Source: Patellaria atrata CBS 101060 (lineage: Eukaryota > Ascomycota > Dothideomycetes > Patellariales > Patellariaceae). From it: a stretch of DNA of 64,000 bases. The number at the start of each line of letters is the position of its first letter. The stretch's first letter is position 1. The notes beneath the pieces were generated by a model that saw only the letters and a program-made list of their open reading frames with translations, did not search any database and was not told the DNA's origin. Below, piece by piece: positions 1-64,000 of this stretch. Location of the stretch: assembly GCA_010093705.1 (NCBI GenBank), contig MU006090.1, positions 314,056 to 378,055 of the forward strand, written 5' to 3'. A program made the position numbers and the translations under genes.

Positions 1-547
1 CAGCCTTCTGTTCAGCAGCACGGCGAGCAAGGCGAGCCTTTTGGCGATTAGGTTTCTTACGTGCCTGAGGTTCTGGGGGGGGCGAATCTATGGACCGACC
101 AGAGGAAAGGGATGGTGTGTCAATTTGACTGTTCTCACCGTTAGGCGTAGGGTATGAGGGTATGGCGGTGAGTGCTTCTGTAGCATCTCCATTGATATCC
201 TCTGCGACTTCATCTTCCGATACCTGCTCATTAGGCCTATTACCGTCGAAGTTTGTCAATTCTAATAACTCTCTTGTATGTCGTTCTTTGAGCTCCGTTT
301 CAAGTGTAGCACATTCATCATTTACACCTTTCCTAGTTTTCTTTGTCGCGGACTTCTTCTTCTGGGTTATTCTGGCTTGAAGATCCCTCTGCTCCTTACG
401 GTGACGAGCTTGTAGCTCCTCCATGTGGTCCTCTGCGCGTTTTGACCTAAAAGTCTTGTTTACCGCATTGGAAGAGATGAAGTTGACGTCTGATGTTCGA
501 ACTTCTTGCAGTTGTTCCGACGAAACTCCGTGCCTCGGCTTCTTCAT
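1..547 (-). CDS. OTUD6/OTU2-type deubiquitinase, N-terminal part (runs off window)
   Basis: This minus-strand frame opens with ATG at 547 and stays open to the window edge, so about 182 residues are visible and the catalytic half is missing. The start MKKPRHG is followed by a charged helical stretch (HMEELQARHRKEQRDLQARI, then KKKSATKKTRKGVNDE and ELKERHTRELLEL). This is the layout of the N-terminal coiled coil of the OTUD6B/yeast Otu2 family. Near the edge a basic block with NRQKARLARRAAEQKA is another typical stretch of this family, lying just before the OTU protease domain. Family members are cysteine proteases that remove ubiquitin, in yeast on ribosomes. No catalytic Cys or His is visible here, so activity cannot be judged. 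It is divergent from the SDR gene, with 175 bp between the two ATGs. It could be another OTU protein, but the coiled coil favours OTUD6. Confidence 0.82.
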   Translation of the reverse strand, partial: MKKPRHGVSSEQLQEVRTSDVNFISSNAVNKTFRSKRAEDHMEELQARHRKEQRDLQARITQKKKSATKKTRKGVNDECATLETELKERHTRELLELTNFDGNRPNEQVSEDEVAEDINGDATEALTAIPSYPTPNGENSQIDTPSLSSGRSIDSPPPEPQARKKPNRQKARLARRAAEQKA

Positions 548-722
548 GCTCCCTGTTGAAGCTCGGTGAGGTAAGGTGCTGTACAGTAAGAGCAGAGAAT
601 TAATACATTCACAGGGGATTCTATACTTTAAAGAATAATTCTGCAGCTTCAAGATTGGGTTTCTAGTTTAGATAGCACTCTATCAGCCTACCTGTCTCTT
701 GTGTTGAAATATTAGTGCGATT

Positions 723-1741
723 ATGGAGATCCCCGAACTCTTCTCTGTCAAGGTAAGTTTGCTTCGTCTCCTCTTCATCCTCTACATATTACGTCCCTTC
801 AATTTTACTCTCGTTCCCATTGGTATAACACTATGAATGTTCTCTTAAACCCTTCTTAGGACAAAGTCGTCCTTGTCACAGGTGGTGCCAAAGGAATTGG
901 CCGGATGATTTCTGAAGGGTTCGTCCGAAATGGTTCCAAAGTCTACATCTCCTCCCGCGATGCGAAAGCATGCGAAGCTGCCTGCAAGGAGTTGAACGCT
1001 CTAGGGAAGGGCTCAGCGCACTATATACCAGCGGATTTCTACAAATTAGATGATTGTAAGAAACTTGCCGAAGAGTTCGGGAAACGCGAGAAGAGTACGT
1101 AACATCAGCTCTTCCTACCTCTGCATGACCCTTTTAGACCATTTGTGAAAAACCCATCATATTCGAACATTCGTAGAAACCAGCGGTAGCATGATAAACT
1201 GACACACCTCTTCATAGAACTCGACATTCTTGTGAACAATAGCGGCTCCAACTGGGGAGCTGGTTACGATGAATACCCAGACAGTGCATGGATACGAGTC
1301 CTTACCCTCAACCTCCATCGAGTATTTACCGTAACTCAGCTTCTCACACCGTATCTTGAAGCCGCAGCTTCAAAATCATCGCCTTCTCGGATCATCAATA
1401 TCGGGTCAGTTGATGGTCTACGCGTCCCAAACCTCGAGACATACGCCTACTCTTCATCAAAGGCCGGGTTACACCACCTTTCTCGTGTACTAGCAAACCA
1501 CTTGGGAAGAAGAAATATTACCAGTAATACTCTGGCATGCGGCCCATTTGAGAGCAAAATGATGAAGGCTACACTGGAGAAGTTTAGAGAAAGTATTGAG
1601 TCAGCGGCACCCCTAGGTAGAATAGGGTCCCCAGAGGATGTAGCAGGAGCATGTATATTCTTAGGGAGCCGAGCGGGAGCATATATTAACGGAGCAACAA
1701 TCACCGTTGATGGAGGGACGGTTATCGGAAGTAAGTTGTAG
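723..1741 (+). CDS. short-chain dehydrogenase/reductase with peroxisomal SKL tail
   Basis: There are three exons: 723-752, 860-1094 and 1218-1741. Both introns are GT-AG and the reading phases join cleanly to give 262 residues. The first exon is only ten codons (MEIPELFSVK). The classical SDR elements are present in order: dinucleotide motif TGGAKGIG, the NNSG motif, the catalytic Ser in NIGSVDG, and Tyr/Lys in YAYSSSKAG, with a C-terminal VDGG end. The protein finishes with Gly-Ser-Lys-Leu, a canonical type 1 peroxisomal targeting signal, so a peroxisomal NAD(P)-dependent oxidoreductase is inferred. Overall it resembles 3-oxoacyl-ACP reductase/RhlG-like SDRs, but the substrate cannot be read from the sequence. 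A fatty-acyl or beta-oxidation side reaction is a guess from the location only. Confidence 0.9.
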
Positions 1742-2782
1742 TGTGCTAACCGTATTTAACGAGTCACCGAAGACAAATGTAACATATAAAAGAGAACATT
1801 ATGTCACTCTCCCTTTGTCTCTTGTAACTGCCTTCTACTCGGTCATGGGATAGCGCCATCTCTCCACGCAAGTACCATGTACCTAGTCACAGTCCAATCT
1901 CCTCGTTTGCCATACAGTTACCGTGTACATCAGCGTTCTACTCCCACCTTTTGAAGCATTGCTGAGCATCCTCTGGTTATACAGTTCCGATATATGTACA
2001 GAGTCATTTCTATTATACAGTCGGTTCATTTGGTACAGTGAGTTTCTTTCGTACAGTCAGCTCATCTGGTCCGAATCAGCCCATCTCTTCCGATCAGTTC
2101 ATTTCGTAATCATTCTCCTATGTGACCTTTAGAAGATGGATCGATGTGCCTTGCTCTCGGTTATCATCGCCGACGATAGACGTTGACCTACTTACCCGCA
2201 GTATCCACAACAATTAAACGGCAGTTGGTACTGTACAAGGACATTACACAAATTTTCGAGCGGCACTACTTGGGAGCTCTAGGTTCAATTTGACGCTCGA
2301 AAGAATGTGAAGCCCGAGATGATAAGCCTGAACGTAAAGTGGTGGATACAGATAGCATAGACAACAAATGTACACAATAGCCCAGAGTTGTTTCTAACTA
2401 TTCGTCAACTTGAGGGAGCGTACTGAGTGATTCTAGGGAGAATCTCGTATCTGTGCTGCATGAAAATTGCATCAGTACATGTGAGCACGAAAAACGAATA
2501 TGAAGAGATAGCGATATATCAATGATTATAGGAATAGGGAGCTCAAGTACTTTGTTTTTCTTATCACGCAATATTGAAGTCTTCGAATTCCTAGGCGTAC
2601 GCAGTTGCCAGATGAGAGACCTGAAGACGATTGGTCGATCTCGCCGGTTTCGCTGATCCCTGCAGGCGCACGACCGCGGAGATTTGCGAATTCCCATCTT
2701 TCACAATCTGACAATCGAGAGCTGAGACGAATGTTGGGACCTGCCTCCCGTCTCTCTTCCTATATCACCACTGACGTACCTC
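1742..2782 (+). other. intergenic, contains degenerate 18-nt tandem repeat
   Basis: No convincing gene. The only structure seen is the degenerate tandem array at 1979-2107 (listed separately) and one palindromic GGTACTGTAC at 2227-2236. Confidence 0.6.
1979..2107 (+). repeat. degenerate tandem repeat, about 18-nt unit
   Basis: There are about seven diverged units of 17 to 19 nt. The clearest are at 2016-2033, 2034-2051 and 2052-2069, each starting TACAGT and ending in a T-rich CATTTGG/TTTCG-like half. Two more diverged units begin near 2070 and 2089, and two earlier ones near 1979 and 1996. The array lies 3' of the SDR gene, possibly partly in its 3' UTR. Confidence 0.6.
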
Positions 2783-3646
2783 ATGTCCATACCCTCCTAC
2801 GCCTCCTTTATCAATAGGAGTATATCCGTGATTCCATTAATACCCTACAGATCAACCCGCTATTTCCCCTCTTCTTCTTCCTTCCATCGTTCTAATCAAC
2901 GATTCTCGCTACCTGCAAAGCATACTCGATATCGTGCCTTACACCTTTCTCCCTCGTTACACGCCATGACAGAGCAAGAAAAAGAGCGTGTCAATGAGCA
3001 CCTTAAGGCAACTCATGATCGTATCTTCGAATCGAACAGAGCTTGGGCCTCGAAATGTCTGGACAAAGATCCCGAATTCTTTGCAAAACTGAATTCCGGA
3101 CAGCAGCCCGACTACTTGTACATCGGATGCTCCGATTCTCGTATTCCGGCCAACGAAATCATGGGCCTCGAGGCAGGTGAAGTGTTCATGCATCGAAATA
3201 TCGCGAACCTAGTGAATAGCATAGACTTGAATATTATGAGTGTGATCAACTACGCCGTACGACATCTCCGGGTAAAGCATATCGTTGTATGTGGACACTA
3301 CAATTGTGGAGGGGTCAAAGCAGCTATGACTCCGGCTGACTTGGGTCTCTTGAATCCATGGTTGAGAAATATCCGCGATGTATATCGTTTGCATGAGCAG
3401 GAGTTGGATGGTATCACGGACGACGCGAAGAGGTATGACCGCTTAGCTGAGCTGAACGTTCTGGAGCAGGCCAGGAACGTTGTCAAGACGGCCGCGGTGC
3501 AAAAGAGTTACAAGGACGATGGATATCCCATAGTGCACGCATGGATCTTTGACTTCAAGGATGGGCTACTGAAGGATCTGAAATTGGACTTTGAAGGGAC
3601 ATTGAAGAGCATCCAGAAGATTTACAATCTCACTGGGGGCGATTGA
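2783..3646 (+). CDS. beta-carbonic anhydrase, probable mitochondrial leader
   Basis: Single-exon 287-residue protein of the beta-carbonic anhydrase (Nce103-like) family, catalysing CO2/bicarbonate interconversion. The zinc and catalytic residues are visible: Cys116, Asp118 and Arg120 in GCSDSR, then His172 and Cys175 in GHYNCGG. The first 61 residues are rich in Ser, Arg and Tyr and nearly free of acids (SISVIPLIPYRSTRYFPS), which looks like a mitochondrial presequence. An in-frame second Met at residue 62 (position 2966, MTEQEKERVNEHL) starts exactly where family homology begins. Alternative starts could therefore give a mitochondrial and a cytosolic form; that is an inference. The body length fits the family. 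It has no intron, unlike most neighbours. Confidence 0.93.
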   Translation: MSIPSYASFINRSISVIPLIPYRSTRYFPSSSSFHRSNQRFSLPAKHTRYRALHLSPSLHAMTEQEKERVNEHLKATHDRIFESNRAWASKCLDKDPEFFAKLNSGQQPDYLYIGCSDSRIPANEIMGLEAGEVFMHRNIANLVNSIDLNIMSVINYAVRHLRVKHIVVCGHYNCGGVKAAMTPADLGLLNPWLRNIRDVYRLHEQELDGITDDAKRYDRLAELNVLEQARNVVKTAAVQKSYKDDGYPIVHAWIFDFKDGLLKDLKLDFEGTLKSIQKIYNLTGGD

Positions 3647-4764
3647 TTTTTGTCATAATTGGAACGACGAATGGGAAAACGTTTCTTGGAACTTTTACCG
3701 TACAGCTATACCTCCGCGACTATAACATGGCCGAAGAACTTCAGTAACATAACATGCTTGCGCTTGCATCTCTCTGTTTCCTGTAGAGTCTGTCGCAGGG
3801 CCACTTCGCTATGGATATCATTCTTCGTACGTATGTTTTTATGGGGTTTCGGAGACTTGACTCTTTTGGTGGGCAGCGGTACTATTAACCTCGTTATTCC
3901 CTTGGGGGAACCATATGCAGTCGGCCTGTAACTTAGCAATACTACTAAGCTATGGAACAGAATGGAAAGAAGAGGATAGGTCAAAGGTGGTCGCTCCGAC
4001 GGGCAGAGAGACAACTGTCCCGATCGATCTACTCATACAGTTATAGGTCGGCAGGAAGACCCGCCCCATGGCCCAACGTACAGTACAGTACAGTACCCAG
4101 TCCTTATTTCTTGAAATATTTCCCCAGATGTTTCGAAATCGCGGGGATGCCAATTGCCAATATCCTTGCACCTTTGGTGGGCCTTAAACCGGGTGTCTTT
4201 TACAACTACAACTACGCCCTCTCTAGACCTCAACGCTGGGAACTGTAAGGTATTTCCCTTCTTGTTCCTATTCTACACCAATCCGTACTCATACTGTCAA
4301 GTTAAGCAGTCTTACTTAATACAATTTCATGTATTTAATTTTCCCAAATCTGCGTTTTCACCTGCTTCACGCTTGATTTTTTTGATTTTCACTAGTCGCC
4401 TCAATCAACGGTCGTTAATGCTCCCCACACTCGCCAGATAGATTGCTAGCAGCGCTATTCCGTCATTTTATATGAATATCCATTTATGACCCCTGCATTA
4501 AAGTCCCGTGGCCAACCAACGAGAGCATTCACATCTCACAGTTTTCACTATAGCGTTGCTGCCCAGCATGACCACCATGTCCTCAAATTATCGAAATCGC
4601 TATATCTCAGATGAATCGTCTTAGGCTTCTCGGCCCGCACCCGGCCAGCTTGGCCTCAATGGCAAGATAAATACTGTCCTTGGATCCTTTTGCACTACTT
4701 CGCCACGTCAAACCATTCGCTCACTCTCTGCTTCTTTCTATTACAATCATTCCAAAACTTCACA
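3647..4764 (+). other. intergenic, promoter side of the AA9 gene
   Basis: No gene seen. It holds a (GTACA)-type palindromic run at 4078-4096 and a TATA-like element close to the AA9 start. Short open frames here lack family resemblance. Confidence 0.55.
4667..4673 (+). promoter_or_regulatory. TATA-like element of the AA9 gene
   Basis: ATAAATA lies about 92 bp upstream of the AA9 start codon, between a GC-rich block and the pyrimidine-rich leader. Spacing is right for a fungal TATA box of an inducible secreted-enzyme gene. Identified by position only. Confidence 0.4.
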
Positions 4765-5571
4765 ATGAAGACCGCCTTCGTCCTCCTCGCAGCCATCGGC
4801 TCTGCCGCCGCACATTCGACATGGCAAGACCTTTGGGTTGGTAGCGAAGACAAAGGAACGACATGCACACGCGTTGTCAGGGACAACTCTCCAATCACAA
4901 GCGTGACCAACGCGGATATGTTCTGCGGTCGTGGACCAGCATCCAGCCCCAATGTCTGCGATGTCCAAGGTACGTTTGTTTCTGATCCGCTCTATCCCTA
5001 GAACTCCCAACTAATGACCAATTTCAGCCGGATCCTCCCTCACAGTCGAGATGCACGCGCAACCCGGCCAGCGATCCTGCTCCCAACCCGCCATCGGCGG
5101 AAACCACTATGGCCCAGTGCTGATCTACATGGGCAAAGTCAGCGACGCCAAGACCGCGAATTCTGGCGTCTCCTGGTTCAAGGTTGCGGAGGACGGCTAC
5201 ACTGGCACCACCGCCTCGTGGGGAACCGAGATCCTCAACGCGAACTGTGGCAAGCGCGCCTTCACCGTACCGAAGTCCCTCGCCTCCGGCAACTACCTCG
5301 TTCGTGCCGAGGCCATCGCGCTCCACGCCGGTGCCGGAAATCCCCAACCATACGTCTCTTGCTTCCAGGTAAATGTTGTCGGTGGTGGTTCTGCTAGCCC
5401 TCCAGGCGTGTCGTTCCCCGGTGCCTACAAGACCAAGTAAGATAAACTCCCCTTATGCCTATCAAAGTGACTTCATACTGACAAACTTACAGTGACGCGC
5501 TCTTCTCCAAGGCCATCTATGACCCCAGCTTCCAGTACGTCAGCCCTGGCCCAAAGGTCTGGACCGGATAA
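4765..5571 (+). CDS. AA9 lytic polysaccharide monooxygenase (secreted)
   Basis: There are three exons, 4765-4969, 5028-5436 and 5493-5571, with phases that join; the product has 230 residues. A signal peptide (MKTAFVLLAAIGSAAA) ends exactly before His17, which would be the N-terminal His of the mature enzyme and half of the copper-binding histidine brace. The second brace His is His95 in GGNHYGPVLIYMGKV, inside the typical QPGQRSC...GGNHYGP stretch. The axial Tyr is in the QxY signature of NPQPYVSCFQ. Even-numbered cysteines fit disulfides. There is no cellulose-binding module or linker, so this is a single-domain AA9 enzyme. Family role: copper-dependent oxidative cleavage of cellulose or other beta-glucans outside the cell. 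C1 or C4 regioselectivity cannot be told. Confidence 0.93.
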
Positions 5572-7461
5572 GCGGTTGAAGTTTTTGTTCACCGGCATTT
5601 TTGTGTTATGTATAAGGATATCATTGCATATAGTCGAGCATTTTAAACAATTCAATTGTATATGAATTTACTTCGATCCGATGATACGCATCATTGACCT
5701 TGATCCTTATAGTGATGACGGAGATGATATTAATTGCTCTGACAAGCTAGTACGATAAATGATGTCACTTACACTATCATGTCAATTTTAGCTATTACGG
5801 TGTCGATAGCACAAGCCATAAGCATTCTTTCACATAACTTATACTCATTCACCTTTACGCAGCCTAAAGGATCGCTTCGATCCGTCTACTTCACCGAGCA
5901 ACCTTGTCATTCTCTCCTACTTCCTTCTATGGAACGCTCTGAATTCGGTATATCCCATCATGGCTGGGCCCATTGAAATGGCTTCGAGAGATGTTGTTTT
6001 CAGATGTTACTCAAATCTATACCCGTCCATACTCTTTACCCCAACCCTCATATAAACAACAGTCCTCGCAACCATGAAGTCAAACACGCAGTTAAGATCC
6101 CCAAGCGTGAGGCTCACCACAGCCGAGTCATCGGAGCTTCGGCGCGATATACTCTGGTTTCAAGCCGGACCCCCGAGACATCTGGAAAGACGATGATATC
6201 AAGAGGCCGAAGTGGGGAGCTCCACGATAGTTCTGTTTCCGACCGAACAGATTTCATTCGAGCACAGGTGGCTTGAAATACCGTAATCTGTCTCCTAACC
6301 ACCGTTTTGACTCCCAGCCGCGTACGGGGTATAGAGTAGTAGAGGACTCCATCACATCCCACATCCCACGACGCGTTCTTATACTTCTATCCTCACCTCG
6401 TCTTCCATCCATCCTTTCCAGAACCCAAACCAAAACCGCAGATAAGAAAACCTTCCTCCATCAACTTGGACAAATCGGCTCGACGTGACAATTCCCGGGG
6501 TAATATTCCCGTTATTTGCCGAGATGTGGATCCAGGGTTTGGAATAGATAAGCTTAAATTAAGCGTAAGGGGAATGAGCATTTCGATTGGTTGGTTCGTT
6601 TGCGGCGAGTGTGAAACTTTTCCCACCCCCGGTTATCGACAATATGGGGAGTCTTTGGATTGAGGATACGCTGGAAGAATCGTGGAATGATCAGGAGAGA
6701 TTCGAATAATCCTTCGACGTAGTATTGTCTATGACTTTTTTTTACAATGCAAAGTTCCGGGATGTGGGTTTGATTCCACTCATCGCCCTTTGAACTACAA
6801 CAAACGGGTATCCTCAAATCTCGCAGAAGCAGGAACCGTCAATCACAGTCTATTCAAGCCGAAAGTCCATAACTGCCGGGCAGCTCCGCACCCAGGGTGC
6901 AACAGCAACCCCAAGCGGGGCAAAAGATCCCCCAACAATAGGTTCCACAATCCGCTGGATAAAATCCTCAGATTAAAAGTCTCCTGTCCTTTCTTACCTG
7001 GAACGCATTTTCCTATCGCGAAAGGTCTCGTCCCGGATCCGCACCGGTGAGGGGAATAACTCGTTAAAAAGGCTTGAACCCGCCATCTACAACTGTTACC
7101 GGCAGGATAAGGGAGTATTTGCGGGTTGGTGAATGAGAGAGTTTTATGTTGCCCAGAGTCCTTTGATGGAAATGTTATGCGCCCAGCCCACGTGAAGGAT
7201 ATGGCAAAGAGAAGTAGTCTTATTGCTTCGGAATATGCGTTGCGGGGTAACCACTATGACTGAACTCAAATCCTCTCATCCCGCTAATATTCCTATTCTC
7301 CGCTTAAATGGAAATCAGGTCAATCTCCCCCTATAGTCCCCGTCGGTGGTAAAATCTTGGGAGCCATAATAAATAGAAATGGAACCGCCGTTGCCACTGT
7401 CGCCGCCCTTTGGTTACCTGGTTAGACACATTCGTTCTTTGAGTGAGCCTCCATAGCAATC
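5572..7461 (+). other. intergenic, nothing clear
   Basis: 1.9 kb between two secreted-protein genes. Several open frames of 70 to 90 codons occur on both strands but show no family resemblance, no signal peptide and no plausible splice partners. A TATA-like element lies near the 3' end. Confidence 0.5.
7366..7375 (+). promoter_or_regulatory. TATA-like element of the small secreted protein gene
   Basis: ATAATAAATA lies about 87 bp upstream of the start at 7462, matching the spacing seen for the AA9 gene. Confidence 0.35.
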
Positions 7462-8107
7462 ATGAAGGTCCTCGCTCTTCTCTCCGTCTCGGCTGCCGTT
7501 CTGGTCGGGCAAGCTGCCGCGTCCCTCAATTGCACGGTCACAGCTCCGACTGTGACCCAACGTTACTGCGAGTGGGAAGGTTGCCAGGTCTTCGCCACCG
7601 CGGTTGCGAACAAGACCATCCACGCTGGTTGCCGTGCTGATTGCAGCACAAACGAGGAGTAAGTACCCCTTCCCACCGCTACTGTCGCTGCTATGTGTTT
7701 TCCTTAGGTGCTGACTGTGATGTCTTAGCCCCTGGTTCCAGCTCTATGACGGTTCCTTCCTCCGCACTAACGAGCTTTCCGGCTGCAGATATCACTGCTT
7801 GCCATATGCTATAACTGGTAAGCCACTTCCTCTCACCCCTTTATCCTCCACCCTATCCATACCAAAGCAAGAATATTTCTTACTCTTTCAAGGTCTTCCA
7901 TACTGCTGGGAAGAGCGCAACTTGCCCTCGCCAACAAACTGCGCCGCCTCTTCTTCCTCTGGCCTAGCTAGTGCCATTCCCGCCTACGGGACCCTCGGTC
8001 CCGAGCCCCCGCCATTCGGCAACCAGGGCCCATGCTCGCTCGATACCCGTGCCCCATTCAGGGCGGTGATGACGCCGGCACCGAGGATGGTAGAGTGGAA
8101 GGCATAA
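7462..8107 (+). CDS. small secreted cysteine-rich protein, function unknown
   Basis: There are three exons, 7462-7658, 7729-7817 and 7893-8107, with consistent phases; the product has 166 residues. The N-terminus MKVLALLSVSAAVLVGQAAA is a clear signal peptide. The mature part has ten cysteines (for example in NCTVTAP, RYCEWEGC, GCRADC, GCRYHC, PYCWEE), mostly in the first two thirds. The last third is Pro/Ser/Gly-rich. An even cysteine count and CX3C/CX4C spacings suggest a disulfide-stabilised extracellular fold. I do not recognise a family; size and make-up match fungal effector-type proteins, but nothing shows that role. A TATA-like element sits about 87 bp upstream. An alternative acceptor at 7707 would change the frame and is less likely. 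Confidence 0.8.
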
Positions 8108-8913
8108 ACGTGTGCAGATGGAAGAATTGGTAGGCAATGAAGATCAGTCAGGCTCGGAGGATCGGGACGAAGGTATTGATGGAGAATTATAAGATGAGAT
8201 TATTCATAGTAAACTCGAGTCAACCTTAGCGTAAAACAATATAAATCTGTGAGCGTTGCTTAGTTCTTGAAGATGGAGTAAATGTTATAAAACATGAGGT
8301 AGCGCTTTTCCTGCGATGTAACACACAGATTTTTGCACGGTCACGCTTTAAACGGATCGCAATTGACTGTACGAAATGGACTGAGCATGCGAAATACTGA
8401 CTATAAGAAATGACAGGATTGAGCTATGGGATAGCGCTTAAAGGTTAATGGTCGGGTGCTGTACGGAATACTTAGTGAAATTCACGGACATTATTATAAG
8501 CACTGAGAAAACGGGAATCCGATTAACCTAGCAATAAGGATGTAAGGACATAAAAAATATATACCAGTATTGGATGACTACCATATCAAATAGCGGAATA
8601 TGTAACCAAACCGAGTATGAGATGCGACGGAGAATGGAGTTTTAGACTGTGAAGAAAATATACTGAATAGTTCTAGATGACCTATGTCTGTTGTGTACAA
8701 GGTTTCAGGAATACTTCAAGCTGCAGTAGCGAACGACAAAAGACACAGAACTATGCAGTAATGTAGTGAATGAAATCAATACAATAAATAATTTAACATT
8801 TCAGAAGACGCCATCCTTCTATACCCGATAAACAATTTTTGAATCCTAATGTCTATGACAGAGAAAAGATTACAGGAGAATCACGGAGCGCTACAAAGAT
8901 CAAAACGAAATAC
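8108..8913 (+). other. intergenic, nothing clear
   Basis: Convergent 3' region between the small secreted protein and the large minus-strand gene. AT-rich, many stops in all frames; no repeat or RNA gene seen. Confidence 0.5.
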
Positions 8914-11841
8914 CTAAGAAATGGGTCTCATAACAAGGTGGCCATTGGCATCTAAGGCTGGTACTAGTATCGGTTCAGACTTGGTGGCAGGAGCTGTAGT
9001 AGCAGCAGCCATCATCATGCTCTCCTCAGCAGCGGCTTCCTCCTTAATCTTTTGGTTCACCTTCTCCCACTCTGCAAGAGATGGATGTTCCTCGCTCAAC
9101 GGCGGTAGCTTCGCGGACCAGACGCGACCGTTACGGAGGAAAAGACGTCTCCAGTCAGATGGATCTAGAGGGAGGAGAGAGTGTCGTTCTCTGGCGTTGG
9201 AGTTGATGCTGTGGGCATGCTTGGTAGGGTCAATACCGCTGGCTTTGGCGATCTGCTCACCACGCTCGGCACCGAAGTTGATGGGAATTGCCTCAGTGAA
9301 TTCTTTGGCGGAGACGCTCAACCAAGCTTCGGTATCAACCTTGATACGGTCGGCAAGCAGGCGGGTAGAAGACTCAACATCGTGTCCCTCGTTACGGCGT
9401 TGCCAGTACTCAAGGAAGCGGTAAGAGTGACCGATCATACCAGTCATAGCACCAGCGCTGGTAAGGAAATGACCGTTACCGAAGGAGTCACCAGCAATGA
9501 CACCGTTAGGTGCAACGCGAGGATCCTCACCCTGGCGTTCGACCAAACTGAACAGTTTAGGCCCGTAGATCATTTGAACCTTCCTCAACTCAGATTGATC
9601 AATACCCAGGACAAGTGAGGCCTGCTCGATGTAGAAGTCATGGAGTAGGAGTTGGTAGTTTGAGAAGTACTCTGCAGAGTTCTTATCGGTTCCTTCGGGC
9701 AAGAGACCGGCCTCGATAGGATCAAAGCTCAAGTAGTCAGGAACTTGAACAAGAACCCAGCCAATTTCAGGGTCGTTCTCGTGGCCCACAGCAATCTGGC
9801 GGACCCAGAACTCATTGCCCTCCTTGTCGAATTCTGAAGCAATACGCCTACGGAGACGACCATCAACCAAGATTTCGATCAGACCAGCAATGAAATCAGC
9901 TTGGGCGGTGACTGGGCCACGGCCATCATTGTGATCGACTTGCACATCTTTCTGTTCGAATCCAAGACGCTCGCCATCACTGCTGTGGAAACCCTGAGCA
10001 ATACAGAAGAGCTCAGGAACACCAAGATCGATGATGTTGCTACCAGGAGTTCTGAGACGGACGAGTTTGCCCTTGAAGTCCATCTCGAGGATTTCCTCAA
10101 TGCGAACCTGGAAGCGGCCGTCTGGTTGCTTAATCCATCCGTCGTTCTCCTCCTCAACAACACGATGATGAGTGAAAAGACGGGCTCTTGGGACACGCCC
10201 GTCTTTGATATCCATCTCTTCCATCTTCTCGAGATATCTACGGAAAAGAACTTGGATGGCAGAGGCAGCAGTTTGGAAGGTAGAGGGACCGTCAAGAACA
10301 TCATACATGTTAGTGCGGATTTTCGCCGGATCCGGCTTGCTTGGGGGGAGAGGGGGGTTAAGGAGGGTGATGGTACGGCTGGGTTTGCCATTGGCCCAAC
10401 GATCATCAATGTATTCAACATCATGGATGGTACCGACGAGATGCTGCTCCTTGTCATAGCCGTCAATGATCTCATCAGGGACGATATCACCTGCGACGGT
10501 ATCGACGTGGAAGAAGACGTCAGCAAGCTTGAAGAGAGATCCATCAAGCTTCTTGGGGATAGCAGCTTCACCATAGCGGGCCATCATCAATTGATCGATG
10601 AGACCAAGCTGATGGTATAGATCCTCACGAATGTTCCAATGGACACCGAGGAAAGGATCACCACGAAGCTCAACACCGACAGCACGGCGACCCAAGGCAA
10701 CAGCATACAACATAGCGAGGAGGTTAGTTCCACCAAGACCGACAGCCAAAAAGTCGGGGTTCTTCAAACCCTCAATGGATTCTGTAGCTTGACCAGCTGC
10801 GGTATTGATACCTGCAACACGTCGTTGGGTGAGGTACTTGACAGTTCCCTCAGATGCGGTGACCTTGGGCTTGCGGCGGGATGCAGCAACTGCTGGTACT
10901 TGGGCTGGAGAAAGTTCGATCACTGCGGGGGAAGCAGTAGCCATTCCATCTTCCTTCTTCATGCCATCAGCCATGGCCATTGTATCGTGCTTCATGGCCA
11001 TTCCCTCAGCCATAGCCATGGTAGTCTCTGGCTTCGCGGCCATGTTATCGGCCATGGGCATGGTATCGTGCTTCATGGTCATTGTATCAGCCATGGCCAT
11101 GCTTGCCTCTGGCTTAGGGGCCATGCTATCAGCCATAGCACCTTCGTGCTTCATAGCCATGGTTGTCTCAGTCATTGTCGGGACTGGGGGAACATCGGCG
11201 GTGCTCTCAGCTGGGGTAGCAACGACAGCAGCTTTCTGGGATCGGCTTCGGGCACGGGAGCTGGAACGTTGGCGGCGGGAGGATGGTCGACCCTCTTGAC
11301 GGGGTTGATAAATGGGCTGTCCCTGAGGGTAGTAGACTGGTTGGCCATTGGGGTAGAAGGCCGGCTGGCCTTGGGGGTAGAAGAACGGTTGTGGGGGACC
11401 GGGTGGGTAGTAGGCTGGCTGGCCCTGTTGTGGGTAGTAGGCTGGTTGACCCTGAGGGTAGAAGACTGGTTGACCCTGTGGGCTCTGGAAGACTTGTTGC
11501 TGGCCCTTACCCTTGCCGCTGAAGATAGAGGTCCAGGACCTACGAGACTTAGGCTTCACGGCCTCATGCTCGGTGTCGATGGAATCCGTGACGGAGGAGT
11601 CATCGTCAACGGCGTACCCGACGCCGTTTTCATCAGTGTAAAAGACTGTACCGGCGGGGAGGCTATCGAAGCTGTCATCAGAATGGCGCTCCGCTGAACC
11701 GCTGGAAGTTTTTGGGCGTTGAGCAGACCTTAGCTTTCCAATATCATAATTGGCGTTGGCCTCTGCAAGGGCCTGGTTTTCAGCACTGTGCTGAGATTTC
11801 AAAGAGCGACCGGACTTTGACCTCCTGAGAATTCTAGCCAT
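8914..11841 (-). CDS. large intronless protein: two low-complexity repeat regions plus nucleotide-binding enzyme-like core
   Basis: A single uninterrupted 975-codon frame with ATG at 11841. Residues 1-110 are basic and Ser-rich. Residues 121-180 are tandem YPQGQPxYYP-type repeats. Residues 187-206 are Arg/Ser-rich. Residues 223-300 are Met-rich repeats built on MAMKHDTM and MAD(N/G/S)M. From about 330 a globular region begins with DFLAVGLGGTNLLAMLYAVA (glycine motif at 368-373) followed by Arg-rich GRR and an acidic Glu391. This is the shape of a Rossmann beta-alpha-beta unit binding FAD or NAD(P). Highly regular segments follow (HWNIREDLYHQLGLI, RLGFEQKDVQVDH, RRRIASEFDKEGNEFWV, VAPNGVIAGDSFGNGHFLT, VSAKEFTEAIPINFGAERG). 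I recognise no named family. The core length (about 600 residues) and absence of introns would fit a gene of bacterial origin, but that is inference. The C-terminus is Ala/Glu/Met-rich. Confidence 0.85.
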   Translation of the reverse strand: MARILRRSKSGRSLKSQHSAENQALAEANANYDIGKLRSAQRPKTSSGSAERHSDDSFDSLPAGTVFYTDENGVGYAVDDDSSVTDSIDTEHEAVKPKSRRSWTSIFSGKGKGQQQVFQSPQGQPVFYPQGQPAYYPQQGQPAYYPPGPPQPFFYPQGQPAFYPNGQPVYYPQGQPIYQPRQEGRPSSRRQRSSSRARSRSQKAAVVATPAESTADVPPVPTMTETTMAMKHEGAMADSMAPKPEASMAMADTMTMKHDTMPMADNMAAKPETTMAMAEGMAMKHDTMAMADGMKKEDGMATASPAVIELSPAQVPAVAASRRKPKVTASEGTVKYLTQRRVAGINTAAGQATESIEGLKNPDFLAVGLGGTNLLAMLYAVALGRRAVGVELRGDPFLGVHWNIREDLYHQLGLIDQLMMARYGEAAIPKKLDGSLFKLADVFFHVDTVAGDIVPDEIIDGYDKEQHLVGTIHDVEYIDDRWANGKPSRTITLLNPPLPPSKPDPAKIRTNMYDVLDGPSTFQTAASAIQVLFRRYLEKMEEMDIKDGRVPRARLFTHHRVVEEENDGWIKQPDGRFQVRIEEILEMDFKGKLVRLRTPGSNIIDLGVPELFCIAQGFHSSDGERLGFEQKDVQVDHNDGRGPVTAQADFIAGLIEILVDGRLRRRIASEFDKEGNEFWVRQIAVGHENDPEIGWVLVQVPDYLSFDPIEAGLLPEGTDKNSAEYFSNYQLLLHDFYIEQASLVLGIDQSELRKVQMIYGPKLFSLVERQGEDPRVAPNGVIAGDSFGNGHFLTSAGAMTGMIGHSYRFLEYWQRRNEGHDVESSTRLLADRIKVDTEAWLSVSAKEFTEAIPINFGAERGEQIAKASGIDPTKHAHSINSNARERHSLLPLDPSDWRRLFLRNGRVWSAKLPPLSEEHPSLAEWEKVNQKIKEEAAAEESMMMAAATTAPATKSEPILVPALDANGHLVMRPIS
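10942..11175 (-). repeat. coding repeat: Met/His/Asp-rich units
   Basis: Encodes residues 223-300 of the large protein. Units of roughly 20 to 30 residues alternate MxMKH(D/E) with MAD(N/G/S)MA and KPE(T/A). The near-identical DNA copies (GCCATGGCCAT, TCGTGCTTCATGG) indicate recent slippage or unequal exchange. Confidence 0.8.
11302..11481 (-). repeat. coding repeat: YPQGQP units
   Basis: Encodes residues 121-180: about seven copies of a roughly 8 to 10 residue unit (GQPAYYPQ and variants with Phe or Val). Aromatic/Gln/Gly/Pro-rich composition is of the prion-like, phase-separating type. Confidence 0.8.
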
Positions 11842-14800
11842 TGCTGTTTTGAGTGATTCGTAAAGTGGAATTTGCTGTTCTTAAAAGAGGATATCTAGGA
11901 GGAGTGACGCTGGAAAAAAGAAACTCGAGAAATCTAGTGACTGGAACGAGATGTCTATAGTTGTATCAACGAGAAGTGGTAATGAGCAAATGAAAGAGAC
12001 TGGAGTATGAGATCTATTGTATGAGAGGATTGGTAGTGAAGTGAAGAATGAATTGATATCCGGAGAGTCCAGAGGGGTTAATATATGCGTACTGAGAACA
12101 GTTGCAACTGGAATACTACCACCATTTCACCCGAAATGCCGTCTGCGAGACACACTGTGCACAGACAACACAAGCTGGGGAGAGATGCAGATACGCCGCC
12201 GTGGTGGCTGCAGCCAAAGCTTCTGCTGGGCGGTGCGTCTACTACCTTGTCATTATACAGTTTTACGTATTCAGCGATAGAATTCAAGATCGTCTAATTA
12301 AAGAACCATTTGTATGGGCAATTTCTCGCATGTGGCTGAAAGCTTAGTTCGTCCGTTTTGGTATAGAACAAGTTGAGGTCAATCGACAGGGTAAATAGTA
12401 ATCCCATTGACCGCTGTTGTACAGAGCGCTTGCCTCTCATTCGTCCGGCAGGGAAAGCTGTAGCTGAAACAGATTATTTCTCAGCAAAGGAAATGCATAC
12501 CATAGGGCGAAATCCAGAGAGCTCGGACGCTCAAACGAGTTAAGACTCGACCAAAGGAACTTGGGGGTGCCTGATGAGGCTGGTGATCTGATCCTATGGG
12601 ATACCGGTAATAATACCTTTGGAGCGTCGCCGGACGGCGCTGTAATGACGACCGGATCGTAAAATACAATCATACGCGTTCTTATCCTCAGGATGTCGTA
12701 AGCGGGGTGGTGGATCAATTAACTTTCAATGGTGGTAAACGTGCGAGGTCAAGATGGGGGGAAGAGGGAGTGTAGCGGTACTGTACTGTATTGTCCAAAG
12801 CCACAGCATTGATGTTATTGTGAGCTAATACATACCTCTTCGATTTCTGCAGTGTAGTACCATATCGCCCTACAGCGGTGAGAGGGCCCGTTACAACGTC
12901 CCTCGTGTATTCTATAGGGTGAGCGCCACGAGAAGAGCTGACATTTGTATGGCTACTAAGAGTTTCTGGACTTGAAATACGAAAGCGGGATAATGAAGTC
13001 AAAGGAAACGGCAAAAGCATTGGTACACGCACTGATCGTGACGAGAGCCTCTGCAGTCGGACTCGCATACAAGGGCGAACAGAGGGTCGATTGATGGTTT
13101 CGGTACGGGGAAGTGAACGCGGACGAGGTGCGGTTTAGTCGCGTGTAGCAGGGGAAAGGGCCATTGGGGGGCCAAAGTGAGACCCCAAACCAAATAGATG
13201 AGGAATGTGCTTACCCATTGAGAGTTGGTTTTAAAGAAACAGAACGATTCTCTGGTGATTGTAGTGAATTTGGGATGCTGGGAGGTGGGAGGTGTTCGGG
13301 CCCGGGGGTCTGTTCCTGCGTGCAGGGCAGTGAGTGTGTGCGTACGGTAAAGTAAAGGCAAAGGTTGCCAAGAGTCCGTCGTCCAAAATGTCTCCCCCCA
13401 TTCACACCCCAGGAAAAGTTACCAACACCCAGCATAATCCGGAATCAGCAGTGAATCTCGCATCTCGAAGTCTGAAACCGGATCAGCTTTCCTGGATCGG
13501 AACGCCCCCCTCATCGACATCAACACCTAACTTGCCACAGGTTTCAACGACGTCTATTACTCCAACACGTGAAATGAGGGCTCCCGCCCTGAGCGGATGC
13601 TCCCGCCCTCCTTCCCCGCCTAATAGCCAAAAGTGACCATTACTTCCTTAGTTCCAACAGTATAATAATTAGTTGCTGTACTGTATTAGTATGTCCATCC
13701 ATAGAATGTGTTAAACAACAGTAACCTTAACGGCTAGCGGCGGCAGCATTTAGACACCGAAACAACACGCAGTTGGAAGCCATTCTGGGAATTCAGTGCC
13801 ACCAGCAGCAACCTGAGTTTGTACTGTACGACATTCACACTGTTGGCTGAATGCACAACCGCTTGAAACGGCTTAGTGGTCGCTTGCCAGCGTGGCCCAA
13901 GAGCATCTCTTCTTTTTGTAGGTCAAGCTTTTTGGCAAGTGTACTCTAAATTAAGACTTACTACTGTAGGCTAATGTGCGTCCACGTACTAATTGGGCCA
14001 GATCTACGAATGTGGTTGATTTCTTCTCAGCCTTACCGTATAATTTCTCGGGCCATGGTTGCCCCAAACCGTGCACTTGGAACCTATCTCCACGTGGATG
14101 CAATCGTCAATCCCAGCACATGAAAGTCTTGATAGCAGCTTTTACAGCTCTTGTCGGAGCGGCCGCGGTAGCAGTGGCTCCATTACTAGAGTCTTGTATC
14201 ACCCGAATCAATGTCAGTTGTAAGACGGACGAGAAGTCAAACGCGCAGTCGGCTCTTTTCCGACGAGGATCAGGGGAGTGAGGTGGTAAGCTACGGACCG
14301 GGTGCACCATATTACAAGGTCACCAGGAAGTTGTCAGCATGGAGAGATGTTGCTAATTGGTCAGCATCAAGCTTAAGGCCCGTTTGGATACCTAACGTTG
14401 AAGAGTAAACTGGCGAAAAACCATTCGCAGATCAAGACCAGAGGCTAAAAGCGTAAGTACTTACTATAGCGAGGAACTGTACAATGAAACTAAGGGCTTG
14501 ACTATCGGCGACGTCATTAGGAGAGGTACTCATCAGGGGAATCTCAGACGTTGAAGCAAAGAGCATACCGTAGTCTAGTAACATGCATTCCGCTGAGCCA
14601 TGACCTTCAGGTTCTTCTGGAGTAGTGATTCGCTCAGAGAGAGTTTAGTCTAATTCTGTAGCAGAAGCATTTGTGGGTCATGTCCCTTCTCTCTGCTGAG
14701 GCGGACGAAAACAGGGACAAGACTGTCAGATTGCCGCCCTCGTAACTAAACAGATTCAAACTTGAGTGTTTCAGAATAAAGATGGCAGGAACTCGAATGC

Positions 14801-17800
14801 ATCTAGAGTTCTATTTCCGGGGCAAGAATTGATTGTTCTCGAAGAATAGAATATCTTGTATGCTTCGTTGGTTCTAACATGGTGGTAGAGAAGAAATCGA
14901 AGTCTTCGGGTTTCTCAGCTGGTGATGATTGTCGTCTCGGATAGAAGATCTGGATTGGGAAGATGGTCGACAAAAGAGGATGCACGTGTGTTGCGCAAGG
15001 AATGTCTAGCTGAACAGCTTGTGATTGGTTAAATCTGACAGGGGGCTAACTTGAACAACACCTCACCTCCATCTCATTGACAACTACCATTAATATTGCT
15101 ACTACTCATTAATTCTATGCTCCTCCCAACTATCCACTCCTTTACTTCCCCGATTGAACGCTTTCCCCACTCTCAGAACTACATATGTCGCCCGGTAATC
15201 GATCGATTCTCCCTCAGCTGCTGTTTCGTTCAGGGCAGTATTCGAGTTGGATAGCATTGGTCCGATGTTATGCGCTCACCAGGTTGTACACTTTTAGAGC
15301 AGAGGGCAGTGCATGGCTATGGCTAATGTCAGGTCCGGTGCGTAAACAACTGCCTTACGACATGATGTACAATGGTGGAGTTCCAAGGCCATGGCAATAC
15401 CCCAGAAAAAGCTGTAACAATCGTTTGGTCCGGAAGATACTTTTGTTATTACAATTTCGTTATTACGTCTACTCCTAGACTGAAACATCAGACAGGATGA
15501 GATCATCGCAACGACCAATAATGGTCAATTTTCTTTTCCGCCGTCATTCTCCTGGTAACTGTATCTTGAGGCCTACATAATCAGGAAGTTTCAGATAAAG
15601 CATCAGAACTATCACGCCACCACATCAATAGTATTTTTACGATGTGTTGTGCACGTAATAGGTCTTTGGCTACTTCGTGCGAGATTCGATCCGACCTCTT
15701 CGGTTCCCCCAAAGGTAACTAAGCAGAGGCCTTCTACGGCGATTTCTACACTGAGCTCTCACGTCACCACGATGGCGCGAACCCGGAGGACTAATATCCC
15801 CACATTGCGTACTCGACCAGACTCGCACGACTTGTTCCAGGCCACGCGAGAAGCCAGGATGATGCGGGTTGTCAGGGATGGCGTATGAACATACACGTTC
15901 GTGCATTCTCACGTTTACGGTTTTATATATATGGACACCGCCGCCACTTCTGCTATATCCTAGTGTATTTTGAGCTCTTTTGTACTCATCTTGGTTGAAA
16001 TTCTACTTTTTTTTTTAACCGTCATAGCTCTTGCAAACTTGGACTCCCTATTAGGAAGGAGACTATGGGTTAATTGGCTCAGCACAGCTAAACAGCTCAA
16101 ACGCAAAGCATATCTTCAAATCTCACTCTCGATGATCGAGGTTATCTGAAATGGTGATGGCGTTACTAAAATTACCGCGGCGGAAACACTGCTATCTGTA
16201 GCATTGTTTTTCGTTTACCCTCCACGTCTCTTCAATCCTCGCTTTTATTAATTCAGGATATCAGTACCCTGGTTCAGTAGCCAGAGAACTGATTCAAGCC
16301 CTTCAAACGTGCGAGCATATATCCACTTGGTCGTCAAAGATTCGATCTCTATCTATAGATGCTCGATTCTTTGTGTTATCCAGATTCCTCGACGAGAATG
16401 GATAGTAGTCGCGCGACTAGCAAATGTCTACCTCAGTTCTGTTAGGATCAGGTCACTCCAGTACCTTATTCGTCGGGTAAAACTCATCAAGGTTGCTTCT
16501 GCTTCACTGCGGATTGCAGGACAAAGTTACACGATAACCTATTACCTGAAATTAGCCACTAACAACCACTATACGTCTAAGCTTACTAAATTGGACGTTA
16601 TCATATTTTCTTATCAAAACTAAATACTTCTACTTCGTGCAGCGACATATTCCCCAGCCTCGGGATGGTAGCTTGAGGTCTTCATACCGTCTTTTACGGC
16701 GTTGCCGTTAATACGGCAACTAGCTTTTGGGCGTTTCCAAGGTGATCAGTTACTGGAGCAAATAAGCGAAGTCAAAATGACAACTCAAGACTCATCTGCA
16801 GCTAACACTTTATAGGTGGAAGGTCTGAGGCTGAAATACATTGCAGCCAAGTCTAGACTATGTACAGCTGAAGCTAAAGCATTTCGATCATCTGCCCAGT
16901 TTTCCTTCCTCTATTAACTGTCCGCTGGTGCACACACAATACTCCATTATCTACTTCATTCGTCGCGGTATAGTGATCACTTACACAATCAGAAAGAGGA
17001 GCTTCTTAGTGCCCTCGTACACGAACTGGAGGTGTCCTAATGAGGTTTAGATACGCACCATACCATACAATATACGATTTATATCCTTATCGCTACTGTT
17101 TTGAGACAATGAAGAAAGTAACCTTTCGCCTTTTCGCAAGGCGTGTAAAGGAGGAGTATACCCAATTCTCACTACGCGTAGGGGAAACTACTGAGCTTCT
17201 AACAAATGCTAGCTAGAGATGTATTTGCCACTTCGATCCGATGTTGTAGTGTAGGGCTTCTTTATTCCAAAGGACGTTTTTCCAATCAACGCAACCTTGA
17301 CTCTCCAAATATATACCTGCGTCTCGTGTACGATGTCGTATCTGCGAAACTCTGCCGCTGCTAAGGGTACATCACTTCCATTTTTCGGCAGTACAGCACA
17401 TATCGCGTTCCACATCAAAGCATTATGGGTTATTCAGTCTACTTAGCTCGAAGCTGTTATCGTGAGGCTTTTCCTTTAGGGGAATATATGCACAGACTCC
17501 ACGTTGCTCGAGGCAGATGATGAACTGCATGGCCGTAGTGATAGGAACACGAACATCATAGGGGCTATGTTCGAGGATGTCGAACCGGTATATAAGTAAA
17601 GAATGTGGTTTGAGGCATTCTAGAGATATTGGGCCGCTGAGCCCTTCTTCTGCGCCGGCACGAACGATCAGGACGTTTTGCCGGCGTCTGACCTTCTTGA
17701 TCATAAGGAACCTGACGACCTCTACATTTCATCTTTAATAGCTAGGGGTTCCTTTCGGACTTGAAATGATGAACAGATATATAACCATTTCCTTTTGGGC

Positions 17801-20206
17801 TACTTGCGAGCGGATCTTCGAGCCTCGTGCTATATATCTTTCTTCCCTCTATGACATGGGCCAGGTCGGAGAGAAGGGTTTTGCCATCTCAATATCTCTA
17901 TGATGTCCTCTTGGACATTATCAAGCAATAGACACCACGTAAGAGTGAATGGTGTACTCTATCCTCTAGACGTTCTAGTGCATCGTAATTCCCCCGAGGA
18001 ACTTTTCTAATTTCACCGCTTTAATCCATCTGCACTATCCCAAGGCTTTTTCATCAGCTCTACTTCTTGATCTTCTTTTAGATCATTCTTAGCGTATACT
18101 TGCTGTTCGAGGAACACATTCACGCAGTATCACTATATCCTACGTTGAAAGATTCCCTAGAATTGAAAAGAAGATGGCACAGTCCCATGGTGGGAAGAAG
18201 ACTTCTGAAATAGTCGACACTGAAGCGAATATAACTCGAAACGCTCCATGACTGCTCTGTACAAGTACACCTCGTTTAGGCATTTTCGTTCGCGGTACAA
18301 ATTAACCTATTCCCACGTACCCGGTTGTACAATCTATTTACAAGGTGTGTAAAGGTAGGTCAATGATACAATTACAAACCCATTTCCCTTCGTCATTGGA
18401 TGTAGTGGAAGTTAGAGGCCATTCAATGAACGGCTGAAGAACACGCTACAAAATGATGTAGATATATACCACCAGAGCTTTATTCATTCTCCCTCTCCCA
18501 CCCACTTCAAATCGCTAACTCGCTTCTGAATGACCAAATGATTCTAAGAGCCCGTTCCCCTTATAGTCTATCCAGATCCCGTACCTGAATGTATCCGCAC
18601 CACGACAGAGAAGAGGAGACTCTTTCCTCTACCGTTCTCGTTCGGTTCACCGGGCCTGTATGCGAAGTCATTGTACAGTTAGAATCCAATTCTAGGGTCC
18701 CATGTCCCGAGACAGTGGAGTCAGTTCCCGTACACATATGCATGTATACCAAGGCCGGAAAGAGGGAATCTCGCATCTCTCATATCCAAGAGTCCTCGTG
18801 CATATACGTCCGCGATATATACGGTGCGTACTCTCCTCTACGGTCCTCGTTTCGTTCTAGTTATCTATATCTACAGTCGATCGTACAGTTATATCTCGAT
18901 AATAGAGTCTCGTAGTTGCGTACAGTTCAAGCAAAGCACCTTTGTGAATGCAGTCTTTAAGAATGAGAAGGGAATATAGCCAAATTGTCTGAATTCGACT
19001 GTTCAAAAATCAACCAATGCAAAGGGTCTCGAACGTGTCGAAGCGTGTACGTATTCACGGCCCGGGCTGGATATCGTAGGCTAAGTATACTTGAGGACAA
19101 TTTAGCTCTCTTCTGGGTGATAGGTAAGTATGGCGGTAATGATAAAAACGATGATCGATAAACACATTGACAAGAACCAAATTCTCGATAAATTCATCGG
19201 CCGACTAGAACCACAAAATTTTTTCTCCGACACGACGACGATTATACTGGAGCCTTAGCTCGCGAGCAGCCGTACCCAAGCTACACCGTACCAATTTCGA
19301 GTGTATGATAACGTTAAGGTGTGTATTTCGACATGGATGATGTTAAGGAAGTTGGTGGCAACGCTATACATAAAATTGAGAACGTGGGGAGGATTGTCAT
19401 CGTATGTAGAACTTACTCGTACGTTGAAATTCAAATGATACTTCGCTCTTTACAACGCGCCAGTGATTGTGCAGTAGTGGATAAAACCCGATGATATCCA
19501 TTGATGACAACGTATGAGTAACTTTTTACGGTACGTTGATACTTTATACAGGTGCCGAGGAAGTGCTTCGTGATGTGCGTACTAGTGACTTTGTGTTTGG
19601 CGGTTATGGCTTCAGTTGTGCATCAACTGTATTTGCGTATCCTTCTTATGGTTGTACTAGCTGATTGGGAGAGAGCATGCCCAAGGAAATAGTTCTTCGG
19701 TTCTGCCCTACTACGTATGCACTCATTAGTGTGCATAGTGTGCTGCAGAGTTAGAATCAGCTTGTTTATATTCCACGGCCTGGGTTTCTCTTGTAAGGTG
19801 AATAGCCCCTACCATGTACGGACGATCTTGAAGTTCATACAGCCTCTAGTAGCATGGACAGCCTGGCTCATTACGTACTACGGAATCTGAGCCCTCATAG
19901 GAGCAACCGCATGAATGGGACAGGATAGCAAGGGCGACAAAGAAAGAGACCTGGACGAAATTATAATAAAGTCGTTAAAGTAAGTACGGCGAGCAAGGAG
20001 AGCCAAGATAAGAACAAGCATCCTGCCGCATTCGCACCGTTCTCAGTTAAGGAGCGATCTCCTCGAAGAATTTATTGTTGTAGTAAAACAGTCCATACAA
20101 GAATAGAGAGATGAGTGGTTTGTTTCAATCCGAAAACCCGTAAAACCAGACGCCACGCTAAAATGCCTAACTTACTGCACCAACAGTCCCGAAAGGGGGA
20201 TGCTCG
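11842..20206 (+). other. gene-poor region, 8.3 kb
   Basis: No gene is supported here except one weak small secreted candidate at 14120. Open frames are short, scattered on both strands and without family resemblance. No long terminal or inverted repeat, transposase or reverse-transcriptase motif was seen. Palindromic TGTACTGTA-type motifs occur at 12778, 13677 and 13821. Homopolymer T runs occur near 16007. It may hold decayed elements or long non-coding transcripts, but nothing visible proves either. Confidence 0.5.
14120..14281 (+). CDS. candidate 53-residue secreted peptide
   Basis: The frame starts MKVLIAAFTALVGAAAVAVA, a good signal peptide, then about 30 residues with two cysteines (LESCITRINVSC) and a charged end (FRRGSGE). 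The frame ends soon after. A second frame overlapping it continues downstream, and no splice joining the two was found. It may be a small secreted peptide, an exon of a larger gene, or a relic. Support is only the signal-like N-terminus. Confidence 0.25.
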   Translation: MKVLIAAFTALVGAAAVAVAPLLESCITRINVSCKTDEKSNAQSALFRRGSGE

Positions 20207-20980
20207 TTAGCTATGTGTAGCGTGCGGTCCAATGCCTAGCTCCCTATCCCTTCTCATACCTTCTAGTACAGCAACAAGCCCGCCCTGCCTCATTCTCTCA
20301 AGTACAACCTTCATGCCCTCCTTAGCATTGGGCTGGGATTTCGTAGCTCTCTTCAGTCCGATTATTTCAATGGACTTTCGTATCGACGCCGTCGACCACG
20401 ACCTGAAGAAGCCAAGTCTAGCCGGCTGTTCCTCTTCATCATCGACAGATACCGCAGCACGAGCTCTCTTCCACCTGCTTTCTCCCAACGGCGAATGCAG
20501 AGTAACTATCGTCTTGACTTCCGTCCTCTCCCCTTCCGTCTCATCAAGCAGCCCACGGGGGGCCGTGGCAACCTCAGCTGCCGCGAGAAAACTCTCCTGC
20601 CTTGGTGGACGCCGATATTCCTGCTTCTCCACAACGCTCAACACACCCGTCCACTCAAGATTCTTACTTTGAGTCGTCATCCACCCCTCCTTCAAATTCA
20701 CCACGCTCGTCTCCAGAATGTAGGCCTGAGAGTCCCCATTCGCGTTCGCCCCCAGCAGGCTCCGTGGGAGCAGCTTCAGCACGGGTGCTGGAATCTTGGA
20801 GCGCTTGAGGTGCAGGCGTGTCGTTTTGAGGGTCTGGGTTACAGGATCGAAGTGCCGCTCGATAACATCGGTGCTTTGGACATGGCGGGAATATGGATTC
20901 GGATAGCGCAGGAAGTAGGCGAGGGTTACGGCGGGAAAGGGATAGTCGTAGCTATAGCTAGATTCGTAGAATTTCACCAT
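20207..20980 (-). CDS. PRELI/MSF1 (Ups-like) mitochondrial phospholipid transfer protein
   Basis: Single exon, 257 residues. The N-terminal half matches the PRELI/MSF1 domain of yeast Ups1/Ups2: FPAVTLAYFLRYPNPYSRHV, then TDVIERHFDP, TLKTTRLHLK, and an LPRSLLG loop, followed by an ETSVVNLKEGWMTTQSKNLEW strand region. Family members act in the mitochondrial intermembrane space with Mdm35, moving phosphatidic acid or phosphatidylserine between membranes for cardiolipin or PE synthesis. YPNPYS and the overall order are closest to Ups1/PRELI, but the subtype is not certain. A fungal-type insertion (residues about 125-190, Glu/Arg-rich) separates the domain halves. It is divergent from the SPC98 gene, 391 bp apart. 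Confidence 0.87.
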   Translation of the reverse strand: MVKFYESSYSYDYPFPAVTLAYFLRYPNPYSRHVQSTDVIERHFDPVTQTLKTTRLHLKRSKIPAPVLKLLPRSLLGANANGDSQAYILETSVVNLKEGWMTTQSKNLEWTGVLSVVEKQEYRRPPRQESFLAAAEVATAPRGLLDETEGERTEVKTIVTLHSPLGESRWKRARAAVSVDDEEEQPARLGFFRSWSTASIRKSIEIIGLKRATKSQPNAKEGMKVVLERMRQGGLVAVLEGMRRDRELGIGPHATHS

Positions 20981-21371
20981 GATGATCGTAGATAGTGCAT
21001 TGTCGCTAATGAGGACAATTATGTGAAGGCTATTGCTGCGTCGAGAGGGTTGATACGGATAGTTGTTGATGCGGTGGAGTTGGAGAGAGGGTGATGTCGT
21101 GTGGTGCGTGGTGAAGGGAACGCTGGCGAAGGATTCTAGATGGAAGCATCCGGATAGGGAAAGATTGGCACAAGTGGCGTGAGGTGACTTTTGGGTGTGG
21201 CAGGGCGCTAGTGCGGGGAAATTTTGGCAGCGATATGTGGCTTAGCACGATTACACTTAAAGTCAAACAACCCAAACATCACGTCTCCTTGTCAATTGAC
21301 AGAAACAAGCGCGTCGACGTACCCATTTTCTCCTCTAAAAGTTCTCGTAAGTATGCGCAATCGAACGCAGA
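20981..21371 (+). promoter_or_regulatory. divergent promoter between Ups-like and SPC98 genes
   Basis: 391 bp between two start codons facing away from each other. No obvious TATA box; the part near 21050-21140 is G-rich. Nothing further can be read. Confidence 0.4.
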
Positions 21372-24347
21372 ATGTCCAAAACCACAGAGGAGCGGGTCGA
21401 GCACGCGCTTACGGCCCTACTTGAGCGACTTCTTCCCTCTTATCCAGACGATGAGGAAGAAGACGCGGACGAGAGATTCGATACCGCTTTCAGCTTTGCG
21501 CTAGAGTCTTTACGCAGGTAAGCATACGGTTCACCATACTTGACTCCTATTAAAAGCAGTTAGTGCTGGTGACCCGCCCATTGCATCGGACATAAATCAT
21601 GCCTCAGATCTAATCAACAAGAAATGTAAGGTAACTACCTGATTCGCCGAGACCGGGCTCTGATATAAGAACAGTCATTCGAGAGAACACGCCAGGGAAG
21701 GCTATTCGGTTCTCCAATCTTTATTCTAAACTTCTTACTCAGCCGGTGCTCAATCAAAAATGGGCTATGCTATATTTTCTTTACCAACTTTCTGATTCTG
21801 ATACCCCTCCCATTCTCACAGAGTCCGGCTCTGCCCTGCATGAGCGACTCCAAAGTCATCGTACGAATGGTGTGATACAACCTACGTCCTCGCCGGGCTT
21901 ATCTCCACAGCATTCCAACGAACGTCAGTTCATTGTGAATAGTCCTGCATTCAACGAAGCTTTTTCGAACGCTGGTCTACTGAAATTACCCAAAACAGAA
22001 GAAGAGAAGCGAGAAAAGGTCTTACCTCCTGAAAGACAGGAGAAACCGAGCGAAAGGAGAAATGGTGCTGTGATGAAGGAAGAGGATGTCGCTGCCCCAG
22101 AGTCACCCTTAGAACATGTATCTGGACCTATGAACCCCTCGGAACCGGCCCTTCTTAGAGATCTTCCATTTACCTTACAAGGATTGACATCTATCAATCT
22201 CGCCTTCACTGAAAAGTCTTCTCTTGTGTTCCCTACCACACTTCCCGTACCCCTGATCAGTCTTCTGCACACTTTGGTGGAACCAGCATTACTGTACCGG
22301 AATCTCTCACAATTCGTTGAATCGTCCGAAGGCGGCCTTGTGGGTCAGAGTTTTCGTTCAGCACTTGGCATTGAATTGCGAGCATATCTAGGACTTGTAG
22401 CGACTTTGGAGGGACAGATCAGAAGAGCACTGGCCATGTTGGATGATTCTCAACCTCGTCATGGTATTGGCAAAGCAGGGGTAACACTTAAACGCTGCGT
22501 CATCTGGACGCGAGATGCAACTATGGGACTCCGGCTTATGAGCGCAATGGTAGAAAACTCTAAGGGTATGGTCACTAGCTAACCCTCTCACACATAGCTA
22601 ACATTCCTTAGGGAAAAAGGGTGGTGAGCTCATTTCATTAATACATTCATTTTCTCTTTCACACGGCGACCCATTCGTGGGAGGTTTCGCGGAGCGACTC
22701 CTTTCCCACGTTACGAGACCTTTTTATGACATGCTACGACAATGGATTTATGATGGCGAACTCTCTGATCCGTACCAAGAATTCTTTGTTCTTGAACATC
22801 ACGAGCGGAACGATGATGAGATTACGAATGGAGAAAACCGAAAGGGCGGTGCGACCAGTGTGTGGGATGAGAAATACACCCTCAACAAGCGCATGGTGCC
22901 GTCTATAGTAACCGAGGAATTCTCAAATAAAGTCTTCCTTATTGGGAAAACGCTCAATTTCATCCGTCACAGTTGCGGTGATGCGGCATGGGTGGTATCC
23001 TATTCCAAGGAAGCATCTCGGGAGTTGCGCTACGGGGATACAGCAGCACTTGAACGATCCATCGGCGAGGCATACAAAACCACAATGGCGCGTCTGATCC
23101 ATCTAATGGCCGATAAGTTCAAACTCTTCGATCATCTACAGGCCCTAAAGAAGTATATCCTTCTCGGCGCCGGCGACTTCATTGCCGTCCTAATGGAGTC
23201 ACTATCTTCAAACCTGGACCGACCCGCCAACACCCAATACCGCCACACCCTGACCGCGCAACTCGAACACGCCGTCCGCAACTCAAACGCGCAATTCGAC
23301 TCCCCCGACGTCCTCCGTCGACTTGACTCCCGCATGCTCGAACTGTCGCACGGCGAAATCGGCTGGGACGTATTCACGCTCGAATATAAGATCGACGCGC
23401 CCGTCGATGTCATCGTCACCCCTTACGGCACAAAGCAGTACCTGAAAGTCTTCAACTTCCTCTGGCGCGTCAAGCGCGTCGAGTTCGAGCTCGGGAGCAC
23501 CTGGCGCCGCTGTATGACCGGCTGCCGCGGCGTCCTTGGGTCCGTCGAGGATAAGTTAGGCGCGGACTGGAAGCGCGTGAGAGGCGGCATCGCGGAGATG
23601 ATACATTTCGTGAACCAGCTGCAGTATTACATCCTCTTCGAGGTCATCGAGGCCAGTTGGTCTGATTTGCAAGCCGCGATGCGCAAGCCAGAATCCACCC
23701 TCGACGACCTGATATCCGCCCACGCGAAGTATCTCAACAGCATTACGCGTAAGGGCCTCCTTGGTGCCGGTGGCGCAGTGGACTTCACGAATCAGCTCCA
23801 CGAGCTGCTGAAGATTATGCTCGGCTACAAAGAGGCCGTCGATGGCCTCTACGGCGCCAGCGTCGCCGAATTCACCCGTCGCCAGGAACTCGCTGCAAGA
23901 GTGGAGAACCGCACCGCGAAGGGCGGGTGGGGCATCACGGAGCGGGACGACGAGAACAGCGACGCGGGCACGCCCCTCTCCCTCAAACCCTCAATTAAGG
24001 GCGGTAAAGGGAGAGGGTCCACCGATTCCCCGTTTCCTCTGTCCGCCGCCGCGTTGGGCTTCACCGAAGGTGGCGAGAGCGAGGATTTGCTGCTTCAGGG
24101 CCTGAGGACGAGACTGAGCGCGCTGAATGCAGATTTTAAGGCGAGGGTCAATGTGCTGTTGGGAGATTTATACCATCAGCCTGATGCGGATATGCGGTGG
24201 TTGGCGATGGTTATGAATTTCAATGATGTGTATCAGCCTGTGAGGAGGAAGAGGGGGGTGAAGGGAAGGGAGAGGGAGAGGGGGAGTGTGAGGGAGACGC
24301 CTGCGGTGGGTAAGGAGAGGGGTGAGGAGGCTGCGAAGGCTAAGTAA
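21372..24347 (+). CDS. SPC98: gamma-tubulin complex component 3 (Spc98/GCP3)
   Basis: There are four exons, 21372-21517, 21564-21625, 21675-22565 and 22612-24347. All three introns (about 46 to 49 nt) are GT-AG and phases join to a 944-residue protein, normal for GCP3. The N-terminus MSKTTEERVEHALTALLERL matches the GCP3 helical start. The Grip1 region has LLRDLPFTLQGL, then VEPALLYRNLSQFVES and GLVGQSFRSALGIELRAYLG, signatures of Spc98/GCP3 rather than GCP2. Grip2 follows (FVNQLQYYILFEVIEASW, FTNQLHELLKIMLGYKEAV). Role: with Spc97/GCP2 and gamma-tubulin it forms the complex that nucleates microtubules at spindle pole bodies. Odd feature: base composition rises sharply to GC-rich from about 23150 inside exon 4. 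The Arg/Glu-rich C-terminal tail is low-complexity. Confidence 0.92.
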
Positions 24348-24536
24348 AGTGGAGGTCACACAGACACCACTTTGGGGTTGTTAAGGGAATGTCGATGTGC
24401 AGATGAGACATGTGGTGTACATTGGATGATACCATATGTGCTGAATAGCTAAATTAGTATTGTTGACCATTTCCATAAAGTTTCTCTCCTCCCGCGCTAT
24501 TGTAACCAAGGGCAACTTAAATTGCCATATCATGCC

Positions 24537-26336
24537 TCAAATATCGCCCCAACCGGGATTTACCGGCGTAGTAATGGGTACCTTCAAGGGATACGTAGAC
24601 TCGTCATCCTTGTCATCTGAGCTCTCGCTGCTGGAGTCCGAATCCGATTCCGAAGAGCTACTTCCGCTTCCCGAAGAGCTCCCGGAAGAGCTGCTTTCCT
24701 CATCGCTGCTCTCACTATCCGATGACTCCGCAGGCGACGGAATAGACATATCGTTGTCGCTGCTATCGCTCTGCAGTGTCCGGCTCTTCCGGCTACGCTT
24801 CCGCTTCACGGGAGCCCCATTGCCCGGGCCGATCCCGTTTCGGACTCCGTTGCCGACGGCGACATCATCACCGAAGCTGATCTTCGTAGGCGCGATGGCG
24901 CTGCGACGGGGCTGAGTAAGAACGACACCATTGAAGGTCTCGGATGGAGGCAGAACCTGTTGTTCTCTCTCCAGATGGGGTTGGTGGTGTTGCTGAAGCG
25001 ATTTCTGCTCCGCAGGTACAGGATGCGGAACGGGTCCGAGTGCCTGCAAGATCATCTCGGCTCGTTGACGTTTATATACGCGTTCGTCTGCGTCCGAGTC
25101 TTGCTCTGCCGCGGCGTCCTGCTCCCGTCGGCGCTTTTTGGCGTTCTTGAGATGCTTGCGTAGCGCATCATCATGGGCGGCTTTCCGGGCGGCAGGGGTG
25201 TCCATAGTGGATTCGGAAGCACCGTCGATGACTTCTTGAGCAGTGACGCGGAGACGGGATTTTGCAGATTCGCCTCGGAGACCGGAGATATAAGCTTTAA
25301 GCGCGGGATCGTGGGAGTGCGGGATGAGCGAGATGTCGAAGAGATGTTTCAGAAGTTGGGATTGGTGGACCTTATGGAATTTCCAGGCTGAACGGTTGGT
25401 GTGGTATGTTTGAAGGTACTCAAGGTATGGCGGTATAGGGGTAGTTGTGAGTTTGTTGTCTACCTGAGAGTTGGTCTTATCGGGAGACTTCCCACTACAG
25501 GAAGGTGCGTCGGTATCTTCCTTCGACTCACCCTTCTTTGGCTTTTTCTTCTTTTTAGTTTCTTTCTCTGATGACTTGTCGTTTTTCAGAGACTCCCGGT
25601 AGGCCCAAAATTCCTCCCTCGTAAGGTTCTTCTGGTCACGGCCTTCTCCGAGATTCTCTTTGATCCAGTCGTCTAGAAGCTGCTGCGTTCGAGAACCATC
25701 CTCAGTCTTGACATCAGCCGTGAATGTTACGGATTTACGCCGTTTTGGAGTTGCTTCAGTAGGGTTCTCCTCTGCTATTGCTTGCGGCTGTTTCTGATTG
25801 GAGTCGTTTTGACCTTGATCCCGCTTTGATGAGATGGATTTAGAACTTGGACTACTGTTGACTACGGTATCGCCGTTGCTAGGATTAGTTGAGGCCCCCT
25901 TAGGCGTTTTAGTCTTCTTAGACCTCTTCCCGTTTGTAGATGGTTCATCATGGTTCTCTCGAACCTCAGTCAGCTGACATGATATTGGAGTGTTGACTCC
26001 AACGACACCATCGCCATTACTTCTTGAAGTTTGCGCTTCGTCTTCTTCATCTGAAAGTTTCCTTCTCTTCGAAGGCTTCTTAGGCGTATGAAACTCTTCT
26101 ACATGTACCTTGCTCTTCCGAGAAGCGGGTGCATCAGATGTGGCTGTGCTGGACTTCTCTTTCCCGAGAGATGCACCCGGGGCCGCACGATCATAATCAT
26201 TCTCTAGAGGTCTTTTCTTATTTCCCTTTCCAGATGCAGCGGCAATGCCGTTGGAAGCTTGACTGGGTTCATTGGCATTCTTTAATTTCAATCCCAAGCG
26301 CTTCCAGGCAGGCACATGGGGGGTATAGGTCGTCAT
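24537..26336 (-). CDS. nucleolar-type WKF-domain protein (C7orf50-like)
   Basis: Intronless. The frame can extend to 26414, but the likely start is the in-frame ATG at 26336 (MTTYTPHVPAWKRLGLKLKN), giving 599 residues; the upstream 26 residues do not look conserved. Central to the protein is a WKF domain: YLEYLQTYHTNRSAWKFHKV, QLLKHLFDISLIP, LKAYISGLRG, which is the signature region of human C7orf50 and its fungal relatives. The rest is Lys/Arg/Ser-rich with many nuclear localisation-like blocks (TPKRRKSVTFT, KKRRREQD). The C-terminus has a long acidic Ser/Asp/Glu tract like nucleolar chaperone-type tails. A role in ribosome biogenesis is inferred from the family and composition. Convergent with SPC98, divergent from the proteasome gene. 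Confidence 0.82.
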   Translation of the reverse strand: MTTYTPHVPAWKRLGLKLKNANEPSQASNGIAAASGKGNKKRPLENDYDRAAPGASLGKEKSSTATSDAPASRKSKVHVEEFHTPKKPSKRRKLSDEEDEAQTSRSNGDGVVGVNTPISCQLTEVRENHDEPSTNGKRSKKTKTPKGASTNPSNGDTVVNSSPSSKSISSKRDQGQNDSNQKQPQAIAEENPTEATPKRRKSVTFTADVKTEDGSRTQQLLDDWIKENLGEGRDQKNLTREEFWAYRESLKNDKSSEKETKKKKKPKKGESKEDTDAPSCSGKSPDKTNSQVDNKLTTTPIPPYLEYLQTYHTNRSAWKFHKVHQSQLLKHLFDISLIPHSHDPALKAYISGLRGESAKSRLRVTAQEVIDGASESTMDTPAARKAAHDDALRKHLKNAKKRRREQDAAAEQDSDADERVYKRQRAEMILQALGPVPHPVPAEQKSLQQHHQPHLEREQQVLPPSETFNGVVLTQPRRSAIAPTKISFGDDVAVGNGVRNGIGPGNGAPVKRKRSRKSRTLQSDSSDNDMSIPSPAESSDSESSDEESSSSGSSSGSGSSSSESDSDSSSESSDDKDDESTYPLKVPITTPVNPGWGDI

Positions 26337-26741
26337 CTGGCCGAGGCAAGTTGGTAAACAAGATACTTTTAGATCGGATAGATCCGTATTTAAATGGATC
26401 ACATACGAGATCAATTGCTCTAACGGGAATGCCGCAAGGCAGATTCGTCAATCAGCTGTATGATACATTCGCATCGCATGAAAAGTGCAAAGAGAAGTTG
26501 AAATCCAGATGGATAAAATTTCTCTCATTGGTCGGATTGGTGACCGTGCGTTACGCTCGGCGATTCGCGAACTCCGAAGTTGAAGTTGATGCTTTGCTGC
26601 GTTTCAAGGCTTCAGCAACACGCGCAACACCCAGAAGACCATCACGAATCAAGCATAAACCCTCACGACGCCGCACTTGTACGTCGTTCACCCCAAACTC
26701 TACGCCGATAGACAGCTACATCTTTAAGATATAAGTTCACC
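26337..26741 (+). promoter_or_regulatory. divergent promoter between WKF-protein and proteasome alpha1 genes
   Basis: 405 bp between the two ATGs. No TATA box recognised. The candidate proteasome-box sequence of yeasts (GGTGGCAAA) was not seen in either orientation. Confidence 0.35.
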
Positions 26742-28008
26742 ATGTCCGGTATGTTCACAGTCGATCCTGTACCTCAGAAGCTGAAGAGCTGTTGATCTGT
26801 TTGCGAAGCTCAAAGAGCTATCAAGCTAATCATGCTCCAGGAAGCGCAGGATATGACAGACATATCACAATCTTCTCCGATCAAGGTCGTCTATATCAAG
26901 TCGGTCCGTACTCCCATCTTTTGCCTCCCATAATGCCCCCATGTTCCTCATACCGATGTTGTGGTGCTGTCTCCACTGAGCAAGTGAACCGACGGCCATA
27001 CATTCCCTCCTCTCACGGTCATCTACGAATAAGCAAACATTTCATCTAGTGATTATACTCTGCGCACAAGACATAGTGGATCTTTTTTGAAGCTCCACCC
27101 TCCGTCGTTGATTTCGACTCCATTTCGATATCATTTTTCTAGAGGGGAATAAGTAGCTGATATAATCATCTACGTTTAGAATATGCTTTTAAGGCAATTA
27201 CGGCGGCCAATATTACATCTGTGGGAGTACGAGGCAAAAACTGTGCCGTGGTCTTGTCCCAAAAGAAGGTTCCCGTCAGTACTCACATCGCACTACACCG
27301 ACTCTTGCTCCCAACTTACTAAATATGTCATACAGGACAAGCTCATTGACCCTAGCTCAGTTTCTTACGTCTATAAGCTCTCTCCATCAGTTGGTTGCGT
27401 GATGACCGGATCAATAGCGGATGCACGAGCTTCCGTTAACAGGGCCCGGGGTGAGGCTGCTGAATTCAGGTACAAGTTCGGATATGAGATGCCTTGTGAT
27501 GTATTGGCAAAGAGATTGGCCAATATATCACAGGTGTACACGCAGAGAGTAAGCAGACCAACCCTTATCGGACATGTAGATATTTGGGTCCATGATGCTA
27601 TGACGCTAACACGAGCTCCAGGCATATATGCGTCCCTTGGGTGTGGCGACAACCTTGATCTCGGTCGATTCCGAATATGGACCCCAATTGTATAAGTGCG
27701 ACCCTGCTGGTTATTACGTGGGATACAAGGCAACCGCGTCTGGTCCGAAGACCCAAGAGGCATTGAATTTCCTGGAAAAGAAATTAAAGAACAAGGAGCA
27801 CGCGGAAGGAACATGGGAGGATGTTGTGGAACTCGGAATCACTACACTGAGTACCGTTCTGAGTGTTGATTTTAAGAAGGGCGAATTGGAAGTCGGGATT
27901 GTAGGTGGCCCGCGAGCTGATGGCAAGGAAGGAACGGATCCGGAATTCAGAGCACTTACAGAAGAAGAGATCGACGAACGTCTGCAAGCCATCGCCGACA
28001 AGGACTGA
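26742..28008 (+). CDS. SCL1: 20S proteasome subunit alpha1 (Scl1/PSMA6)
   Basis: There are five exons, 26742-26748 (7 nt), 26841-26903, 27180-27274, 27336-27548 and 27622-28008; the product has 254 residues. The proteasome alpha signature is clear: [67 protein letters not shown], and [12 protein letters not shown]. The YDRHITIFS start identifies alpha6 (mammalian PSMA6)/yeast alpha1. It is one of the seven structural alpha subunits forming the outer ring of the 20S core; it has no catalytic Thr. The first exon is just ATG TCC G, so the start codon cannot be found without splicing. Length and C-terminal acidic tail ([14 protein letters not shown]) fit the family. Confidence 0.93.
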
Positions 28009-29481
28009 GGGTGATGATTTGTCGCTCCTGGGAGTACATGATGCGGATCACGATAAGCTTTCCCCGGCTAGTCGATGGTAATGCATCAGACGAGATTTTG
28101 TATCACCTTCGGCGCTGGACAAGGATCAAGTTCGGTTGACAGTTCGACAGAAGCTAGCATTTAGTAGAGGATAAACGGTTCAGCATGGCATTTCAGCCCC
28201 CGTTTATGGAGAGCGAATGGAGATGGTAGCAGAAGTGATTGAATGTGGAGTGTATGTATCACTAGCCCTCCAAAATATCTTCAAACATGCGTCCCAGCCG
28301 TTGCATCATTACTCAGTACAGCCAGCCAAAATATCTCGCGTACCTGCGTACCTGCATCTTTGTTTCTTGGAGTTTCCCGACAATAGTAGCGCTTTCAGCG
28401 TCTCACTGGGAGGAGAATTTGCAGCCGCACCAACGCACAGCCCTATCGTGTGCTCGGTTCAGGAGTGCGCTGGCCCACACCCGGTCCTGCTGGCTTTCCC
28501 CCCCCCCCTCCCCAGAACCTAGGGTCGATCTAAGCATCGCACAAGATCTCTAACCTTCCAGTCGGATTGTGGAGTTTCGAGTGGATTTAGGGATACAAAT
28601 GTTGCTTTGGGGTTCAGCAGGCGCACGCGACGCCATCGTACTAATTCCCGTCTATTCAATCATTAACTTATTCGCCTTCCCTCCAATCCCATTTCGCCGG
28701 TGAATTCTTTACCTGACAGTTCTTACCGAACCCTGGTGGTCTTGGCTTTGAAATTACCGCAACGGGAATGGTCCGGTCCGAAATTGGCGTTGTGGCGTTC
28801 CTTCGCGAAGCTGAAATGATAGCTCGTCTCAGTCGCTCTGAGCTGCCACTCAGTCCACTCTCATCACTCTTCCAGGCACCACCGGTCACTGGTCAACTCG
28901 AAGAGAGCGGAGGAAACTATTCCTAGGCCACCCTAAGCCCCGTACCTGAGGCTCACAAGCTCGTGACATTGGTTATACTTGCGGATATCCAGCTTTCTAC
29001 TCCCAAACACTATTTACGCTGCTCATAGTACAATCTAACCCCGTAACTATCCATCCCGCTCATCCCAGTGGAGCCGCTCCAGTTACTGAATTCAAGTCCC
29101 ATGAAAGAGTCTTGATTTTACTGTCCCTTGCGATGCTGAATCGTTCGCCACAGCTGGAATGTGGACACACAACCGTTACTCGCAGCAATGTGGCTGAAGA
29201 TACTGCCCTGAACTATGGTTCATTGCTGATAGATACACTTATTGATATGGGAATATCGTCTCTCTGTATACTGTCGACATCGCTTATAAAATGTGGAAGC
29301 TATCTCTCGTTGAGATGAGAGATATTGCAATCAAACAATCCCGTCCATTCACTTCTGCATTTTCGCCTTTCCCTTACGAGCCTCTTCCCTGCTTTTGTAT
29401 CTCTCTCGCTACAAATTCCTTCCTTCAGTTCCCCCTCCTTATCACTAGTGACCCAACTAATTTACTATACTCACCAATACA
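28009..29481 (+). other. intergenic, nothing clear
   Basis: 1.5 kb without a supported gene. A poly-C stretch interrupted by one T lies near 28500-28512. Small frames on both strands show no family resemblance. Confidence 0.5.
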
Positions 29482-30325
29482 ATGAGTGACGGACGTAAGT
29501 TCAGGAAAACCCTTTCCACATGACTATATCTATCAGATACGGTCCTTTGCTATGGCAGCCATGCTAAGATGTCTCCGGAACCAGTCAACGAGGCCCGCGC
29601 TATGCGCGTTGCAGAGATTATCTCTGACTTCAGGAACCTACAGCATTACATTGCTCAGATCAATGCGTCCCCTTCTGCGGAAGAATACTATCTGGAAGGC
29701 TACGCTCTCCTCCGACAGTGTGCGGTTGAAGCGCAGTCTGTTCTTGCACAACCCTTTTCCGCTTCTGCAGCATCTCCCAGAGGTGACTCTGAGATGGAAA
29801 AGCAGCAACTGAGATCGTAAGAGTCCCTTTCTTCTTTTCAGAGACTTCTCTTTCTTCGTCCAACCTCCTGAAACCGGAAGGTTGAGGCTCTGACGTGGCA
29901 TGGGAGACTGACCAAACTTTACAAATCAGCATTCTCTACGATGCCGCAGTACGACGATTTCAAAGTCATCGAACCTATCTACGTGCAACTGCCGCGATGC
30001 GCTGGATCAACTCCAGGAACGGTGTGTTGAGGGGTCAAAAGCCGCATGCCGGCCACACTGCAGCCTTACAACAGGTCGATAGTACACTGCGAGCGGTATG
30101 TTATCTCATTTCATCTCCCCATCCTCAATATTGTGTAGAATGCTTCTGTAAACGATGCTTTCAACCTCCTATTCCGCTTGTGCTGATGAACTTGGCCTGT
30201 AGGAGCTCGCAAGCATTACGGACCAGGCTGTTGAGTACGCTCTTCGCACACAGGATGCAGGCGAAGGCAAATGGCTCGATGAGGATCCGTCGCTCGCACA
30301 TATTGTACAGATGCTACGTCGATGA
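29482..30325 (+). CDS. unrecognised helical protein, four-exon model
   Basis: Proposed exons are 29482-29494 (13 nt, MSDG), 29537-29816, 29930-30095 and 30203-30325. Phases join to a 193-residue product. The body reads as helical, charged sequence: RAMRVAEIISDFRNLQHYIAQ, EEYYLEGYALLRQCAVEAQ, YDAAVRRFQSHRTYLRATAA, ELASITDQAVEYALRTQ, and ends HIVQMLRR. A second phase-consistent ending exists: a splice from 30317 to 30433 would replace the last residues by a Pro/Ser-rich tail ending at 30611. I recognise no family. It could start instead at the ATG at 29569 (MSPEPVNEARA). The coding nature is supported by four frames that connect through good GT-AG signals, not by homology. Confidence 0.55.
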
Positions 30326-31743
30326 ACGATACCTGAAGTCAATAATCTAAGCTCGCGCTACTGGCTAGCCTTCCACACGACTCAGGTACTCCGCAGTGTG
30401 CCTTCCTTGTTTGGCTTCAACACTACTTTTAGTTCCTCTTCAACTACCGCAGCCAGCTATAACTTCATCCGCAGCATATCCAGCGCCTTCGTCAGCTTTC
30501 TCGGTACCGGTCTTTTTCGATCATTCTACTCCTGTTTCATCTTTTGTTCTATTCCAACAGAGTCTTTCCTTTCAAAGTCCTGGCGACATACCCCCCTTCT
30601 ATGGTGCTTGAGCAACCATCACCATTAGAAGACAGCATTCTTATTAGCATTTCTAGGCGTTCATTTGGGTTGGCAATACTGGTTTCCCCTTGGAACGAGC
30701 AAGCCGTAATCGGCACGGATTGGATATCAAATAATGCGGAATACGCATATGTGGGAAAAGTTAGGATGGAATTCTATATCACTCGTTGTAATCTTCAGTT
30801 GGGTTGAGCGGCTCACACCTATAAACACTTCCAACAATCGTTATACCCTTAAAACACACCTCTTCAGTCCGTTCTAGACAAAGTTACAATTGACAGTGCT
30901 ATAGACTTTTATCACCAGCGTTTTTTGTCTTTTAACACAGCAAATAATGTCTAAAACTCCAACAATCATTCTTATAATATTCGACCAGTTAGGGAAAACT
31001 AGACGTAGAAACGTTGATCATTCACCTCTATTACCCGAATACCGTACACCAAATACGACTCAAGGTCTACCTTTATAGGCATGATAATCAGAATATACTA
31101 TATTTTTAATACGAGAAGGGGCTCTCGCTTGCATCTAGTTTACCCCTGTGTCAATCCTCAGCCGCACGCTGTATAGTTTTACTACAATAAAAATACAGTC
31201 AGCGAAGCGACCGTATTTCACACGAATACTGCCACACATTATCTCCGATACTCGGTTCCATGTCTCAATGTCGATCTCAAGCGCTGGAATCTGTCCATCA
31301 ACAATAGGCCCGTCGACTAGGGGTAGCTCCTACTTGTTACGGTGTCGGGGTTTACGAGCCAGCTCACTTAGCATCTCTGCTGTGTGATTATCTTGATAAA
31401 GGTAGTAGGATCAAGTCTTTACAATTATATTTGGCTTGTATAACCATTTTCTCTCCGTAAGGAATTATAGGGATCTCATTTGTTGTATCAATGAGCCTTC
31501 AACGCCGAATATACGGACTAGAACGAGAGTACGTACGACAAGAAGTGCAAAGATGACAAGAACCCATCTTATACTCTCCCGTCCTCCAGATATAACCCTA
31601 GTTACTAATTAGGGACGACAAGAGCGCATCAGCTCCATAACTGCGAGCGGGACTCCCCAAAGGTACTATACTATATTATACCACCCAGCGCATCACAATC
31701 CAAGAGAGCGAGCTACACATCACCAAACCCTACACAACGCTAT

Positions 31744-31827
31744 GATCTCCTCGCGAGCACCAACACCAGCAGAACCAGCAGAATCTCCTATAAAACCGTT
31801 GTATCTTAACTCCATCACGAGGAGATC
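31744..31827 (+). repeat. perfect 10-bp inverted repeat, 64-nt spacer
   Basis: GATCTCCTCG at 31744-31753 is mirrored by CGAGGAGATC at 31818-31827. The spacer contains CACCAACACCAGCAGAACC-type CA-rich sequence. It could be a stem-loop or chance. Confidence 0.35.
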
Positions 31828-31945
31828 ACCAGGATACTTGGGACGTATATGATCTCTTCACTATCATAAGTAGCAGGAACTTTCTTACTCTTTAAGGACC
31901 GGGGTATTTCCATTCGTATATACCATCTAGTTAATCCGTCAACTT

Positions 31946-31991
31946 CCCCCCCCCCCCCCCCCCCCCCCCCACAAAAAAAAAAAAAAAAAAA
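31946..31991 (+). repeat. homopolymer block C25-A-C-A19
   Basis: 25 consecutive C residues, then A, C and 19 A residues. The exact lengths are unreliable in most sequencing methods. Such a junction is unusual between fungal genes. Confidence 0.85.
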
Positions 31992-32875
31992 GGTCGTCTC
32001 TCACTTACTAAACACATGTAGCCAACAGACACCGCATATCCAACCCACCACAGAGAACTCTGAACGCGTCTATCTCAGGTCCGCAAACCGATAGAGAGAC
32101 GTGCATATCTAGACACTGACCACGCTACGACAAAAATAAACGGTACCAGGGAGGCTACAACGGACCATAGATATATTCTTCACGAACGATCCAAAGTTCT
32201 CCATCGGTCTCCCTCCCCACTCGCGTCCCGTCTTTTTCGTGATATCGGGGCTGATACCAGAGACGGGAGATGGGAACGGTTATCGCAGTCACGGAAAGGG
32301 GTGATGTCAGAGATCGAGATATCGTAGGTATAAGTGTATAGTGTGTAAGCAAGGTAGTTTAGCAGCGCTATGGGGGGGATGAGGGGTAGAAAACGGAACC
32401 GGGTATAGCGATCGCGAGCGGATGGGTTTCTTGGGTTCGCGTGGTTGTCGTAGTTGAGGGGGGATTGTTTATGTTACTGGACTGTACGCTCGCTGCCAAA
32501 ATGCGCGATATATCCGACTTCCGAACAAGAAAGCTGGAAACGTACGGTTGCCACAAAGGGGTTAACACCACAGCTACGGTAACGTAGGATCAACAGTCTC
32601 GGTAGTTATCCAGCAAGGATATTTGATTCGAGGCAAACCAAACCTCATGGAGATATAGAAGTAAAGCCAATCATTGAACTGTGATATATTCTCTCAACCC
32701 GAGATCATATACAAAGCGCCTGCCCACCTATTCAGCAGGCCTAAGACGCCTCCAACGCCGCACAAGAAAGTGCCATTATGCCCTACGCCAGCAAACAATA
32801 GACAAGAAAATAGAACCAGGTATTCGAGGTATACATGAACACAAAACGGGTTGACGCAGCAGCCCAACTCACGAC

Positions 32876-34884
32876 TCACGACTTACTCCTCTTCTTCTTC
32901 TTCTCGACCTTTTCCTCCCCATCCTCCCTCTTCCGCTTTTTCTCGCTCTTCTCCACAAGCTCCGTCTTCCTCTTCTTCTCGCTTTTCTCCTCCACGACGT
33001 CGGCCTTCCTCTTCTCCTTCTCGTCTGCGCCATCGCTCTTCTTAGCCTTCTTGTCCTTCTTCGCCACCACTTCCGGCTCAGGCTCAGGCACAGGTACAGG
33101 CTTAACCGCTTTCGCGGCCTTCGCGGCCTTCTTAGCCTCTTTCGCGGCCTTCTTCGCAGCCTTAGCCTCCCTCTTCGCCGCACGCTCCGCTTTCCTCGCC
33201 TTCTTCGCCTCCTTCTCTGCCTTCTTCGCCGCTTTGGGGTCAGAGACACCGTTAACCTTATCATTAGCGACGGGCGCATCATCCATCTCCTCATCCTCAT
33301 CTTCTGAAGAATCCTCCATATCCCCGTTGATTTCCTCAATGATCGGTTTCTTCGGTGCCGCAGCCGCAGGTTCGTTTCCAACCAAACCATCGGCGTCAGG
33401 GTTGTATTTGCGCGCTTCCTTGATCGACCATTTACCCTGCTGCTGGCCCTCTGGCGCGATAGCCACGCCCTTGGACTGGAATGGTTTGCCTTCTAAATGG
33501 CGCAGTCGTCGCTCAACCGCCACGCGTGATTCTACACCGTGAGCTGCAGCCTCCTCGTGGGCAAGGTCGCCGTGCTCTGTTGAATTTGCGAGTGCATCTG
33601 TGCTATCGATGCGGACTCCGAGCGCTGCCTTGGAAGCGAGCATACGTGCGATTTTGCCCTTGTTTTTACCGGATGCCTGACCTACGAGGGAGGCGTGATA
33701 AATGAGACCGTATTTGGGGGTGTCGTGCTTGGTTTTCAACGCTCGGAAGAGCGCCTTTTCCGCACCGAGAATCTGAATTGTGCTTCCTGGGCTTTTGGCG
33801 AGTTGCATGAGACTACCTGCATGTGCTATAAGACGAGCACCGACAAGTTCTCCAACGAGTGCTGTGAGATTTGGCGCAATGGCTTGCATACGAGAGGTGA
33901 GATATGATGATATCTGTTGGCGATATTCGGTCCATTGAACGACTTGCTCAGCGAGGTGACCGATAATGGTCATATCTTCGGGAGTGACTTCTGTGCCCAT
34001 GGAAATCTCAGCCGCTGCTTTCACGGCAGCTTCAATTTCCTCTGGAAGGATCTCCGACAGATCAGTTTCGGAAGCATTTTGGCGGATGCCCATTTTCAAC
34101 ACCACGCGGGCGTATGCTAAATTGTCGTTGATGATCTTTGCCATTTCCGGAAAGTGCCATCCGTACCATTCTCTGACGCGCATAGCGTATGTGTTAATCT
34201 CCTTATCCAGATCATCGAGGATAGCAATAGCTTGTATTATCATAGTATCGACCTTATCAGGTGAAAACCTCACCTTGTGTCGTGAAAGCGAATGTGAGAG
34301 ACCAAGAGACATGGTGGAGACATCTTCTGGCGTGAGTCCTGGGATGAGAGATGTGAGATGGGTACGGACGGCGCGGAATATTTCTTGTGTCGAGCTATCT
34401 GAAACTGCAGTGACTGTGAATTGTTTGAGCTTGTTGATAGCATTTCCTAATTTTGGGTCGGCGACGGCCAATGACGCTTTTTTTTCGTCTTTGATTGTGT
34501 CGAGGAGAGAGGCTAGCATGGGTGTTACCTATAGAATATGTTAAAAACCAGAGATAAGATATAGAATAATGAAGTTTCGAACCTTGCCATCTGTAAGGGC
34601 TGTTGTTTCATGGAGAGCTGTAGCAGCACTGTCGAACTTTCTGAACTGCTTCAGATTCAACCTAACGGTGGTTAACGAGTAGTTCTGAGCAGAAGCTTGA
34701 ACCTGCATGATGAGAGCAGGGAAATACTCCGTTAAGCACAAGGAAACTGCAATACTTACAGACTACAGACTGATTCCACGCTTTGCGTCTCTGCAACGAG
34801 GTTGTCCCGTTGTAGAAGCTTCTTGTCCTTAGATTTCAAGAGCGCATAGCCGGCGCTAGTTTCCGCGAGAATAAAGAGAGGCAT
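32876..34884 (-). CDS. NOP58: box C/D snoRNP protein Nop58
   Basis: Minus-strand exons are 34760-34884, 34583-34661 and 32876-34528. Introns are GT-AG and phases join to 618 residues. The start [20 protein letters not shown] is typical of Nop58, followed by [20 protein letters not shown] and [14 protein letters not shown]. The Nop domain carries [18 protein letters not shown] and [13 protein letters not shown] with [17 protein letters not shown], the form that separates Nop58 from Nop56. The tail (last about 170 residues) is made of Lys-Lys-Glu/Asp and KKA repeats ending KKKKRSKS, as in yeast Nop58. Role: core protein of box C/D snoRNPs that guide 2'-O-methylation and early pre-rRNA processing in the nucleolus. 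Divergent from ARP10, with 330 bp between starts. Confidence 0.94.
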
Positions 34885-35214
34885 CTTTGGCAGTTGGTAA
34901 TCGCTACTGCCGTCGGGGAAGTGTATTGAGGGAAGGAATTGAGGTGTTGTAGTTACTTCTCTTCGATGAAGTTTTGCAAGACGTCGACTGTGATTTTTTT
35001 CTCGGCCAATAATGCGGCTCATGCGCCGCCGCTAACTGGGAAGCGAGAATCTCTTCTGTGGGAATTCGGGAAAGCTTGAGCACGGACCAAGAGACAGTTA
35101 TATCCACATTTGTGCGTTCTTATATTGTAGACAATAGTTTGAATATTCAGGAACAATAGCAAGATTTCAAACATCTCATAGTGTGATATTGGTTTCGGAG
35201 CACACTATCACTCG
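34885..35214 (+). promoter_or_regulatory. divergent promoter between NOP58 and ARP10
   Basis: 330 bp separate the two ATGs. An in-frame upstream extension of NOP58 (to about 35022) exists but is not conserved-looking. No TATA box noticed. Confidence 0.35.
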
Positions 35215-36918
35215 ATGACCACTCCTGCGGGGACGGAGGCTCGACGGCTCCCTTCCGCGAGGATAAGGCCAGGAATATCGCAGTCTTCAGCACATCCACC
35301 CTCACCGCATACGCCAATATTACAGCGATCTTTGTCATCTCTCACCGGATCACCCTCTGGTAGTTTTCGATCAGAGGATGATCTCATCGTAGTGCTTGAT
35401 ATCGGCCATAGATTCATGCGCGCTGGATTCGCGGGGGAGAGCGCGCCAAGATGTACCTTGAACTTTGGACCAGAAGAGCAACGTAGAGTAGGGGACTACC
35501 GACAGTGGCAACTAGAGTATGTGAAGCACCGTCGAAAACGGAAAAGAGGACAGGGATGGGGTGAAGAGTATGAGCTTTGGCGCATGGATTTGCGAGACGT
35601 CGATTTGGGTCTGGTAGAAGACAAGATAGAGCGAGCGCTACGTGAAGCGTATTCTAAGTATTTTCTACTTCCTGATTCAAAAGCGAGGCGCATAACGTTG
35701 GCATTACCACCCTTGATACCCCGTCCTTTATTGTCTACGATACTCAATTCTATATTTACAAACACCCAAGCGCCGAGTATATCCCTTCTGTCAACACCCA
35801 TTGTGGCGGCAGTAGCTGGAGGTCTGCGTTCCGCCTTGGTCGTTGATATTGGATGGAGGGAAACTACGGCAACTGCTATTTTTGAGTACCGCGAAGTTCA
35901 TCAAGAGAGAAGCGTACGCGCCACGAGATTACTCAATGAAGAGATGAGCAAACTGCTGAACCTCGAGTGCGCCAAGTGGAAGATGCTGAATGAAGCGTCC
36001 CCAGATGACACAGACGAGGAAATCGGCTTTGAAGAGGCAGAAGAAGTTTTGACTAGACTTGGCTGGTGTCACAGTCGAGAACAAGCACAGAATTTAGACA
36101 TTGCTAATAGTTCATCTGATTCTCTGATCAATATACCGCTTCCTAAATCTTCTCTGGAACTTCTGCTACCCTTTTCTCGACTGGCAGACCCTGCCGACAT
36201 AGCTCTTTTCGCAAGGGATATGTCTTCAGTAGCTATCGACGACCACGATCGGCCCCTTGATCTTCTAATTTACTCAACGTTACTCTCTCTCCCTATCGAC
36301 GTGCGTAAGACATGTATGTCTCGTATCGTCATCACGGGTGGCGGCGCGAATCTCCCAGGGGTAAAACGACGCCTTCTTCAAGAGCTCGAGTATCTGATCC
36401 ATTCTCGCGGTTGGGATCCCGTCAAGAACTACGGAACCGCAAAAGAGGATGCCCAACAGACCTCTAACAAGCCCATTTTGAGTGGACCTAGGACCCAATC
36501 GAGTCAGGATCTCGATGCTCTATCACCCCTGCGCAACTCTCTCTCTCCAACAGAAGAAACAGTACCAGCTCAAAAGGAGGAACCCCAGGCACCTACTAAT
36601 CCGGCTCTCATTGAACCCGAAGCAGATGCCATCCTCGAGAAGATCACCACCAAAAGCACCAAGGGTAATCCTCCGGAACTCAATGGGGTGGTTCGCGGTG
36701 TCGAGAGTCTAGGTGCGTGGGCAGGTGCTAGTATCGTCACGAACCTCCGCATTCGCGGCATCGTGGAGATCGAAAGGGACAAGTTCCTTTCTCATGGACT
36801 GGGAGGTGCAACGAGGGAAAAAGATATTAGTGTGGTGCCGCAGCGGCAGAGTCTCGGACCTGGAGTAAGGCCCGGAGCAGGGGATCGAAATAGTTGGACG
36901 TTGGGAGTGTGGGCATAG
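35215..36918 (+). CDS. actin-related protein of the Arp10/Ro-7 (Arp11) type, dynactin pointed end
   Basis: Single exon, 567 residues. Actin-fold landmarks: the phosphate-1 loop region VVLDIGHRFMRAGFAGESAP (residues 59-78), the phosphate-2/second nucleotide region LRSALVVDIGWRETTATAIF, and the adenine-binding glycine run RIVITGGGANLPGVKRRL near residues 370-385. The order and divergence fit the fungal Arp10/Neurospora Ro-7 family rather than conventional actin or Arp1-3. In the family the protein caps the pointed end of the Arp1 filament of dynactin, needed for dynein-driven nuclear migration. It has a Ser/Pro-rich N-terminal extension of about 50 residues and a disordered insertion (about 410-470) before the last subdomain (LGAWAGASIVTNLRIRG). 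Divergent from NOP58. Confidence 0.82.
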   Translation: MTTPAGTEARRLPSARIRPGISQSSAHPPSPHTPILQRSLSSLTGSPSGSFRSEDDLIVVLDIGHRFMRAGFAGESAPRCTLNFGPEEQRRVGDYRQWQLEYVKHRRKRKRGQGWGEEYELWRMDLRDVDLGLVEDKIERALREAYSKYFLLPDSKARRITLALPPLIPRPLLSTILNSIFTNTQAPSISLLSTPIVAAVAGGLRSALVVDIGWRETTATAIFEYREVHQERSVRATRLLNEEMSKLLNLECAKWKMLNEASPDDTDEEIGFEEAEEVLTRLGWCHSREQAQNLDIANSSSDSLINIPLPKSSLELLLPFSRLADPADIALFARDMSSVAIDDHDRPLDLLIYSTLLSLPIDVRKTCMSRIVITGGGANLPGVKRRLLQELEYLIHSRGWDPVKNYGTAKEDAQQTSNKPILSGPRTQSSQDLDALSPLRNSLSPTEETVPAQKEEPQAPTNPALIEPEADAILEKITTKSTKGNPPELNGVVRGVESLGAWAGASIVTNLRIRGIVEIERDKFLSHGLGGATREKDISVVPQRQSLGPGVRPGAGDRNSWTLGVWA

Positions 36919-39900
36919 AAATCATGTGATGAGTGTGTTGAGAGAGATTACTAGCTGGAGACAACGTCGGACCAGTGAACATGGTGGGGGAGTGGGTTGG
37001 GTGGTGGAGTAGTACCTTAACGGTATGACGCCTGTAACGGGTGAAGAACATAGAGCATTCAGAACTGATATACTACCCTTTAAAGTTCGTATTTTTGGCC
37101 TACTGTACACTTGTTGCACAGCTGATGGGAGACTATTTGATTGGCAGTATCATCAACCTGTATTGGATGTACGGTCAAGTCCTAGGTACGAGTGTGGAGC
37201 TATCCGTACGTTTCCAACTTTCTATACAAGAAATCGGAACCGGTATGAAAGTGGCCGTACAGCAAGCAAGGGATGCAAGGGCGAGAGAAGAGATGCAGGT
37301 AATTATATCTAAACTGATTTGGAGACTCACATGTGGGCCGGATTTCTGATCCTGCAATGAAATTCATGATATGGAATAGGATATGAAATCTTTGTGATAA
37401 CATGGAAATGACACCTACCTTATGATACTTTAGATATTCACGTAAAGAATGCCTGCCGGGTAGGAGTGAACGTGAACCTTTTTGAAGCTGGTGAAATACC
37501 TCAATGGTGCAGATAGTGAGATAGTGGTCAAACCCGGTGATACTTGAACGGAGCCTGGATACTGTTGAGAACGTTACAATTGAGGCAAGGACGATAGCTG
37601 GTGATAACACTTTCCTCATAGGATCCCATACCATTAAGGTAGGTGTAAGCTGGTGAGGCAAGGCTTCCGAACCGAATTAAACCGATACCAAAAGGCCCGA
37701 ATCCTTAAACCTAGCCGATATACATGAAGATAGACCAAGTGGTCTGATTTCTCCCCGAATTTTTCGTTTCCCGGGATGGGAGTTCAGGAGGTTGCGCTGA
37801 AAATTGCGATCTTCATACAAGATCCGCGAGCCACAGAAAAGACATCATCGGTGCCACACTTAGCCTCGTAGCGAGTTCGGCCCGTGATTGCAGAAGGTAT
37901 GACGGCGATCTTGGAATGGCGTAGCAAACTTGGAAAAAGGTAGATATCTCCTGCCGACCGCTGGACTTGAAGTTTTTCGAAACCTGAAGTTCCCTTCCCC
38001 CAAAAAATCTTATCTTGACGTCTGGCGAACCACCCCCTTGCCGGCCTCTGCCCTTTTCATACCTTACCGCTTTTCGGCGATTGAGCTGCATCTCTATCTC
38101 AATAGATGGGTTTAGAATCGTGTGAGAAATGTTTTTCCATCAAGCAAGAGTGGCGTGACAAGTGGCTTAGGAAGAGGAAGATCAGAAAGCGTTTTTCTCT
38201 CAGTCCGGTGGCCTCACGCTGTTAAAGGCGCAGCTCTTCTCCAGGACGTAGATGATCGCCCGCTTACCGAGAATTACCCCTGGGAAAGATGCAAGCAACA
38301 GAACAATTTGACCAGTTGGCGCATTAACTTTTCCGGGTTCTCATCGCTGTCGCCCGCCTGTAATTACTTCGAACAATGATCATCTCAACTTCCTTGAAAC
38401 GTCGTTGTCGATCCGTCTCTGGAACTGTCGTAGGAAGCGGAGAACTGTACAGTGACACGTCAAGCCGATCTCTCTCCTTCTCGCAGAACAGATGATAGTC
38501 AAAGATTTCCTTCGCTTCATGACTCACCGATTCGGAATGTCGCTGGCCTCCCGTCTCGAGTCTCGAAGAGTTTGAGGATGGTGGCGATTCGAAGATCTTA
38601 AGCATTTATACGATTAACCGATGCCGGGAAGACCATCACGAGGGTGGTAGTTCTAAACGGATGTGCACACTCTGCCGGAATCCGCTCCAGCGGCGTAGAA
38701 GGTACTTGTACTCGTACGACTACCATCGCCTTGCCGAAGCCTTGCGCCTGGCCGGTTCAACTCTGAGCTCTAGGTTTATAGAGGCGTTTCGAGTGTGAAC
38801 CGTTTTTGAAGCTTTGCAGAAATCGAGCATGCGCGTATGGGGAGGTACATCGTGCTGAGAATCCTCAGGCGGGAAAGCTCCAGGTAAATTCCCATACAAT
38901 CTTGTCGTTTGCCCCAATCAGCTAAAAGAAGATGCTTGCATGTGTGGTTCATCGCCAGATATGCACGCCCGCTCTACACCATGTCAACCGTCTTCCTTGT
39001 ACAGCTTTTCCTTGGTACTGTACAGTATACTGTACTTACCACTGTTAATAACCAGATCATGGTGTTACTCAGTACTGGTGGGGTGGGACTACCACACGGC
39101 CTTCCAAAATTGATATTTACCACTTGTTATTGTAGAATCACCTAACCTTACGGATGCTAACGTAGGTTTTGAACCAGGGTTTTAAAGCAAAAACCAAGGA
39201 CCATTTCATGCCACAACCAGAGCCAAGGAGAAGAAAGGCGAAATCTGATGGTTCAACGAATTCCGGATGTACTGTACTGTATTATTAGCAGTGACCCTGG
39301 ACAAGCTTAAGGTTAAGCCCAGCCCAGATACCCGTTGCGCTAAATGGCTTACCTCATAACAAAACGCGCGGTGCAGGGGGTCGTGCTAAACCGCTAATAG
39401 ACCGCATCAGGCGATGTACAGGACGTTAAGTATGTGCTAAGGGAGTACGGAGAGATTTGTCTGGCGCAGGTTCTGGCATGGCTCTGGCAATTGGCATGGC
39501 CTTTTTATTACCGAAGCAAAACCCCATCACAACTACAGCGGTCTAGAACGGTCTATGGGACCCTTTCCCATCTCTTTCTACGCCCGATCCATCCCCAATC
39601 CGCCAACGCTTCCTCGCTCTTTTCAAAATCATCTAACTGATCTTTCACCTCCACTATCGCCCACCAGCACTTAGCATTACCTTACGAAGGTATCATCGGT
39701 ATTGTCGGTATTGTCGGTATTGTCGGTACTGTCTGTCCCTTTCTAGTGTGACTAAACCCGGTAGCCCCCATAAGGTTTCATTACCTTACCAACAACTCTT
39801 TCTGCCTACTCCCGTCTTCCTCCTGTTTCCAGAAACCTGCTCCTGTTCTCGGACTCTAACCACTCTCGCTTCTCGTGACTGTTCATCCTCAATTGCACGA

Positions 39901-40127
39901 CTCGCAGCTCGGGGTCTCCTGTCCGGAGTTGCCAAAGGTCTTTCTCGTCAATCCCTTCTATCAGGATATACTGTATTCAAGCCTGTTCACCGCGTCTGAG
40001 GGGCCTCGATTGTTCAATCTCCCACCCGAACCTCGCATCCTCTGACCAGCCACGCTCGCGGAAAATTCTGTGCACGTTGCATCCCTACCATTTCTGCCCA
40101 GTTCGAGTTAGGTAATCCGCTTTGCTT
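36919..40127 (+). other. gene-poor stretch, 3.2 kb
   Basis: No gene supported. Open frames of 90 to 150 codons on both strands (for example minus 37200-37661, minus 38324-38605) show no family resemblance. Palindromic TGTACTGTA motifs occur at 38444, 39015 and 39268, and a four-copy GGTATTGTC repeat at 39698. The pyrimidine-rich, exon-like stretch near 39600-40127 may be a long 5' leader of the next gene. Confidence 0.5.
39698..39733 (+). repeat. four tandem copies of GGTATTGTC
   Basis: Three exact and one single-mismatch copies of the 9-nt unit. Located about 400 bp upstream of the start of the next gene. Confidence 0.85.
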
Positions 40128-42080
40128 ATGGGGAAGTCGACGGGTTCAGTTGATATAACCGATGTCGACTCTTCTCTGGGCTCAGTTTCTTCTCCTTTTC
40201 AGCACCACCATCAGGTAGCAATTTCTTCGTCTTTATGTTTGTCCTCGTCGGGAGAGGAACGCTCTCGTTTCAGAGGCCCCGAAGATGTGGTCGCTTGTGC
40301 CCATGCGCCAGAGATTGGTGACTTTTTGGAGTCAACCGTTTCCTCAGCCCTTCCACTTCCTGTCCCTACAGGAGCAGATCTGACCCCACAAACACCGACC
40401 CCATCAGAAAAGGAGCACTCTGCATTGAATTTTTCTGGCGTAGTTAGCAGTGTCTTTGCTCAAGGCGTTGCTCTGGAGACCCCTCCTTTATCAAAAGCGG
40501 GCCATAACCTCCGTCTCCCTTCATTTGACCTACTCGGAATAGGTGCACCGCATCCTGATCGAAAAGTTTTGACTCCAAATCAGCTTTTTTCCGGCCTAGG
40601 TGCCGGTCCTCTTTCAAAACCAGATGATCCTCTACATTCACTCAGTCCTTCGCTAGCGCGCGCACAGCCCGATTTTTCGTTTGGTGGTTTAGGTGAAGGC
40701 CATTCACAAAGTCAAGGGCAAAATAAACGCGCTCAAAACTCGCTCTCACATCTGGTACCCACCTTCACTCCACCTGAAGACAACAACATAACAACTTGGT
40801 CCGCATTCGCGAAAGTGACCACTGCGGCGATGGATTCACCAGCCAGATCCGATCCGAGCAATCCCCCAACTAGTCCTGACGATACTACAGTCAATCCAAC
40901 AACAACAACAACAACGACGACGACGATGACGACGACAACGCGTTATCTCACTCACCGCGACAGTCAGGTGAAAATGAAAGTCGAGCCCGTTCCCGCCTGG
41001 CTCCAAGCTGCCACAGCAACATTTGGTAAGACGTCGGTTGATAATGTCAGTAGCATGCGCTAATCAAGTCTCCGACCATCAGTGGACGGGCTAGAATCCG
41101 ATAACGATAACGATAACAGTAGTTCGGTTAGAGTCTTGTCCCATGCACTGCCCTGCCCGTCTCCAGATGGCCACGTTTTTCCAGTGGTTATCAGTTTGAT
41201 TCACGACAAAATCCCCCCACGATCCACAACATGGATCAATGTATTTCATGCGGTCCCGGGAAAGTTCAATCTCAGCGACCTGCCGACTTCCCCACCAAGT
41301 ACACCAGGTCCCGCTGTCGGAGGCGACAGTTATTTTGCCACGAAAGTGTTTGATAGCGCTGTACCAGTCAGCGATTATCAGTCCGATTCAACGGCAGAAA
41401 AGCAAGGCGCCAAACCGGTCGTCCCCCCGTCCAGTGTCGACGTGTCTGTGGTGGAGCGCTACATCCCGCCGACTAACAGACACGAATTCTCCGAACTCTT
41501 CAACCCCAACGGACCGTCTCTTCTCATAGACCGCCTCGTGGAGCTATCCCCTTCAAAGGGTCACTTGTTATTCATCTATATAACTCGTGCAGGTGGAAAC
41601 ACTTTCCTGAAGGAATACATTGGCCCGGTGCTTGACCCTATTTTGCGTACCATGGTTGTTGTCAGCGGATTCTCTTCGGAACTCAGTTCCTCCTTGGGTA
41701 AAATGACATCTGTGGAGCACCTAATGGAGTTTGACGTACTCGAAACTAGGATTTCCGATTTTTGTAAAATGTTGAGCACGACGAGCAACTCCTTGGAAAG
41801 GTTTGAGAAGAAGAAAGCGACGTTTCAGCTTGTGCATTCAGCGAAAGAGTATGTCCGACCTAAACGTGAGGTCTGGGCAAGAGACTGGTGGAGGAAACAA
41901 GAGAAACCTCGTATCAGAAAGGCAGTCGAGACATATTTCAAGAGCAACCCTCTAATGGCGACTGAGATACCGACAGCTTACCTCATACAGGAGATTCTCC
42001 AAGGCGTTGAGACGAAGTTATGTCCAGATCCTGAGAACGGAATAGAGGTTGGCGTCTTTGTTATCCGGAAGACGGGCTGA
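40128..42080 (+). CDS. conserved-looking fungal protein, function unknown
   Basis: Two exons, 40128-41025 and 41083-42080, with a GT-AG intron that carries a CTAAT branch site; the product has 631 residues. The ATG at 40128 (MGKSTGSVDITDVDS) is the first in frame. Residues 1-300 are Ser/Pro/Thr-rich and disordered, including a Thr run encoded by ACA/ACG repeats. The C-terminal 210 residues are folded-looking: ERYIPPTNRHEFSELFNPNG, LIDRLVELSPSKGHLLFIYI, TRAGGNTFLKEYIGPVLDPI, MVVVSGFSSELSSSLGKM, SDFCKMLSTTSNSLERFEKK, VWARDWWRKQEKPRIRKAVE. I recall similar C-terminal blocks in uncharacterised ascomycete proteins but no named function. No membrane segment or signal peptide. Confidence 0.78.
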
Positions 42081-43238
42081 GGTGGTTAGGTATGCCAGTA
42101 ACCAGCTGGCACATTTCACGTGCGAGACGTTACCACGAGAAAGATGAAGAGCGAACGAGGTGTTATGAATTCATGGGCCCAATGTGTTTCTTGTTTTTGG
42201 GAATATGGCATGATCGGCTGTTGCGAGAGATAGATGTCCAGCATGCCCAAATCCCCGGCCAATTTCGTTTAATGCTTACACTCAGTTCGTAATACCCCCT
42301 TTTTTGTTGGCACCCTGAAGCATTTGCGGCAGTCGGCAGGGTATCAGAGGGAAAGAATTCATTGGGGGAAACGAGTGCAACAGCTGGACTTAAATCATAA
42401 GGTAGAATTGTCAGGTAGAAAGACCATGCAGCGCAATTGCGTACAACAAAGGTCAACTGCAAACATGACTTCAAGTTCTCCTTTTGTGTTTTGTGCCTAA
42501 ACTGACATGGACTTGCTTTCACAACTAACCTCTAGCTTCTTATTTTTGAAATCTGACATTCCTTGTCGAAGAGTGGTTTTGGAAGCTCCGTGATATTCCT
42601 GGAGGAGGTCTCGAATTACTAACGTAGTTTCTTGTAGATACATGGAGCTGATTGGTCTCAAGCCGACCGTGACGCCACCGGCTTGCATACGAGCTGCGAA
42701 CTAGTTCTAGTGATAGAAGCACGCAATAATTACTATTACTATTATTCTTATTGAACGGTTATGCTTGAACGTTGGAGGTAAGAGATCTCTCTAATTCATT
42801 GGCTCCATCCTAGTTCTATCAAAGCCGAGGTTTTCTAGAACTAAGGTAGGTATGACATAAGCGGAGAACATATACCTTAGCTTCAAGACGTCACTTCCTT
42901 TGAAGATGGCGATTAGTCCACTTGACGAATTTTAACCGCATAGACATAGGGCGTGCATTTCATTTGTAAGGAATTAATTACAAAGCAGCTTGAGGACATA
43001 TACTTTATATTGTCGCTGCTATGCTCTCAATATCATTTCCATCTTCATCTTGAACTACACCTTCAGTGCACCTAACGTTCCATATCTATTGCCTTCCAGA
43101 CCTTTTTCGACCGCTCGAGTCATCTCTGCTGTAACTACTTTCAGGTAGCATCACTACCTTACCATATTCTTCCATAAGCCATCGTTACTTCCCCTCGAAA
43201 TCTCGTCTTTCCTAATTCATACCACCCAACTTCCCACA
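42081..43238 (+). other. intergenic, nothing certain
   Basis: A 63-codon minus frame at 42497-42688 (MQAGGVTVGLRPISSMYLQE) reads like coding sequence but has no convincing splice partner. CT-rich leader sequence at 43040-43238 precedes the next gene. Confidence 0.45.
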
Positions 43239-44156
43239 ATGGCAACCGCAACCCTCCACCCTACCCCAGCTCACCAACCCGCCCAAACCCTCTCCACAAC
43301 CTCCACATGCGCCTCCACCTCCTCAAAAGCCACATCCCACATCCCCCACGGCCCCGTCACCGCAACCCTAACATTCTACTCCCCCCCACCCGACGGCTCC
43401 TCCCCCTACAACTACGTCGAAACCCCACCCCCCGGCCTCCCCCAACGAAACTACACAAGCGACGACCAGCAAGTCCTCATAAACGACATCCGTGCCCACG
43501 AAGACGCCTTCACCCTCGACGCGCACTCCTTCGCCGCCCTCAAAAACACCCCCTCAACCCTGCACGACGAAGACTTTGACGACGAAGACAAGATAAAACA
43601 GATATACTTCCCCGAGATCGAGCGCCTGTTGCTGGCACGCTTGCCCGGCGCAAAACGGGTTCTGTTGTTCGATCATACTATCAGACGCGCGACGGGGGGC
43701 GCGAAGAGGGCGCCGGTCACGAGAGTCCATATCGATCAGACGCCCGCCTCTGCGCGGGAGAGGGTAAGACTACACTGTCCCGAGGAAGCGGAACAGCTGT
43801 TGGAAGATCGAGTCCGCATCGTCAACGTGTGGCGCCCCATCAACGGGCCCGTGGAGTCGTTTCCCCTTGCCTTTGCGGATGGGTCCAGTGTGAGGGATGA
43901 GGAGCTGGTTGGTATCGAACATAGGTATCCGAACCGCACGGGGGAGACGGCGGGTGTGAGATTTAGCAACGAGCAGAGGTGGTGGTATTGGAGTGCGATG
44001 GAAGATGACGAGGTCGTGTTGTTGAAGTGTTTCGATGGGGATGAGGACGTGGGGCCTGTAGGGAGGGTGCCACATTCTGCGTTTGTGGATCCGAGGACGG
44101 GGGAGGGGGCGAGGGGGAGGGAGAGTATTGAGGTTAGGGCTTTGGTGTTTGGGTAA
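43239..44156 (+). CDS. CmcJ/AsaB-type hydroxylase/desaturase
   Basis: Single exon, 305 residues. The family signature is visible: RNYTSDDQQVLINDIR near residue 70-85, LFDHTIRRATG at 144-153, THVHID-like RVHIDQTP with the His164-x-Asp166 iron-binding pair, NVWRPINGPVESFPLAFADG at 196-215, and PHSAFVDP with a third His at 279. This is the CmcJ/NvfI/AsaB/GA4-desaturase-related family of non-haem iron oxygenases found in fungal secondary metabolism and in bacterial cephamycin clusters. The substrate is unknown; no PKS, NRPS or other cluster gene is nearby, so it stands alone here. The first 200 codons are extremely C-rich compared with flanking DNA. Intron absence and bacterial relatives leave old horizontal transfer possible. 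Confidence 0.85.
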   Translation: MATATLHPTPAHQPAQTLSTTSTCASTSSKATSHIPHGPVTATLTFYSPPPDGSSPYNYVETPPPGLPQRNYTSDDQQVLINDIRAHEDAFTLDAHSFAALKNTPSTLHDEDFDDEDKIKQIYFPEIERLLLARLPGAKRVLLFDHTIRRATGGAKRAPVTRVHIDQTPASARERVRLHCPEEAEQLLEDRVRIVNVWRPINGPVESFPLAFADGSSVRDEELVGIEHRYPNRTGETAGVRFSNEQRWWYWSAMEDDEVVLLKCFDGDEDVGPVGRVPHSAFVDPRTGEGARGRESIEVRALVFG

Positions 44157-44651
44157 GAGGGTTTGGGTGGATGAAAGGGGTTGGAGATGGAGTTGGGGTG
44201 GTTTTGACGGACTTGCACTCTTTTTAGCCGTTATGCTTTGGGAAGTCGATGAGGGGTTTTCGAGTCTCTTGGTGCGGGAGGTTCTTCTGCGGTACGCTCT
44301 GAATTCTGGTGGCCGAAAATGGTTCCATATCCTTCGGGTACAGGAAAAGAGGGTGCACTACGCAATTAGGAGCTTGAAAATTACGGCAGAGGTATACTAT
44401 CAGACTTCGGGGTAAAGACATGGCGTAAAGGAAAAATTGATGATGTAGATATAGCATTGGCTGAGGACCATGGTATACGGAGTTCTTGGCGCACAAGAAC
44501 GGAGTTTAGAATGTCTAATATATGAAACGGCCAGTTCGCCTTACGATAGCGTCGAATATTGTACATCCACACATTCCAAAATCCCTATTCCTTCTTCTCT
44601 TCTAAGCGTATCTATACACACCACTTAATACCTCTACCCTCCACATTCTCT
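44157..44651 (+). other. convergent intergenic, nothing clear
   Basis: 495 bp between the 3' ends of the CmcJ-like and uS15m genes. The first part is G-rich and strand-skewed. No structure recognised. Confidence 0.45.
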
Positions 44652-45722
44652 CTACAACGTGATCTCCCCCTTCCACATCCCATCCGTAAGTCCTAACGTC
44701 TCCACCAGATGTTGCCACCGCGGTCCTCCCCTCTCCTTCCTCCTTAAATACTGTAACAGCTTCTGCCGCCTATGTACTAACAACCTCAAATTCCGCTTAT
44801 TATGCTTATCCATCTTCCCGCGCGTCTGCAGGAACTGATCCAGGACCCGTATCCTCGCCGTCAGAATCGCAATCTGCACCTCTGACGACCCGGTATCGGG
44901 ACCCGCGCGCTGCCTTATCTCCCCCCCGTTGCTGGGGACGTGGGGCTCCCCGGATTTCTTGGGCGGGAGCTGGACTGAGGGTTTGGGGGGAAGTGTTTTG
45001 TCGGTCTCGTGACGGCCGAAGACGGAGATGCAGCGCTGGATGTTGGCGTGCGTGCGGTCTTTCTGGCTGCCGTTGGCGAGGGAGACGATGCGCTGGATCG
45101 CTGCTGTGGCTGTTGCGTGCCCGGTGGAGTGTTGCGCTTGCAGCTCGGCATATGTGGAGCCGTAGGGGGTTTGAGGGGAGTCGGGGAGGGGGCTCGCGAG
45201 CTTGGCGGAGTGCGCGAGGGAGGAGGTCACGGTCGAGGGCTTGAGCAAGTAGTTGAGGTGGGATTCTTGCGGGGCGGTGGGGGCCGGTGGGGAGATGTCG
45301 GAGGAGGCGGAGACAGTGGTGGAGGAGGTCTTGGGGGGAGGTGGGAGGCCGGCATCGAAGGATTCGAGGAAGGGAGTTGTGAGGCCCCGGATCGGATCGC
45401 CTAGGGCGGCGGTCCGCTCGGCTTCGAGGACGGTGCGCCGGGATATGTTGGCCGCTTTGCGGGCGCGGGCTTGGGCGAGAGCATAGGGGTCTTGCTTTCT
45501 TCGTCGCTGGGTTGCTGTGGAGGTCTTTTGATGGGGGGAAGTGGTTGTGAAGGTGCGGGAGAAGGAGGTCGTGGTTAGGGGTGGTGAGGAGACTGGGGGA
45601 AGGTTAGTATCGGTTATGCATCTCGATTGGGGAAGTAGTACTGTTTGCGGTCCTAAGACAGGAGAATAGAGGTATTCGAGGTGGCATTGTGGCGATGGCT
45701 TTGGAGATATCGTCTCCTTCAA
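44652..45722 (-). CDS. mitochondrial small-subunit ribosomal protein uS15m
   Basis: Single exon, 356 residues. The C-terminal about 90 residues are an S15 domain: AGPDTGSSEVQIAILTARIR, LDQFLQTRGKMDKHNKRNLR, LLVHRRQKLLQYLRRKERGG. This matches bacterial S15 and yeast mitochondrial Mrps28. The long N-terminal part is Ser/Thr/Pro-rich with a likely import leader (SRTFTTTSPHQKTSTATQRR) and a conserved helical block (ALAQARARKAANISRRTVLEAE). Such N-terminal extensions are usual for fungal uS15m. It binds the small-subunit rRNA in the mitochondrial ribosome. Divergent from RPS0, with 221 bp between starts. Confidence 0.9.
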   Translation of the reverse strand: MKETISPKPSPQCHLEYLYSPVLGPQTVLLPQSRCITDTNLPPVSSPPLTTTSFSRTFTTTSPHQKTSTATQRRRKQDPYALAQARARKAANISRRTVLEAERTAALGDPIRGLTTPFLESFDAGLPPPPKTSSTTVSASSDISPPAPTAPQESHLNYLLKPSTVTSSLAHSAKLASPLPDSPQTPYGSTYAELQAQHSTGHATATAAIQRIVSLANGSQKDRTHANIQRCISVFGRHETDKTLPPKPSVQLPPKKSGEPHVPSNGGEIRQRAGPDTGSSEVQIAILTARIRVLDQFLQTRGKMDKHNKRNLRLLVHRRQKLLQYLRRKERGGPRWQHLVETLGLTDGMWKGEITL

Positions 45723-45943
45723 GCGACGAGATGAGCTCGTAAACTGACGAGGAACAATTCTCGCGCCGATCCGAAAAGTGCAGACTAACGCTAGACCGAC
45801 TTTAGACTAGCGTTTCCTCTGCCTACACACTCGCTTAATGGCATTTCGACTTCCATCGCAGCGCACATCACGAACTTTTTGAGGACCACGACAAAATCGA
45901 CAATAACCATTGGTGACACCCTCATCAAAGAACTACCGTCAAT
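45723..45943 (+). promoter_or_regulatory. shared promoter of uS15m and RPS0
   Basis: 221 bp between two divergent ribosomal protein genes, one for mitochondrial and one for cytosolic ribosomes. It includes CTAAAGTCGG-type and CT-rich stretches; no TATA box. Confidence 0.4.
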
Positions 45944-46969
45944 ATGGCTCCCTCAAATCTTCCCCCGATCTTCAACCCTACCAACCAAGACATTGAGATG
46001 CTCCTCGCAGCTCAGTGTCATTTGGGATCTAAGAACTTGCAGGTTCATATGGAGCCGTATCTTTGGAAGACTCGCCCGGATGGTATTAATGTGATTAACA
46101 TTGGCAAGACATGGTAAGTCTTCAAAGTTCTGGGAGAGCTTCTGTCTCTGCAGCTTCCCATGAGGTGCCCCTTCTCCAGTCCTTCTACGCTGAATATCGA
46201 GGGGATGCGCCTAACACGTAGCTATAGGGAGAAAATAATCCTCGCTGCCCGCATCATCGTTGCTATTGCAAACCCTGCCGACATCTGTGTCATCTCTGCC
46301 CGTCCCTACGGTCAGCGTGCCGTTCTCAAGTTCGCTGCTCACACTGGTGCCGTTGCGATTGCTGGTCGTTTCACTCCCGGTAACTTCACCAATTACATCA
46401 CCCGTTCGTTCAAGGAGCCGCGTCTCATTATCGTCACCGATCCCCGTACCGACGCTCAGGCTATCAAGGAAGCTTCTTACGTGAACATCCCCGTCATTGC
46501 CCTCTGCGACACTGACTCCCCAACCGAATACGTCGATGTTGCTATCCCCACCAACAACAAGGGTCGTCATGCCATTGGCTTAGTTTGGTGGTTGTTGGCT
46601 CGTGAGGTCCTCCGCCTCCGAGGTACCCTCGCTTCCCGCGAAGCCGACTGGGACGTCATGACTGATTTGTACTTCTACCGTGATCCTGAGGCGGAAGAAA
46701 ACAAGGACTCCGCTGGTGTGGACGAGTCTAAGGTTCCAGGTGCCGATGAGGTTGGTGCTGGCCCTGTTGAGTCTGGCTTCAGCAATGAATGGGAAGTTTC
46801 TGGTGGTGCTGCTGGCGCTTTCGCTGCCGCTTCAGGAACCGCCGGTGCTGGAGCTAGCTGGGACGCTGATGGTGCTGGTGGTGATTGGGCCGCCTCCGGT
46901 GGTCCTGTTGAGACTGGCAACACCAGCTGGAATCCGGAGCCTGCCGCCGAACCTACTGAGCAATGGTAG
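45944..46969 (+). CDS. RPS0: 40S ribosomal protein uS2 (Rps0/RPSA)
   Basis: Two exons, 45944-46113 and 46228-46969; the product has 303 residues. The start [20 protein letters not shown] and the following [40 protein letters not shown] and [19 protein letters not shown] are diagnostic of eukaryotic uS2. It sits on the 40S head-body junction and is needed for 20S pre-rRNA maturation. The C-terminal about 90 residues are Gly/Ala-rich with Trp-containing acidic repeats ([27 protein letters not shown], ending EQW), comparable with the acidic Trp tail of animal RPSA. It is longer than yeast Rps0 (about 250) because of this tail. Confidence 0.95.
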
Positions 46970-48443
46970 ACTTTGTCAAAATGCTCACTGTTTGTCGATT
47001 TACTTGAGCAAGTTAAAAGAAGAGGATTTCATGGGTCCTTTGCATTTCTGTGGGGACTGTTATCTTAACGCACTTATGAGGGAAAGATACCCGATCGTTG
47101 TCGGTGCTTACTAACCGCTATTGGGGGAAAGCCCTGTGCTGTAGATCGGGATGGACTTAATCGTTGCCCATCCTCGCAGGAATACTACCGTGTCTCAAAT
47201 TCGTGCGTTAAGTTCTCTTATTCGTGATATAATATGTGACCCGACATCTCTCTACTAACATGATAGCTTATATGGTCTCCTTAAATAACGAGTTCTTTGG
47301 TGTCTAAGTATATCTACTAGCTTTCTCCCATAGCACCATATCTGAACTCTAATTTAACCTCGCCTCGCCAGGATGTAGAAGATTCCCAAAAGCGAATTTG
47401 GTCCTTTAACTTTAATATACTCTTTTTCCCTTGTTCTTACGATATATTTTAGCAGCTTATGCTTATACCTTAGTGAACAGAGCTAAAATGTCTCCTGAAA
47501 ATTTCCTCACGCAGCATTAATTTTCAGTACCCCTTTTCTCGTTATTTACCACAGTACTAGCCCCATACAGGCACTGATAGTGTCAAGATACCAACAAGAG
47601 TCAGAAGGTAGGGATTTTTAAGCATTAAGTTCACGCTCAAAAGTCAGTTCACTCCTGTACGTTTACTGAGTCATACTCAAGGCGAAGTCATATTGATATG
47701 TATTGAACTCTCAGACATCCACGGGATTAGTCACTGTAAAATGATATTCACGCATTAAGATCTTCTTTAAGCGAGCTACCTGAGCAAGTTTTAAGGTATA
47801 ATCAATTATAGGGGCGACTATGAGAGGAAGGGAACGGGAAGGACTCACCCGGCAGCCCGAACGGTTCGGTCGAAAGTCACTGCGAACAGGTTCGTTTGTT
47901 TCGGTTGCTAAGGGCAGTCGCGGACCCTGAGGTGGTTGACTTAAATTTCTCTCCACCTCCTCTCTCTTCCTTCTCTTTCGATCACCTCTTACGTCCAACT
48001 TCAACCACAACAAGAATCTACCCCGGTTCTTACTCTGGCCCCGCGACGTCTAGGTTTTCGGTGTTTGGAGCTGTGGGTTCGTAGTTTAGGTTTATTTGCT
48101 CTGATAAGTTATCCACGTTTTGTCTCTCCGCCTCGCGATCATAAAGTTTTCGCGAAGGAATTTTATTGATCTTGCTGCGCGACCTTTCTTTCACCTTTAC
48201 TAACACTTTCCTTGTCTACTCTAGTTTGCTCGAAAGTGATCCCCACAAGCCACCACTTCAAGCCAAATCTCTAGTTCACACCAGGTATCGGATCAACTCC
48301 AAGACGCGTCAAGTTCAACTAATCTATTCTTCTCGCCACAAGATCTCACGCTCAAACTTACACCTCTGGTCAAGAGTTTGTGCAAATCATCACGCGCGTT
48401 TCTCTCTCATTTACCTAGAGTCTCTACAGTCTCTACAGTCAAC
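46970..48443 (+). other. intergenic/leader region before the zinc-knuckle gene
   Basis: 1.5 kb without supported genes. The last about 500 bp (47930-48443) are CT-rich and likely hold the promoter and leader of the zinc-knuckle gene. Confidence 0.45.
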
Positions 48444-50218
48444 ATGAGCTGGGAAGGTGGAGGTGAGTTTAATTTGACGTAGTTGGACGAGTACGCCCTG
48501 CTTACATCGTATCTATAGGAAACGATACTTGGGGAGCTGACACCGGCGCTGCTAATGATTCCTGGGCACCGGAGACTGCAGCCCCCTCGACGGATGCGTG
48601 GGTCCCGGATACCAATGGTACTACTGCTGATGAAAACAATTGGGGAGGTGATAGAGGTGATGGAGGCGATGAAGGTGAAGTCAATAATATCTCCAGGCAC
48701 GACAACGGTGATGCTGGCGGAAACCGTGGTGATGCATGTCGCAATTGTGGCCAAACCGGCCACTTCGCTCGCGAGTGCACGGAGCCAAAGAAGATGACTG
48801 GCGAATGTTTCAATTGTGGTGAAATTGGGTAAGTTCTACGACACATGAGATTCCACATTACGAGCTAGAAACTAACCATATCATATAGACACAACAAGGC
48901 TGACTGTTCCAATCCTCGCGTCGAGCGTCCTTTCACTGGAACCTGCCGTACATGCAACCAAGAAGGTCACCGCGCCGGTGATTGTCCAGAAAAGAAGCCA
49001 GATGTCTGCAAGAACTGCAAGCAGGAGGGGCACCGCACACTAGAGTGTAAAGCTCTGCGTGCCCTCGACAATGATGAAATCCCAGACATGGAAGCTGGGG
49101 CTGCATGGGATCTACTCATGAAGGCCGATGAGGATAGAGACCTTGAAGACTTCCGCAAGGCGCTTAAGATATATGCTAAGACGACCGAGGTGGATCTTGT
49201 CGATCTCGAAGGTGGATTGCGTTCACAAGACAAGAACGTCTACATTATCGCCCAGGAGCGAGAAGTACCTATTAACACTACCATCGTCAGCCTCAATGGA
49301 AAGATCGACTGCAAATACATCCTTACCTTTGGTTTCACCGACAAGCCTAGACGTGGCAAGATCGCGGACTTCTACCCGAAATCTCCCGAGGAGAATATGG
49401 AGCGTCTTAAGGACTGTGGCTTTGTGATGGATCGCCTTGTCCCAATGTGCAAGCGCTGTAGAGAACTAGGCCATTCTGAGAAGTATTGCAAGGAGGAACC
49501 GGATATCAAGGAACCCTTGAAGGTCCAGTGTGTTGTCTGTTCTGAACTCGGCCATCGAGCTCGTGATTGCACAAAGGCGCGCGTCGATCCAACCGCCTGT
49601 CGCAACTGTAAGCAGTCAGGGCATATTGCTTCTGAGTGTACTGAACCTCGTTCCGCAGAGGGCGTAGAATGCAGGCGCTGCAATGAGAGTAAGTCATATC
49701 ATCATTTCATGACTGACATACCATGATAGCTAACTTCATTAGCTGGCCATTTCTCGAAGGACTGCCCCAATAACACTGGAGGACGCGCTTGTCGCAACTG
49801 CGGCGATGAAGGACACATTGCGAAGGAGTGTCCCGAGCCCAGGAACCCTGCGAACATCCAGTGCCGCAATTGCGATGAATTCGGCCACATGGGTCGTGAG
49901 TGTCCCAAGCCTAGGGACTATTCTCGTGTCACTTGTCAACACTGCGGCGAAAAGGGTCATACTATCAAGCGCTGCAAGCTCGTCGACCAGAATGGCAATG
50001 ATAGTGGTGATGGCAACGGCTTCACCGACACGGCTGTCAACGATGCTTGGGGTGCTCCTGTGGGTGATACCAACGGCGCTGGTAACGGTGACAACTCTTG
50101 GGATACTACTGCGGGTGCTAAGACCAAAGGTGACAACTCCTGGAAAGATGCTGGCGAGACCAATGGAAATGACACTTGGGGCAATGACGATGCTGCCGCT
50201 GCTTCTGCGGGCTGGTAG
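48444..50218 (+). CDS. CnjB-like protein with eleven CCHC zinc knuckles
   Basis: There are four exons, 48444-48462 (19 nt), 48519-48828, 48889-49688 and 49743-50218, all phase-consistent; the product has 534 residues. Eleven CX2CX4HX4C knuckles are visible, from CRNCGQTGHFAREC to CQHCGEKGHTIKRC: four, then a globular insert of about 150 residues (KYILTFGFTDKPRRGKIADF), then seven. This layout matches Pezizomycotina proteins annotated as zinc-knuckle transcription factor CnjB; CNBP/Gis2 are shorter relatives. Zinc knuckles bind single-stranded RNA or DNA. Both ends carry Asn/Asp-Trp-Gly repeats: SWEGG, NDTWGADTG, DSWAPE, NNWGGD at the start, and NDAWGAP, DNSWDT, DNSWKD, NDTWGND, ending AGW. 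A role in mRNA regulation is inferred. Confidence 0.9.
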
Positions 50219-50595
50219 ATGTTGACTATGCTTCTCAGTCAGTCCGACCGATCATGTCGATAGTACACTTCTTCGTCGTGGGACTCGGGTCTGTATCTTC
50301 TGCTCACTCACCTGGTTTATGAGTCACCAAAATGATACTGCTGATTCTGTGTCCGTGACATAGGTGGGCTCTCACGTTCACAAAGGATGAAGTTGGGGTT
50401 GATAAATGCTTTCATGTACTTGTAGCAAGGCGATCAGAATAAGGAACAATGATAGCATAGCAACCCGATATGTCAACTATTCAGTGACCATGATGTGTTT
50501 GACTCCTGTGAAGTTTAAAGAACTTAACCCCATATCTCACCCCCCCGGGGGGCTTTCTCTAGAACCGTATCCCGTAAAACATGACCCCAACACCT
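50219..50595 (+). other. convergent intergenic, nothing clear
   Basis: 377 bp between two 3' ends. A short CCCCCCGGGGGG palindrome lies near 50542-50553. No other structure noticed. Confidence 0.4.
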
Positions 50596-51320
50596 TCAAA
50601 ACCCTGCTAACCTCACTCCAACCCCCTCCTTCAACTCCTCCGGATCCTCCCTCAGCTCCTCGGGCAGCAGCGCGAAAAGCTCCCCCATCTCCCACCGCCC
50701 AACAAATTTCCCACACACTTCCCTTGCCCTCTCAACACTAACCCCCCACTCAAAAGCGCGATACGCCACAAGAGCCCGGAAAAACTCCTCTTGTGCCTGG
50801 TGCAGCTCTCTCACGTCTCGTGCACGGAGAAACGGGTGCCGGTCTTTTATGTCCCGATATTGGACGTGTTGGGCGTGGCTGGATAGGAGGCGTCGGTGGG
50901 CGTTTTGGAGGTTGCGGGAGAGGCGAGATGAGTGTTTGAGGCCGGGGAGGTAGCCGTCTTTAGGGTAGTCAGTGTTAGTGTAATGTTGTTGTTTTTTTTC
51001 CTAATTTCTTTGGTTTTGGGGGGAGGGATTCTTGCGGGGGACGAACTGGCGAGTGTGCGCATTGAGTTTGCCCGTCTGAAATTTTTGGTGGGTTGGTCGG
51101 ATGGTTGGGGGGCGGGGTCTTGAGGTACTTGAGCTTGGGATGGGTTGAGGCGAGGTCCTCTGGACGAGGAGACGGGATTGACGAGAGAGGTGCTGGCATT
51201 GAAGTCGCATGCGTGAAGAGGGCGGAAGGCTAGGGTTTGGTTTTGAAAGATATTTGTGAGATTGTTCTGTGTGGGTTTGGATGCTGATGCTGGGCGGAGA
51301 GGGAGGTTGATGGAGTTCAT
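50596..51320 (-). CDS. hypothetical protein, two-exon model
   Basis: The 3' part, 50596-51000 on the minus strand, is a long frame without an ATG at its upstream end that clearly reads as protein: DGYLPGLKHSSRLSRNLQNA, HRRLLSSHAQHVQYRDIKDR, FLRARDVRELHQAQEEFFRA, LVAYRAFEWGVSVERAREVC, GELFALLPEELREDPEEL. The best upstream partner is an exon at 51129-51320 (MNSINLPLRPASASKPTQNN), using donor GTACCT and acceptor TTAG, both in phase 0; the product would have 198 residues. An alternative 5' exon in another frame starts at 51210 (MRLQCQHLSRQSRLLVQRTS) and looks like a mitochondrial leader, but needs a very short intron. Helical and basic; family not recognised. Confidence 0.5.
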
Positions 51321-53298
51321 TGTGGAATTAATGTTTTAGAAGATGAGTGTGGATATTAGACTGATATGGGCGTAGAGTATTAAAAGAAGGTAGAAGGTTA
51401 GTGCAGAGAAGGTGACTCAAGCCCAGATGATAGAGTGACTCGACATCTTGCACCGCGCGTTTGTTTGCACATCAAACGCATCCTTGGCGTCGGCGGAATA
51501 CTCCTCCCCTTATAAACAAAGAAATGTATGCCCTATACTTACCAAACTCGGTGTTATAGCCCATTCTTTCAGGTAGGCTGGTTTCTACCTGGTGCCCCGA
51601 GTTCGATCCCCGGTAGCAAAACCGGGGATTCAAGCTCCCAGTTCAGGGAGCGCAGATTACCCCGCTAGACTGGGGGAACTGTTTTGATATTCTAAATTTA
51701 TTTTAAAATTAATTTTATTATCTTTTAAGAGTTGATTTGTTTTTAGATCTTCTTTTTTTATGGGGTATATGTTGTGGTTGTGGTTGTGAGACTTTCTGTT
51801 CTTGTTGAGAAAGAGAATTTTGTCGCAGCGGAGCAGGTGGGATTTTTCTTTCGGCGGGATGTTGAGTAAAGGAAACTTTAGCTTCCGCTCCTTCATCCCT
51901 CACTCCTTAGTCAATTGCAATTGCTGCATATAGATCATGTTGAACAATCTCTAAGGTCTGGGAATAGCTCACTCTAAAGTCGAACTGAATGCGTGTAGAC
52001 CGTACAATGATAAGGGAAGGGGCCATGATAAGAGATTTTATAATAGGTAAGGTGCGGAATACTCTTAATGCTGGTAAAGTTATATCTTAAGTTCTCCAGA
52101 AAGGAATCTGGGAGCTAGAGAACGTATAATTTAAAGAAAAGCTTGAATGGTCTTTAAGGAAAAAATGGATATCATGATTCAAGGCAATCTGCTCAGATGG
52201 ACGGCATTTATCGAATGATAGATCAATATGAGAACATGGAACAGGCGTGAAAAAGCTCTGTGCATTGGAAAGCGGGAATTTGTTGCTATCTTGAGACTAC
52301 TTGACTTTATACTGAATGACTTGCAGAAGACAGTAAGAGCTACATACCGTGAGAGGTGTGCAGGAATGTTGAAAGCTTCAGATATTCTACGGGTAAGTTA
52401 ATAGTATGTTTCTAGATTTAGATTGCTTGTATCCAGTTCTACGGTATTGGAAAAGGTCAGGAGTCAGCGTACGTCGGACAGCCTGATTCTAGTAGAACTA
52501 CATCAGGACCATATGCTTCGGGATATAGTCAGGCTGTCTGTACATTGCTGACTTCTAGTGCTATACTCGTAGATCCATAAAGAACAAAGTATGGACACAG
52601 TGAGGTTTGATTTAAGGTTCTCGTCTAACCTTTCGGTCTAGTACAAAAAGAGTCATATAAGGTCATAATCTATGGAACGACAATCCACCCCAATCCGCCT
52701 CTAGTGCTGATACTTAAGCAGTTGAAAAGCAAATATTAAGCAGAAATCTTCATATTTCTACCATGCGTTGCAGTACCATCAAGTTTGATGTTGCGATGGT
52801 ATGATCAGCCTTACGAAATTGACGGAATATGCGCACCAATCAAAACACACAATCCATTATAGTTTGACCCTTGTAAGCGCGTCAGGAAATCTGCAGAGTC
52901 AATATCAGAAGCAAATGTTCTACATGAAAATCAAAAAAATATAACAACAACAACTCATAAAACATTTCAAAAATATCTGAAGAACCGGAACACGTATTTG
53001 TAGTGTGGGATGATAATGGATTAGTTGACAGTGAAATTCCTAAACGCCGAACTAGATAGACGCCGTAACATCATCTGTCATCTCAGAAGTCATCAGGGCA
53101 AGCATACTCACGAGCTTTTTGGACTCCTTTTTGGGCGCGGAAAAGTCTCTCGGAGTTATTCTAGCATTTTCATTAGGTAAGATTTTCACGCATCAACGAT
53201 TCCTTGATGGTCTACTCCCTAACTCAACATCGTACACCAGAGCTAAAATCATATTCACACATCTACAAAGTCGAGGAGCTCAAATAAAGGCTCCAAAA
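51321..53298 (+). other. gene-poor, AT-rich stretch with hairpin cluster
   Basis: No supported gene. It holds the hairpin/B-box cluster (51570-51675). The following about 250 bp are strongly AT-rich, with minus-strand Lys/Gln/Asn-rich frames. From 52000 on only short frames occur and no repeats were noticed. Confidence 0.5.
51570..51675 (+). ncRNA. tRNA-like hairpin cluster with B-box-like sequence
   Basis: Four hairpins lie in about 106 bp: 51570-51591 (stem CAGGTAG/CTACCTG), 51608-51627 (CCCCGG/CCGGGG), 51634-51651 (GCTCCC/GGGAGC) and 51660-51675 (CCCC/GGGG). GAGTTCGATCC at 51599-51609 resembles a Pol III B box, and TAGCCCA at 51557 resembles the start of an A box. A complete cloverleaf with a matching acceptor stem could not be drawn. 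It could be a decayed tRNA, a tRNA-derived short element or another structured RNA. Confidence 0.3.
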
Positions 53299-54036
53299 AT
53301 GAAGGCAATTAGTCCATACGCGATATTCTGATTGTTTCAAACTGATTTTGGTATAGATCCACGAGGAACGCACCGAAACAATCTCTAATCATGACGCGCT
53401 GGAATTCATCAACCAGACCATCGCCGACTACAATGGTGAAGGAGAGTACGGCTTCTCTAATCGACCCATGCCAAAGAATCTCAAGAAAGTCATTACGAAT
53501 GTAAAACACCACTTCACCTCATTGATTCAATGCCCTATCTAATACAATCGTGACAGACAAAGTCCTACCTGAAAAATTCCTCACAACCCACTTCCAGTCT
53601 GTCGAAAATGCGCAATGCCCAGTACCGCGAACTTTTCCAACGCTGGCGCTTAGCGAAATACGGCGCCCGGCTCGAGACTATCGAGCAGCTCTCAATCGTC
53701 AATGTTGCACCGAGGACGAGATCTGCGCTTGAGGCCATCATCGAGGAAGCTGAGTCCCGGTTCACAAATGAGGAGTTAGACGATATCCTCGAGATCATAA
53801 TTGACGTGTGCGTACGCGGTCGCATCCTCGGTCGTGACGAAGCTACCATGGAAGAGGAAGCTGAAGCCAGAGAGCAAGAGTTGCAAGATGCTTTGGAGAA
53901 GTTAGAACTCGGTAAGAAGGCTGCTCAAGAAGCGGCTAAGAAGAAAGCGCAACCGGGGGAAGTTATGGACGACATCGCATGGTCCCAGACTGAGGAAGAT
54001 GATGGTATGGAAGATGTACAGGAGCACCCCAAGTAG
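53299..54036 (+). CDS. RPC17: RNA polymerase III subunit Rpc9/Rpc17 (first exon unresolved)
   Basis: Two exons are firm: 53357-53500 (phase 0, SNHDALEFINQTIADYNGEG, PMPKNLKKVITN) and 53557-54036. The latter carries YGARLETIEQLSIVNVAPRT and then RSALEAIIEEAESRFTNEEL and DDILEIIIDVCV. This matches the C17/Rpc9 (CRCP) HRDC-like fold, which pairs with Rpc25/C25 in the Pol III stalk for initiation. Family members begin with MKxxxPxxAxLSNxE-like sequence. Just upstream, ATG at 53299 encodes MKAISPYAIF followed by a stop, and SNHDALEF resumes 50 nt later. No GT-AG intron bridges this in frame. The C-terminus is a Lys/Glu coiled tail. The fold assignment is fairly sure, the 5' end is not. Confidence 0.75.
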
Positions 54037-54320
54037 CAAACCTTGCTCGATTTCTCTGGACTACATTTCGTCATGATGATGACTGTATGAATGATACCCA
54101 ATACAAGTATTGGTAAATCCAAAATCTGCACTTAAATCATGTTATTGTCATTGGATACTGTCTACTGCTAATCTAGACCACCGCCTCCAGTAAGTAATCA
54201 ACAATAAAAATAACTCCAAAGTTACAAAGAAGGATCAAGTTATAGCCGATGGTTGCTAAGTAATACATGATGCGAAAGGGGTATGTCAAAGGGCGGGAAG
54301 ATCTTCCGCCATCATGAATG

Positions 54321-55414
54321 CTAGAGGAACGGGTCGAACTCGTCTCCCTTGAGAGAATCCGGGGTATCTTGTGGATCTTCCTTTGCTTTCCCGCGCCTAT
54401 TGTTTCGCACCGACTTCTTCGGGATAGAGAGGCCATGGTATGATCTTCGATGTTCTGTAAGATGATCTTTGCGAGTGAACCCATTATCCCCGACCCGCGA
54501 ACATTTCGGGACGTCGCATTGAAAGTCTTTTCGACACTCGTGAACCGTCACTTTGTGTCTATTTAGATCTGCCGCGCGTTTGAATACAGCTCTTGAAGCG
54601 CACCCGGGTACGGTGCATGAGTGTTCAGCCCTGCTACTTGATCAGTACAAAAGGGTGGAATGAAAACCAAATATCCAATGTACGTACGGTCTTCCACGTG
54701 GGCTGGAACTGGGTGTGGAGTCCGCTGTACGGTCTGCAAAAGCGCCCGCGGAGGCTGGAACTATGTGAGTGGAAGCTTGAATCGGCACTTCAGGAGGAGT
54801 TTGAAGAGGCATTTGCGGCTGAGGAGTCCAGTAGTCCACATTGTATGGGATATGTCCATTTTCGCCAAGACTTTTGTTCCACTGTCGGTAGACATCGGCT
54901 GGGGGATAGTTTTCATTATTTGGTCCCGGGCGAATGACTGTGCAGTGTTCCGCACCAATATCATGGTGGTAAGATTCTTGGTATTGGATCTCCCTGGGAT
55001 TTACTCCGGTATTGAGCGTTTCCTCATTGAAATCAAAATCGTCTGAGAAATACTGTCCATCCGGGGATGCGGATAGTCTGGAGTTTGAGACTACACTCGA
55101 CATCGACGACTGGTTCGTCATTTGCTGGGAGATTATCTGGGGGCTGAAACTATAACGGGGTGTATAGGAGGAGTAAGAACCATCGGCGCCATATGTATTG
55201 GGAGTTGTCATCGGTAATTGTGGCGACATTTGGGCAAGCGTTGTCGACATATAGGGGGGGTTACTTGAGGTCACATAGTAACTATCTTGCTCTTGCTTCG
55301 AAGTGTTAGCCGGGTTGCTTTTCTATGTGTTTTAGTTGAGTCACTTACTTTGTGATGATCCCCAGTATCGGGTTCAGAGAGGTTTTCCTCGGCGTAGGGA
55401 TGATAATGCATCAT
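54321..55414 (-). CDS. two-finger C2H2 zinc-finger protein, putative transcription factor
   Basis: Minus-strand exons are 55349-55414, 54688-55322 and 54321-54630, all phase-consistent; the product has 336 residues. The start is MMHYHPYAEENLSEPDTGDH. Residues 30-230 are Ser/Pro/Gln/Tyr-rich and disordered, typical of an activation region. Near the C-terminus are two C2H2 fingers: CTVPGCASRAVFKRAADLNR with its His pair in HKVTVH, and CDVPKCSRVGDNGFTRKDHL with HRRSYH. The end is short and basic, then acidic (RNNRRGKAKEDP, DEFDPFL). Ascomycete proteins with two fingers at the C-terminus are usually nuclear DNA-binding factors. Target genes are unknown. Convergent with the Rpc17 gene (284 bp). 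Confidence 0.85.
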
Positions 55415-57144
55415 GTGGCAAATTCGAGGGAATTGCTTGAAAGTGTGTGCGCGTACCGTTCAAGGGAAGAAGCTTTTTGGTTTATTATAATTATTGCCCT
55501 AGATAATATTTGCGAATCGGGAGCAACCTTCTAGAAATGATTTCTTGAGCCTGAGTGTTCTTGACTCGAGGGTTGCCACACCCCCTTAACTTATAGCCAA
55601 TCTTTAGAATTCGGGCGAGCACATCTATCTATGTGTCAAATTATGGTTCTTTTGGTTGATCCCCACTCTTGCAAACTATCCTACAGCAGTAACTGAGGCG
55701 AAATTATCACAAGATCAGAGTAATGCTGGCCGTAAAACCAAGGAGTACACTTTTTCAACGTAGAGTCGAATGGGATGGCCTTCACGAGCGTAAGTCGGGC
55801 GAGACTGAAATAGTATTGGATAAGAAAGTGAAGCTGTGAAAGTGACCGCTATTTCAACCGTGGAGCTACTTGCGACCGTAAAAGTGAGGCTTCGGTGTAG
55901 GAGGGCTTCGAGTTATTCCACATACGATCTCGGGAGACCTATATCCAATTGTGACAAGTAAGGCTTCGTCTTGCATAGAATTTGAAAGCAATGTTAGTTA
56001 AGGCTAGCCATTATACGGGGCCTTGCCGCGTCCTACGTTTGCCTTAATCATGAACTCTCGCCGGGAATCAGCCAGGTATATCCCAAGTTATCTCTTGCCC
56101 TTCTATGTGACACATCATTATGGCCTTACATTCCAATATTGCATCAGTCAAGTTAAAAGGAAAAGCGATACAGGCTAGTTCTATCCTGTTGAGTTATGGA
56201 CAGACAGCAAAATACGCAGATGGGAAGGGTTGAAGACAACGTAGAGAAACCTACATATTAGACAGGAATGCCATCTCTTTCGAGTTGCCTTGTATAAATA
56301 TAGATGTTGAAGCTCATATTGAAATCTAAGGTCGAATAAACATAGGGAATGAATAGGGACGACAACGTCCCACGATAATAATGCGGGCTTGCTGTTGCCT
56401 GATGGCAAGGCAAATAAGGCATAATGAATTTCCAAGGGGTGTTGGTTTTATAGTTATCCTCGTAAGTGGGATTAGATATCGTTTTAGGAGGGTTGGGTCT
56501 TCCATTAGAAGGCACAGTCTTGGCGTTGCGTTTTTTTTGCCTTCTTTTTGCCTTCAAGCTTATTCCTCCGCTACCTTACCTTATTGGGTAAAATGATGAC
56601 CATATTAACATTGCAGACAGTCGCACCGACTTGTGATCGAAGTCGGATGGGGCGCAGTCGTTTGTCGCTATGAACACGTGGCGTACAGTCAGCCGGATTT
56701 CCCATTTTGACTCCTTCATAGGAGACCTTCTACTTATCCATTTCCGCTAGAATATTTATAGTACTCCTAAATCGAATCGCGGAATGTCTAATTAACGATG
56801 ATGCGTAGTAGCTGCTAGCGGATACGGAGGAAAAAACAGCGCCCTGAGGCGCGGCTCAGAAATAGGTCACAAAATTGCGAACGAAAGGGTGTACCTTAAA
56901 GGAATTCGCTGTGTAAAAGTGGGGGGTCAGCGATACTATCAACAGCAAAGAGTCCGCAAGCGAGGCTCTTTCTCAGCAAGGTATGACGGACGAAACGACA
57001 CCAGGCAAAAAGCACGTAAGACACAGCGATTGAATAAGAGAATCTGGAGTGTGAAGATCTAGCCTTCATACTTTTAACAGTTTGACATTAGATGATTACA
57101 ACGGTTTCTATGTCGATTTCCAAATGTCAAGTTTTAAGATAATC
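55415..57144 (+). other. intergenic, nothing clear
   Basis: 1.7 kb without supported genes. AT-rich; several GTGAAAGTGA-like short repeats near 55820-55890 but no regular array. No transposon or RNA signature noticed. Confidence 0.45.
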
Positions 57145-59286
57145 TCATAGATCGTCTTCCAAAAACTTATAAGCAAACTTGAAGTCTGCTTTTCTTCGAT
57201 TCATCCTGGTAAGAAAAATCAATCGAGAATGCCATATAAACGTTGAAACAATCTTAAGAGTCACTTACCATGTGCTCTCATAATCGAAGAATCGATATGT
57301 GCCCTGCTCATAATCTTCAGTGATCTGTTTCGGTTCTTCGTGCCGCTGAAACCACGTTTGATACTGTTTGTGGAATCTCCAGCTCTGAGACTTCAACGCT
57401 CTAGCAGCGAGGAATTGCTCATAGGTTCCTTGCCGGTAGTAAAAGGCGTAGAAGAGAGTATCAGTATCTACCCGGTTGTACAAGCGAAAATCATCAAATA
57501 TGGCCAACGGTTCTTGTGGATAATGTGGGGGAATGTAAGGAAACCGGTGGTTTGGTTTATAGTGACGTGGTCGTTCGGCATCAATAGATTCTGGGCAAGT
57601 AGCATGAGAGGTTGCAAAGAGTCTCTCATCTCGTGCTGTTGAACCGGCAGACCTCTCAGACTGGGCAGCTTCAAAAGTATCTACAAGATCTTGAAGACTA
57701 GATGGAAGGTGGAATATTGACTCGGTTTCTTCTGACTCGATATCTGCCTCGCCATTTGTGAGAGTGGATTCAGTAGCTATACTTGGTTGATCTCGCGCCT
57801 TTTCCGCCTCGGAGGCTTTCTTGGTTGCTGCAATCCTCAGTGGTTCTTCTGAAGAAGAGGGTTTCCGGCTCTGCGAGCTCGCGCCTTCAACCTTCTCTAG
57901 AGCGGGTGTAGGAGGTATACTACTAGCTTCAGTACTTGTAACAGCAATACTTGAATGACTTAAGGCAGGAGATTTAGTAGACAAAGGGCCACTGGATATG
58001 CCATCCGCGCTACCTGCTATCGATGCTGTAGGTCGTTGCACCGGTGCGTGAGATTGAGTTGCGGGCTGTGATGATACGGCAGCAGGTGAGGATGCTGCGC
58101 TAGTTCTTGATGTAGACGCCGATGGTAAAGGAGCCAACCCAACGTTTGTGTTATTAGCCCCGGGTGGCGGCGGTAATGGTGCAATTCCTACACCATTCTT
58201 GTCACTCGCGGCCGCTGCTGCTGCAGCTGAAGCATATTTTAAAGGCTCTCCAGGTATCCGTGAAGGTAGAGGAGCTGGCTTCATACTACCTGATGAGGTC
58301 CCGTTGGGAGCCGGCCCAGCTGGAGTATGAAGTGTTGCCAGCGCTGGTAATGGGGATTTCAGCTGCGTGGATGGTCTTCTTGCTGCTACAGGCCCATCCG
58401 ACGGTTTTGGTTTCCCCGCCGTACCGCTAGGTTGCCGTGGTTCCAGGTCTGGGGCTTCATCTTGTATCGATTGGGTATCCTGGGAGGACACCCTATCCGC
58501 CTCATTATTCATACCGTATAGGTCCTCTTCTTCCTGGAGATCGAGATCGTCGTATATACTATCATCTTCCATGAAGTCTACTTCTGTGTTGCTTTCTACA
58601 TAGTACCGTATACTCTCTTCGAGATCCTTTACTTGCTCTGTTTCTACACTTCCGTTCTCGAGTGCCCGTAGCAACAGTTCTAATTTATTCTGGTGCCATT
58701 TATGCCGTTCAGTCGCCCGTTCGAGCTCTGATATACGATCCGCTTTCGAGTTATCCTTTTTCCCTTTCTTGACATTTGCTTGTAAAGATTCCGTCTCCGC
58801 TTCGGCAGTCTCAATCTGCCGCTCCAGTTCCTCAACCATGTTCGAAAGGAATTGACACATCTCCAATTTCTCTTTCTCCTTTGGATCTAACTTAGACGCA
58901 GCAGATAAGCCTATCTTTGAATATGCTTTAGTCTTCATCTCCTTTTCGACAGCCTTGAACTTCTCCATTTGCTTGTTGAATGTACTCGTTAGCCATAGCT
59001 ACTTAGTACGAATAACGCACGCTCAGCCTACCGTTTCTATCAATTTCCGCTGTTCAAGTAATGGCTTCTTATCTTTGATGTCGTTCGTAGCAGCCCATGC
59101 CTTGATTTGGTCGCGAGACCGCTGCAGCTTCTTGATTTCCTTTTTAAGCGCATCTTCAAGCTTCTCCTTTTGTGACGGATTCGATGTCTGTTGCATTTTA
59201 TCATATATCCCTTCGAATGAAGCTACACCTTCGGCTACTTTCTTGAAACATCGTTCCACCTCGTTTGCTAGCTTTCTAGCTGCCAT
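57145..59286 (-). CDS. CCR4-NOT complex subunit Not3/Not5
   Basis: Minus-strand exons are 59032-59286, 57269-58971 and 57145-57205, phase-consistent; the product has 672 residues. The start is [20 protein letters not shown], followed by the Not3 N-terminal coiled coil ([60 protein letters not shown]). A Pro/Ser/Thr-rich linker spans about 230-520. The C-terminal NOT box has [40 protein letters not shown] and [20 protein letters not shown]. The short last exon is essential for the usual end. Role: scaffold of CCR4-NOT in mRNA deadenylation and codon-dependent decay. The frame remains open 100 codons upstream of the chosen start, but family homology begins at 59286. The intron 1 acceptor is the unusual AAG. 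Confidence 0.93.
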
Positions 59287-59765
59287 TATGTGTACTCGGC
59301 CTTGTAGCGCGGAGATGGTGGTAGAGGGCGGTATGTTCGTTCGACGACAAGTACTGAGCTGTCCGATGTTACGCGTAAGCCGACGTGAGTTATTTGGTTC
59401 ACGGTTGTGTTGGTTACTAGGGAGAATAGAGATTGATGGATGTGAAGCTGATCGCGACGTCGATGAAACTGGTCCTACCGCTTTCGTTATCGGCAAGGTA
59501 TCGTGAAGAAGTCGTTCTTGGCACCCCAGGCTGAACTCAGACGTCCGATCAGCCTTGAATATCAGTACTTTCACTATCATGATCATTTACCTTCTTCCTA
59601 CCCAAATATCTTTCTGATTATTGGGGGGGCTGGGCAATTTTCATTACCTTGTTGATACCTTACTGTTGATCGGTGTTTAGTGGTGCATGAGACGCGTTCG
59701 ATCGGAGGAAAAATTTACAATAATTATTAAAGTCTTTTGAAGCATAATTTAGTTATTCTTGAAAC
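59287..59765 (+). promoter_or_regulatory. divergent promoter/leader region of NOT3 and DTD
   Basis: 479 bp between the starts. The first 300 bp form an in-frame open extension of the NOT3 frame (to 59586), possibly leader sequence. The rest is AT-rich. Confidence 0.35.
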
Positions 59766-60782
59766 ATGAAAAGTATGTGTTCCTTTATGTACTTGAGGGA
59801 TTCAACCTTATTCTTTCACATAGCAGTAATACAGCGCGTTAAATCCGCTTCAGTTACCGTCGATGGCCAGCTGATATCTTCCATCGGGAAAGGTATCTTG
59901 GTATTTGCCGCTGTCGCTAAAGAGGACACTCAAATAGAAGTGGAATCCATGGCTTCCAAAGTACTAAAAGTGAAATTGTGGGATGATGAAAAGGGAGGCA
60001 GAGTATGATCTGGAATCATGTGAGCATCAACATAATCTAACGAAACCTCTCACAGTGGAAACGCAACGTCGTAGATCTGGGTGGTGAAGTGCTCTGTGGT
60101 ATGCTATAATTTCATATCCATCTCACCTTCTTCTTTGTGGGTACATTCCTCCGCCTTTGTACACTTGCAAGACAATTACTGGCGCACTGTTGATTAGACA
60201 GTCTCAGCCAAGATCTATGTTATGTACGGTCAAGTCCGACCTTAAGATCTAGCGTATAGTGAGTGAGGAATGCCCCGACAGCGAAAGAGATATCTTCTTT
60301 AGTTCACCATTACTCTGACTCTAACCAAGCCGAGCAGTATCTCAGTTCACATTGCTAGCATCAACGAAGAAAGGCAACAAACCTGACTTTCATAAATCCG
60401 CCAGTGGAGAAATGGCGAAAGTACTGTACAAGACGTTCTTCAACAAAGTTCAAGAAATTTACTCCCCGGACAAGGTCAAGGATGGTATTTTTCAAGCCAT
60501 GATGGACGTCGCCCTCGTCAACGATGGACCGGTAGGTTTGGACTACCAATGCATAGACGAGGCGGTAAATCCACTCTGATAACTGCACTACGTCTGTACT
60601 CAAACTCGTACGATCTTACACTAATCCCCATTCTTCCTCAGGTGACGATCGAGATTGACACGACTCCTCCAAAAATGGAGATACCAGGCGTTGGAGGAAG
60701 CTCTACACCCCGTATGGACATCAACGATGTGGTGACTCAGATTCAGAAAGAGTTTCAGATACCAGCGGAACTTTTGGAGTAA
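59766..60782 (+). CDS. DTD1: D-aminoacyl-tRNA deacylase (DTD)
   Basis: There are five exons, 59766-59772 (7 nt), 59824-60002, 60056-60098, 60338-60531 and 60642-60782; the product has 187 residues. Family hallmarks: MKTVIQRVKSASVTVDGQLI at the start, GKGILVFAAVAKED, WKRNVVDLGGEVL, the SQFTLLAS motif (Ser78 to Thr81) and the NDGPVT motif (Gly140-Pro141) that forms the chiral-rejecting pocket at the dimer interface. The enzyme removes D-amino acids wrongly attached to tRNA. The C-terminal about 40 residues (PGVGGSSTPRMDINDVVTQI) extend beyond the bacterial length, as in other fungi. The NDGP|VT motif is split by the last intron. The 239-nt third intron is the longest of the gene. Confidence 0.92.
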
Positions 60783-62125
60783 ACCGATTTGGAAATGTTA
60801 ACTATCCCACGATATCCAGCCACTTCCATTCGAATTATCATCCTTTACGCTCTCCCGTTCTGGACAACGTGCCGTCTCCGGTGATATAGGCACCTCACTA
60901 GATACTGACAGAAGACAGGATCCGTAAAACCGATCACACCACCCGACCTTACCCTCGTCCCTTACTGCGACTATTAAGGCCAATTGAACTCCTGTTCGGC
61001 CTAGATCTCGGATTCCGCTGTGCACAAGAGGAAGGGTCGTATAGACAAGTAAGACCTAAACGACGCGTAGACTGTTTGAATACGCACAGTCATGAGCTAA
61101 TATGGTAATTGAAAGAGCGTAAAAGTGTGTTTTGGTTGTCGGACTATCTGGGATGGGTTCCTGGGAAACCATTTCTTTCCGGTCGTCTCAACATCCCAAC
61201 CATTTTGCGTGACCCCCAATTCCAATACAACCGTTTCAAAGCACAAAGCGATTTCGATGGCTCGGATTAAAGAATGCGCCGGTGGGTGAAGAAGCAACCA
61301 AAGAGGGACTGGCCGCCATAAGATGATTTATAGTTTTGAAATAAGCTCGTTGTATAGTAAACGCACGAAAGAACATCTGAACGTATGGTGACCGTAAACG
61401 CCGTATCTTTGACATCTGCATTGTGTACGTCTTTGTACTTAGTACTCCGTATAGTTTGTAGGTTTCGTATATTATAGCCATTATTTATTTTGGGGCTCGG
61501 GCTCTCAAAGAGCAACCGCATACTAAACTATGACGTGCTACGACAAGGGAAACAGATTCTTTGTACCTTGGAATAGAACTACAAGGTTCTTGTAGATATC
61601 GAATCACAATTTAAATTTTAATATTGCGGTGGCATCTCCAGTTCATGATCCTTCCATCCATGTACTTATTAGAAAAGTACAGTACTGGTGGTAGCTTAAT
61701 GCAATGACATAGGAAGGAGGTCTCGTTTAAATTTCCAGTCATGCTGTCATGCAGGGTTCGGAAAGTGGATTGTGCACATTTATTCGTAATGAGCTTTATC
61801 GATACATTAAATGGCAAACACAATAGCCCACCTAGAACTACAAATTCCCATTCATACCTCAACCACAATAACCACTCCTGACCAGCTTCGCTCACACCGA
61901 CCTCGCTATTGTCTATTTGCGCGATCAATAGTTCATTCACGTTAGGTCACATGGAACCAAGGCTTCTGAGTCTACTACTAGAACATCTCCGACCTTCAGA
62001 GCCCCTCCAATAACGGCCTAAACCTGCCAACGCACACTTTCGACCTCAACTCTTACTCAGCCCCGCCTAAATCCTTCAAATTCTCGAATATTCAAGCTTC
62101 TGGAGAGTCAAATATACTGAAAGGA
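60783..62125 (+). other. intergenic, nothing clear
   Basis: 1.3 kb with short frames only. A palindromic GTACAGTAC core (in AGTACAGTACTG) lies at 61677-61686. The last 200 bp are CT-rich and probably the IFRD leader. Confidence 0.45.
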
Positions 62126-63715
62126 ATGCACGATCTACGCAGACAGGCTCTGGAGAGCGGCAAGACCGTTTCCCGAAAGGCGCGCTCGCGACAGTCTTCG
62201 GCTAGGAGCTCAAGGGCTAACTCCGCAACTAATTCACGAGCTGCTTCTCGAAATCCGAGTAGGAGTAGACAAGGTTCTGACGACGAGGAAGGTAACTTTA
62301 GCGACGATACGAACTTCAGGTGAGCTAAACAGGGAATCTATACATTGTCGGGCTCATTCGCTAATGGTGTTACTCATAGTATTAATTCCATAGACGATAT
62401 TCTCAGCACTACTGACGATGTAGACGAGCCTTCTAATGCCTGGAAGGTCGAACTCGGTGATCGCATAGAGCAGTTGATCGACCGCAAGCGGTCTAGTGTA
62501 CAAGGCCGAGAGGAGACGTTGAGTGCCTACATCCGTATTCTTACTGGCAACCCAGCGAAAGAGGAGATTACACACAAGTTGGGCGAATTTATTCCAGCTT
62601 TGTTGAAAAGCATACATTCGGGTGCTAGTGAGCTTGAGACTGTTCTAGCACTGAAAGGCAAGTCTCCCAATCGAATGATTTTCTAGGGACTGTTACTGAT
62701 GGAGATACAGCACTTGCTCTCACTATTGTCTCAGGCCCCACTGAATCCTTGTTCGAACAGACCAGTCAGACAGTGAAACGATCTATCACCGACTCTAACG
62801 CGAGCGCTATCAAAACCACAGCTATTCACACCTACGGGGCGATCACATTCTATGGCGGTGCTTCTACAGAGGAAATGGAAGAAGCAATGGACTTCCTCTA
62901 CGAGATCATTGAGTCAGACGGTCATACAATCGATGCTGGTGATGAGGGCAACGTAGTTACAGCGGCACTCCAGGAATGGGGATTCCTCGCTACACAGCTC
63001 GATGAAATGGAAGATACGTCTGAGCATGTCATGGAGGCATTCGTAGATCAACTTGGGAGTTCAGATCATGCCGTGCAAATTGCCGCTGGCGAAAATATCG
63101 CCTTGTTATATGAAAAGAGTTATACCCCACTCGAAGCCGATGAAGAAGCACCATCAGACGAAGACAGCGAAGACGATGAAAAAGATCCAAATCGCGTGAA
63201 GATGATGAAGCGATATACCGTCTACCGTCGCGAAGACCAGTTAAAGCATACCCTTGAAGCTTTATCTCGCTACACCTCACCTAACATTAGCACCAAGGTC
63301 AAGCGCAGTCTTCATCAAAATTTCTCGGACATTCTCAACAGCGTTGAAGACCCAACCCGCGGACCGAAGTACCAGAAGGCTATTTCACAAGAAACGGGCA
63401 AGCGTTACGGTAGCCGTATGACGGTGAAAATTCATCAAGTTGGCGAAATGAGGATCGATATGTGGTGGAAGTTGCATCGGCTACAGGCACTCAGAAGGGT
63501 GTTGCAGGGTGGATTTGTTAAGCACTACGAGTGCAATGAGGTTGTTTTCGACACGCTACCGTAAGTTGATACCTCCTGCTCCTTTTATTCGTTCGCGTGG
63601 TACTCAGTTTAGGGCCTATCGGCTAATGGAATCTAGTATCATGATAACATCTTCGAAGAGCGGTTACGGCGCCAGTGGACAGTACGAGAGCAGCAACCGC
63701 CGACGACATGGTTGA
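62126..63715 (+). CDS. IFRD (interferon-related developmental regulator) family protein
   Basis: Exons are 62126-62319, 62380-62657, 62711-63560 and tentatively 63613-63715; 474 residues in this model. The N-terminus is Ser/Arg-rich (MHDLRRQALESGKTVSRKAR). The IFRD repeat domain follows: IEQLIDRKRSSVQGREETLS, LKSIHSGASELETVLALKAL, and TIVSGPTESLFEQTSQTV, then TAIHTYGAITFYGGASTEEM and LQEWGFLATQLDEM. It includes an acidic insert (DEDSEDDEKDP) and KVKRSLHQNFSDILNSVEDP. The family is linked to transcription regulation and translational control under stress. The second intron uses a GC donor (AG|GCAAGT to ACAG). The last exon is doubtful: without it the frame stops at 63564 (VVFDTLP), and the joined tail lacks a clear IFRD C-terminal motif. 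Confidence 0.85.
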
Positions 63716-64000
63716 AGGTTGCTTGCGTTTTCACTCACACATTATCAAAGCAACATTATGGACGGTTATGAATCGTCTATACGCGTGGACTAGGTCTATT
63801 GAGTGCTTTTGTTAGCAAATAACAGCAAATTCCTGCACAGGCATTCTAAAAAGACCAGAAACCGAGGCCCAGGGATTCTCTCGCAGCAGTTTAGTGCATT
63901 TCTTTTCCAGAAATTGCACTCATGAACTTTCTGCACACTGGATAGCTCCTTTTTGTTTTTTTTACTACATAGAAACGGTGGCGTTAGTCATGTGCTTTGG
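63716..64000 (+). other. window end, 3' flank of IFRD gene
   Basis: No feature seen; probable 3' UTR and intergenic sequence. Confidence 0.4.

Follow-up and report, generated by a model that had tools for sequence, protein, structure and literature searches.

A Patellaria atrata protein joins a predicted PHBH-type flavoprotein core, probably of bacterial origin, to tyrosine/glutamine- and methionine-rich repeat arms

Introduction

Group A flavoprotein monooxygenases, such as PnpA, UbiH, PHBH, KMO, squalene epoxidase, and the tetracycline destructases, carry in a fixed order a GxGxx loop, a DG (Asp-Gly) motif involved in binding both FAD and NAD(P)H, and a GD motif involved in FAD binding. FAD-binding Diels-Alderases and sensory flavoproteins are examples of FAD proteins with non-redox functions. 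Some flavin enzymes oxidize methionine as a switch, and MICAL is a PHBH-type flavoprotein. MICAL oxidizes protein methionine (PMC8394241, Appendix A). Yeast Pbp1/ataxin-2 contains a Met-rich low-complexity redox sensor (PMC8394241); in the parts of that article drawn on here, Pbp1 is an RNA-binding protein in which no enzyme domain is described, and enzymatic oxidation of its condensate sensor is called highly speculative and without direct evidence (PMC8394241, Appendix A).

The protein analyzed here, encoded in a 64-kb stretch of P. atrata DNA (the window), resembles each of these systems in part. Its core shares the predicted fold of the group A enzymes and the order of the three motif sites; unlike those enzymes, it has no match to FAD_binding_3, the Asp of the DG motif is replaced by Gln or Glu throughout its family, and in most family members the third glycine of the loop is Asn. 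Like Pbp1, it is fungal and has a Met-rich low-complexity arm, which sits in the same chain as the core, whereas MICAL acts on other proteins such as actin. It also has bacterial homologues: proteins from Ktedonobacter (L009), Dactylosporangium (L021), and Streptomyces RerS4 (WP_283844563.1) align with the core over its full length at 56–68% identity. Unlike the fungal protein, the bacterial homologues have no N-terminal Tyr/Gln or Met arm; in some, an FHA domain, an ATP-grasp domain, or a Met-rich tail follows the core instead, or the N-terminus carries membrane-like helices; PDH_N also occurs.

Results

A single open frame in a native fungal context

The gene is one open frame from ATG to TAG (Table 1), which bears out the initial annotation of an intronless 975-codon gene and adds its strand. 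No intron is needed, because the alignment of the core with a Streptomyces protein (57% identity over 574 columns) contains just 7 gap positions. The frame is single-copy in the 28.3-Mb P. atrata genome, and the same window encodes gamma-tubulin complex, Nop58, Not3, and ribosomal proteins, a native context. Contamination by bacterial DNA was rejected, since eukaryotic genes lie on both sides and the arms were not seen in the bacterial proteins aligned. In codon usage, the core scored 0.60 against the pooled neighbors; neighbors left out singly scored −0.32 to 0.61, and bacterial genes 0.42–0.48. An exon of AA9, a copper enzyme, lies 3.5 kb from the gene, probably by chance. Nothing was found in an Rfam search of the window or in one viral-contig scan and a phage search.

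Table 1. Features of the gene, with positions in the window
Feature	Positions	Strand	Basis or conservation
Whole gene, 975 codons plus stop	8914..11841	−	No intron needed
Residues 1–117, Ser-rich, charged, low complexity	11491..11841	−	Composition
Residues 118–182, YPQGQP repeats, Pro/Gln/Tyr-rich, prion-like composition	11296..11490	−	Composition, tandem units
Residues 183–215, Arg/Ser-rich stretch	11197..11295	−	Composition
Residues 222–303, Met-rich arm (20 of 82 residues are Met)	10933..11178	−	Composition, tandem units, unit comparison
Residues 304–352, linker, no clear bacterial counterpart	10786..10932	−	Alignment
Residues 353–920, bacterial-type core, predicted PHBH-type flavoprotein fold	9082..10785	−	Alignment, model
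GLGGTN, residues 368–373, dinucleotide loop after first strand	10723..10740	−	G[LM]G[GA]T[NSG] in 24/24
E391, acid at end of second strand	10669..10671	−	E or D in 24/24
AQG, residues 615–617, group A DG site, Asp replaced	9991..9999	−	Q or E in 24/24
GDSFGNGHF, residues 784–792, GD FAD motif	9466..9492	−	GD[ST]FGNGHF in 24/24
Residues 921–975, Ala/Glu-rich C-terminal tail with MMM	8917..9081	−	Composition

Repeat arms built from DNA tandem arrays

The aromatic YPQGQP repeats initially annotated are real and form a DNA tandem array of 24-bp units (11,327–11,391 and 11,403–11,482) that encodes an arm of 28% Pro, 25% Gln, and 15% Tyr. The Met arm is built from 39/81-bp units (10,960–11,139), the 81-bp units with 82% matches. 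It consists of 24% Met, 21% Ala, 13% Thr, 8.5% Asp, and 3.7% His (3 residues) and has no Cys, so that of an earlier description as rich in Met, His, and Asp, the Met content stands and the His content was overstated. The arm contains 7 overlapping MxM and 5 MxxxM spacings and no MxxM. When the window plus 20 kb of flanking DNA was screened for frames that run 80 codons or more without a stop (269 in all), it proved to be the richest 80-residue Met stretch (20 Met); its own antisense follows with 12 Met per 80 residues, and the next place has 9. The Arg/Ser-rich stretch and the 55-residue C-terminal tail are features beyond those first annotated. Both arms are absent from all 23 bacterial proteins aligned, one of which (L012) is cut by a contig end; the impression that the arms are unusual is thus upheld.

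A core shared with scattered bacteria

Neither the protein nor its core of about 570 residues matched a Pfam, NCBIfam, or PDB sequence family, in agreement with the earlier inability to name one, and a PHROGs search gave one match at chance level (E 0.038). At 25 bacterial loci, of which one is partial and one frame-broken, the core has matches of 56–68% identity; this count is a lower bound because the locus search used two short patterns. The proposal of a new type of fungal protein needs qualifying, as the core belongs to an existing bacterial family. That family is named in no title or abstract opening among the open-licence papers listed, which is no proof that it is undescribed. Prephenate dehydrogenase, the name of the Streptomyces record, was rejected as the identity of the core, since PDH_N covers just residues 11–157 of the Streptomyces protein, outside the core. 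Alignments A2–A4 were made without L024 (frame broken) and L028 (partial), and of these three, L027 was used just for A2 and A3. Locus L004, which lies on a plasmid, was aligned in none; its record, as coordinates suggest, is in the tree as L060.

Pfam domains fused to the core are FHA in 8 of 24 members and ATP-grasp in 1 of 24, with assignment to individual members by eye from the alignment; a fusion to an MFS carrier also occurs. In two close actinomycetes the core ends in a Met-rich C-terminal tail without His, with 12 Met in 68 residues in Dactylosporangium L021 and 12 in 55 in Actinoallomurus L026. Several bacterial loci lie amid seemingly biosynthetic tailoring genes, and 6 of 26 have a PLP decarboxylase gene either directly beside the core gene or with one gene between them. 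Transfer as a bacterial gene pair was rejected, given that the PLP decarboxylase matches in the fungus are just ~30% identical and on other contigs. Presence in bacteria is patchy: the Ktedonobacter class has the family in 9 of its 47 genomes, and the Kitasatospora order in 2 of 343, the latter tally being a sample of a larger group that includes the center genome, with the best few candidates per genome scored.

A predicted PHBH-type fold with a degenerate DG site

An AlphaFold2 model of the core (pLDDT 83, pTM 0.86) gave 514 PDB matches at E ≤ 1e-3, and all 50 of the matches listed are, by name, PHBH-fold FAD proteins, with TM scores to the query of just 0.37–0.47 and identities of 9–14%. 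A model built before it on 24 of the sequences fell into the same fold class. The FAD/NAD(P) fold for which a check had been proposed is thus predicted, as a PHBH-type FAD fold. The glycine-rich motif and the acid ending the second strand, both pointed out initially, correspond to GLGGTN and E391. The third Gly of the GxGxxG loop is kept in 1 of 24 members (L016), with Asn in most, and the DG motif is not present in any, the aligned site reading A[QE]G in all 24. Loss of its Asp throughout means that classical NAD(P)H-driven hydroxylation may be lost. The earlier label of oxidoreductase is therefore supported by fold and motifs and weakened by the degenerate DG motif.

Sequence comparison gave a fainter signal. 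Pfam FAD_binding_3 (PF01494) was unmatched by the window protein (E up to 10) or the 24 members (E up to 0.01), and an hhalign comparison of the core profile with it gave a collinear alignment with weak scores (probability 2.6%, E 0.017), with controls at E 0.29–0.81, one of which, GMC, is itself FAD-binding. In a search of PDB sequences with E values up to 10, the 24-member profile matched no flavoenzyme, MICAL included, and MICAL is likewise absent from the 50 fold matches listed of 514.

The fungal sequence nests among bacteria

In the tree, the fungal row falls on a long branch (0.51) within a clade with 99/92 support that also holds Ktedonobacteria, Kitasatospora, Nonomuraea turkmeniaca, a Myxococcota MAG, and others. 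The tree has 36 rows and a midpoint root; its fungal side is one sequence, whose sister is not settled. It includes two pairs of same or near-same sequences (L015/L061 and L029/L051) and omits the two most divergent third copies. The suggested bacterial kinship of the core is thus supported, and a PHBH-type FAD fold with such kinship is very probable. The core gene probably crossed from bacteria into the fungus. It is important to note that this argument is carried by the phylogeny and not by the lack of introns, which alone is weak, since several neighbors also have intron-free frames of 547–625 codons.

Discussion

Based on the alignments, the tree, and the structural model, we consider it reasonably likely that the protein is a flavoprotein with a bacterially acquired core to which disordered repeat arms were added in the fungal lineage. 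A core of ~570 residues would have been gained from bacteria, followed by the addition of ~350 residues of disordered repeat arm. The core would bind FAD and oxidize a substrate with NAD(P)H and O2, or would act as a related FAD oxidase; judged by the predicted fold, FAD-dependent oxidation is the somewhat favored activity. The Tyr/Gln and Met arms may work as stickers and tethers, serving to concentrate or position the enzyme within the cell, and oxidants produced by the core or in its surroundings would reach the Met residues of the arm. Such a role of the arms in assembly or positioning is put forward tentatively, at a little less than an even chance.

The arms may instead be minisatellites that grew neutrally within a disordered N-terminus and have no function of their own. 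Their make-up as tandem arrays, with 81-bp units matching as expected from slippage, is consistent with this reading. Against it, a comparison of the two full Met units found differences at 0 of 18 nucleotides in Met codons and at 18 of 60 in other codons (Fisher 0.008), with one gap column that has Met on one side omitted; adding the third, partial unit weakened the contrast (0.07 and 0.11), and the pairs are non-independent. We regard neutral growth as somewhat unlikely.

A non-redox core, which would be a regulator, a redox-neutral catalyst, or a scaffold with bound cofactor, is also an unlikely reading, slightly more so. Loss of the DG-motif Asp in every member and the presence of TedJ, an FAD-bound Diels-Alderase, among the fold matches would fit such a role, as would the regulatory look of the fusions to FHA, ATP-grasp, and the MFS carrier; on the other side, all 24 members retain the GD motif and the acid that closes the second strand, and several loci lie among the seemingly biosynthetic genes.

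The soft-metal binding first suggested for the Met arm, with MxM and MxxxM spacings and nearby His as ligands of Cu(I) or Ag(I) and with a metal-linked reductase or oxidase as the core, is quite doubtful. The spacings themselves, the two Met-tailed bacterial relatives, and the probably fortuitous AA9 exon point that way, but the arm has few His and no MxxM, both bacterial tails lack His altogether, and no copper family was named among 10 neighbor proteins scanned (part of the neighbors) at L018, L021, L026, and L029. An ancestral presence of the family in fungi, or its transfer from them to bacteria, is very improbable: the single long fungal branch and the patchy bacterial distribution, which fits mobility either way, leave room for it, but the bacterial side spans several phyla, paralogues, and fusions, with the fungus inside one supported clade.

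Within the favored reading of an acquired flavoprotein core with added arms, analogy to MICAL and Pbp1 suggests a one-chain redox switch, in which a monooxygenase of MICAL-like fold would oxidize Met residues of its own low-complexity arm. The arm, with 20 Met in 82 residues, is a Met-rich low-complexity stretch of the kind that marks redox-sensing domains. Self-assembly by the Tyr/Gln and Met arms would be melted by Met oxidation dependent on NADPH and O2, and Msr enzymes would reset the oxidized arm. The proposal is a long shot; if true, enzyme and sensor would be united in a single polypeptide.

More generally, the core represents a flavoprotein family that has no Pfam or NCBIfam model and that in bacteria is found in part next to antibiotic-type genes. 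In P. atrata, a possible redox sensor lies beside a possible Met-oxidizing fold in one chain, so that one protein would allow a direct test of whether flavin enzymes determine the state of condensates rich in Met.

An Unusual Fusion of Repeat Arms to a Flavoprotein-Like Core

The 975-codon frame, the YPQGQP repeats, and the Met-rich stretch described in the initial annotation were all confirmed in the fungal gene (see table). Both arms are tandem arrays at the DNA level, as identified by Tandem Repeats Finder. The Met arm is extreme in its composition: among 269 stop-free frames from the window and its 20-kb flanks, it contains 20 Met per 80 residues, followed by its own antisense with 12 and the next-richest place with 9. 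When its two full units (26/27 residues) were compared, 0 of 18 nucleotides were changed in Met codons versus 18 of 60 in other codons; the contrast became weaker with the third, partial unit included (2/18 versus 17/48 and 2/15 versus 18/48). This comparison hints at retention of Met in the arm, and at no more than that.

A single match to the gene was found in its own genome (28.3 Mb, 46 contigs searched). Its neighbors are eukaryotic and encode a carbonic anhydrase, a gamma-tubulin complex protein, a WKF protein, Nop58, an actin-like protein, ribosomal S15 and S2/SA, and Not3. The top PDB match of Nop58 is a chain of 5oql, from Chaetomium thermophilum, which fits a filamentous ascomycete. 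A nearby exon resembles part of an AA9 lytic polysaccharide monooxygenase, a copper enzyme.

Features of the fungal gene, its surroundings, and bacterial loci carrying additional core copies
Sequence	Position	Strand	Feature	Remark
Window	8914-11841	minus	Fungal gene	ATG to TAG, 975 codons
Fungal protein	residues 118-182		YPQGQP-type repeats
Fungal protein	residues 183-215		Arg/Ser-rich stretch
Fungal protein	residues 222-303		Met-rich stretch	20 Met, 7 Asp, 3 His per 82 residues
Window	5018-5440	plus	Exon resembling part of AA9 lytic polysaccharide monooxygenase	Position by eye; 3.5 kb from gene
Window	20207-21241		PRELI protein	Position assigned by eye
L018	11854-15045		Gene with divergent second core copy at C-terminus	Directly downstream of stand-alone core
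L021	11959-15342		Gene with divergent second core copy at C-terminus	Directly downstream of stand-alone core
L026	11923-15279		Gene with divergent second core copy at C-terminus	Directly downstream of stand-alone core
L029	11890-15072		Gene with divergent second core copy at C-terminus	Directly downstream of stand-alone core
L021	17962-19326	minus	Third, highly divergent core copy	Same cluster
L026	18107-19702	minus	Third, highly divergent core copy	Same cluster

The Core Has a Predicted Fold Related to p-Hydroxybenzoate Hydroxylase

Searches of Pfam and NCBIfam returned no family for the window protein at E values up to 10. A first structure model, based on 24 sequences, reached a pLDDT of 66.5 and a pTM of 0.74; a second, based on 30 sequences including the divergent second and third copies, reached 83.0 and 0.86. 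Foldseek comparison with the PDB (E ≤ 1e-3) yielded 648 and 514 matches, respectively, and the best 50 of each set are, by name, all FAD proteins of the p-hydroxybenzoate hydroxylase (PHBH) type or close kin. The matches listed include p-nitrophenol monooxygenase, UbiH, tetracycline destructases, squalene epoxidase, kynurenine monooxygenase, halogenases, a geranylgeranyl-reductase-like protein, and one FAD-bound Diels-Alderase. Since identities to the query are 9-14% and TM scores to it 0.33-0.49, the relationship is one of fold rather than family membership.

The roles of the relevant motifs would be those established in group A enzymes. G[LM]G[GA]T[NSG] with an acid ending strand 2, GD[ST]FGNGHF, and, at the position corresponding to the DG motif, A[QE]G each occur in 24/24 sequences. 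The three sites were collinear in a profile comparison against 18 FAD_binding_3 proteins, with weak statistics. In our reading, the core forms a separate branch within the PHBH-fold superfamily, one in which the NAD(P)H/FAD contact is altered. The libraries searched contain no model for this flavoprotein family, and its unusual fusion is real.

Patchy Bacterial Distribution and Origin of the Core

A plasmid protein of Streptomyces sp. RerS4 is 57% identical to the fungal core over 574 columns. When the fungal and RerS4 sequences were used together in a single scan across bacterial and archaeal genomes, they retrieved 25 loci with 56-68% identity by best segment: 66-68% in Ktedonobacteria, 56-65% in several actinomycete families, 62% in Ilumatobacteraceae and Acidimicrobiales MAGs, 61% in a Chloroflexota MAG, and 64% in a "Deltaproteobacteria" MAG, labeled Myxococcota in the tree. 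The core is present in 9/47 genomes of the class of Ktedonobacter and 2/201 sampled Chloroflexota genomes. The other tallies, mostly samples of larger groups with the center genome counted in, are 1/188, 2/198 (one weak), 4/249, 2/343, and 7/345 (one weak). Its presence across bacteria is patchy, and it was not found in phage records or in one scan of viral contigs. Ktedonobacter sp. SOSP1-85 carries a frame-broken copy (L024:9995-11709) besides an intact one (L027).

A maximum-likelihood tree comprising 36 rows places the fungal protein, on a branch of 0.51 changes per site, within a 99/92 clade that also contains Ktedonobacteria, Kitasatospora, Nonomuraea turkmeniaca, Microtetraspora, and a number of MAGs. 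The bacterial diversity and the nesting of the fungal protein favor transfer from bacteria to fungus, which is credible, but the tree is midpoint-rooted and includes a single fungus. The codon usage of the core correlates at 0.60 with the pooled neighbors and that of three bacterial homologs at 0.42-0.48, but the control is so noisy (-0.32 to 0.61) that this comparison is given no weight. The bacterial partner gene, encoding a PLP decarboxylase, was not carried along with the core into the fungus. The initial interpretation, a nucleotide-binding core possibly acquired from bacteria, is partly supported: a dinucleotide (FAD-type) fold is predicted, and the core shows bacterial kinship.

Additions to the Core and Its Gene Company in Bacteria

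FHA domains were detected in 8/24 members and an ATP-grasp match in 1/24 (L012 is shortened by a contig end). By eye, FHA is C-terminal in Ktedonobacteria and the Ilumatobacteraceae MAG, an ATP-grasp-like part is C-terminal in L017 and perhaps L006, and Actinokineospora copies apparently start with two membrane helices. Among 13 tails examined along with that of the fungus, Met-rich C-termini occur in Dactylosporangium L021 (12 Met/68 residues) and Actinoallomurus L026 (12 Met/55), close relatives in the tree; L018 and L029 have 2 Met, and of ten others nine have none and L005 has 5 in 243 residues. The core thus seems to have gained Met-rich additions at least twice, once in the fungus and once in an actinomycete lineage, at opposite ends.

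The second core copies are preceded by an MFS carrier in the same gene, as seen in a Pfam run on L018 only, and the arrangement is probably also present in two further genomes, L056 and L068. Pfam returned no family for the third copies of L021 and L026.

In sequence clustering, 6/26 loci have a PLP-decarboxylase family immediately beside the core or one gene removed from it (L004, L007, L013, L022, L023, and L025; Pfam-checked in L004 and L007). Another 6/26 count applies to a nearby Na+/H+ exchanger family (L007, L013, L018, L021, L027, and L029; checked in L018 and L013). Several of the 26 loci are shortened by contig ends. Judged from annotations, the Streptomyces plasmid locus L004 looks like an enediyne-type cluster; its core protein (L004:14386-16761) is annotated as prephenate dehydrogenase because a PDH_N domain lies ahead of the core within one reading frame, and an internal Met may be where the core begins. 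L021 neighbors encode an FmrO-type rRNA methyltransferase, TGT, PIG-L (below cut-off), and GMC, and those of L018 GMC, DegT, GT4, and radical SAM proteins; from this gene content we infer aminoglycoside-type clusters. Proteins with DinB_2, FGE-sulfatase, and methyltransferase domains, the domain set of the ovothiol synthase OvoA, lie near the core and PLP decarboxylase at L022:13139-15397 and L025:6706-9069. Cyclic-nucleotide-binding proteins (L006:12824-13363 and L017:8026-9921), one fused to a sodium:sulfate symporter, adjoin the core proteins with the two longest C-termini. No such biosynthetic company was found among the few neighbors scanned in Ktedonobacteria. From this gene company, one may reasonably guess that the bacterial proteins carry out a tailoring oxidation or one linked to export.

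A Predicted Oxidizing Enzyme with Possible Positioning Arms

The fungal protein is most likely an FAD-dependent oxidizing enzyme whose arms would place or concentrate it. In the boldest version, the core may oxidize its own Met arm. According to PMC8394241, low-complexity regions rich in Met, Pbp1's among them, are responsive to oxidation, protein Met is oxidized by MICALs and Aspergillus FmoB, and enzymatic oxidation of a Met-rich sensor is termed highly speculative. The building blocks of a self-oxidation reading are already in print (PMC8394241).
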